43,055 nucleotides of DNA from Kyrpidia sp. GTDB lineage: Bacteria > Bacillota > Bacilli > Kyrpidiales > Kyrpidiaceae. Below are positions 1 to 43,055 of this stretch, piece after piece (the stretch's first letter is position 1; each line of letters starts with the position of its first letter). A model generated the notes under the pieces. The model made no database searches, was not told where the DNA came from, and worked only from the letters and a program-made list of their open reading frames with translations. A program made the position numbers and the translations under genes. The stretch is from positions 1-43,055 of the forward strand of contig JASBVV010000015.1 of the NCBI GenBank assembly GCA_029960885.1, read 5' to 3'.

Positions 1-929
1 TGCTGATCGGACCCACGGGAAGCGGGAAAACGCTGCTCGCCCAGACCTTGGCACGCATTCTGAACGTCCCGTTCGCCATTGCCGACGCCACATCTCTCAC
101 CGAGGCGGGATATGTGGGGGAGGACGTGGAGAACATCCTCCTGAAGCTGATTCAGGCGGCGGATTATGATGTGGAAAAAGCGGAGAAAGGGATTATCTAT
201 ATCGACGAAATCGACAAGATCGCCCGCAAATCGGAGAATCCCTCGATCACCCGGGATGTGTCCGGGGAAGGGGTGCAGCAGGCGCTGCTCAAGATTCTGG
301 AGGGCACCGTGGCCAGCGTACCTCCTCAAGGCGGGCGCAAACATCCGCATCAGGAATTTATCCAAATCGACACGAGCAACATTCTGTTCATCTGCGGCGG
401 GGCTTTTGACGGATTGGAGCAGATCATCAAGCGCCGACTGGGGCGGAAAGTGATCGGTTTCGGCAGCGAAGAGAGCCGGAGCGACGATTTGAGCAAAGAT
501 GAAGTCCTTTCGAAGGTTCTTCCGGAGGATCTTCTGAAATACGGACTGATTCCCGAGTTTGTCGGCCGCCTGCCGGTGATCACGACTCTGTCGGCCTTGG
601 ATGAGGCGGCTCTCAAACAAATTCTTCTCGAGCCGAAAAACGCCCTGGTGAAGCAATATCAGCGGCTCTTGGAGATGGACGATGTCCAATTGGAGTTCAC
701 CGACGAGGCCCTGACGGAGATCGCCCGGGAAGCCATCAAGCGCAACACCGGTGCCCGGGGACTTCGGGCGATCATCGAAGGGATCATGCTCGATGTGATG
801 TACGAGGTTCCCTCCCGGGAAGATATTACGAAGTGCGTGGTGACCAAGGAAACGGTCATGTTGAAAGAACCTCCGATTCTGGTGAAGGCGGAGGGCCGAA
901 AGAAAAAGAAAAAAGAAGAAACGGCCTGA
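1..929 (+). CDS. clpX: ClpX, ATP-dependent unfoldase of ClpXP (5' truncated)
   Basis: AAA+ unfoldase that delivers substrates to the ClpP peptidase in the cytoplasm. The frame is open from base 3 and already reads the Walker A motif GPTGSGKT, so the zinc-binding N-domain lies outside the window. Visible in order: the pore loop [10 protein letters not shown], Walker [11 protein letters not shown], the IGF loop in [10 protein letters not shown] that docks on ClpP, and a sensor-2 region around [11 protein letters not shown]. The C-terminus ends in a lysine/glutamate-rich tail. An in-frame TTG at 48 lies inside the AAA+ domain and is not the start. A strong intrinsic terminator follows, so lon is a separate transcription unit. 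In B. subtilis lonB sits between clpX and lonA; it is absent here. Confidence 0.98.
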
Positions 930-962
930 CAAAGACGGAATTCGGCGGTGAAATGCCCGCGC

Positions 963-994
963 ACGGAGGGGAGCGATCTCCTCCGTTTGTTTTT
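963..994 (+). terminator. Intrinsic terminator after clpX
   Basis: Ten-base-pair stem (963-972 with 977-986, one G-U pair) closed by a GCGA tetraloop and followed by a T-rich run interrupted by one G (987-994). It begins 34 bases after the clpX stop. Confidence 0.85.
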
Positions 995-1209
995 GTGGCA
1001 GCGCGGCATACTAGTGCCAGACTTTCCACGAGAGGGGATGGAGGGTGGGGTTGGGAACCGGCACCCGGATTGGGATATCTTCCCGTGGCAGACACCCGGG
1101 GTTCCACGGCATCAGAAGGAACCGGCCGCGGAGCCTTTTGCCGGAGTCCCCTACCCGTCGATCCTCTCGGCCCGTACTCAATTGGAACCGGGAATTCCCG
1201 ATCTAGTGT
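995..1209. other. Gene-free stretch between clpX terminator and lon promoter
   Basis: No open frame here has a ribosome site or recognisable family, and I see no RNA gene. The one notable element is a perfect 12-bp palindrome, CGGGAATTCCCG at 1189-1200, ending nine bases before the lon -35 box. That position would suit an operator, but it matches no regulator site I can name. Confidence 0.4.
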
Positions 1210-1238
1210 TTTACAGGCCGATCACATTCCTATAGAAT
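1210..1238 (+). promoter_or_regulatory. Sigma-A type promoter of lon
   Basis: -35 TTTACA (1210-1215) and -10 TAGAAT (1233-1238), each one mismatch from consensus, with 17-bp spacing. It lies 66 bases before the lon start, downstream of the clpX terminator. Confidence 0.7.
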
Positions 1239-1304
1239 AGGAGTGCTGCACCCCGAACCGGCCGCTCCCGGCGGCAGTGACGGCGATCAGGAGGTGACGG
1301 TACA

Positions 1305-3653
1305 ATGGCGGAATCCCGCGTGGCGTTACCGTTATTGCCTTTACGAGGGTTGTTGGTGTTTCCAACCATGGTTCTTCATCTGGATGTGGGGCGTGAAAAA
1401 TCGGTTCATGCCCTTGAGCGGGCCATGGTGAGTGAACGCCGTATTCTGTTGGCCTCCCAGATGGAGTCCCACTTGGATGATCCCGGACCCGGCGAGATTT
1501 ATTCCGTGGGCACCATCGCGGAAATTAAACAGATGTTAAAACTGCCAAACGGCACGATCCGGGTGTTGGTCGAGGGTCTCACCCGGGCGACGATTTTGCG
1601 ATATGCGGAGACCGACGAGGTTTTTTTGGTGGAGGTCGAGCCCGTGACCGAGGAGACCGGCGACCCCAGTCCGGAGATCGAGGCACGGATGCGCAGCGTC
1701 CTGCACCAATTTGAACAATATGTAAATTTGTCGAAGAAAATCACCCATGAGACGTACCTGGCCGTGTTGGACATTGAGGAGCCGGGACGCTTGGCGGATG
1801 TGATCGCTTCCCACCTTCCGTTGAAGCTGAAGGACAAACAGGCGATCCTCGAAGCGTTCTCGGTGGAGGATCGCCTGGAGTTGCTCCTGCGGGTGCTGTC
1901 CGATGAACGCGAGGTCTTGGAGCTCGAACGCAAGATCAACCAGCGGGTTCGGCGCCAAATGGAAAAAACGCAGAAAGAATACTTTCTGCGGGAACAGATG
2001 AAGGCGATACAAAAGGAGTTGGGGGAGAAAGAGGGGCGGCTCGCCGAGACCGAGCAGCTGCGGGAACAACTGGCTTCCCTAGAGATGCCCGAGGACATTC
2101 GGGAACGAATTGCGAAAGAAATCGACAGGCTTGAAAAGATCCCTCAGGCTTCCGCTGAAGGTTCGGTGGTGCGGACCTATATCGAATGGCTCATGGCTCT
2201 GCCGTGGAAAGAACCGGAGCCTCGGGAGATCGATATCGGCCGGGCCGGGCAGGTGTTGGACGAGGACCATTACGGACTGGAAAAGGTCAAGGAGCGGATT
2301 ATCGAATATCTGGCCGTTCAGAAACTGGCTCATCGCTTAAAGGGGCCGATCCTCTGCTTTGTCGGTCCTCCCGGGGTGGGCAAGACCAGTCTGGCCAAAT
2401 CGGTCGCCCGGGCGCTCGGCCGCCGGTTTGTGCGGGTATCCCTGGGCGGGGTGCGGGATGAGGCGGAGATCCGCGGGCACCGGCGGACGTATGTGGGCGC
2501 ATTGCCCGGTCGGATCATTCAGGGAATGAAGCAGGCCGGCGAGATGGATCCCGTGTTCCTGCTGGACGAGATCGACAAGATGAGTCACGATTTTCGCGGG
2601 GATCCCGCCTCCGCCTTGTTGGAGGTTCTCGATCCAGAGCAAAACCACACGTTCAGCGATCACTATATCGAAATGCCTTATGATTTGTCCAGAGTGATGT
2701 TTATTACCACGGCCAACGTGGTTCACACGATTCCGCAGCCGCTATTGGACCGCATGGAAGTGATTCACATTCCGGGGTATACGGAGTTGGAAAAACTGCG
2801 GATTGCCCGGGGGTATCTGGTGCCCAAGCAGGTGGAGGCCCACGGACTGGGCCCGGATCAGGTGTCGATCTCCGACGAAACCTTGCTCAAGGTCGTTCGC
2901 AGTTACACCCGGGAGGCGGGTGTGAGAAACTTGGAGAGGCAGATTGCCGCCATCTGCCGGAAGGCGGCCCGGCGGATTGTGGAGGGCAAAAAGAAAGTCA
3001 ACGTGACCAAAGCCCGGTTGCAATCGTTCTTGGGTCCGGAACGGTTCCGGTTCGGGATGGCGGAGGAGCAGGATCAGGTGGGGGTGGCGACCGGATTGGC
3101 TTGGACCGAGGCGGGGGGCGACACCCTGTCCATCGAGGTGGCGGTGGTTCCGGGAAAGGGGAAACTCACCCTTACGGGGCAACTGGGCGACGTGATGAAG
3201 GAGTCGGCCCAGGCGGCATTCAGTTACATTCGGTCCCGGGCGGGGGAGCTGCAGATTCCTTCGGGGTTCCCCGATGAGTACGATGTGCACATTCATGTGC
3301 CGGAAGGGTCGATACCCAAGGACGGCCCCAGCGCCGGGATCACCATGGCCACCGCCTTGGTTTCCGCCCTGACGGGTCGGCCGGTGGCCAAAGAAGTGGC
3401 GATGACCGGGGAAATCACCCTGCGGGGTCGGGTGTTGCCCATCGGCGGCGTTAAAGAGAAGTGCCTCGGGGCGCATCGGGCCGGGGTGCAGAAAGTGCTC
3501 TTGCCGAAAGACAACGAAAAAGATGTGCAGGACGTCCCTGAAGCGGTGCGACGACAGCTCACGTTTGTCTACGTGTCGCATATGGACGAAGTGTTGGCTG
3601 AAGCGCTTCGTCCGGCCGCCGAACAAGGAGAACCCGTCCTGCAGCCGGTGTGA
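1305..3653 (+). CDS. lon: Lon, ATP-dependent serine protease (LonA type)
   Basis: Soluble hexameric AAA+ protease that degrades misfolded and regulatory proteins. The 782-aa length is typical of LonA. Order: N-terminal LON substrate domain (about 7-200), a charged coiled-coil stretch (about 200-300), AAA+ module with Walker A GPPGVGKT at 354-361 and Walker [11 protein letters not shown], then the C-terminal protease domain. The catalytic dyad is Ser676 in DGPSAG and Lys719 in [14 protein letters not shown], spaced 43 residues apart as in E. coli Lon. ATG 1305 follows AGGAGGTGACGG. Unlike LonB there is no membrane segment. The next gene, ysxC, starts 10 bases after the stop with its ribosome site straddling it, so the two are likely cotranscribed. 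Confidence 0.98.
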
Positions 3654-3663
3654 GGTGAGGGCG

Positions 3664-4266
3664 ATGGTGGTGACCGATGCGGTTTTCGCCGGTTCCGAGG
3701 TCTCTCCCGATCGGTGGCCCAAAGACGGATTGCCGGAGTTTGCTTTTGCCGGAAGGTCGAACGTGGGGAAATCCTCCCTGATCAACCGGCTGGCGATGAG
3801 GAGAAAGCTCGCGCACACTTCCAACACGCCCGGACGGACCCAGACGTTGAATTTTTATCGGATCAACCATCGAATATACCTGGTCGATCTCCCGGGATAC
3901 GGTTATGCGCGGGTGTCCCAGGACATACGCCGCCGCTGGGGAAAGATGATCGAAGGGTACCTGACGGGCAGGGGGCCGCTCCGCGGGGTGGTGCACGTGG
4001 TTGATCTGCGCCACCCCCCCACCGAGGACGACCGGCGGATGGTCGATTGGTTGAAAGCCCATGGGATCGAATGTCTGGTGGTGGCCACCAAGGCGGATAA
4101 GGTCGCTCGGAGTCGCAGGGCGGACCATCGGCGCCGGATCGAAACGGATCTGGGTGTGGGCGGATGCGTCGTGTTCTCGGCGGAGACGGGGGAGGGCCGG
4201 GACGAGGTGTGGGGATGGATCGGCGACCGGTTGTCTCAGGACCAGGGGGTTCCTTGCCCTTCATAA
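3664..4266 (+). CDS. ysxC: YsxC/EngB ribosome-biogenesis GTPase
   Basis: Small TrmE-Era-EngA-EngB family GTPase needed for late assembly of the 50S subunit in Gram-positive bacteria. ATG 3664 gives 200 aa, the usual family length, with a GAGGTGAGG ribosome site overlapping the lon stop; frame upstream of this ATG runs into lon and is not used. GTPase motifs: G1 GRSNVGKS (30-37), G3 DLPGYG (75-80), G4 TKAD (142-145) and G5 SAE (172-174). The order lonA-ysxC-hemA is the same as in B. subtilis. Confidence 0.96.
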   Translation: MVVTDAVFAGSEVSPDRWPKDGLPEFAFAGRSNVGKSSLINRLAMRRKLAHTSNTPGRTQTLNFYRINHRIYLVDLPGYGYARVSQDIRRRWGKMIEGYLTGRGPLRGVVHVVDLRHPPTEDDRRMVDWLKAHGIECLVVATKADKVARSRRADHRRRIETDLGVGGCVVFSAETGEGRDEVWGWIGDRLSQDQGVPCPS

Positions 4267-4304
4267 ATCGTTCAGAATTCCCGTCCAAGGGCGGATGGGT
4301 CGGA

Positions 4305-4313
4305 TGTTATAAT
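4305..4313 (+). promoter_or_regulatory. Extended -10 promoter of the hem operon
   Basis: TGTTATAAT is a perfect extended -10 (TG at 4305-4306, TATAAT at 4308-4313). No convincing -35 lies 16-18 bp upstream, as is common for extended -10 promoters. The predicted start near 4320 leaves a leader of about 44 bases before hemA. Confidence 0.65.
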
Positions 4314-4363
4314 AAACGATGGATGGTTGCAGTTGCGGATTTGTCATGGTTGAGGTGAAGACG

Positions 4364-5731
4364 ATGCACATCCTGGTGATCGGCGTCAACCACCGGACGG
4401 CCCCGGTGGAAATTCGGGAACGGTTCAGCATCGGTCCGGAGCAACTGCCTCGGGCCTTGAGGACCCTGAGGGAGACCCGAAGTGTGTTGGAGAGCGTGAT
4501 TCTCTCCACCTGCAATCGAACCGAAATCTATGCGGTGGTGGACGCGCTGCACCCGGGTGAGCAGTTCATTCGCCTGTTTCTGGCCGAAGTGTCCGGCTTG
4601 GATCGCACGGAATTCGGCGGTTACCTCTATGTGCATCAAAACGATGCCGCCATTCACCACTTATTCCGTGTGGCGGCGGGACTCGATTCGATGGTCCTTG
4701 GCGAGACCCAGATTCTCGGCCAGGTGCGGGATGCGTTCCAACAAGCCCAGGAAGCGGGGAATACCGGTTCCATCCTGAATCAGTTGTTCCGCCGGGCGGT
4801 GACCGCGGCGAAGCGGGGGCACACCGAAACCGGGGTGGGACAACATGCGGTTTCGGTCAGTTATGCCGCGGTGGAACTCGCGCGAAAAGTGTTCGGTTCG
4901 ATGGAGGATAAAGTGGTTCTTTTGATCGGAGCCGGCAAGATGGGCGAGTTGACCGCGACTCACCTGTGGAATCACGGGGTGAGCCGGGTCCTGGTGGTGA
5001 ACCGAACCTGGGAGCGGGCTCGGGAACTGGCGGCACGATTTTCTGGAGAAGCCTATGATTGGTCGGCGCTGGCGCTGGCCGTGGCGGAAGCGGATATCGT
5101 GATCAGTTCCACCGGTGCCGCGGGATATGTGCTTCATGAGGACACCGTGGCCAAAGTGTGCCGCCGCCGGCGTCAGCGGCCGTTGCTCCTCATCGACATT
5201 GCCGTGCCGAGGGATCTGGATCCGGGCATCAACGACGTTCCGGGCGCGTTCCTGTATGATATTGACGACCTTCGGGACGTGGTGGCTCAGAATCTCCAGG
5301 AGCGGGAGCGGGCCGCTCTTCGGGTGAAAGATATCTTGGAAGAGGAGATTCGCGGGTTCAAACAGTGGTACAATATGCAAGAGGTGATCCCCCTCATCCG
5401 GGAGTTGCGGGAAAAGGGGACTGCGATCCAACAGTCGATCATGGAGAGCTTGGTGCATAAGTTCCCGGATTTGGGCGAGCGGGAACGGGTGATCCTTCAC
5501 AAGCACACGATGAGCATTGTCAACCAATTGCTTCGTGAACCCATTCTTCAGCTCAAAGCGATGGCGACGGAACCGGAGGCCGGCTTTTATCTGGAAACGG
5601 CCCGCCGACTGTTCGCTTTGGGGGAAGCCGGTGATTCCGGAGCCACCGCCGAGCGGGAGGTCGAGGCCCAGGGGGCGTCGGAACAAGTGCCTTTGGGGCT
5701 GATGGCCGCAAAGCGGTTGGGTTCCGCCTAG
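4364..5731 (+). CDS. hemA: Glutamyl-tRNA reductase
   Basis: First committed step of C5-pathway tetrapyrrole synthesis: NADPH-dependent reduction of glutamyl-tRNA(Glu) to glutamate-1-semialdehyde. ATG 4364, behind TTGAGGTGAAG, gives 455 aa, the length of B. subtilis HemA; an upstream in-frame ATG at 4319 would sit at the predicted transcription start and lacks a ribosome site. The catalytic nucleophile is Cys50 in STCNRTE. The NADPH-binding motif GAGKMG is at 189-194, and GETQILGQ is also conserved. It is the first gene of an operon running to hemL. In B. subtilis HemA abundance is controlled post-translationally by HemX and heme; hemX follows here. Confidence 0.98.
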   Translation: MHILVIGVNHRTAPVEIRERFSIGPEQLPRALRTLRETRSVLESVILSTCNRTEIYAVVDALHPGEQFIRLFLAEVSGLDRTEFGGYLYVHQNDAAIHHLFRVAAGLDSMVLGETQILGQVRDAFQQAQEAGNTGSILNQLFRRAVTAAKRGHTETGVGQHAVSVSYAAVELARKVFGSMEDKVVLLIGAGKMGELTATHLWNHGVSRVLVVNRTWERARELAARFSGEAYDWSALALAVAEADIVISSTGAAGYVLHEDTVAKVCRRRRQRPLLLIDIAVPRDLDPGINDVPGAFLYDIDDLRDVVAQNLQERERAALRVKDILEEEIRGFKQWYNMQEVIPLIRELREKGTAIQQSIMESLVHKFPDLGERERVILHKHTMSIVNQLLREPILQLKAMATEPEAGFYLETARRLFALGEAGDSGATAEREVEAQGASEQVPLGLMAAKRLGSA

Positions 5732-5742
5732 GGTGAAGCGTC

Positions 5743-6558
5743 GTGCAACTGGCGACATACGTGTTCGATGGGATGACGGTGTTGTACGCCATCAGCGTAC
5801 TGCTCTATTTTATCGATTTTCTCAATCCGGATGCCCGCGTGAATCGCGCGGCGTTTATTGTCTTGTGCGCCGTGTGGGGATTGCAGACATTTTTTCTGGT
5901 TTTTCGCACCCGGGAGCTCGGGCATTTTCCGGTATGGACCACGGGGGAGTCCATGGTGGTCTTCGCCTGGGCGCTGTTGGCCGTATCGGTGGTGGTGAAC
6001 TACTTTTACAAAATTGACCTGTTCACGTTTTTTGCCAACGTGATCGGTTTTGCCGTGGTGGCGCTGGATACGTTTGCACACCGGGGGCCGGAGGTCTCTG
6101 TGCCGCAGGCGGGCGATCTGCTGGTGATGCATGTGGGCATGGCCTTTCTCAGCTATACGGCTTTTTCCGTGGCCTTCATTTTTTCTGTGATGTTTCTCAT
6201 TCAGGAGCGTTTGTTGAAGGCGAAACGTTTTACCACCACGTTTCGTCGCCTGCCCGCCCTGGACCGGCTGGACCGCCTGGCCTACCGGATGGTGTTGATC
6301 GGAGTTCCTCTGCTGCTCATTTCGATGATTCTGGGGGCCATCTGGACCGTGCTCCAGTATGGGCGGCCGTTGTTGTGGGATGCCAAACCCCTGGCGTCGT
6401 TGCTTCTGCTGATCCTGTACGGGTCGGTGATTTATCTGAGGGTCTCGTCCGATTGGCCGGTGCGGCGGACGGCGTGGCTGACGGTGTTCGGGTTCGGCGG
6501 GGTTGTCCTGAATTATCTAGTGGTGGGCACGTATTTTTCAGGGTTCCACCGGTGGTGA
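5743..6558 (+). CDS. hemX: HemX, CcsA-family membrane protein
   Basis: Integral membrane protein of the CcsA/HemX family (271 aa) with about eight hydrophobic helices over its whole length. In B. subtilis HemX lowers the amount of HemA protein and so limits ALA synthesis. It starts at GTG 5743, 11 bases after the hemA stop, behind GGGTGAAG. Pairing with hemA is the main support for HemX rather than a cytochrome c assembly factor, since CcsA relatives share the fold. The stop overlaps an in-frame GTG of the next gene. Confidence 0.88.
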   Translation: MQLATYVFDGMTVLYAISVLLYFIDFLNPDARVNRAAFIVLCAVWGLQTFFLVFRTRELGHFPVWTTGESMVVFAWALLAVSVVVNYFYKIDLFTFFANVIGFAVVALDTFAHRGPEVSVPQAGDLLVMHVGMAFLSYTAFSVAFIFSVMFLIQERLLKAKRFTTTFRRLPALDRLDRLAYRMVLIGVPLLLISMILGAIWTVLQYGRPLLWDAKPLASLLLLILYGSVIYLRVSSDWPVRRTAWLTVFGFGGVVLNYLVVGTYFSGFHRW

Positions 6559-6572
6559 GCGGAGGTGGCGCA

Positions 6573-7304
6573 GTGTCCGGCGACTACGCGGAGCGGTGCG
6601 AGTACCCGCTTTTTTTGAACCTGCAGGGCGTGGCCGTTTTGGTGGTCGGCGGCGGCCGGGTCGGGGCTCGAAAGGTGGAGGGGTTGCTTGGGGCCGGCGC
6701 CGATGTGACGGTGGTCAGTCCCGAGGTGGTCCCCGAGCTTGAGCGCCGGGTTCGGGAAGGGGCCTGCCGGTGGGAGGCGCGGAGGTATCGCGCCGGGGAG
6801 GCCCGGAACTATCGGCTGGTGTTTGCGGCGTCCGGGGATCCCTCGGTGAACGAGCGGGTGGCCGCCGAAGCCCGGGCGGCGGGGAGTTGGGTGAACGTGG
6901 CGGACCGTCCCGAACTGGGCAATGTCGCCGTTCCGTCGTCGTTTCGCCGAGGGCGGCTGACCGTGGCCGTGTCCACCGCGGGGGGAAGCCCGTGGCTGGC
7001 CAGGGCCTTCCGGTTGCTCCTGGAGCAAGTCGTCGATCCCGCCTATGGCCCGTTTGTGGAACAAATGGTGGAAGCCAGGCGGAGGCTGCGCTCGGCCGGG
7101 ATCCCGGCCGGGGAACGCCGTCAGGCGTTCGCTGATATCTGGGGATCGGCGGCTCTCGAACGGTGGCGGCAAGGGGATGCCGAGGGAGCCAGAGCGGCGG
7201 TCGAGGCGATTTTGCAGAAATGGGAGGCGGGCGATAGTGGAGACGCGTCGGGTCGGCACGCGGAAAAGCAAGCTGGCCATGACCCAAACCCAGTGGGTGA
7301 TTGA
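6573..7304 (+). CDS. sirC: Precorrin-2 dehydrogenase (SirC/YlnF/CysG N-domain type)
   Basis: NAD-dependent oxidation of precorrin-2 to sirohydrochlorin, the step before iron insertion to siroheme. The Rossmann motif GGGRVG is at 26-31 of a 243-aa protein, followed by the usual second half from about residue 110. GTG 6573 was chosen because GGAGGTG lies five bases ahead; GTG 6555, overlapping the hemX stop, is the alternative. This gene is not part of the classical B. subtilis hemAXCDBL operon. Here it stands with a CobA domain encoded two genes on, which supplies its substrate. Its 3' end overlaps hemC by 68 bases. A SirB-type ferrochelatase is not present in the window. Confidence 0.9.
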   Translation: MSGDYAERCEYPLFLNLQGVAVLVVGGGRVGARKVEGLLGAGADVTVVSPEVVPELERRVREGACRWEARRYRAGEARNYRLVFAASGDPSVNERVAAEARAAGSWVNVADRPELGNVAVPSSFRRGRLTVAVSTAGGSPWLARAFRLLLEQVVDPAYGPFVEQMVEARRRLRSAGIPAGERRQAFADIWGSAALERWRQGDAEGARAAVEAILQKWEAGDSGDASGRHAEKQAGHDPNPVGD

Positions 7305-8172
7305 CCGTTGGCGGGAGGCGCTTCCCGAAGTGGCGGCGGAGGTGGTGCCCATCGTGACCCGGGGCGACCGCGTGGTGGATGTGGCCCTGTCGAAAGTGGG
7401 AGGGAAAGGACTGTTCGTCAAGGAGATTGAAGAAGCGTTGCTGGAGGGTCGAATTCACGCGGCGGTCCACAGTTTGAAGGATGTGCCGGCACGGATGGCG
7501 GAGGGATTGGTGATCGGTGCCGTGCCTCCACGGGTGGACCCCCGGGATGCGGTGATTACCCGGGACGGCACACCGCTGAAGGATTTGCCGCCCGGCGCCG
7601 CAGTGGGGACCGGCAGTCTCCGCCGGGTGGCGCAACTCGGCCGGTACCGTCCCGATCTGCGATTCGTCCCCCTTCGCGGGAACGTAGATACGCGGCTGCG
7701 CAAACTTCAGGCGGGCGAGGTGGATGCGTTGGTGTTGGCTGCCGCCGGGCTCCTGCGGCTGGGGCTGGGGGAATGGATTGGCGAGTACCTGTCCCCCGAC
7801 GTGTGTCTGCCCGCCGTGGGTCAAGGGGCGCTGGCCGTCCAGTGCCGGCAACAAGATGAAAGCACCCTGGATGCGCTGGCCGTTCTCGAGGACCCGGATA
7901 CGAGGCGGGCGGTCGAGGCGGAACGGGCGTGTCTCGCTGTTTTGGACGGGGGGTGTCAAGTGCCGGTCGGGGCGCTGGCCGAGATCCGCGACGGCCAGGT
8001 CCGATTGGCGGCGATGGTCGCCCGGCCGGATGGGACTACTGTGTTGCGTGCGGTGGCCCAGGGGGACGATCCGGAGGCGGTCGGGCGGCGGGCGGCGAAC
8101 GATCTGCTGAGGTTGGGGGCCGCCGAAATTCTGCAGGCGGCCCGGGAGGAGGCGCAGGCCGGTGGGCAATGA
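7237..8172 (+). CDS. hemC: Porphobilinogen deaminase (hydroxymethylbilane synthase)
   Basis: Polymerises four porphobilinogens into hydroxymethylbilane. GTG 7237 behind GGGAGGCGGG gives 311 aa, as expected; frame further upstream is inside sirC. Conserved features: VGTRKSKLA at the N-terminus, VHSLKDVP, and the dipyrromethane cofactor-attachment Cys240 in LDGGCQVPVG. The start lies inside the end of sirC and the stop lies inside the start of the cobA-hemD fusion, indicating tight translational coupling. Confidence 0.97.
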   Translation: METRRVGTRKSKLAMTQTQWVIDRWREALPEVAAEVVPIVTRGDRVVDVALSKVGGKGLFVKEIEEALLEGRIHAAVHSLKDVPARMAEGLVIGAVPPRVDPRDAVITRDGTPLKDLPPGAAVGTGSLRRVAQLGRYRPDLRFVPLRGNVDTRLRKLQAGEVDALVLAAAGLLRLGLGEWIGEYLSPDVCLPAVGQGALAVQCRQQDESTLDALAVLEDPDTRRAVEAERACLAVLDGGCQVPVGALAEIRDGQVRLAAMVARPDGTTVLRAVAQGDDPEAVGRRAANDLLRLGAAEILQAAREEAQAGGQ

Positions 8173-9724
8173 GGGGAGGCCGGCGGAAAACGTCGGTACG
8201 GTGTATCTGGTGGGGGCCGGCCCCGGCGATCCGGGGTTGATCACCGTCAAAGGGGCGGCGTGTCTGCGGCGGGCGGATGTCGTGGTCTATGATCGCTTGG
8301 CTTCCCCCCGATTGTTGCACGAGGTCCGTCCGGATGCCCAGCGGATCTATGTGGGGAAGGCCGAAGGCCGGCACACCCTCAGCCAGAAGGAGATCAACGC
8401 CCTGCTGGTGCGTCTGGCCAAAGAGGGTCGAACGGTGGTCAGACTCAAGGGGGGCGATCCGTTCGTGTTCGGCCGGGGCGGGGAGGAAGCCGAGGTTCTC
8501 GCGGAACACGGGATCCCCTTTGAGGTGGTGCCGGGAGTCACTTCGGCGGTGGCGGTGCCCGCCTATGCGGGGATCCCGGTCACTCACCGGGATCACACGC
8601 CGTCTTTCGCGGTGGTCACCGGCCACGAAGATCCCGACAAGGAAACGTCGTGGATTGACTGGGGCAAATTATCGACCGGCGTGGGCACATTGGTTTTTCT
8701 CATGGGTGTCGGGCGGTTGCCCCGGATTGTGGAGCAACTGAGGTTGCACGGCCGGCCGGGGAGTACGCCTGTGGCGCTGATCCGGTGGGGAACTCGGGTC
8801 GAACAGAGGACGGTGACCGGGACACTCGATACGATTGTTGAGGAGGTGCGACGGCGGGATTTCCGATCGCCGGCGATCATCGTGGTGGGGGATGTGGTTC
8901 GGCTGCGGGCGCGCCTGAACTGGTTCGAGCGAAAACCGCTTTTCGGCCGGCGGATCCTCGTTACCCGGGCCCGAGAACAGGCGTCGGATCTCTTGATGCG
9001 GATCGAGACCTTGGGAGGAGAACCGCTTGAATTCCCGGCCATTCGCTTTGAACCCCCGGAATCCTGGGAGGCGCTGGATCGTGCGTTGGCCAGGGATGAT
9101 CTGACATGGCTGGTGTTCACCAGCCGCAACGCCGTGGATGCGGTTTGGTCCCGGCTTCTCGCCGCCGGCCGGGACGCCCGCACGCTGTCCGGAGTACGGA
9201 TCGCGGCGGTGGGGCCGTCCACTGCTGCGGCCTTGCGTGATCACGGGGTGTTGCCGGACTTCACGGCGCCGGAATACCGCGGTTCCGCCTTGGCCGAAGC
9301 GATGGCGCCCATGCTGCGCGGGGGCGATGTCGTTCTTCTGCCGCGGTCGAACCTCGCCTCCCGGGATGTGCCCGAAGTATTGGCTGCCGCCGGAGCCGTT
9401 GTCGTCGAGGCGGAAGCCTATCGGACGGTGCCGGGCTTGGAGGGAGTGGACGAGGTTCGCGCACTTTTGCGGGAAAAGCGGATTCACGGGGTGACCTTTA
9501 CCAGTTCTTCCACAGTCCGGTTCCTTTTCGAGGGGCTCGGTGACGAGGCGGGGATCTTGATGAAGGGTGTTCCCGTGTTTTGCCTGGGGCCGGTGACCGA
9601 GGCCACGGCTCGCCGGATGGGATTGACGGTGGCGGGAGTGGCCCGGCGGGCGACCATCGACGATTTGGTTGATCTGGTGGTGCGGGAATTGGGCGGAGGT
9701 GTCTGGGAAAATGGGGGAGAATGA
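8162..9724 (+). CDS. cobA-hemD: Bifunctional uroporphyrinogen-III C-methyltransferase / uroporphyrinogen-III synthase (CobA-HemD fusion)
   Basis: Two enzymes in one 520-aa chain. Residues about 12-250 are a SAM-dependent uroporphyrinogen-III methyltransferase: GAGPGDPG at 18-25, KGGDPFVFGRGGEE, VVPGVTSA. Residues about 258-515 are uroporphyrinogen-III synthase (HemD), starting near GRRILVTRAREQ. HemD cyclises the HemC product and CobA methylates the result to precorrin-2, so the fusion joins the branch point of heme with siroheme/cobamide synthesis. B. subtilis has separate genes; this fusion is known in clostridia and some other Firmicutes. GTG 8162, with GGGAGGAGG nine bases ahead, overlaps the hemC stop; GTG 8201 is a less likely alternative. 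Confidence 0.95.
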   Translation: MGNEGRPAENVGTVYLVGAGPGDPGLITVKGAACLRRADVVVYDRLASPRLLHEVRPDAQRIYVGKAEGRHTLSQKEINALLVRLAKEGRTVVRLKGGDPFVFGRGGEEAEVLAEHGIPFEVVPGVTSAVAVPAYAGIPVTHRDHTPSFAVVTGHEDPDKETSWIDWGKLSTGVGTLVFLMGVGRLPRIVEQLRLHGRPGSTPVALIRWGTRVEQRTVTGTLDTIVEEVRRRDFRSPAIIVVGDVVRLRARLNWFERKPLFGRRILVTRAREQASDLLMRIETLGGEPLEFPAIRFEPPESWEALDRALARDDLTWLVFTSRNAVDAVWSRLLAAGRDARTLSGVRIAAVGPSTAAALRDHGVLPDFTAPEYRGSALAEAMAPMLRGGDVVLLPRSNLASRDVPEVLAAAGAVVVEAEAYRTVPGLEGVDEVRALLREKRIHGVTFTSSSTVRFLFEGLGDEAGILMKGVPVFCLGPVTEATARRMGLTVAGVARRATIDDLVDLVVRELGGGVWENGGE

Positions 9725-10706
9725 TAGGGGAGAATTTAGACGTAATCGACGGCTTCGGTGGACGCCCGGTATGCGGAATCTGTGGCGAGAGACCCGGCTT
9801 GAGGTCGATTCGCTGATGTATCCGCTGTTTGCTGTGCACGGCTCCGGTGTTCGGGAACCGATCTCGGCAATGCCGGGGCTGGAACACCTCAGTGTCGATG
9901 AATTGCGTCGGGAAGTTGTGGAGCTGGCGGAGCTCGGGGTGCGGTCGATCCTTTTGTTCGGGGTGCCGGCGCACAAGGATCCTTTGAGTTCCGAGGCTTA
10001 CGACCCGGACGGGATTGTCCAGCGGGCCGTTCGGGCGGTCAAAGAAGAGGTTCCCGACATGGTGGTGGCCACCGATGTCTGCCTTTGTCAATACAATCCC
10101 GCAGGCCATTGTGGCATCGTCCGGGACGGCGTGATTCTCAACGATGAAACCCTTCCGCTGTTGGCGAAGACCGCGGTGTCCCACGCGGCCGCCGGCGCGG
10201 ACCTGGTGGCGCCGTCCGATATGATGGACGGCCGGGTGAAAATGATCCGTGCCGCCCTGGATGAGCGTGGGTTCGAGCATGTGCCGGTGATGTCCTACGC
10301 GGTGAAATACGCTTCAGCTTTTTACGGTCCGTTTCGGGAAGCGGCCCATTCCTCCCCCCGGTTCGGGGACCGCAGGAGCCATCAGATGGATCCGCCCAAT
10401 CGCCGGGAGGCGATTCGCGAGGCCAAGAGCGACCTCGAAGAAGGGGCGGACGTGATCATGGTCAAACCGGCCATGGCGTATTTGGACATCATCCGGGACC
10501 TCCGGGAACGATTTGACGCCCCGTTGGCGGCTTACCAAGTCAGTGGCGAATATTCCATGATCAAGGCGGCGGGACGGATGGGATGGCTCGACGAGCGCGC
10601 GGCGGTGCTGGAGTCCCTGGTGGGTTTGCGCCGGGCGGGAGCGGACGTGATCATCACGTATTTCGCCAAGGAGGTCGCCCGCTGGGCCAGGGAAGGCATT
10701 CTGTAA
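9711..10706 (+). CDS. hemB: Delta-aminolevulinic acid dehydratase (porphobilinogen synthase)
   Basis: Condenses two 5-aminolevulinates to porphobilinogen. ATG 9711 gives 331 aa and overlaps the preceding stop by 14 bases, with GGAGGTG ten bases ahead. The active-site zinc cysteines are present: Cys124, Cys126 and Cys134 in a DVCLCQY...GHCG arrangement, so this is a zinc-type rather than magnesium-only enzyme. Schiff-base lysines are Lys199 (SYAVKYAS) and Lys252 (MVKPAMAY). The N-terminal arm is rich in arginine, as is common for the octamer-forming arm. Confidence 0.97.
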   Translation: MGENDRGEFRRNRRLRWTPGMRNLWRETRLEVDSLMYPLFAVHGSGVREPISAMPGLEHLSVDELRREVVELAELGVRSILLFGVPAHKDPLSSEAYDPDGIVQRAVRAVKEEVPDMVVATDVCLCQYNPAGHCGIVRDGVILNDETLPLLAKTAVSHAAAGADLVAPSDMMDGRVKMIRAALDERGFEHVPVMSYAVKYASAFYGPFREAAHSSPRFGDRRSHQMDPPNRREAIREAKSDLEEGADVIMVKPAMAYLDIIRDLRERFDAPLAAYQVSGEYSMIKAAGRMGWLDERAAVLESLVGLRRAGADVIITYFAKEVARWAREGIL

Positions 10707-10718
10707 GGAGGTGTCGGC

Positions 10719-11780
10719 ATGGCGAAATTTGAAATGGACGAATTGGACCGGGAGCTGCTCAACATTATCCAGTCGGCGTTTCCTTTGGAACTCGAGCCTT
10801 TTCGGGTGTTGGGCGAGCGGTTGGGTATGGATGAGGTGGAGATCCTCCGTCGCATCCAAAGGCTCAAGGGGCGAGTCATCCGGCAAATATCGGCGATTTT
10901 CGATACGCGAAGCCTCGGATACCGGTCCAGTTTGGTGGCCGCCCGTGTGGCCCCCGCCCGGATCGAGGAAGCGGCCCGGGTGTTTAATGAACACCCCGGG
11001 GTGACGCACAATTATCGGCGCAATCACGAGTTCAACCTCTGGTTTACCCTGGCGGTGCCGCCGAACAGCCGGATCGGACTGGAGCGAACGGTGGAGCTGC
11101 TGGGGGAGCTGGCGGGGGTGGAGTCGATCCGCATGCTGCCGACCCTTCGTCTGTTCAAAATCGGCGTGGAACTGGACGTCACCGGGAAAAAGGACGTGAC
11201 GCGAAAATCGGCCAAGCCGGCGTACAGTGACCGGGATCGGGAGTCCCAGTTCGCCGAGCCCCTGGCCGAAGATGACCGGAGGCTGATCCGGGAACTGCAG
11301 AAGGATCTCCCGCTCGTTTCGCGGCCGTTTGATTCGGCGGCGTCCGCCCTGGGGATGGAGACCGAGCAGGTGCTGGCCGGCGCGAGGAAATTCTTGGAGC
11401 GCAAACAGATGCGCCGGTTTGCCGCGGTGCTTCACCATCGGGAGGCGGGATTCCGGGCCAATGCCATGGGAGTCTGGGCGGTCCCCGCCGACCGGGTGGA
11501 CGAAGTGGGGCCGAAGATGGCTTCCTATGCGGCGGTGAGCCATTGTTATCTGCGGCCGACTTACGAAGATTGGCCGTACAACATTTTCACCATGGTTCAC
11601 GGGCGAACGGTGAAGGAGTGTGAAGCGGTGCTCGGCGCCATCGCCGAGGAGACCGGGGTCCGGGAGATGCGGGCGCTGTACTCCACGAAGGAATACAAGA
11701 AAACCCGGGTGCAATACTTTACTCCGGACATGGACGCTTGGGAAGAGAAATATCTCCCCCGGGTCGGTCTCGGGGCGTAG
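10719..11780 (+). CDS. Fused siroheme decarboxylase (AhbA-AhbB / NirDL type)
   Basis: 353 aa made of two Lrp/AsnC-like halves, each with a winged-helix start and a RAM-like domain. The first half (about 1-165) carries the signature [14 protein letters not shown]; the second (about 190-353) carries [17 protein letters not shown] followed by MVHG. These match siroheme decarboxylases, which remove the C12 and C18 acetate carboxyls of siroheme to give didecarboxysiroheme, a precursor of heme (Ahb route) or heme d1 (Nir route). Family knowledge says these proteins are enzymes, not regulators, despite the fold; AhbA and AhbB are normally separate subunits. ATG 10719 has AAGGAGGTG. Lying between hemB and hemL with CobA and SirC domains upstream supports the role. 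No AhbC/NirJ radical-SAM gene is in the window. Confidence 0.85.
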
Positions 11781-11791
11781 GAGGCGGTCGG

Positions 11792-13078
11792 ATGTTTCGG
11801 GGAACCGAGCGGTCGCGGCGGGCGTACGAGGCGGCTCTCCACGTCATGCCCGGGGGGGTGAACAGCCCGGTCCGGGCTTTCCGCGCCGTGGAAGGGACGC
11901 CGGTGTTTATCGCCGAAGGGCGGGGGAGTCATCTCGTCGACATCGACGGAAACGAATACATCGATTATTGCCTGTCCTGGGGTCCTTTGATTCTCGGCCA
12001 TGCGCATCCGGACGTGGTGAGGGCCGTCGCCGAGGCGGCCTCCCGGGGCACCAGTTTTGGTGCGCCGACTCTCCCGGAGACGGAGTTGGCGGAGAGGGTG
12101 TGCCGGCTCATTCCGTCGGTGGAGGTGGTGCGCATGGTCAATTCGGGCACCGAAGCGACCATGAGTGCTCTTCGGGTGGCCCGGGCGTACACCGGCCGGG
12201 ACCGGGTGGTGAAATTCACCGGGTGCTATCACGGCCACGGGGACAGTTTTCTCGTCAAGGCCGGTTCCGGGGTGGCCACCCTCGGGTTGCCGGACAGTCC
12301 CGGGGTGCCCGAGGGCGTGACGGCCAACACGATGGCTCTCCCGTACAACGATCTCGAGGCCGTGCGGGATGCGTTCGCCCGGGTCGGTGAGCAGATTGCC
12401 GCGGTCATCGTGGAACCGGTGCCCGGCAACATGGGCTTGGTGCTTCCCTTGCCGGGATTTCTCGAAGGGTTGCGGGAGATTACCCGGGAGTACGGCGCAC
12501 TGTTGATCTTCGATGAAGTCATGACCGGGTTCCGGGTGGCATTGGGGGGAGCCCAGCAGCGGTTCGGCATCGACCCGGATTTGACCACTTTCGGCAAAGT
12601 CATCGGTGGAGGTCTGCCCGTCGGGGCGTTCGGGGGAAAACGAAAGATCATGGAACGGGTGGCGCCGGCCGGTCCGGTGTATCAGGCGGGGACGCTCTCG
12701 GGCAATCCGCTGGCCATGGCGGCGGGACTGGCGACGCTTTCCCATTTGGACAACGAGGTGTATCTGCGGTTCGAGGAGATGGGCAGGCGGCTGGTGGACG
12801 GCTTTGTTGAAGCGGCCAGGGAAACCGGGGTTCCGGTCTATTCGGCGGCGATCGGTTCCATGTACGGATTGTATTTCAGCGAAGAACCGGTGGTGGATTA
12901 CGAGTCGGCGAAGCGGGCCGATACCAAGCGGTTTGCCAAGTACCACCGATTGATGTTGGAAAGAGGGGTTTATCTGCCTCCGGCTCAGTTGGAAGCGCGC
13001 TTTTTGTGCACGGCCCATACCGACCAAGACCTGGATCATACCCTGCAAGCTCACCGGGATGCGTTGCGACAGTTGTAA
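11792..13078 (+). CDS. hemL: Glutamate-1-semialdehyde 2,1-aminomutase
   Basis: PLP enzyme that converts glutamate-1-semialdehyde to 5-aminolevulinate, completing the C5 route started by HemA. ATG 11792 behind TAGGAGGCGG gives 428 aa. Conserved: NSPVRAF near the N-terminus, [21 protein letters not shown], and the PLP lysine Lys269 in [18 protein letters not shown]. It is the last gene of the hem operon, as in B. subtilis; a hairpin and then a sigma-E-like promoter separate it from spoVID. Confidence 0.98.
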
Positions 13079-13110
13079 CGGGCCGTGTCCGCAGGGGATA
13101 CTCCAAGGGG

Positions 13111-13156
13111 AAAGGCGGAACATCCGTGTCGTTCGACCCGGCGGTGCTCCGCCTTT
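13111..13156 (+). terminator. Possible terminator of the hem operon
   Basis: Nine-bp perfect stem AAAGGCGGA (13111-13119) with TCCGCCTTT (13148-13156), but the loop is 28 bases long and the T tract is short (TTTGTTG). Its position between hemL and spoVID fits. Confidence 0.45.
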
Positions 13157-13181
13157 GTTGCGTTCTCCGGACGAATCGGCG

Positions 13182-13211
13182 GTCATAGGACATTCTCCCT
13201 GCTCATAGTTC
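13182..13211 (+). promoter_or_regulatory. Sigma-E-like promoter of spoVID
   Basis: GTCATAGG (13182-13189) and CATAGTTC (13204-13211) are separated by exactly 14 bases, close to the mother-cell sigma-E pattern GTCATATT - 14 - CATACANT. spoVID is sigma-E dependent in B. subtilis, which agrees. Confidence 0.5.
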
Positions 13212-13291
13212 TAAAGAGAACAGACTCCCCGCGCGCGCGCCGCTCGGGGCGACCGCGAACGGCTTGCGGTCGATGAAGGGAGGGCACCGGG

Positions 13292-14527
13292 GTGCGGGAA
13301 GGGAAACGGCAGCGGACCATACAGGTTCGTGTCGACCGCCAGTGCGAAATCCCGGAACTTCAGGGAGATGAATCTTTGGAAGATATGACTCTGGCCACGG
13401 AGATCGCCTCCTTCACCCGGGAGGGGGACGTGTACGTTCTGGAAGGATATATTGAGATCATCGGCTATGCGGCTCCTCCGGAGGACGGCCGGGGAGATGG
13501 GTGGACCCGGCCCGGGGGTTTCTTGTTCGATGCCGTGACCGGCCAGGGAAGCCTGAAACGGATTCAGGAGAGGCTACCGTATCAATTGCGGGTCAGGGCG
13601 GAGGATCAGGAAGAAGAGGTTCTTCACGTCAAGACGAAATTGGGGTCCTGGGATGCCCACGTCTTGGGGGCGGGATCGTTGCATCTGCGGGCCGATTTGA
13701 TCGTGGAGGGCTTCTCGGCGACGGGGTATTATTTTCGCTGCGGCGATCAGGAAGAGGGTTTTTGGCCGGGAATCGGTTTGGGCGAGCTCTCCGCGGCGGA
13801 CGGGGACGGGGATTCCGGGGAGGCGAATCTTCAAGGATGCTCCGGAGATCCCGATGGTGACCTTCCCTCGTTTCAGTTTGAAGCCGGGCAGGATCCGCTC
13901 AGTTCCCCGGCCGGGCTGCCGGGTGACCAGACCGGACGGCCCGGTGGGATGCCGGCGTCGCTCGAACCGCATATCGAGTCTGCTGCATGGGTGTCCGGCG
14001 ATCCGGAACGGGACGCCGAGTTGGGAGTGACAACCGAGTCGACGGGCGGAGGGGGGACCGTCGATGGGATGGGGGCCAAGGAGGCTGGAGAAGCGGACGA
14101 TGGCACAGGTGCCGCTCACGGGATCGAAGCGGGTGCTCGGGAAGCCCTGGGCGAAGGGGTCTCCGGTGAACCGGGGGCTGAAAATCCGCCCGAAGAGGCG
14201 GTTCCGACCGGGGGCGAAGAAGCGGGAGAGTCGCCGGATGTGCCGGGTTCTTCGATCGAGCCGGAGGAAGAAGACCGGGCGGCCGTGGCCGCCGTGCGCG
14301 CGGGGCAGGAACGTGCGGATGCGTTTGCATGGTCAAAGCTGTACAGCCGGACGGAAGGGCCCGGCAGTGCGACACTGACGTTTCGCCAGGTTCAAGAAGA
14401 AGAGAGTTTGGTGAGCATCGCGGAAGAGTATCGGGTGTCGGTGGGAGAGTTGATGCGTCTGAACGGATTGTCCCAGGAGGCGGTGCACGCCGGCCAGTGG
14501 CTGGTGGTGCCCGGGCGCCGGACATGA
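13292..14527 (+). CDS. spoVID: SpoVID-like spore coat morphogenetic protein with C-terminal LysM
   Basis: 411 aa. The N-terminal domain (about 1-165) resembles the SpoVID beta-rich domain (VRVDRQCEIPEL...YVLEGYIEIIGYA), followed by a long low-complexity acidic/glycine/proline region (about 165-355) and a C-terminal LysM (about 362-410, LVSIAEEYRVSVGELMRLNG). In B. subtilis SpoVID works in the mother cell to encase the spore in coat, interacting with SafA, and sits between hemL and ysxE exactly as here. GTG 13292 follows GAAGGGAGGG. The linker is poorly conserved and unusually rich in E, G and D. Its stop overlaps the next start (ATGA). Confidence 0.85.
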   Translation: MREGKRQRTIQVRVDRQCEIPELQGDESLEDMTLATEIASFTREGDVYVLEGYIEIIGYAAPPEDGRGDGWTRPGGFLFDAVTGQGSLKRIQERLPYQLRVRAEDQEEEVLHVKTKLGSWDAHVLGAGSLHLRADLIVEGFSATGYYFRCGDQEEGFWPGIGLGELSAADGDGDSGEANLQGCSGDPDGDLPSFQFEAGQDPLSSPAGLPGDQTGRPGGMPASLEPHIESAAWVSGDPERDAELGVTTESTGGGGTVDGMGAKEAGEADDGTGAAHGIEAGAREALGEGVSGEPGAENPPEEAVPTGGEEAGESPDVPGSSIEPEEEDRAAVAAVRAGQERADAFAWSKLYSRTEGPGSATLTFRQVQEEESLVSIAEEYRVSVGELMRLNGLSQEAVHAGQWLVVPGRRT

Positions 14528-15456
14528 TTCGGATAGAATCATTGTTGGAGCGGCTGAACTGGTGGTACGGTTTGGCCGATCCGATTCCGGAGGCACAGGA
14601 CGGCGAAGGGGTCTGGCTTCGGGAGGGAGAGCGGCGCTATCTGCTCCTTGGGGAGTCTTCCACACACGCGGTGATGTGGCGGATCGAAACGATACGGGCT
14701 TTGGAATATGAGGGCCTGTGTGCGCTCCCCCGGCCTCTGGCGGTGCCGGGCGGTGCGCCGTGGGTCGAGCTGGAGGGACACGTGTACAGTCTGTGGATGC
14801 CCGGGGAGCCCGGGGCAAGGCCTCAGCGGGATGGCCGATCCCTGGCCGAATTCACGCGGATTCTGGGACGGGTGTTGGTCCGGAAGCCGCTGAAGGATCG
14901 TTACCCGGTTCGTTACGGTACGTGGGTGGCGAGTTTTCGGCGGAGCCTTTCATTGCTCCATCCGGTGCGGGATGCGGGAACAGGGGCGGACCCGGACGTG
15001 TTGGCCGCGTTTTTCGAGGAAGGGGAGCGGGCGATGGAGATGCTGGCGGAGAGCGGCTATCGGGCATGGTCCGAACGGGCTCGGGAACGGCAGCTTGCCT
15101 GTTGTGGCCGGTGGCGGGCCGAAGCGGTCGATCGCCTGTGGGAAGACCCCGGATTTTTGCGGCGGGTTGTCGGCGACTTACCCCTTTACGATGTGGCCAC
15201 CATGGCCGAAAACCTCATGGCCGACCGGGAGGAGGCCGAGATGGAGTCGTTCCTTACCGCCCTGTGGGAAAGGTGGACCCGGGACGGTTGGTCGCCCGGG
15301 GACCTTCGGACGGCGTGGCGGATCATCGCGGCGTATCTGCGCTTTCCCCACAGATGGCCTTTGGCTCGCACGGACCTTGGGGGATTGGATCGATATGCGG
15401 ATGCCTGGTTTAAAGGGTTGAGGAGATTACAGAATATGGAATCCGCCTTATGGTAG
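14524..15456 (+). CDS. ysxE: YsxE-like protein (CotS/YsxE spore-coat kinase-fold family)
   Basis: 310 aa, starting at ATG 14524 inside the spoVID stop (ATGA coupling). It looks like a degenerate aminoglycoside-phosphotransferase/CotS-type fold: N-lobe-like strands ending in HVYSLWMPGEPG, then a helical second half. I see no intact HGD catalytic loop, so enzymatic activity is doubtful. The assignment rests mainly on position between spoVID and valS, where B. subtilis has ysxE, and on size. It is probably expressed with spoVID in the mother cell. Confidence 0.6.
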   Translation: MIRIESLLERLNWWYGLADPIPEAQDGEGVWLREGERRYLLLGESSTHAVMWRIETIRALEYEGLCALPRPLAVPGGAPWVELEGHVYSLWMPGEPGARPQRDGRSLAEFTRILGRVLVRKPLKDRYPVRYGTWVASFRRSLSLLHPVRDAGTGADPDVLAAFFEEGERAMEMLAESGYRAWSERARERQLACCGRWRAEAVDRLWEDPGFLRRVVGDLPLYDVATMAENLMADREEAEMESFLTALWERWTRDGWSPGDLRTAWRIIAAYLRFPHRWPLARTDLGGLDRYADAWFKGLRRLQNMESALW

Positions 15457-15467
15457 GAGGGGAGCCC

Positions 15468-16709
15468 ATGGAGTGCGAAGAGAGCGCCCCCCGGGAACGT
15501 GAAACCTTCCGGCGCTGGCTGGAGCGTGTGTACGGTTGGCCTCCCGTCGCCTGGGAGTCTATTACAGCCATCGAGGATGACGATCCGGAGGGAGCCCCGC
15601 AGCGGGGCGGGCTTTTTCGCATACGACATCTTGTACACAACATGGAAGTTCATGTGTTCTCGGACCCGGGTTGCGGTGCGTATGTGACTCGGATTGTTCA
15701 GTTTGCCTCGGATCGAGGCTATCCGGTGAGCCCCTATCTTCCCGGGGGAGACGGGGCGAGGGTCATGGTGTGGGAAGGCCGCGCGGCGGCCGTCTGTCGC
15801 ACCTGGGGCTGCCCGGCTCCGGCGCCGGTCCACCGGAATCTCAAATCATTGTTTTCTCATCTGGCCTGGTGGCACCGCGTCGCCCGGGGCCCGACTCCGG
15901 CGTGGCCCCGTACGGTCGCTCCCCTGCCCGAACATCTTGCGGGGCGGTGGCGTCGCTGGATCGACGGGGCTCCCGAACGGTACCGGGAGGTTCTGGTTCG
16001 GGTTTTTGTTGCGTGGCAGTCTTGGATATCCGATTGGGATATCAGACAGGTTTGGTGCAGAGGAACTGCGGAAGGGACGGTGGTCTCGGCGTTCCGTCGG
16101 GTCGACGACTGGGCGGATCTCGGAGAAGGGACGTGGTGGTTGCGGCGGGCGTGGCGGTGTCGGCCCGGCGCCGCGTGGGAAGACGCGGCCGGTCTCATGA
16201 TTCGTTACGGATTCGACCCGGCGGATCCCCGCCGGTGGGAAACGTGGCTTCAGGGGTATCGGGAGGTCTCCTCCTTTCCGGACGAGTGGAAGAGAGGCAT
16301 CGCGGCCCTCATGTGGAGTCCGGAATGGCGCCTGGAAGAGGAGTGGATGGATGCGGCGGCTCGGTGGAGCCGCCGTATACAACAAGCGGCGTCTCACGCC
16401 GAGTGGTTTGAGCCAGGTGAGCGGCAGGCGCGGGCGTGGCGCAGATGGGCGGATCGCGTCCAGCGGACTCTGGGCCGCGACCCGGCCGTGCTGGCCGACC
16501 TTCCGGTCCGGTCCCGGAGCGGCGACCGAAGGCGCCGGTCCGTCGCGACGGTGGAACTGGCCGCGCGGCACGCTCCGACCTCTCGGCTTTCGGTGAGGCG
16601 AGGTTCCCAAAGGAGCCGGGTTGGGGAGCACCCGTGGTTGTCCCTGGCGGATCCGGCTCTCTCACCGGCCGGCGAACATCGCGACGAGCACGACGAACAA
16701 CATCATTAA
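15468..16709 (+). CDS. Uncharacterised Trp/Arg-rich protein, possibly a diverged YsxE paralogue
   Basis: 413 aa from ATG 15468 behind TAGGAGGGGAG, 11 bases after the previous stop. I do not recognise a catalytic motif. The first 140 residues have a kinase-N-lobe-like arrangement resembling the preceding gene (HLVHNMEVHVFSD ... YPVSPYLPGGDGARVMVWEG), so an old duplication of a coat-kinase-like gene is plausible. It is strikingly rich in tryptophan and arginine. The last 70 or so residues are basic and look unstructured. The last 48 bases overlap the convergent small membrane-protein gene on the other strand. Confidence 0.6.
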   Translation: MECEESAPRERETFRRWLERVYGWPPVAWESITAIEDDDPEGAPQRGGLFRIRHLVHNMEVHVFSDPGCGAYVTRIVQFASDRGYPVSPYLPGGDGARVMVWEGRAAAVCRTWGCPAPAPVHRNLKSLFSHLAWWHRVARGPTPAWPRTVAPLPEHLAGRWRRWIDGAPERYREVLVRVFVAWQSWISDWDIRQVWCRGTAEGTVVSAFRRVDDWADLGEGTWWLRRAWRCRPGAAWEDAAGLMIRYGFDPADPRRWETWLQGYREVSSFPDEWKRGIAALMWSPEWRLEEEWMDAAARWSRRIQQAASHAEWFEPGERQARAWRRWADRVQRTLGRDPAVLADLPVRSRSGDRRRRSVATVELAARHAPTSRLSVRRGSQRSRVGEHPWLSLADPALSPAGEHRDEHDEQHH

Positions 16710-16823
16710 AATAAACATGTCCAGAGCGTTCGGGTACAGCATCGCCCGCAGAAACAGCAGTCCGATGGCACTGAGGAGCAGCAATTTCACGATGTTGACG
16801 ATGTCGTGAAGGAATTTGGGCAC
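16662..16823 (-). CDS. Small (53-aa) membrane protein
   Basis: On the minus strand GTG 16823 is preceded at seven bases by GAGGAGGT. The 53-aa product has a short amphipathic start (MPKFLHDIVNIVK) and two hydrophobic helices, roughly 14-30 and 35-51. No family recognised. It converges with the 413-aa gene, overlapping its 3' end by 48 bases. A longer frame exists upstream, but only this start has a ribosome site and the upstream part has no coding look. Confidence 0.6.
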   Translation of the reverse strand: MPKFLHDIVNIVKLLLLSAIGLLFLRAMLYPNALDMFILMMLFVVLVAMFAGR

Positions 16824-16905
16824 GGGCACCACCTCCTCAATGGGCTTCTCTCCATCGGCGGCGGTCCCTCTATACCTATGCGAATGCGGTGGGTGGGGTT
16901 CGAGT

Positions 16906-16944
16906 CCGGCAACTCCCCGACGGGAGAGTGCCGGGCCGTTTTTT
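16906..16944 (+). terminator. Imperfect terminator-like hairpin
   Basis: CCGGC (16906-16910) pairs with GCCGG (16930-16934) and CTCCC with GGGAG inside it, followed by GCCG and six T (16939-16944). It could end + strand transcripts from the spoVID-ysxE cluster before the next promoter. Confidence 0.45.
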
Positions 16945-16979
16945 GCCCGCTCAAAGGAATGGGGAGGCGGCACAAAACA

Positions 16980-16988
16980 TGGTATGAT
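16980..16988 (+). promoter_or_regulatory. Extended -10 promoter for the 145-aa membrane protein
   Basis: TGGTATGAT (TG 16980-16981, TATGAT 16983-16988). No good -35. It lies 58 bases before the GTG at 17046. Confidence 0.45.
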
Positions 16989-17045
16989 GTACGAAGGTGT
17001 ACGGTTGGGATGGCCCCGTGCGGGGGATGGAGGGGAGATATTGAG

Positions 17046-17483
17046 GTGGAGCCGGTGAAAGACGGGTTTTCTTGGGGGATGGGATTGGGGGTGGTGGGCG
17101 CCGCCGTCGCGGCGTTAAAGGGTGACTGGTATCCGGCTATATTGCCTATCGCCGTGATCGTGGCGATCAACGGGGCGGTTCGCCGTGCGTCCGGCCGTCC
17201 CGAGTGGAACGGCGCCCTCGCCGGAGCGGTCGCGGGAATCCTCACCATGGGGGTTTATGCGGCCGTACATGGGGGAACGCTGTTGACCGGGGCCGGCTCG
17301 ATCTCCCCGGCCCTTCCGCAGTTTCTTTTGGAGCAACTGTTTCTTATGGCCGCGGTTGTCGCAGTCGGCACATGGTTGACGGTACGGGCTCGGCGATTCG
17401 CCGAGGAACAGCGGCGCCGGCGCCGGGAGACTCGCCGAGCCGAGCGGAATGCCCGGCGGCGTCACAAAAAGAAGAAAAAGTAA
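17046..17483 (+). CDS. Uncharacterised membrane protein with polybasic C-tail
   Basis: 145 aa from GTG 17046 (GGGGAG eight bases ahead); GTG 17055 with GAGGTGG is an equally possible start. Four hydrophobic stretches: about 8-24, 29-47, 56-74 and 88-112. The rest is a strongly basic tail of arginines ending in KKKKK. No family recognised. It sits between the ysxE cluster and valS; valS has its own promoter starting 18 bases after this stop. Confidence 0.7.
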
Positions 17484-17500
17484 CATGCATCCGACACAAT

Positions 17501-17530
17501 TTGACAAGGCGGGTCCGCCGTGTTTATGAT
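17501..17530 (+). promoter_or_regulatory. Sigma-A promoter of valS
   Basis: Perfect -35 TTGACA (17501-17506), -10 TATGAT (17525-17530), 18-bp spacer containing the inverted repeat GGCGG-GT-CCGCC (17508-17519). The predicted start near 17537 leaves only about 33 bases of leader, so there is no T-box leader of the kind B. subtilis valS carries. Confidence 0.75.
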
Positions 17531-17569
17531 ACGGGAGATATGGAATTTGTGGCAGTTGGAGGGACGGCG

Positions 17570-20242
17570 ATGGAAGGCCAAGGCGGCACTACCCGGTCGG
17601 ATGAATTGCCGACCGCTTTTGAACCTGCGAATGTGGAGAACAAATGGTACCGGTTCTGGATGGAAAAGGGGTATTTTCGGGCGGGGCGGGTGCCCGAGGG
17701 CAAGCCTTTCACCATTGTGATCCCGCCTCCCAATGTGACGGGGGCCCTCCACATGGGTCATGCCTTGGACTATACCTTGCAGGATATCCTCATCCGGTGG
17801 CGCCGCATGCAAGGGCGGGATGCGCTGTGGCTGCCGGGGACGGACCACGCGGGCATTGCCACCCAGAACCGGGTGGAAGCCACATTGCTGAAAGAAACCG
17901 GCCAGACTCGCCACGATCTCGGGCGGGAGGCTTTTGTGGAAAAGGTTTGGGAATGGAAGCGCCAGTACGGAAGCATCATCACCAACCAGATCCGGGCTCT
18001 TGGTTTTTCCTGTGACTGGTCCAGGGAACGGTTCACCATGGACGAGGGTCTGTCGAAAGCAGTTCGCGAAGTGTTCGTGCGGCTGTACGAACGGGGGCTG
18101 ATTTACCGAGGGAAGTACATTATTAACTGGTGCCCCCGCTGTCGGACCGCCCTCTCGGATATCGAGGTCGAACACGAAGAGCTCGCGGGAACCCTTCACT
18201 ATATTCGCTATCCCCTGGCGGAGGGGACAGGTCATCTGGTGGTGGCCACCACCCGGCCGGAGACGATGTTCGGTGATGTGGCGGTGGCGGTGCACCCGGA
18301 GGACGATCGGTATCGGACATGGATCGGGAAAACGGTTCGCCTTCCCCTCACCGATCGAGAGATACCCGTGATCGCCGACGCGTATGTGGATCCGTCGTTC
18401 GGGACGGGCTGTCTCAAAATCACGCCGGCCCATGATCCCAACGATTTCGAAGTGGGGCGGCGGCACCGTCTTCCGGCTCCGGCGGTGATGAACGAAGACG
18501 GCACCATGAATGAAGGGGCCGGAGAATTTCAAGGGATGGACCGGTTCGCGGCGCGGCGGGCCGTGGTGGACAAACTGCGGGAAGAGGGATATTTGGAGCG
18601 TGTGGAGGAGCATCGCCACGCGGTGGGGCACTGTCAGCGCTGTCAGACGGTGGTGGAACCGTTTTTGTCCGAACAGTGGTTTGTCAAGATGAAGCCGCTC
18701 GCCGAGCCGGCGATTGAGGCGGTCAAAGCGGGCCGAGTGCGCTTTGTTCCGGAACGGTTCGAGAAGCTGTACCTGCACTGGGTCGAAAATGTCCGGGATT
18801 GGTGCATTTCCCGCCAGCTCTGGTGGGGTCATCGGATTCCGGCCTGGTACTGCCAAGCCTGCGGAGAAACGATCGTTCGGGTGGAGGAGCCGGAGCGGTG
18901 TCCCCGGTGCGGCAGCGAGCGGCTCCACCAGGAGGAAGATGTCCTGGACACATGGTTTTCGTCGGCGCTGTGGCCGTTTTCAACCATGGGATGGCCGGAG
19001 GAGACCGAAGATTTCCAACGGTACTTTCCCACCGACGTTCTGGTGACGGGGTTTGACATCATTTATTTTTGGGTGGCCCGGATGATTTTTATGTCTCTGG
19101 CGTTCACCGGGCACGTTCCGTTCCGCACGGTGTACATACACGGTCTGGTCCGGGACAGCCAGGGACGGAAGATGTCAAAAAGCCTCGGCAATGGGATCGA
19201 TCCGCTGGAGGTGGTGGACAAATACGGGGCCGATGCCCTCCGGTTCATGTTGGCCTCGGGGACATCACCGGGGAATGACCAGCGTTTTTACTGGGAGAAA
19301 GTCGAGTCTTCCCGGCATTTTGCCAATAAAATTTGGAATGCGGCCCGGTTCGTTATGATGAATGTGGACGGCACGGCGGACGGGCGGCTGGACGGACTCC
19401 CATTGGGGTGGACGGATCGGTGGATCGTCCGTCGCCTGAACGAGACCGTGCGAGATGTCACCCACGCCCTCGAGGATTATGATTTCGGGGGAGCCGCCAA
19501 AACAGTGTATGATTTTGTGTGGAGCGAGTTTTGCGATTGGTATATTGAGTTTTCCAAGGCGGCCCTGTACGGTGGGGATTCCGAGGCCCGGCGGACCGCA
19601 GGGCAGGTACTCGTCCATGTCTTGGACCGGGCGCTTCGACTTCTTCATCCATTTATGCCCTTCGTGACCGAGGAGATTTGGCAAAAACTCCCTGTTCATG
19701 GCGAGTCGCTGGTGGTGGCCCCTTGGCCCGAGGTGGAGATTCGGTTCGAAGACCCCCGGGCCGCGGAGCGGGTGGAGGAGTGGATGGACCTCATCCGGCG
19801 GGTGCGAAATGTTCGCTCGGAGATGAACGTTCCGCCGGGAAAACCGGTGCCGGTGGTGGTCCGTCCGAACTCGGAAGAGGCTCTGGCCGATTTGCAAGCC
19901 GGACTCATTTTCATTCGCCGGCTGGCTCACGTCGAGCCGTGCACGTTCGACTTGCATGCGGCGGCGCCGCCGAAATCGGTGACCGAGGTGCTGTCCCGGG
20001 CGGAAGTGTTCATTCCCCTGGAAGGACTTGTGAACCTGGAAGACGAAATCAAACGGTTGGAAAAAGAGTGGGCGGATCTTCAGGCCGAGGTGGACCGGGT
20101 GCGGGTGAAGTTGAACAACCCGTCCTTTGTGGCCAAAGCTCCGGCGGCGGTGGTGGAGGAGCAGCGCCGCAAGGAACAGGATTATCTCGCGCGACAGCAG
20201 AGGGTGGCCGCCCGACTGCAAGCGGTGAAGAATCTGATGTGA
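17570..20242 (+). CDS. valS: Valyl-tRNA synthetase
   Basis: Class I aminoacyl-tRNA synthetase charging tRNA(Val). ATG 17570 behind GGAGGGAC gives 890 aa, the family length; ATG 17540 would lie almost at the predicted transcription start. Signatures: HIGH-type HMGH at 61-64 in [17 protein letters not shown] at 534-538 in [10 protein letters not shown], a CP1 editing domain between them ([17 protein letters not shown]), a zinc-type cysteine cluster (CPRCGSE), and the C-terminal coiled-coil arm of ValRS over the last 65 residues or so. valS followed by folC is conserved with B. subtilis. Confidence 0.98.
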
Positions 20243-20304
20243 CGCCTGATGTCCCGGTGGCCCCGGGCGGAGGTCCGACATAAGATGAAGAGGGATGATG
20301 TTCG

Positions 20305-21645
20305 GTGCAGCCTTGCAAGGACACCGGGGATCTGTGGGAGTGGCTGAACGGGCGAACGCAATTCGGGGTGCGGCCGGGGCTCGGGAGGATGCAGTGGGCG
20401 CTGGACCGCTTGGGCCGGCCCGAGCGCGATCTGAGATTTATTCATGTGGCGGGCACCAACGGCAAGGGGTCGACCTGTGCCTTTCTTTCTGCCATCCTGC
20501 GGTCGGCCGGCCATCGAACCGGCCTGTTCATCTCTCCGCCCATCGAGGGGGAATGCAGCCGGATCAGTGTGGACGGAGTGCCGATTCGGGAAGAGGAGTT
20601 GTCCCGGTATGTCCGGGTGATCCGCCCTTTGACCGCCGAGCTCGAGAGACGGACGGACCTCGGTCCGATGACGCACTTCGAAGTGTGGACGCTCGCCGCC
20701 CTGATGCACTTTCACGAAACCAAGCCCGATGTGGTGGTGTGGGAAACGGGGCTTGGCGGAAAGCTTGATTCCACCAATGTGGTGATGCCGGAAGTCAGTG
20801 TCATCACCGGGATCGGACTCGATCATACGGCTGTACTTGGGCACACTATGGAACACATTGCAAAGGAAAAGGCCGGAATCATCAAATCGGGCAGGCCGGT
20901 GTTCACGGCGGCGCGGGGTCCAGCGCTTCGGGTGCTGGAAGAGACGGCCGGAGCCTTGGGCAGTCGGCTGTGGTGTTTGGGTCGGGATTATTGGGTGACC
21001 GACCGGAGGGTGATCCGGCCCTCGGCGGAGTCTCCGCCGGTCGGGCAGCGGTTTTGTTGGGTCGGTGGGGAGGAGCGGCTGCCGGATCTGGAGATACCCC
21101 TGCACGGCGAGTTTCAATGCGAGAATGCGGCGACCGCTGTGGCGGTGGCGAGGTATTTGGATGCCGGCGGGCGGTTGCCCATCCCCGTCCCGTCGGTGTA
21201 CCGCGGTCTGAAGACGGCCAGGTGGCCGGGACGCGTGGAGGTGGCGGGAACGTCGCCTCTTCTGGTGTTCGACGGCGCTCACAATCCGGACGGAGCCCGG
21301 AGTTTGGCGGCCGCCCTGGAAGAGATGCGGCCCGGTCGATGGGGGTTTGTGATCGGCGTACTTCAGGATAAAGATGTCGACGGCATTGTGGCGGCCTTGG
21401 CCGGGACGGCCGCTTGGATGGTGGCGGGCACACCCGGAACCCCCCGGGCGATGAATTCCGACGAGTTGGCCGAACGGATGCGGCGGGTGGGCGTGAAAGT
21501 CCCGGCCGTCCTCCGCGATCCGGCGGCGGCGCTGCACGCGGCGTTGGCCCTCGGGGGACCCGGGGGGGCCGTGTGTGTCACGGGTTCGCTCTACATGGTG
21601 ATGGAAGCGCGATCAGGATTAAACCCAAGGGTGAAGAGCCAGTGA
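20305..21645 (+). CDS. folC: Folylpolyglutamate synthase / dihydrofolate synthase
   Basis: Mur-ligase-family enzyme that adds glutamate to dihydropteroate and folates. 446 aa. ATP-binding VAGTNGKGST with Lys54, ITGIGLDHTAVLG and EKAGIIKSGRP are all FolC hallmarks; FDGAHNPDGA lies in the C-terminal domain. GTG 20305 is the best available start, although the upstream AGGGA is rather distant (about 11 bases). It follows valS by 62 bases and is closely followed by murC, a member of the same superfamily. Confidence 0.95.
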   Translation: MQPCKDTGDLWEWLNGRTQFGVRPGLGRMQWALDRLGRPERDLRFIHVAGTNGKGSTCAFLSAILRSAGHRTGLFISPPIEGECSRISVDGVPIREEELSRYVRVIRPLTAELERRTDLGPMTHFEVWTLAALMHFHETKPDVVVWETGLGGKLDSTNVVMPEVSVITGIGLDHTAVLGHTMEHIAKEKAGIIKSGRPVFTAARGPALRVLEETAGALGSRLWCLGRDYWVTDRRVIRPSAESPPVGQRFCWVGGEERLPDLEIPLHGEFQCENAATAVAVARYLDAGGRLPIPVPSVYRGLKTARWPGRVEVAGTSPLLVFDGAHNPDGARSLAAALEEMRPGRWGFVIGVLQDKDVDGIVAALAGTAAWMVAGTPGTPRAMNSDELAERMRRVGVKVPAVLRDPAAALHAALALGGPGGAVCVTGSLYMVMEARSGLNPRVKSQ

Positions 21646-21656
21646 GGGTGGTGGAC

Positions 21657-23057
21657 ATGGAACGGTTTGGAAAACACGTACACTTTGTGGGGATCGGGGG
21701 CTACGGGATGAGTGCGCTGGCCCGGGTGCTCCTCGATTGGCACATTTCCGTGTCGGGGTCGGATGTGGAGCGCAATCCGCTCACCGATGAATTGGAGCGG
21801 CGCGGAGCTGTGATCCATATCGGACACGATCCGGATCACCTGTCGGGCGTGGATTGCGTGGTTTATTCCACGGCCCTATCGCCCGACAACGTGGAGTTGG
21901 TGGAGGCCCGAAAACGGGGGTTGCGCGTTCTGCACCGTTCGGAGGTTTTGGCGGAGATCCTTGAGGCCAAGAGGGGCATCGCGGTGGCGGGTGCACACGG
22001 AAAGACCACCACCTCTTCGATGATTGCCTTTGTGATGAGCCGGTCCGGGCTCGACCCCACATACGTGGTCGGCGGGGTGATTTCGAACCTGGGGGAGAAC
22101 GCCAAAGCGGGGCGGGGCTGCTATGCGGTGGCCGAAGCGGATGAGAGCGACGGCACGTTTTTGAAATACCACCCTTACATGGCCGTGGTGACGAACATCG
22201 AACCGGATCACCTGGAAAATTACGGAGGCCGGTTCGACAATCTGCGGGGGGCGTATCGGACGTTTCTGAGTCAGGTTCGGTGCGACGGGTTAAAGGTTCT
22301 GTGTGCGGACGATCCGGAATTGTCCCGGATCGGTGCGGATTTGCCCGGGCGCACCGTGTGGTACGGGTTTTCGTCCCAGGCGGATTGGTCCGCCCGGGAT
22401 ATTGATCTCGAAGATCGCCGGTCGAAGAGTCGAGTGTTCTATCGCAACGAGTACGTCGGAGATCTCGCCCTGTCCGTCCCAGGACGCCACAACATCAGTG
22501 ACGCCCTGGCTGCGGTGGCGGTGTGCCGGGAAGCCGGTATTCCGTTTTCGACGATCGTTGACGCCTTGTCCGAGTTTCGGGGGGCCAAGCGCCGGTTTCA
22601 GCAGATCGCGGATGTGGCCGGGGTGCTGATCGTGGACGATTATGCCCACCATCCCACGGAGATCGAGGCGACCATCGCGGCGGCGCGAACCACCGGCCGC
22701 AGGATCATCGCCGTATTTCAGCCCCAGCGCTACACCCGCACGCATTTCCTCCTAGATGCGTTCAGCTACGCGTTTAAAGATGCCGACGACGTGATCATCA
22801 CCGATATCTATTCCCCGGTGGGCGAAAAGAAGATCGCCGGGGTGAGCGCGGAGCGCCTCGCTCAGTTGATTCGGGAGCGGAGCAACGAGCGGGTCAAATT
22901 CCTTCGGCAAAAGGAAGAGGTGATCAACGATTTGTTGACTCGGGTGCTTCCGGGGGACTTGGTGTTGTTCATGGGAGCCGGGGATATCTGGATGGCGGCA
23001 AGGCAACTGGCCGAGTTCCTGCAGGACGGATTGGCGGAACCGATGATTCGCGCATGA
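21657..23057 (+). CDS. murC: UDP-N-acetylmuramate--L-alanine ligase
   Basis: Cytoplasmic ligase adding L-Ala to UDP-MurNAc in peptidoglycan synthesis. ATG 21657 behind GTGAGGGTGG gives 466 aa. Motifs: UDP-binding VGIGGYGMSA near the N-terminus, ATP loop AHGKTTT (Lys116), EADESDGTFLKYHP, NIEPDHLENYGG, and VDDYAHHPTEI. The long frame upstream of this ATG is shadow coding inside folC. Its place next to folC differs from B. subtilis as far as I recall. Confidence 0.97.
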   Translation: MERFGKHVHFVGIGGYGMSALARVLLDWHISVSGSDVERNPLTDELERRGAVIHIGHDPDHLSGVDCVVYSTALSPDNVELVEARKRGLRVLHRSEVLAEILEAKRGIAVAGAHGKTTTSSMIAFVMSRSGLDPTYVVGGVISNLGENAKAGRGCYAVAEADESDGTFLKYHPYMAVVTNIEPDHLENYGGRFDNLRGAYRTFLSQVRCDGLKVLCADDPELSRIGADLPGRTVWYGFSSQADWSARDIDLEDRRSKSRVFYRNEYVGDLALSVPGRHNISDALAAVAVCREAGIPFSTIVDALSEFRGAKRRFQQIADVAGVLIVDDYAHHPTEIEATIAAARTTGRRIIAVFQPQRYTRTHFLLDAFSYAFKDADDVIITDIYSPVGEKKIAGVSAERLAQLIRERSNERVKFLRQKEEVINDLLTRVLPGDLVLFMGAGDIWMAARQLAEFLQDGLAEPMIRA

Positions 23058-23097
23058 GTTTCAAAACCATCTTCGTACGGGAGAGAGATGGACGCCG

Positions 23098-24141
23098 ATG
23101 ATGATCAGTCGGTGGTTGGAGGAAGCACGGGGCCGGGGAGCGTCCGATCTGCACCTGACGGTGGGGGCGCCGCCGGTGGTGCGGGTGGATGGTCGGTTGC
23201 GGCCGCTGAACGCCCCGCCGCTCGCTCCGGAGGAAACGGAACGAATGGCCCGGGAGGCCCTGGGCGATTTGTACATCCGACTCACTGAGCAGGGAGACGT
23301 GGACGCGGCGGTGGAATGGCGGAAATCCGCGGACGGGCGAACTTATCGCGTGCGGCTGAATGTCTACAAACAAAGGGCCGGTGTGAGTCTGGCGGCGCGC
23401 CTGATCCCGGATGTCGTGCCGAAATTGGACGACCTCGGGTTGCCGACAATGGTGCGGAGCCTGGGGGAACACACGCACGGGCTCGTTCTGGTGACCGGCC
23501 CGACGGGCTGCGGGAAATCCACCACCCTGGCGGCTCTGATCGACGACATGAATGACCGGTTTGACCGACATATCATCACTCTGGAAGATCCCATCGAATA
23601 TCTGCATGCGCATCGACGGTGTCTGATCGAACAGCGGGAGGTCGGCAAAGATGTGCCGGGATTCAGCCGAGGCCTGCGTGCGGCGCTGCGCCAGGATCCC
23701 GACGTCATTCTGGTGGGAGAATTGCGGGATGTGGAGACGATTCAAACGGCCATCACCGCTGCGGAGACCGGGCATTTGGTATTGGGAACATTACATACCG
23801 GCGATGCCGTTCAAACGGTCGATCGATTGATCGACGTATTTCCGGCTCACCAACAGCAACAAATCCGTACGCAATTGGCAGGAATTCTTCGAGGCGTCAT
23901 CGCACAGCGGCTTTTTCCGAAAAAGGGCGGGGCGGGCAGGGTTCCCGTCGTGGAGGTGTTGGTTAACACGCCGGCGGTGGCGAATCTCATCCGGTCGGAC
24001 AAGACCCATCAGTTGCGCACGGTGATGCAGACCGGGCGAAACCAGGGCATGCAGACGTTTGAGATGCACCTAAAAGCCTTGATAAACATGGGAATTTTAG
24101 ATGCTCGAGATATGGGATATCTGTCCGCGTTGCTTGATTGA
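23098..24141 (+). CDS. pilT: PilT-type twitching motility / type IV pilus retraction ATPase
   Basis: 347-aa secretion-type hexameric ATPase. Walker A GPTGCGKST at 134-142, Asp box TLEDPIEYLH, Walker B DPDVILVGELRD, His box TGHLVLGTLHTGDA. The C-terminal VANLIRSDKTHQL corresponds to the AIRNLIRE signature that separates PilT from PilB and ComGA. PilT powers pilus retraction from the cytoplasmic face. No other pilus gene is in the window. Its neighbours are murC and a cell-wall protein; in B. subtilis the pilin-peptidase gene comC lies in this general region. A tandem 11-base repeat begins just after the stop. Confidence 0.93.
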   Translation: MMISRWLEEARGRGASDLHLTVGAPPVVRVDGRLRPLNAPPLAPEETERMAREALGDLYIRLTEQGDVDAAVEWRKSADGRTYRVRLNVYKQRAGVSLAARLIPDVVPKLDDLGLPTMVRSLGEHTHGLVLVTGPTGCGKSTTLAALIDDMNDRFDRHIITLEDPIEYLHAHRRCLIEQREVGKDVPGFSRGLRAALRQDPDVILVGELRDVETIQTAITAAETGHLVLGTLHTGDAVQTVDRLIDVFPAHQQQQIRTQLAGILRGVIAQRLFPKKGGAGRVPVVEVLVNTPAVANLIRSDKTHQLRTVMQTGRNQGMQTFEMHLKALINMGILDARDMGYLSALLD

Positions 24142-24161
24142 CCACATTTTGACCACATTTT
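24140..24161 (+). repeat. Tandem direct duplication of 11 bases
   Basis: GACCACATTTT occurs twice head to tail (24140-24150, 24151-24161), starting at the last G of the pilT TTGATTGA end region. It is probably replication slippage with no function I can name. Confidence 0.8.
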
Positions 24162-24173
24162 AACCAAAAAACC

Positions 24174-24232
24174 GGCCGCCGCAAGCTCCAGTCTTCAGCC
24201 TCGGGGATAAGGCGGCCAAATCTTTTGTTTTA
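24174..24232 (+). terminator. Probable terminator after pilT (possibly bidirectional)
   Basis: GGCCGCC (24174-24180) pairs perfectly with GGCGGCC (24211-24217) around a 30-base loop, followed by the T-rich stretch to 24232. On the minus strand the same stem is followed by six T. The long loop lowers confidence. From here to 24362 I see no gene. Confidence 0.5.
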
Positions 24233-24362
24233 CCGCCACACCGTCGTCGACGCTGCTTTCGGGTCCAGTGAAATCTTCCGCGATGCGGGTCCGGAACGGG
24301 AACCTCCTCCTCTCCAACGGGCGTGGCAGCGGCCCATTTTATGAAACAGAACAGAAACATCC

Positions 24363-24391
24363 TTGCCAGATCGGTAAGTTGCCTCTATACT
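24363..24391 (+). promoter_or_regulatory. Sigma-A promoter of the G5/3D-domain gene
   Basis: -35 TTGCCA (24363-24368), -10 TATACT (24386-24391), 17-bp spacing; 41 bases before the GTG start. Confidence 0.7.
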
Positions 24392-24432
24392 GAACGAAGA
24401 CATTCATACGAACTTAACAGTGAGGTGGTCGC

Positions 24433-25410
24433 GTGCGACAGTGGGGACGTAAGCGTCTTTACGCGTTGGCGGCTGCAGTGGCGGTGACGGTGGCGGGCGG
24501 CACGTCCGCGGCGGTGTCGTCGGTCAAAACGGTCTCGTTGGATGTCGATGGCGCCAAGCGCACGGTGCGCACGGTGCGATCGCCGTTGGTGTCCGAACTG
24601 TTGCAACAACAGGGGATTGCTATTTCTCCGGATGATCTCGTTGTCCCCGCGCTGAACACGCGCATCCAAGGGCTTATGGAAGTGGTGGTCGTTCACGGGA
24701 AAAAAGTGCGGCTTCAGGATGGAAGCGGGCGAGAACTGCAAAAGATCACCCACGCGCTTACGGTCGGCGATGCGTTGAAAGAATGGGGCATTTCTTTGAA
24801 TCAGGACGACTCGGTCAATCCCCCGCTTTCCGCGGCGATTGTGGCAGGCGATGTGATCCGGATCGTCCGCAGGGAGAAACAGGTGGTCGTCACCGAGGAA
24901 AAGATACCTTTTCAGACCGAACGTCAGTCCACCGATCAGTTGGATCAAGGCGAAGAGAAAGTACTGTCGCCCGGTGTGGAAGGGTTGCAGCGCGTGACGA
25001 CGACGATCTTTTATGAGAATGGAAAGGAGGTCAACCGGTCGGAGGAACGATCGGTGGTCAGCCCGCCGACCGATCGCGTGGTGGCGGTGGGAACCCGACC
25101 CCGCCAGGTTTTGTTGGCATCCCGGGGCGCGGGTTCGTTTACCGAAGGGTCCGCACTGACCATGGTGGCCACCGCGTATACCGGGGGCGGAACCACGGCC
25201 ACCGGTCATGTGCCCGGGCGGGGAACCGTGGCGGTGGACCCGTCGGTGATTCCCCTCGGAACCCGGCTGTTCATTCCGGGGTACGGCAACGCCGTGGCGG
25301 ATGACGTGGGCGGTTCCGTGCGGGGAAACCATGTGGATTTGTATTTTCCTTCCGAGGCGGAGGCGAGGGCGTTTGGCCGGCGCATGATCACGGTGTACCT
25401 CGCGCGGTAG
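24433..25410 (+). CDS. YabE-like cell-wall protein: DUF348 repeats, G5 domain, 3D domain
   Basis: 325-aa exported or membrane-anchored protein. An N-terminal hydrophobic segment (about 11-30) is followed by DUF348-type repeats (SLDVDGAKRTVRTV; VVVVHGKKVRLQD), a G5-like region (about 155-215, TEEKIPFQTERQS), and a C-terminal 3D domain (about 240-325) with ATAYTGGG, GTVAVDPSVIPLGT and the three-Asp pattern (AVDP, VADDVGG, HVDLYF). Proteins of this YabE/YocH/Rpf-like class are thought to remodel peptidoglycan by lytic transglycosylation. GTG 24433 has GTGAGGTGG ahead. It has its own promoter and is followed by a terminator, so it is a single-gene unit. Confidence 0.88.
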   Translation: MRQWGRKRLYALAAAVAVTVAGGTSAAVSSVKTVSLDVDGAKRTVRTVRSPLVSELLQQQGIAISPDDLVVPALNTRIQGLMEVVVVHGKKVRLQDGSGRELQKITHALTVGDALKEWGISLNQDDSVNPPLSAAIVAGDVIRIVRREKQVVVTEEKIPFQTERQSTDQLDQGEEKVLSPGVEGLQRVTTTIFYENGKEVNRSEERSVVSPPTDRVVAVGTRPRQVLLASRGAGSFTEGSALTMVATAYTGGGTTATGHVPGRGTVAVDPSVIPLGTRLFIPGYGNAVADDVGGSVRGNHVDLYFPSEAEARAFGRRMITVYLAR

Positions 25411-25480
25411 GCCGGTTCGGGCGAAGGCACCGGCCGAGATGACCGAACAGGAGAAGGCCATCCTTTGACGGCGATGAGTG

Positions 25481-25506
25481 GGGCGAACTCAGGGGTTTGC
25501 CCTTTT
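25481..25506 (+). terminator. Intrinsic terminator after the 3D-domain gene
   Basis: GGGCGAAC (25481-25488) pairs with GTTTGCCC (25495-25502, one G-U) over a six-base loop, followed by TTTT. Confidence 0.6.
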
Positions 25507-25634
25507 CTCGTGCACGCGGGGGACGATTGCCCGGGTTCATCTTGCCGGATGTCGGCCGATTCCCGAGTTCGTTCTACCCGGGTCCTCGGCCGCGTACTTC
25601 TGATAGTGGACAACCGTCGGAAGGAGTGGGAGCG

Positions 25635-26609
25635 GTGGACAAGGCGAGAATCACCGTGCGCTTGCGGGACGGTCGTGTTACAGTGGACAGGCCGGCCGGA
25701 GACCGCCCGTACGCCGCGCCGGCCCCCGATTTCCCGGCGTCCGCCCGGTCGGGAACCCTCGGGATCCATCCGTCGCGGGAATCCGAGGTTCCTGGGCGGA
25801 ATGATCCCGCACCGGTGCGGTCGTCAACGCGATGGCCGGCGGTTTTCACCGGGTCCGACGGTTTGCTGCACCGAAGGGCCCGGCGACTGGGGCGGCATTG
25901 GGTGGTGCCCGTCGCTGTGGCGCTGGCAGTGGGTTCGTTGCTGGGTTGGATTTGTCTGGCGGTGTTTGCCCGGGCCGGCGAGCCGCATCCGACGGTTGAT
26001 CCGACGTCCAATATTCATCTTTATGTCGTCCAAGCGGGCGCTTTTTCCGATTTGACCCGGGCCCAAACTTTCGCATCCACCCTTCAAAAGCAGGGTTTGG
26101 CAGCCAAATTGGCGGGAGGCCGACCCACGTTGGTGTTGGTCGGGGTGGCCACGGATCCCAAGATACCGGGGCCTCTCGGAGATGCGCTGCGGCGCCTGCA
26201 GATTGCGACCGCGGTGAAACCGTACCGACCTATGGCTCCCCCTTCCCGGATTGAAGGCATTGCCGACGGACAGGGAGTGGCCGCGGCCTTGCGAAAATCG
26301 ATCGACGTTCTCGGTGAGGCGGTGGACCGGTGGTCTCAGGGACATTCCCCTGTGAGCCCGGGGCTGGATCCGGGCATCCGGGAGATCGACCACATGTTGA
26401 GCCGGGGCGTGTCGGAACTGAACGCGGCGGGGCGCTCCGCCCAGGCCGATCTCCTGCAGCGATGGCGGAACGATTGGACCGAGGCAATCCTTCGGATCGA
26501 ACGGGATAATGCCCCGGGGCCGGTGATGGACGAGACCCTTCAAGCCATGGACGATTACGAGCAATTGATCGGCAATTTGCACGGCTCGCGGATCGCGGGG
26601 CCGCCTTGA
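25635..26609 (+). CDS. spoIIB: SpoIIB-like protein with single membrane helix and SPOR domain
   Basis: 324 aa from GTG 25635, which has AAGGAG ahead; the open frame further upstream lacks a ribosome site. Layout: cytoplasmic arginine/proline-rich N-terminus with a short beta motif (ITVRLRDGRVTVD), one membrane helix at about 88-112, then an extracytoplasmic SPOR-like domain at about 128-200 (LYVVQAGAFSDLTRAQTFA). B. subtilis SpoIIB has the same length, topology and SPOR domain and lies just upstream of maf. SpoIIB aids septal peptidoglycan thinning at engulfment. The SPOR domain would bind denuded glycan at septa. Assignment is by architecture and synteny. Confidence 0.72.
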   Translation: MDKARITVRLRDGRVTVDRPAGDRPYAAPAPDFPASARSGTLGIHPSRESEVPGRNDPAPVRSSTRWPAVFTGSDGLLHRRARRLGRHWVVPVAVALAVGSLLGWICLAVFARAGEPHPTVDPTSNIHLYVVQAGAFSDLTRAQTFASTLQKQGLAAKLAGGRPTLVLVGVATDPKIPGPLGDALRRLQIATAVKPYRPMAPPSRIEGIADGQGVAAALRKSIDVLGEAVDRWSQGHSPVSPGLDPGIREIDHMLSRGVSELNAAGRSAQADLLQRWRNDWTEAILRIERDNAPGPVMDETLQAMDDYEQLIGNLHGSRIAGPP

Positions 26610-26739
26610 ACCCCTGAGGGGAGCGGATTTGTTCGGGGGAAGGGAGGATTTTCTCCTGCGGGTGTCGAATAGTGGGGATGATCGCTCGAATGCTGTCGTG
26701 TGTCGGGTGGTCACGGTACCTGGAATGGGAGTTGGCTCA

Positions 26740-26985
26740 GTGAGAAAGTCGTCGAACATCGGGCGCGCCGTTCTATATGGAGTGGTGGGGTTAATCATCG
26801 GCAATGTGGCCGGAGATCTCTTGGGCCAGGCTCATGTCCCGTATGTGGCGCAGACCACGTCCCTGCGATGGCAACCCGGGGCGGACCTCCACATGGTGAA
26901 ATATCATTTGGATTTGCAGATCACAATAAACATGGTGGGTCTGGTCGGCGGGTGTGCCGGATTGTGGTTCTCCAGAAAACGGTAG
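26740..26985 (+). CDS. Small membrane protein, DUF4321-like
   Basis: 81 aa from GTG 26740 (TGGGAGTTGG ahead). Two hydrophobic helices: GRAVLYGVVGLIIGNVAGDL near the start and INMVGLVGGCAGLWF near the end, with a short basic tail. Size, topology and position immediately before maf match the DUF4321 family. Function unknown. Ten bases separate it from maf. Confidence 0.7.
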   Translation: MRKSSNIGRAVLYGVVGLIIGNVAGDLLGQAHVPYVAQTTSLRWQPGADLHMVKYHLDLQITINMVGLVGGCAGLWFSRKR

Positions 26986-26995
26986 GTGAAACAGG

Positions 26996-27583
26996 GTGGC
27001 GCGGGAGTTGGTCCTGGCATCGGGTTCTCCCCGGCGAGAGGCTCTTCTTCGCGGCGTGGGTTGCCGTTTTGATATCGTCGTACCCGAAGTGGAGGAGTCG
27101 TACGATCCATCGTGGCCTCCGGGGCGAATTGTGAGGGAGCTGGCCCGGAAAAAGGCCCGGTGGGCGGCTTTCCGGCGACCCCGGGCATTGGTGATCGGGG
27201 CCGATACCGTGGTGGTGGTCGATCGACGAATCCTGGGAAAGCCGTCCTCGCCGGAGGAGGCGTATCGCATGCTGATGGAGTTGCAGGGGCGGACGCACAC
27301 GGTGTACTCGGGAGTGGCCGTGATCGATCCCGCCGTCGGCCGGGAAGAAACCGGGTTTCGCTCGACGGAAGTCAGGATGCGACCGTTGTCCGAGCGCGAG
27401 GTGCGGGCGTATGTCCACACCGGAGAGGCCATGGACAAAGCGGGTGCCTACGCCATCCAAGGGGTGGGCGCACTGTTGGTCGATTCCATTGTCGGGGATT
27501 ATTTCACCGTGGTGGGTCTTCCCTTGACGCTTCTGGACGGACTGTTGCGTTCGTTTGATGCGGGGTTGTTCCCGGCCGGGTAA
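26996..27583 (+). CDS. maf: Maf nucleotide pyrophosphatase
   Basis: 195-aa Maf/HAM1-like nucleotide pyrophosphatase. N-terminal LASGSPRREALL is the Maf signature; GADTVVVVDRRILGKP and the KAGAYAIQGVGALLVDSIVGDY region complete the active site. Maf hydrolyses non-canonical nucleoside triphosphates such as dTTP/UTP analogues and has been linked to septum control. GTG 26996. The order maf-radC-mreBCD-minCD is the same as in B. subtilis. Confidence 0.95.
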   Translation: MARELVLASGSPRREALLRGVGCRFDIVVPEVEESYDPSWPPGRIVRELARKKARWAAFRRPRALVIGADTVVVVDRRILGKPSSPEEAYRMLMELQGRTHTVYSGVAVIDPAVGREETGFRSTEVRMRPLSEREVRAYVHTGEAMDKAGAYAIQGVGALLVDSIVGDYFTVVGLPLTLLDGLLRSFDAGLFPAG

Positions 27584-27626
27584 CGCGGCTTGAGCGGTCT
27601 CCAACCATGTGGGGGAGGGGATCGCC

Positions 27627-28316
27627 GTGAATGTGGACAAGATCCTGGTCAAGGACGTACCTCCGGCCGAAAGGCCCCGTGAACGTCTGCTGACTTTTGG
27701 GCCGGAGCCGTTGACGAATGCGGAACTGCTTGCTATCCTCTTACGGACGGGGAGCCAGGGACGATCCGCTCTGGAGTTGGCCCAGAGACTGCTGACCCGG
27801 TTTGAAGGGTTGGCGGGGCTGCTCGAGGCGGACAGCCGGGAATTGATGGAGGAGTCCGGGATGGGCCCGGCCAAGGCGACCCAGATCTTGGCCGCTCTGG
27901 AATTGGGTCGACGGGTGCAGCGGGTGGACCGGAGCGCGCTTGCGCCCATCCACTCGCCGAAGGATGTGGCGGCCCGCCTCATGGAACGTCTGCAATTTCT
28001 TCAAAAAGAACATTTTGTGGTCCTGCATCTCGATACGAAACATCGGGTGCTGGGCGAAGAGGTGGTTTCGGTCGGCACGTTGAACGCTTCCCTCGTTCAT
28101 CCCAGGGAGATTTTTCGGACAGCGGTCAAGCGCAGCGCCGCGGCCGTGGTATGTGCGCACAACCACCCCAGCGGGGATCCGACTCCGAGTCCGGAGGATG
28201 TGGACGTGACGAAGCGTGTATTGGAAGCGGGCCGGATTATCGGCATCGATCTGGTGGATCATGTGGTGATCGGTCGAGGGACCTACGTCAGCATGCGAGA
28301 GCTCGGGCTCATCTGA
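27627..28316 (+). CDS. radC: RadC family protein (JAB/MPN domain)
   Basis: 229 aa from GTG 27627 behind GGGGGAGGGG; GTG 27609 is possible but has no ribosome site. N-terminal helix-hairpin-helix region (TNAELLAILLRTG ... GMGPAKATQILAALELGRR) and a C-terminal JAMM metalloprotease-like domain with HNHPSGD at 178-184. Despite the name, a role in DNA repair is not supported for the family in general and the biochemical activity remains unclear. Confidence 0.95.
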   Translation: MNVDKILVKDVPPAERPRERLLTFGPEPLTNAELLAILLRTGSQGRSALELAQRLLTRFEGLAGLLEADSRELMEESGMGPAKATQILAALELGRRVQRVDRSALAPIHSPKDVAARLMERLQFLQKEHFVVLHLDTKHRVLGEEVVSVGTLNASLVHPREIFRTAVKRSAAAVVCAHNHPSGDPTPSPEDVDVTKRVLEAGRIIGIDLVDHVVIGRGTYVSMRELGLI

Positions 28317-28342
28317 ACGTGGAGCGGCGGCAACAGTCGGGC

Positions 28343-29456
<1,114 letters not shown>

Positions 29457-29537
29457 GTCCGGGCGTGGGTAGGGACCGGTTTTTCGCGGGGGATCGGGTG
29501 AAGTGACTCGCCAGAACAGGGGAAGGGCGGGAGGAGG

Positions 29538-30383
29538 TTGTACGACAAAGTCGTTCGGCGGCGAATGGCGGCGGCCGGTGCTCTGATGGTTGCGGCGGGG
29601 CTCTTTGCGGCGACCGCCGGAGAGCGGCGGGCCGTCACGTGGCCGGAACGGGTGATCGGCGATACGGTGGCGGCCGTGCAGGGGTGGCTGTACCGGCCCG
29701 CAGGCGCCGTGGCCCAGTTTTTCGGGAATCTCAAAGACCTCCAAAACGTCTATGAAGAAAACGCCGTGTTGAAAGCGTCGCTGCACAACTATTTTGCGTT
29801 GCAGGCCCAAGTCAACGATTTGGAAACGGAGAATGAGCGCCTGCGAAAGATTGCGGGATTGATGCAGTCGCCGCGTGGGAAAACACTCATTCCCGCCAAT
29901 GTGGTCGACCGCCAGCCCGATCTTTGGCATGACATCATCACCATCGATGTGGGGACTGCGGAAGGTGTGCAGAAGGACATGGCGGTGGTCACGGCGGACA
30001 ATGCGCTGGTGGGACGGGTGACGGAAGTCCGGGATCACAGCGCCGTGGTCCAGTTGCTGACGGACACTTCCCGGCAGACGGTGGGGATTTCCGCGCTGAT
30101 TCTGGGCGTCGGACCCACACCGCCGTCGGGGATCATCAGCAAAGTCAGCCCGGACCAACGGACGGTTCAGATGACGTCCATTGGAATGGATTATACCATT
30201 AAACCCGGGCTGATCGTGGAGACGTCGGGATTTGGCGGGTTGTTCCCGAAGGGACTGATCGTCGGGACGGTGAGTTCCGTGGCCCGGGGCGAGGACGGAT
30301 TGACCCAGACCGCCATCGTCACGCCACTGGCCAACCTCGACAACCTTCAGGAAGTGTTCGTGGTGCGTCGAAATGGGGGCTGA
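29538..30383 (+). CDS. mreC: MreC, cell-shape protein
   Basis: 281-aa bitopic membrane protein. One N-terminal helix (about 8-27), then a coiled coil (about 65-95, NVYEENAVLKASL ... LETENERLRKIAG) and two beta-barrel domains in the extracytoplasmic part (IPANVVDRQPDLWHD; PKGLIVGTVSSV). MreC links MreB and MreD to penicillin-binding proteins. TTG 29538 directly follows GGGAGGAGG, which is unusually close; no better start is seen. Confidence 0.95.
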   Translation: MYDKVVRRRMAAAGALMVAAGLFAATAGERRAVTWPERVIGDTVAAVQGWLYRPAGAVAQFFGNLKDLQNVYEENAVLKASLHNYFALQAQVNDLETENERLRKIAGLMQSPRGKTLIPANVVDRQPDLWHDIITIDVGTAEGVQKDMAVVTADNALVGRVTEVRDHSAVVQLLTDTSRQTVGISALILGVGPTPPSGIISKVSPDQRTVQMTSIGMDYTIKPGLIVETSGFGGLFPKGLIVGTVSSVARGEDGLTQTAIVTPLANLDNLQEVFVVRRNGG

Positions 30384-30386
30384 GCG

Positions 30387-30896
30387 GTGAAAGCCGGATG
30401 GCTATTCGCCCTGTTGGTGGCGGCATTCGTGTTTCGCTCGACGATTCTCCAGGCTCTCGGTTTGCAGGGGGCCTACCTGAATCTGGACATCGTCCTTCTC
30501 ACCGTGGCTGCCGTCCTGCGGGGCCCGTGGAATGCCGTCGGGTTGGCGGTCATGATCGGATTTTTGGAAGATCTGATGTTCGGGCGGTGGCTGGGCTTAC
30601 ACGCCGTGTGGCTGGGTGCGGTGGTGTTTGCCGTGGGCTGGGCGGTGAGGCCGTTGTTTCGCAAGCCCCTGTTTGTGCACGTGCTGGCGGTGGTGGCGAC
30701 CACCGGCGTTTACGAAGGCGGTTTGTATATCCTGGGGCGGTTGCTCGGGGATTGGCCGGTGGCCCCGGTGGTGGTTGAGGAACGACTTCTGTTGGCCATG
30801 TTTTGGAACGGGCTGATCGTCTTGCTGGGGTACCCCCTGTGGCGGCGGCTCCTGCAGCCCGCCAGGGAGGATTTTTTGCCGTCGACGCCGAAGTAA
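30387..30896 (+). CDS. mreD: MreD, cell-shape membrane protein
   Basis: 169-aa polytopic membrane protein with five or six hydrophobic helices and little else. GTG 30387 lies three bases after the mreC stop. FLEDLMFGRWLGLHAVWLGA is the typical MreD central stretch. It forms the elongasome core with MreC. Confidence 0.92.
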   Translation: MKAGWLFALLVAAFVFRSTILQALGLQGAYLNLDIVLLTVAAVLRGPWNAVGLAVMIGFLEDLMFGRWLGLHAVWLGAVVFAVGWAVRPLFRKPLFVHVLAVVATTGVYEGGLYILGRLLGDWPVAPVVVEERLLLAMFWNGLIVLLGYPLWRRLLQPAREDFLPSTPK

Positions 30897-30935
30897 TGCA
30901 CCAAATCGTGCTTGTCGCCGGTGTGGGAGGCTGCC

Positions 30936-31667
30936 ATGGCGCAACGTGAGCGGAGGGAAGAACCGAGGAAGTCGCCGGTCACCATTAAGGGCGTGCGCGA
31001 TCATCTCGTTTTTTACTTGGATGACGCGTGTGCGTTCGGCGATATTCTTCTGGATCTCGATGAAAAATTGAACGGAGCTCAGGCCCGCCTGTTGTCCGGC
31101 GCACAAATGGATGTTTCCATCCACACCGGGAGCCGGGATCTCAGCGATTGGGAGCGGGATGCGGTGCGCAGGGCCGTCTCCCGCACGGGCAATCTGCTCG
31201 TTCGCGAGTTTGTCTCGGACAGCGGAAGGCAAACGGTGAAGTATGAACCCCGGTTGGTGTACGGGCCCGTACGGGCCGGCCAGGTGGTGGTTCATCCCGG
31301 GGACCTCGTCGTGATCGGGGACGTGAATCCGGGCGCCTTGGTTGTGGCGGAGGGGGATGTGTACGTCCTCGGGGCTCTTCGGGGAGTCGCCCACGCCGGA
31401 TCCCAAGGCGACCGGGAGGCCGTGATCGCGGCGGCCGATTTTCGGCCGTCTCAGATTCGGATTGCCGATATCATTTCCGAACCTCCCGTGGACCGGATGC
31501 CCGGCGTGGTGTATTTTGAATATGCGTACATCGACGGGGACGGGGTGAGGGTGGACAAGCTTTGGACGTTACATGGGCGGCGTCCCCGGCGTGGCGCCGA
31601 AGTTCGGGGGACGGGCGGGGAGCGAAAGGGGATCGGGGACGCGCGCGGCCCGGCAGATCTCCTGTAA
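30936..31667 (+). CDS. minC: MinC, septum-site inhibitor
   Basis: 243 aa from ATG 30936 behind GGGAGG; in-frame codons upstream lack a ribosome site. The N-terminal FtsZ-inhibiting domain (about 10-110) is followed by the C-terminal beta-helix domain with hydrophobic repeats (GDLVVIGDVNPGALVVAEGD, VYVLGALRGVAHAG) that dimerises and binds MinD. It prevents Z-ring assembly at poles. The last 40 residues are an extension rich in G, R and D. Confidence 0.94.
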   Translation: MAQRERREEPRKSPVTIKGVRDHLVFYLDDACAFGDILLDLDEKLNGAQARLLSGAQMDVSIHTGSRDLSDWERDAVRRAVSRTGNLLVREFVSDSGRQTVKYEPRLVYGPVRAGQVVVHPGDLVVIGDVNPGALVVAEGDVYVLGALRGVAHAGSQGDREAVIAAADFRPSQIRIADIISEPPVDRMPGVVYFEYAYIDGDGVRVDKLWTLHGRRPRRGAEVRGTGGERKGIGDARGPADLL

Positions 31668-31694
31668 TATCCGGGCGGAGGGAGGGGGTGCGCC

Positions 31695-32495
31695 ATGGGG
31701 GAAGCAGTGGTGATCACGTCGGGGAAGGGCGGCGTCGGCAAGACGACGTCCACCGCCAACATCGGACTCGCTTTGGCGCTGATGGGAAAGCGGGTGTGTC
31801 TGGTCGATGCGGATATCGGTCTGCGCAACCTCGATGTGGTCCTGGGGTTGGAAAACCGCATTTTGTTCGATGTGGTGGATGTGGCTCAGGGCGAGTGCCG
31901 GCTGGAACAGGCGCTGATCCAGGATAAGCGGGTCGACCGGCTGTCCCTGTTGCCCGCCTCTCAGACCAAGGATAAAAGCGCCCTGACCCCGGATGTGATG
32001 CGCAAGATCGTGGGAGATGTGAAGGTGCAGTTCGAATTCGTCTTGATCGATTGCCCGGCGGGCATTGAACAAGGGTTCCGGGTGGCGGTGGCCGGGGCGG
32101 ATCGGGCGATCATCGTCGCCACCCCCGAACATGCGGCGGTGCGGGATGCCGACCGGGTGATCGGCCTGCTGCAGGGCGAAAGGGTTCAGGATACGAAGCT
32201 GGTCATCAACCGGGTTCGTCCCTCGATGATGCGCCAAGGGGACATGTTGGAGATCGAAGAGGTGGTATCCATCCTCGCCGTTGACCTTTTGGGAGTGATT
32301 CCCGACGATGAGGCGGTGATCCGCGGGGGAAATCATGGCGAGCCGGTGGTGCTGACGCAAGGGTCGAAGGCGGGACAGGCGTATCGGAATATCGCCAGGC
32401 GGATCCTGGGAGAGCCGGTTCCCCTCATGCCTCTGGAAGAGAACGGAGGCGGCTGGATCGGCCGGCTGCGACGGTTGATGGGCTTCGGCCGTTGA
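31695..32495 (+). CDS. minD: MinD, septum-site ATPase
   Basis: 266-aa ParA/MinD ATPase that recruits MinC to the membrane. Deviant Walker A KGGVGKTT at 11-18 with signature Lys11; VDADIGLRNLDVVLGLE follows. The C-terminal amphipathic membrane-targeting helix is visible as GGWIGRLRRLMGFGR. ATG 31695 follows GGAGGGAGGGGG. MinE and DivIVA are not in the window; Bacilli use DivIVA/MinJ. Confidence 0.97.
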   Translation: MGEAVVITSGKGGVGKTTSTANIGLALALMGKRVCLVDADIGLRNLDVVLGLENRILFDVVDVAQGECRLEQALIQDKRVDRLSLLPASQTKDKSALTPDVMRKIVGDVKVQFEFVLIDCPAGIEQGFRVAVAGADRAIIVATPEHAAVRDADRVIGLLQGERVQDTKLVINRVRPSMMRQGDMLEIEEVVSILAVDLLGVIPDDEAVIRGGNHGEPVVLTQGSKAGQAYRNIARRILGEPVPLMPLEENGGGWIGRLRRLMGFGR

Positions 32496-32529
32496 CCGCC
32501 CCTCGCTTTCTCCCCGCTTGGGCCTGCGC

Positions 32530-32535
32530 TATAAT
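32530..32535 (+). promoter_or_regulatory. Possible -10 box before the SEDS gene
   Basis: A consensus TATAAT at 32530-32535, 23 bases before the start codon, between minD and the SEDS gene. No good -35 at 17 bp; assignment is weak. Confidence 0.4.
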
Positions 32536-32558
32536 GGGCGGGGGAAGGAGGGTGGGGT

Positions 32559-33697
32559 GTGACGTCAGGCACTTGGCTGAAACGGTTGGACTGGTCCATC
32601 GTCGTCGTGCTTCTGATCATCGGATGTTTCAGCGTGGTGAACATTGCCAGTGCCACCCACGCCGCCGCCTATTATGGCAGACAAATCATTTGGTTTGCAG
32701 TGGGATTTGCCTGTATGGGGATTGTCGTTGCCGTCGGGGATCAGCGCCTGGCTGAGTGGTGGAAACCGCTTTATTGGATCGGAATCGTGCTTCTCGTGGC
32801 GGTTTTTTTGTTCGGCACAGAGATCAATGGGGCCAGGGCGTGGTTCAGCCTGAGGGTGTTCAACGTCCAGCCCTCGGAATATATGAAGCTGGCGACCATT
32901 GTCGCCTTGGCTCGTTATTTTTCCCGATTCGAGGAGAGCGAGAACATACGGTTTCGCGATTTATTGGTGCCGATCGGGTTAATCGGGCTTCCGTTTGTGC
33001 TCATTGTCGTTGAACCCGATCTGGGCATGGGTGTGGTGATGGTCGCCACGGGTGCGGGGATGTTCATGGTGTCGGGGGTCCGTTGGCGATACCTGTTGGT
33101 GTTGTTTGTCGCGGGCGCCGCGATGATCGCCTCCTTGGTCGTACTTTACCATGTCGATCCTCACCTGTTTTTCAAGATCATCAAGCCCTATCAGCTGGAC
33201 CGTTTGGTGGCATTTCGCGATCCGGAGAAATATCTGGCACCGGATGAAACCGGGAACGCGCCCGGGTATCACACCTATGAGTCGCTGATCGCCGTCGGAT
33301 CGGGAGGCCTGTGGGGGGAAGGGTTTGGGCAGGGGCCCCAAACCCAGGGGGGATTTGTGCCCGAAAACTACACAGACTTCATTTTTTCGGTGCTAGCGAG
33401 GAATGGGGATTTGCCGGCAGCGTCTGCCTGCTTCTTCTCTATCTTTTTTTCTTTTATCGGATGGCACGGATCGCCATGGAAACCCGGGATGCGTACGGGA
33501 CCTGCTTGGTGGCCGGAGTGTTTGCCATGTTTTTTGCCCAGGTATTTGAAAATATAGGAATGAACATTGGGCTCATGCCCATTACGGGAATCACCCTTCC
33601 CTTCATGAGTTACGGAGGAAGTTCCATCGCCACGTCGATGATGGCTGTGGGTCTGGTGCTCAGTGTGGGACTGCGCCGGAAAAAGACCATGTTTTGA
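32559..33697 (+). pseudogene. rodA: RodA/FtsW-family SEDS glycosyltransferase, interrupted by a one-base frameshift
   Basis: Polytopic peptidoglycan polymerase of the SEDS family. The first frame (GTG 32559, AAGGAGGGTG ahead) codes membrane helices and the conserved GGLWGEGFGQGPQ and FVPENYTDFIFSVLA. After Ala280 (codon 33396-33398) the frame leaves the family and stops at 33557. Reading on from GAG at 33398 restores the expected EEWGFAGSVCLLLLYL and the C-terminal GITLPFMSYGGSSI, ending at 33697. One G is therefore missing relative to the expected GCG-GAG. The joined product would be about 379 aa, normal for RodA. No slippery heptamer is visible. Either a real lesion or a sequence error. Confidence 0.85.
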
Positions 33698-33709
33698 TCT
33701 TCGCTGCTC

Positions 33710-33739
33710 GTCATACCCGCCTCCGACTTCTCATATGAG
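33710..33739 (+). promoter_or_regulatory. Sigma-E-like promoter of spoIVFAB
   Basis: GTCATACC (33710-33717), 14-base spacer, CATATGAG (33732-33739), near the sigma-E pattern. spoIVF is sigma-E dependent in B. subtilis. A start near 33746 excludes GTG 33739 as the spoIVFA start and favours ATG 33772. Confidence 0.55.
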
Positions 33740-33771
33740 TGAGTGAGGACATGGAGCGGGAGAGGATGCCG

Positions 33772-34524
33772 ATGGATTGGGATGCGGTCAAGCGGCGTCG
33801 GATGGCGAGGGAAGCCGGGGAGGCCGGGGATCGAAGGGGGATTGAGCCCCCGGACGAGTGGCCCTGGACGAGTCGCAACGAGTTTCGATCCCGGCTGCCG
33901 GCCGGACGGGATGGGCGCCACCGCCGATCGGCGGCCGGCGGTCCGTCCCGGGGCGGATCGGCCTGGCAGGTTCTCGGCGCCGCGGTGCTGGCGGGCGGGG
34001 TGTACGCGGCTTTCCATCACGAGGGAGGCGTGTCGGACCGGGTGAAAGCGGTGGCGGAAAGGGCGCTGACCGAACAAGCCCACTGGAGTGATGTCTCCGG
34101 TTGGATTCAGGAGGTGGCCGGGGGCGGACTGGCCCTTCCGGTCATGGAATCCGGCTCCGGCTCAAGCCCGATTTGGTCGGCTCCGCTCTCCGGCACCATC
34201 GTGCAGGATTACAGTCCCCAGCGTCCATGGGTGGTCTTTGACGGCGTTCCCGGCGCCGCGGCGGCGGCGGCGGGCAAGGGGATTGTCGAACAGGTGGATC
34301 GCCGGGATCCGTATGGATTGTATGTGGTGGTCAATCATGGGGCGAAAGGGAAAACGCTTTACGGGACCCTGGGGGATGTCCAGGTGAAAAAGGGGGATTA
34401 CGTATATCCCGGACAGGCGCTCGGGCATTTGGCCGGGCAGCGGCCGGCCCGCTTGCTTTTCGGGTATATCGTTGACGGCCGGTATGCCGACCCGCACACG
34501 GTGCTGGACGGAAAGGGGCGTTGA
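33772..34524 (+). CDS. spoIVFA: SpoIVFA-like protein with degenerate LytM/M23 domain
   Basis: 250 aa from ATG 33772 (GGGAGAGG six bases ahead; ATG 33751 and 33766 are alternatives). Arginine-rich cytoplasmic N-terminus, one membrane helix (QVLGAAVLAGGVYAAF), then a C-terminal peptidase M23-like barrel (GKGIVEQVDRRDPYGLYVVV, VKKGDYVYPGQALGHL) without the zinc histidines, so not catalytic. In B. subtilis SpoIVFA anchors BofA and the SpoIVFB protease in the outer forespore membrane, holding pro-sigma-K processing in check until SpoIVB cleaves it. Identification rests on this architecture and the adjacent spoIVFB. Confidence 0.82.
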   Translation: MDWDAVKRRRMAREAGEAGDRRGIEPPDEWPWTSRNEFRSRLPAGRDGRHRRSAAGGPSRGGSAWQVLGAAVLAGGVYAAFHHEGGVSDRVKAVAERALTEQAHWSDVSGWIQEVAGGGLALPVMESGSGSSPIWSAPLSGTIVQDYSPQRPWVVFDGVPGAAAAAAGKGIVEQVDRRDPYGLYVVVNHGAKGKTLYGTLGDVQVKKGDYVYPGQALGHLAGQRPARLLFGYIVDGRYADPHTVLDGKGR

Positions 34525-34526
34525 CG

Positions 34527-35411
34527 GTGTCGACCGGACTTCCGGGCTGGAGGATGCCCCTGCGGGTGCATCCTCTCTTTTTGTTCCTCCTGATCCTGGC
34601 GGCGGCTTCCGGCCTGGTGTGGGAAGTGGCGGTTGTCTTTTGCGTCGTCGCGCTCCATGAACTGGCCCACGTGGTCGTGGCCCGGGCCTTGGGCTATCGG
34701 GTTCGGGAAATGACCCTTCTCCCGTTTGGGGGGGTCGCGGTCATCGAGCCGAAGTTTTCCCGGTGGTCTCCGGATGACGAGGTGTGGATCGCGGCGGCGG
34801 GCCCTCTGTGCAACGGCCTGCAGATTGCGGCGGCGTTGGCGTTGTATTCGGCTCAGCTTTGGACGGAAGGGTTTGCAGCCTTTTTCGTGCGGGTCAATCT
34901 CACCATTGCCCTCTTCAACCTTTTGCCGGCCCTGCCCCTGGACGGAGGCCGGATTTGGCGGGCCATGGGCAGCCGCACCTTCGGATACGGGCGGGCGGGG
35001 GAATTGGCGGTGGGGAGCGCATTCTGGTGCTCCGGGGCGCTGGCCGTCCTTGGAACCGGCACCGCCCTCTGGGGGACGCCTCACGTGGGCATGTGGGGGT
35101 TGGCCCTGTTTCTGGCTGTGTCCGCCCGGCACAGCCAGCGCGAAGTGCCCTATGAGTCCGTCAAATGGCTGTACGGGTTGCGGGGCAAGGTGGGCGAGGA
35201 ACCCGTGGCGGTGCGTTCGTTGGCGGTGAACCGCCGGGTCAGAGCCGGGGATATCGCCCGGTACTTCGCCCCGAACGCTTTTCATGTGATCGCGGTTCTC
35301 GATGATGCGGGGAGCGTGGCGTTTATTCTGGAGGAGAAAGAATTCCTGGATTTTCTCTTCGCCCCGGGCGGGTTTGGCAAGGCGATCGGGGAATGGCGCC
35401 CGGGTTCCTGA
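34527..35411 (+). CDS. spoIVFB: SpoIVFB, intramembrane site-2 metalloprotease
   Basis: Membrane-embedded zinc protease that cleaves pro-sigma-K in the mother cell. 294 aa from GTG 34527 (AAAGGGG eight bases ahead; TTG 34521 overlapping the spoIVFA stop is the alternative). Zinc motif HELAH at 44-48 within a hydrophobic helix, second motif LFNLLPALPLDGG with Asp139. Several further helices, then a soluble C-terminal domain (about 205-294) that reads like the ATP-sensing CBS-type tail of SpoIVFB. Its pair with spoIVFA is the typical spoIVF operon. Confidence 0.92.
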   Translation: MSTGLPGWRMPLRVHPLFLFLLILAAASGLVWEVAVVFCVVALHELAHVVVARALGYRVREMTLLPFGGVAVIEPKFSRWSPDDEVWIAAAGPLCNGLQIAAALALYSAQLWTEGFAAFFVRVNLTIALFNLLPALPLDGGRIWRAMGSRTFGYGRAGELAVGSAFWCSGALAVLGTGTALWGTPHVGMWGLALFLAVSARHSQREVPYESVKWLYGLRGKVGEEPVAVRSLAVNRRVRAGDIARYFAPNAFHVIAVLDDAGSVAFILEEKEFLDFLFAPGGFGKAIGEWRPGS

Positions 35412-35516
35412 TGTGTGACGAACCGGATGTGAGGCGGTGCACGCGGTACCCGGACCGTGCGGCTCCATTGCCGGTCTCAAGACCGCCACGGCCACGGTCC
35501 GGAGATCGCGAGCCGT

Positions 35517-35546
35517 TTGACATCCCCTCTCGGGATCTGTTAAGAT
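35517..35546 (+). promoter_or_regulatory. Sigma-A promoter of the rplU operon
   Basis: Perfect -35 TTGACA (35517-35522), -10 TAAGAT (35541-35546), 18-bp spacer. The expected start is near 35553. The 105 bases upstream, back to the spoIVFB stop, hold no gene. Confidence 0.7.
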
Positions 35547-35552
35547 TATCCG

Positions 35553-35660
35553 GTAGGTGTGCGCGGTTGTGCACCACAACCACATGCCCCGGGTCGGCCA
35601 AATTCCGCGGGGTGCGCGGATGCCCGGCGCAGTGAGTCTGGGTGTGAGGGGGTGTTGGGA
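35553..35660 (+). ncRNA. Structured rplU 5' leader (candidate L21 leader)
   Basis: About 108 bases of leader between promoter and rplU. It contains a 7-bp hairpin GGTTGTG-CAC-CACAACC (35565-35581) and a second G/C-rich inverted repeat around CCCCG ... CGGGG (about 35586-35612). Firmicute rplU genes carry an autoregulatory L21 leader of this size. I cannot check its consensus here, so this is a candidate based on position and folding. Confidence 0.5.
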
Positions 35661-35972
35661 GTGTACGCGATTATGCAGACCGGTGGAAAACAATACCGGG
35701 TACAGGTCGGCGACATCATTTATGTGGAAAAATTGCCTGTCGACGAAGGGGCCGAGGTGGAGATCCCGGAGGTTCTTCTGCTCGGCACGGACGACGGTGT
35801 CGTGGTGGGAACCCCGTTGGTCCAAGGGGCCAGGATCAGGGCCACCGTCGTGAAACAGGGGAAGGCGAAGAAGATCATCGTATATAAATACAAGCCGAAG
35901 AAGAACTATCGGCGAAAGTACGGGCATCGCCAACCGTGGACGAAATTGCGCATCGAGGCGATCGAAGGTTGA
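35661..35972 (+). CDS. rplU: 50S ribosomal protein L21
   Basis: 103 aa, the exact family length, from GTG 35661. [16 protein letters not shown] at the start and the basic [20 protein letters not shown] near the end are L21 signatures. First gene of the rplU-prp-rpmA operon, the universal Firmicute arrangement. Confidence 0.98.
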
Positions 35973-36319
35973 TTCGGGTGAGGGTGGAGCGGGACGGGCA
36001 GGGCCGCATTCGCCGGTTGAAGGTCAACGGCCACGCCGGTTGGTCGGAGGCTGGCCAGGATATCGTGTGTGCCGCGGTGTCGGCGCTGACGCTGAACCTG
36101 GTGAACAGTTGCCGGGGTCTGTTGAATGTCACCCTGCCGGTCAGGGCGAGAAACGGGTTTCTCGACCTGGACGTTCCCGCGGACCTGCCCGATGACGTCT
36201 CGGAAAAGGTTCAGTTGTTGATGGAGAGCTGCGTGTTCGGCTTGTGGCAGACGGCCCGGCAATATCGCCATCACGTGACGATATCCGGAGAAGTGCAGGG
36301 GAGGTGGAGATCGTGTTGA
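35969..36319 (+). CDS. prp: Prp (YsxB), cysteine protease that processes L27
   Basis: 116 aa from TTG 35969, overlapping the rplU stop. Catalytic His22 and Cys34 ([21 protein letters not shown]) stand at the same positions as described for Staphylococcus aureus Prp. Prp removes the N-terminal extension of ribosomal protein L27, an essential step in Firmicutes. The L27 encoded directly downstream carries such an extension. Start selection follows homologue N-termini (MIRVRVERD); the ribosome site is weak, which fits translational coupling. Confidence 0.93.
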
Positions 36320-36609
36320 AGTGGGATCTGCAATGGTTTGCGACAAAGAAGGGCGTGGGCAGCACCCGGAACGGTCGGGACAGCATCTCCAAGCGCCTCG
36401 GGGTCAAGCGCTACGATGGTCAGTTCGTGACCGCGGGGAGCATCCTGGTCCGCCAGCGGGGCACGAAGATTTACCCCGGGCGCAATGTCGGCCGGGGCGG
36501 AGATGACACGCTGTTTGCCAAGGTGGATGGCCATGTGAAGTTTGAACGGGTGGGACGGGACCGAAAGCGGGTCAGTGTCTATCCCGCCGAGCAAGCCGCC
36601 GAAGTTTGA
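36313..36609 (+). CDS. rpmA: 50S ribosomal protein L27 with Prp-cleavable N-terminal extension
   Basis: 98 aa from GTG 36313 behind GGGGAGGTGG, overlapping the prp stop. The N-terminus [16 protein letters not shown] carries the Firmicute extension; cleavage by Prp is expected between Phe9 and Ala10. The rest ([35 protein letters not shown]) is canonical L27. Trp replaces hydrophobic residues at two positions of the usual LDLQFFA motif, which may reflect co-variation with this Prp. Confidence 0.98.
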
Positions 36610-36700
36610 GTGAATGCCCGCCCGGGGTTTCACTCTCCGGGTGACCGGCGGGAACGCCGGCGTTGCGGTGTGAAAAGGAAAAACCTTCATTGTCCGGGTC

Positions 36701-36734
36701 AGAAAGACGCTCCGCGGGGCGTCTTTCTTGTTTC
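36701..36734 (+). terminator. Intrinsic terminator after rpmA
   Basis: Perfect 10-bp stem AGAAAGACGC (36701-36710) with GCGTCTTTCT (36719-36728) over an 8-base loop, then TGTTTC. Confidence 0.75.
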
Positions 36735-36808
36735 GAGGATTCGGGACGCCGGAAGAGAGGAGTTCACCGGATCGTGTCGAATCCACAGAAGGGGAGGAAC
36801 TGCAGGGA

Positions 36809-38801
<1,993 letters not shown>

Positions 38802-38823
38802 ACTGGGGGAACTTGCAACCGAA

Positions 38824-38853
38824 AAAGGCGCCGCGCGGTATGCGGGCGCCTTT
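38824..38853. terminator. Bidirectional terminator between obg and namA
   Basis: AAAGGCGCC (38824-38832) pairs with GGCGCCTTT (38845-38853) over a 12-base loop. Followed by TTTCG on + and by TTTTTC on -, it can serve both convergent genes. Confidence 0.75.
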
Positions 38854-38915
38854 CGTATCCGGGCGCTCCGGACAACGGTGCGGGATCGTGCTCCGGCCCG
38901 GATGCGCCGGCGGCT

Positions 38916-39944
38916 TCACAGGGTGTATGCCCGTTCATACGCTTTTGGGGTAAGTGGATTGCCGCCCAGAAGCAAGCTGGCCTCGTTCGCCCAATAGGGA
39001 TTGCGCAACATCCCGCGGCCCACGGCGACCAGATCCGCCTTTTCTTCCCGGATCACCTGGTCGGCCAGCCGGGGGTCCTGGAGTTTACCCACTGCGATGA
39101 CGGGAACCCCCAGGGCGCGCCGAAGGGTGTGGGCGTATTCCACCTGATATCCGGGGCCGGCGCCCGGCGTCCCGCCCGACCCGATAGGGCCTTCCCCGCC
39201 GGATGAGACATGGAAAAGATCAACCCCGGCCTCTTTGTATCTCCGGCAAAATTCCACGGCCTCATCCAGTCCGTAGCCGCCCTCGACATATTCCACCGCC
39301 GAGATCCGCATGATGATCGGCATGGATTCCGGCAGCACCCGTTTGGCCGCCTCGATCACCTCGACGCCGAACCGCAGCCGATCCCGGCCGTACACGTCCG
39401 TTCTCCGGTTGGTGAGCGGGGAATGGAATTGGTGAATGAGATACCCGTGCGCCCCGTGAATCTCCACGGCGTCCACACCGGCCTCCAACGCCCGGCGGAA
39501 GGCGGCTTCGAATTTGGCCACCATCCCCTTCACCTCTTCGGTGGACAGCTCCCGGGGGACTTTGTACCGCTCGGAAAACCGGATGGGGGAGGGTGCCACC
39601 GGGACCGGGGCGTCCTCTGCTTTTCGGCCCGCATGGGCGATCTGAATAGCAACTTTACTTCCATAAAAATGACACGTGTCGATGATGCGCCGAAAAGCGG
39701 GGACCTGATCGTCGCTCCACAAGCCGAGATCATAATCGGTGATTCGGCCGTCCGGTTCGACGTCGGTCATCTCCATGATGATGAGGCCGGCACCGCCGAT
39801 GGCGCGGCTGGCGTAATGGACGAAATGCCAATCATTGGGTTTTCCGTCTTTCGCCGTGACCGAATACTGACACATGGGGGACATGACGATCCGGTTGCGC
39901 AAGGTGAGGTTCTTAATGGAGTAAGGGTCGAATAAGGTAGGCAC
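38916..39944 (-). CDS. namA: NADPH dehydrogenase, Old Yellow Enzyme family (NamA/YqjM type)
   Basis: 342-aa FMN-dependent ene-reductase. Cys25 and Tyr27 in MSPMCQYSV and the His163/His166 pair in IHGAHGYLIHQF match YqjM Cys26, Tyr28, His164 and His167, one residue offset throughout. These thermophilic-like OYEs reduce activated C=C bonds using NADPH. GTG 39944 has GGAGGG on the minus strand. It is the only full-length conserved enzyme gene on this strand in the window and marks the end of the conserved synteny block. Confidence 0.93.
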   Translation of the reverse strand: MPTLFDPYSIKNLTLRNRIVMSPMCQYSVTAKDGKPNDWHFVHYASRAIGGAGLIIMEMTDVEPDGRITDYDLGLWSDDQVPAFRRIIDTCHFYGSKVAIQIAHAGRKAEDAPVPVAPSPIRFSERYKVPRELSTEEVKGMVAKFEAAFRRALEAGVDAVEIHGAHGYLIHQFHSPLTNRRTDVYGRDRLRFGVEVIEAAKRVLPESMPIIMRISAVEYVEGGYGLDEAVEFCRRYKEAGVDLFHVSSGGEGPIGSGGTPGAGPGYQVEYAHTLRRALGVPVIAVGKLQDPRLADQVIREEKADLVAVGRGMLRNPYWANEASLLLGGNPLTPKAYERAYTL

Positions 39945-39988
39945 AGAATTCCCTCCCGCTATGTATGGGTCTGGATTCTCTCGCTTCG

Positions 39989-40017
39989 AGTATACCTCTT
40001 CTCACAGCGAATCGAAA
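39989..40017 (-). promoter_or_regulatory. Promoter of namA
   Basis: On the minus strand, -10 TATACT (39994-39989) with a moderate -35 TTTCGA (40017-40012) at 17-bp spacing. Confidence 0.5.
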
Positions 40018-40065
40018 CGCCGCGACCGCCCGGGTTCGCCCGGGCGATCTCTCGGCGGGCCCGGC

Positions 40066-40094
40066 TTTCGCAAAAAAGGAATCTTTTGTATAAT
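40066..40094 (+). promoter_or_regulatory. Promoter of the Gfo/Idh/MocA gene
   Basis: Consensus -10 TATAAT (40089-40094) and a weak -35 TTTCGC (40066-40071), 17-bp spacing. It is divergent from the namA promoter; between them lies the perfect hairpin CGCCCGGG-TTCG-CCCGGGCG (40027-40046). Confidence 0.55.
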
Positions 40095-40115
40095 CGGGAG
40101 GGAGGAGGCGAGGAC

Positions 40116-41246
40116 ATGGTCTCGTTTGGACTGATCGGCCCCGGTGCGTTCGGCCGGTTTGTCCTGACTTCGGTCGCGGCCCTACCGGAATTGCAGTTGA
40201 AGTGGGTATGGGGAAGGCGCCCCGAGTCGGCCGAATGTGCGGCCGCACTGTGGGCGGATGCCCGGCGGGGGGCGGGCCGGGCCGAAGTTCCGGTCCAGTG
40301 TGTGGCCGGTGAGGACGTGGACTGGCCGAGAGAACGGGTGGATGTGGTGGTGGTGGCGACCCCGCCGGATCGCCAGCCGGATTTTGCCCTCCGGGCGATT
40401 GAGCGGGGGACGGCATTGTTTCTGGAGAAGCCGGGCGCGCTGGATGCCGCGCTGCTGGACCGGGTGGCCGCCCGGGCCCGCGCCCGGGGTGTCCCGGCGA
40501 CCGTGGATTTTGTTATGCGGCACAATCCCTTGGTTCGGATGTTGCGGGCTTGGGTCAGACAAGGTGTCATGGGCTTGCCGGAGCACGTTCAGATGGAAAA
40601 TTGGGCGGGAGGGCACATGGCCCCGGGCCACTGGTTTTGGGATTCCCGCCGGAGCGGTGGCATCTTGGTGGAGCACGGAATCCACTTTTTTGACATGGTA
40701 CGATACATTCTCGACGGAGAGTGGGTACCGGTTCATGCGGCCATCTGGGAGACGGTGCGTTCGGAAGGGTGGACGGCCGAAGACCGGGTGTTGGCGGTGG
40801 TGGAACATCGGGGTCTCGATCCGGAAACCGGGAAACCGGTATGGCGCGCCCCCGGCGGTTACTACCACGGCTTTACCCGGCCCGGGGACGGAGAGCGGAC
40901 CCAGACGGGTCTCGTGTTCTCCGGGGGGTACGCTGTACTGTACGGCTGGATCCCTGAACGGCTGGAGGTGTGGCTGGACCGCGGAGACGCGGAGTTGCAG
41001 GTGCCCGCTTGCGCGTCCAACGAGGTGCGGCCGACGGTGGAGCGCCGAGGACGCCGCTGGACAATATCGTTTCCCGATCGCCAGCAGTTGTACCGTGCGG
41101 CGATTCGGGGGGGCATGACGGATCTTCTGGCCGCACTCCGGGATCCGGGGCACCGGGTGGAGGCGCCGTTGGAAGATGCCGTCAAAGCCTTGGAATTGGC
41201 CGCGTCGTTGACCCGTTTGGCCCGGGCGAGACATACGGTGGCCTGA
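40116..41246 (+). CDS. Gfo/Idh/MocA-family oxidoreductase
   Basis: 376 aa from ATG 40116 behind GGAGGAGGCG. N-terminal Rossmann motif GLIGPGAFGRF, then ATPPDRQPDFALRAIERG and FLEKPGALD (the EKP motif with the catalytic lysine). The C-terminal half fits the family's substrate domain (HGIHFFDMVRYILDGE). Such enzymes oxidise or reduce sugars and related polyols with NAD(P). The substrate cannot be read from sequence. Neighbouring manA and a sugar nucleotidyltransferase hint at carbohydrate metabolism. Confidence 0.85.
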   Translation: MVSFGLIGPGAFGRFVLTSVAALPELQLKWVWGRRPESAECAAALWADARRGAGRAEVPVQCVAGEDVDWPRERVDVVVVATPPDRQPDFALRAIERGTALFLEKPGALDAALLDRVAARARARGVPATVDFVMRHNPLVRMLRAWVRQGVMGLPEHVQMENWAGGHMAPGHWFWDSRRSGGILVEHGIHFFDMVRYILDGEWVPVHAAIWETVRSEGWTAEDRVLAVVEHRGLDPETGKPVWRAPGGYYHGFTRPGDGERTQTGLVFSGGYAVLYGWIPERLEVWLDRGDAELQVPACASNEVRPTVERRGRRWTISFPDRQQLYRAAIRGGMTDLLAALRDPGHRVEAPLEDAVKALELAASLTRLARARHTVA

Positions 41247-41300
41247 GAAACGCGCCGGGGCGCGAATCTGGGTGTCGCCGCGGGGGAGGGAGTTCTTGGG

Positions 41301-42260
41301 ATGAAAGCGTATCCGCTCAAGTTTCGACCGGTGTTTCAAGAGCGCATCTGGGGCGGGGCCCGGTTGCGCCATCTCGGTTATGCGATTCCGTCAGATCATG
41401 TCGGAGAAGCGTGGGTGATCTCCGATCACGATCACGGCCCCACTCCTGTGGCCGAAGGTCCTCTGGCCGGAAAACGGATCGGGGAAGTGATGAGAGAGTA
41501 TCCCGATTGGTTCGGTCTGCCCCGAGGGGCGCGGTTCCCCCTGCTGGTCAAGGTCATTGATGCCGCCGACGACCTGTCCGTGCAGGTCCACCCCGACGAC
41601 CGGTACGCCGGAGCGCGGGGTGATGAGGGGAAGACCGAGGCGTGGTTTGTGCTTGACGCCGAACCTGGTGCGTCCATCATCTACGGTCACCGGGCCAAGG
41701 ACCGGGAGAGTCTCGAACGGTGCATGAAAGAGGGGGCGTGGGGAACCCTCCTCGTCAAGACCCCGGTTCAGCGAGGGGATTTCTATTTCGTTCCCAGCGG
41801 CACGTTGCACGCGATCGGCAAAGGCCTGTTGATTCTTGAAATCCAGCAGAGTTCCGATACGACCTACCGCGTGTATGATTATGACCGCGTGGATGCGAGC
41901 GGCCGGAAGCGGGATTTGCACTTGGAGGACGCGATGGCAGTGACGCGTTGTCCTTCTCCGCAACCGGCGAGGCCGGGATATGCGCGCTCCGGTCGCCGGG
42001 GAGCGGTCGTCGAGCACTTGATCCGGTGCGAGAAATTCGCCATCGACCGCTGGTTGATCGACGGCGAGGCCGAACTGTCTCGGAGTTCCACCTTCCTGCT
42101 CCTGAGTGTGCTCGAGGGATCCGGAGAAATTCGGTGGGAGGATGACGCCCTGCCCGTCGCACGAGGCGACCACCTGTTCATCCCCGCAACCCTCCGAGGT
42201 GCTTCTGTATGCGGAAATTTTGAAGGGCTCTTCTCTGCGCCGATTATTAGCACTCGATGA
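41301..42260 (+). CDS. manA: Mannose-6-phosphate isomerase, class I
   Basis: Interconverts mannose-6-phosphate and fructose-6-phosphate. 319 aa, the short Firmicute form. Zinc ligands visible: Gln95 and His97 (VQVHPDD), Glu113 (KTEAWFV) and His170 (PSGTLHAIG). ATG 41301 follows GGGGGAGGGAG. The stop codon 42258-42260 lies inside the spacer of a CIRCE operator. The following gene is a nucleotidyltransferase, so a GDP-mannose or related nucleotide-sugar route is plausible. Confidence 0.95.
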   Translation: MKAYPLKFRPVFQERIWGGARLRHLGYAIPSDHVGEAWVISDHDHGPTPVAEGPLAGKRIGEVMREYPDWFGLPRGARFPLLVKVIDAADDLSVQVHPDDRYAGARGDEGKTEAWFVLDAEPGASIIYGHRAKDRESLERCMKEGAWGTLLVKTPVQRGDFYFVPSGTLHAIGKGLLILEIQQSSDTTYRVYDYDRVDASGRKRDLHLEDAMAVTRCPSPQPARPGYARSGRRGAVVEHLIRCEKFAIDRWLIDGEAELSRSSTFLLLSVLEGSGEIRWEDDALPVARGDHLFIPATLRGASVCGNFEGLFSAPIISTR

Positions 42261-42273
42261 AAACGAGTGCTAA
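42247..42273. promoter_or_regulatory. CIRCE element (HrcA operator)
   Basis: Perfect consensus TTAGCACTC (42247-42255), 9-base spacer, GAGTGCTAA (42265-42273). Two further flanking pairs extend each arm to 11 bp. CIRCE is the operator of the heat-shock repressor HrcA and normally precedes groESL or hrcA-dnaK. Here the left arm is the end of manA and no chaperone gene follows in the window. Confidence 0.92.
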
Positions 42274-42370
42274 TAGGTGGTGAATGCGTGCTTTTGACGG
42301 ATTTTCTGTTAAAATTGCCCTTTACAACGGGTGGTTGGCCGAAACGGTCCTCGCACCGGTATCCGTTTTG

Positions 42371-42379
42371 TGTTAAGAT
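42371..42379 (+). promoter_or_regulatory. Extended -10 promoter before the nucleotidyltransferase
   Basis: TGTTAAGAT, with TG at 42371-42372 and TAAGAT at 42374-42379; no good -35. It would give a leader of about 170 bases. The 42274-42557 stretch holds no convincing gene; it contains an imperfect repeat around TGGCCGAAAC (42336-42345 and 42411-42420). Confidence 0.45.
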
Positions 42380-42557
42380 GAAAGCATATATGACGACTCT
42401 GAGCGGGGGATGGCCGAAACAAGATTCACACGTTCATGACATGCTGAAAAGACCCCATGTTCACAGGTTCATACGTTTCATAGGTCTGGGGGTTCGGTTA
42501 TCGGCGAACTTGGCGCGGTTTCGGCTCTACCCCGGATGAAACAGGGAGGTCGAGAGT

Positions 42558-43055
42558 GTGAAAGCACTGGTTTTAGCTGGTGGGAAGGGAACTCGCTTGC
42601 GGCCCCTCACGGACAAGTTGCCGAAGCCCATGGTTCCAGTGGCCAACCGGCCTCAACTGGAACACCTGTTGCTGTTGTTGCGCCGCCACGGGATTGACGA
42701 GGCGGTCATCACCCTCGGATACTGTGGCCAGGAGATTGAGGACTATTTTGGCGACGGGGCGAAGATCGGCTTGAATCTCGCCTACGTCCGCGAAGAGACC
42801 CTGCTGGGAACGGGCGGGGCGATTGTTCAGGCCAGACACCACTTCAACGACACGTTCCTCGTCTGCAACGCGGACATCGTGACCGATTTGGATATCTCCG
42901 CTTTGGTTCATTTTCACCTGGAGCGCAACGCGCTGGTCACCATCGCCACCACTTGGGTCGAGGACCCGACGCCTTACGGGTTGGTTGAAAGCGATCCGCA
43001 TGGAAGAATCCAACGTTTTTTGGAAAAACCATCTCTAGAGGAGGTCACCACGAAC
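42558..43055 (+). CDS. Nucleotidyltransferase / NDP-sugar pyrophosphorylase (3' truncated by window end)
   Basis: 166 codons open to the window edge, starting at GTG 42558 behind AGGGAGGTCG. The N-terminal signature LAGGKGTRLRPLTDKLPKPM is the nucleotide-binding loop with the catalytic lysine region of sugar-phosphate nucleotidyltransferases; GTGGAIVQA and CNADIVTDLD (metal-binding Asp) follow, and FLEKP near the end. Closest in style to mannose-1-phosphate guanylyltransferase-like or glucose-1-phosphate thymidylyl/uridylyltransferase-like proteins. With manA directly upstream, a mannose-1-phosphate substrate is plausible but not shown. Whether a phosphomannomutase-like domain follows, as in some GMPP-like fusions, cannot be seen. 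Confidence 0.9.
   Translation, partial: MKALVLAGGKGTRLRPLTDKLPKPMVPVANRPQLEHLLLLLRRHGIDEAVITLGYCGQEIEDYFGDGAKIGLNLAYVREETLLGTGGAIVQARHHFNDTFLVCNADIVTDLDISALVHFHLERNALVTIATTWVEDPTPYGLVESDPHGRIQRFLEKPSLEEVTTN

Follow-up and report, generated by a model that had tools for sequence, protein, structure and literature searches.

The HrcA regulon is commonly taken to consist of a small number of chaperone operons, and in B. subtilis-type systems HrcA is kept active by GroE. The best known targets of this class I regulation are groESL and hrcA-grpE-dnaK. The locus described here, from the genus Kyrpidia, thermophilic spore-formers of hot acidic sites, shares with that system the operator (18/18 arm positions), the presence of an HrcA gene and, in most relatives, the placement of the operator beside a sigma-A promoter. 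It differs in its probable target, which is a mannose-activating and glycosyltransferase operon instead of chaperones, and in the asymmetric form of the operator, TTAGCAGCC-N9-GAGTGCTAA, carried by many relatives at the nucleotidyltransferase gene.

The closest described gene cluster is the beta-1,2-mannoside cluster of Thermoanaerobacter sp. X-514 (Teth514_1785-1796), in which 1785 is annotated as 'hypothetical', 1786 as a GT4 glycosyltransferase, 1787 as a mannose-1-phosphate guanylyltransferase, and 1788 and 1789 as GH130 phosphorylases (PMC4264767). It was proposed to serve GDP-mannose salvage; the source of beta-1,2-mannan in Thermoanaerobacter was called unidentified, and CIRCE, HrcA and heat shock are not mentioned (PMC4264767). 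The guanylyltransferase, the GT4 enzyme, the 'hypothetical' third protein and GH130 are all shared with the locus under study, the difference being that GH130 in Kyrpidia is encoded at a separate locus. Judged from sequence, the predicted CIRCE-controlled unit is the Thermoanaerobacter cluster Teth514_1785-1789.

A more distant parallel is the mannogen of Leishmania, an intracellular beta-1,2-mannan that GH130-like enzymes both make and recycle from Man-1-P/GDP-Man (PMC8950772, PMC3290622). With its beta-1,2 linkages and GT108 enzymes of GH130-like fold, this system is a functional analogy only; the GT4 enzyme of the bacterial operon is expected to give alpha linkages. On the regulatory side, a T. 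kivui strain deleted for hrcA showed no phenotype when its growth was followed at 72 C (PMC12044746), and no transcriptome of that strain was found in the literature.

A perfect CIRCE at the end of manA

The window, that is, the whole 43,055-bp stretch of DNA that was analysed, is an entire contig (C11) of a 2.04-Mb, 102-contig draft genome (MAG), which is why its nucleotidyltransferase gene is cut at position 43055; the later operon genes fall outside the contig and only the first is visible. The features at this end of the window are as follows.

41301-42260, + strand: manA, mannose-6-phosphate isomerase class I, its last codons overlapping the CIRCE
42220-42247, + strand: candidate sigma-A promoter P1, TTGAAG (42220-42225), 16 bp, GATTAT (42242-42247); predicted, 8/12 and weak, with the -10 touching the CIRCE
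42245-42275, no strand: outward continuation of the palindrome by 2 bp on each side, giving 11-bp arms (from the sequence)
42247-42255, + strand: CIRCE left arm TTAGCACTC (from the sequence), unchanged in four members of the Kyrpidia family
42256-42264, no strand: 9-bp CIRCE spacer GATGAAAAC, containing the manA stop (42258-42260); 1/9 positions conserved in the family
42265-42273, + strand: CIRCE right arm GAGTGCTAA (from the sequence), unchanged in four members of the Kyrpidia family
42371-42379, + strand: possible second promoter P2, predicted from an extended -10, TGTTAAGAT, of the form TGTTA[AG][AG]AT in four family members
42412-42525, + strand: leader hairpin, GGCCGAAAC (42412-42420) with GTTTCGGC (42518-42525), a stem kept throughout the family around a variable interior
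42544-42549, + strand: ribosome binding site GGGAGG, unchanged across the Kyrpidia family
42558-43055, + strand: sugar-1-phosphate nucleotidyltransferase (NTP_transferase), first gene of the controlled operon, truncated by the contig end; best NCBIfam match mannose-1-phosphate guanylyltransferase

The element TTAGCACTC-GATGAAAAC-GAGTGCTAA agrees with the CIRCE consensus at 18/18 arm positions (0 mismatches), at exactly the position, 42247-42273, where the earlier note had reported a perfect site. Its 11-bp arms were also found, positions 42245-42246 pairing with 42274-42275, and an inner G-C pair (42256/42264) would lengthen them to 12. The site was said to lie over the manA 3' end, about 285 bases before the nucleotidyltransferase: the TGA stop indeed falls within the spacer, and the GTG start at 42558 is 284 bp downstream of the element.

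At up to 3 mismatches this is the sole match in the window, and none appeared in 100 dinucleotide shuffles of it. A genome-wide scan at the same threshold returned exactly three CIRCEs, all perfect, located before hrcA-grpE-dnaK (contig C45), before groESL (C68) and at the manA-nucleotidyltransferase junction; a reversed-pattern control gave 0 matches genome-wide. Together with the conservation of the site in relatives described below, these counts make a chance palindrome vanishingly improbable, in line with the original assessment. The repressor itself is encoded in the genome (C45, 128721-129377; 220.7 bits against a cut-off of 22.2), which settles the concern that an HrcA gene might be missing.

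The earlier note had offered two explanations for a CIRCE at this place, namely HrcA control of the downstream gene or a relic of a moved groESL operon, and had considered that the contig might be misjoined. A relic of a relocated groESL (or dnaK) operon would suit the usual place of chaperone operons downstream of CIRCE. Nevertheless, both the relic and the misjoin fail because groESL, like dnaK, has its own CIRCE elsewhere in the same genome and because K. tusciae and Kyrpidia sp. EA-1, whose chromosomes are complete, show the identical order manA-CIRCE-nucleotidyltransferase (published genomes of 3,384,766 bp, PMC3236038, and 3,352,175 bp, PMC5773743, respectively). When the manA-nucleotidyltransferase gap was compared in related genomes, as had been proposed, the same junction was also found in a second genus of the Kyrpidia family, and relatives carry the mannose operon downstream in place of groESL. 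The pairing of operator and gene furthermore recurs in at least 18 families, and its arms are conserved next to diverged flanks, which is not expected of a relic. This explanation, misjoin included, is thus rejected as extremely improbable, whereas HrcA control is strongly supported by the recurrence of the pairing, by an HrcA gene in 54/54 genomes checked and by the promoter-CIRCE-gene layout. A search for plasmid near-matches found none.

Just upstream of manA lies a gene for a Gfo/Idh/MocA-type oxidoreductase (window 40086-41246). Genes of this type also adjoin the CIRCE-nucleotidyltransferase locus in Geobacillus (L087, 5532-6746) and lie in the vicinity of groESL in a further genome (G018; L280, 5924-6499), and a functional link is possible.

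Conservation of the operator across Bacillota

In an alignment of four members of the Kyrpidia family, in which invariant positions were counted, the arms are unchanged throughout (18/18), compared with 1/9 positions of the spacer, 47/150 of the manA 3' end and 108/284 of the leader (flanks 31-38%). Invariant arms set in a diverged spacer and diverged flanks are the pattern of a protein-binding palindrome. The transcript of an 11-12 bp inverted repeat would also fold into a hairpin, and the palindrome could accordingly act at the RNA level, serving transcript stability or processing at the manA 3' end, rather than in DNA. This is very improbable, since genomes with a perfect site keep the arm sequence itself beyond mere pairing, compensatory pairs are absent from the arms in the genomes compared, and the asymmetric variant loses pairing at 2-3 positions yet retains one half-site.

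For a class-wide sample, every orthologue of the nucleotidyltransferase (E <= 1e-85) was collected from 399 genomes of the class and from the Kyrpidia family, and the 900 bp before each gene were scanned for the CIRCE with the fewest mismatches. At 33/39 orthologous loci this best CIRCE has at most 4 mismatches and lies 49-330 bp before the start codon; these loci cover 10 families, and nine of the 33 sites are perfect. The remaining 6/39 loci (G004 and five members of family f25) have best matches of 7-9 mismatches, with none intermediate. Of 3,900 first-order Markov sequences used as a null, 0.2% had a best match with 4 mismatches and none a closer one, and no CIRCE match under 6 mismatches occurred inside the open reading frames of the class loci. 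In a phylum sample of 40 loci picked via the third gene of the operon, 11 carry a CIRCE with no more than 3 mismatches, adding 8 further families, and 29 are without a recognisable CIRCE.

The arrangement is seen in Thermoanaerobacter wiegelii, Thermobacillus xylanilyticus, Paenibacillus ihumii, Geobacillus thermocatenulatus and several Brevibacillus. The operon occurs without a CIRCE in Clostridium ragsdalei and in four Cohnella, the latter scanned to 7 mismatches. Four loci lack the nucleotidyltransferase (G607 and G760 in the phylum sample, G009 and G032 in the class), and there the CIRCE precedes the GT4 gene or a GH130 gene ahead of GT4. As to the asymmetric operator mentioned above, one half-site is perfect and the other changed; one genome that carries it at the nucleotidyltransferase (G049) has three perfect CIRCEs elsewhere.

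Promoters and leader

A sigma-A promoter scoring at least 9/12 and ending within 14 bp upstream of the CIRCE is present at 58% of loci, compared with 3.7% of control positions, and in T. wiegelii the arrangement reads TTGACA-17-TATAAT-ACTTA-CIRCE. The promoter beside the CIRCE scores 8/12 in the window, is not convincing in one family member (G003) and is better in most relatives. A strict sigma-70/terminator scan of 41900-42700 returned nothing, P1 being below its stringency. The stem of the leader hairpin, which lies close to the ribosome binding site, shows one compensatory change in G003.

These features allow a different division of labour in Kyrpidia, in which HrcA bound at the site would act mainly as a roadblock to read-through from manA and the nucleotidyltransferase would be driven from a promoter at about 42374 with its structured leader. 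The overlap of the CIRCE with the manA stop, the weakness of P1, and the conserved extended -10 (TGTTAARAT) and conserved hairpin between the CIRCE and the gene all favour such an arrangement, and the extended -10, about 100 bp downstream of the CIRCE, could drive the nucleotidyltransferase independently of HrcA. It is rather unlikely, however, in that most other families have a good promoter directly before the CIRCE and do not have manA upstream of it, the operator staying with the same gene, and a T-rich terminator is absent between the CIRCE and the gene in Kyrpidia.

Two further candidates in the leader were set aside. A small open reading frame at 42267-42539 was rejected as a leader peptide because indels in the family alignment disrupt its frame. 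No Rfam match at the gathering score was obtained in the window end or in 20 orthologous loci, and a hit to the yeast snoRNA snR75 at 42373-42449 (27.2 bits against a gathering score of 40) was taken as chance. Brevibacillus-type leaders (L071, L072, L073, L074 and L075) contain, 22-51 nt ahead of the start codon and within the CIRCE-to-nucleotidyltransferase leader, a long conserved hairpin with a T run, AAGAAG.TTGTTCATA...TATGTGCAA.CTTCTTTTTT, which matches no Rfam family and looks like an attenuator or terminator.

Operon content and the mannoside pathway

In relatives the operon opens with the nucleotidyltransferase and continues with a GT4 glycosyltransferase and a third gene whose product has about 360 aa, often followed by phosphomannomutase (PMM) and manA; the first three are all present in K. 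tusciae, Kyrpidia EA-1 and other families, and manA is part of the same operon in other families. For the nucleotidyltransferase the nearest family is that of the mannose-1-phosphate guanylyltransferases (NF052502, 270.7 bits, under the strict cut-off of 440), which are also among its PDB matches. Most orthologues of the third protein match nothing in Pfam significantly. The AlphaFold model of this protein (pLDDT 83) shows an (alpha/alpha)6 barrel, the nearest structures being Y. pestis YPO2471, cellobiose and N-acylglucosamine 2-epimerases, GH9 and GH76. Single open reading frames of 757 aa (G734; L272, 4902-7175) and 771 aa (G607; L274, 3859-6174) appear to be GT4-(alpha/alpha)6 fusions, which argues that both proteins act together.

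A GH130 gene is present in 22/26 genomes checked. In three genomes (G541, G571 and G760) it opens the CIRCE operon, with the CIRCE before it; in Brevibacillus massiliensis and G656 it is the final gene of the operon. T. wiegelii has two GH130 genes directly upstream, the CIRCE lying between this pair and the guanylyltransferase, and the one that was searched against solved structures matches the Thermoanaerobacter beta-1,2-mannobiose phosphorylase 7FIP over its full length. In the window's genome the GH130 gene is unlinked to the operon (C15, 67388-68194) and matches the NCBIfam beta-1,2-mannobiose phosphorylase with 482 bits against a cut-off of 450. GT4 is a retaining family; the product is therefore expected to be alpha-linked, whereas GH130 acts on beta-mannosides.

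A connection to surface polysaccharide, suggested in the earlier note, finds no support in this content: the operon combines GDP-mannose supply with GT4 and the (alpha/alpha)6 protein, often accompanied by an intracellular GH130, and the inspected neighbourhoods showed neither export nor polymerase genes.

Proposed regulation and role

On this comparative evidence, the CIRCE very probably works as an HrcA operator. The mannose operon that it would control, predicted to be heat-inducible, has the nucleotidyltransferase at 42558 as its first gene, and control of this operon by HrcA is very likely. At normal temperature HrcA would occupy the CIRCE at or beside the sigma-A start site, the exact position of which in Kyrpidia is a prediction, and transcription would be blocked. 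Upon heat shock or protein-folding stress HrcA would be inactivated and the operon derepressed alongside groESL and hrcA-grpE-dnaK. The enzymes would then produce GDP-mannose (or a similar NDP-sugar), which the GT4 transferase and the (alpha/alpha)6-barrel protein would consume to form a putative mannoside, and the GH130 beta-1,2-mannoside phosphorylase would act in the same pathway by recycling the mannoside to Man-1-P. Since GH130, which some families encode within the operon and the window's genome at another place, would belong to this pathway, mannoside turnover is probably raised under heat. The product may plausibly be a heat-protective or reserve carbohydrate.

A broader proposal, put forward only tentatively, is that in much of the Bacillota an operon for making and recycling a mannoside, which might be beta-1,2-mannan, has long belonged to the core of the HrcA regulon, providing a heat-induced thermoprotectant or reserve like Leishmania mannogen, and that HrcA may control other thermolytes as well.

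Both operator and repressor are well known, and the mannose operon would be a new member of the HrcA regulon rather than a new type of regulation. No report of HrcA/CIRCE control of this operon was found in the full-text literature; RegPrecise and subscription papers lay outside this search, and a database prediction may exist. As at least 18 families keep a non-chaperone target, many Bacillota, thermophiles included, probably have a class I heat-shock response that extends beyond protein-folding chaperones to a conserved sugar pathway. The operator would also link the GT4/(alpha/alpha)6 pair and the bacterial GH130 beta-1,2-mannoside phosphorylases to heat or protein-folding stress, a first hint at their physiology, and the question can be put to a direct test in the T. 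kivui strain already deleted for hrcA (PMC12044746).

Other CIRCE-associated genes

Two additional kinds of site were observed during the survey. A CIRCE with 1 mismatch lies directly before htpG (HSP90) in two genomes (L281, 2718-2744, G036; L285, 2607-2633, G024). In family f24, a CIRCE-like element, TTAGCACTC-N9-GGCTGCTAA, with 2 mismatches (L276, 4548-4574, G026; L277, 3284-3310, G044) is located about 215 bp upstream of a myo-inositol-1-phosphate synthase gene, which is followed by a bifunctional IPCT/DIPP-synthase-like gene (NF041135, 221.6 bits, below the cut-off of 580), with a divergent small gene opposite. Di-myo-inositol phosphate is a known solute of hyperthermophiles, and these f24 genes are possibly those of another HrcA-controlled thermoprotectant.
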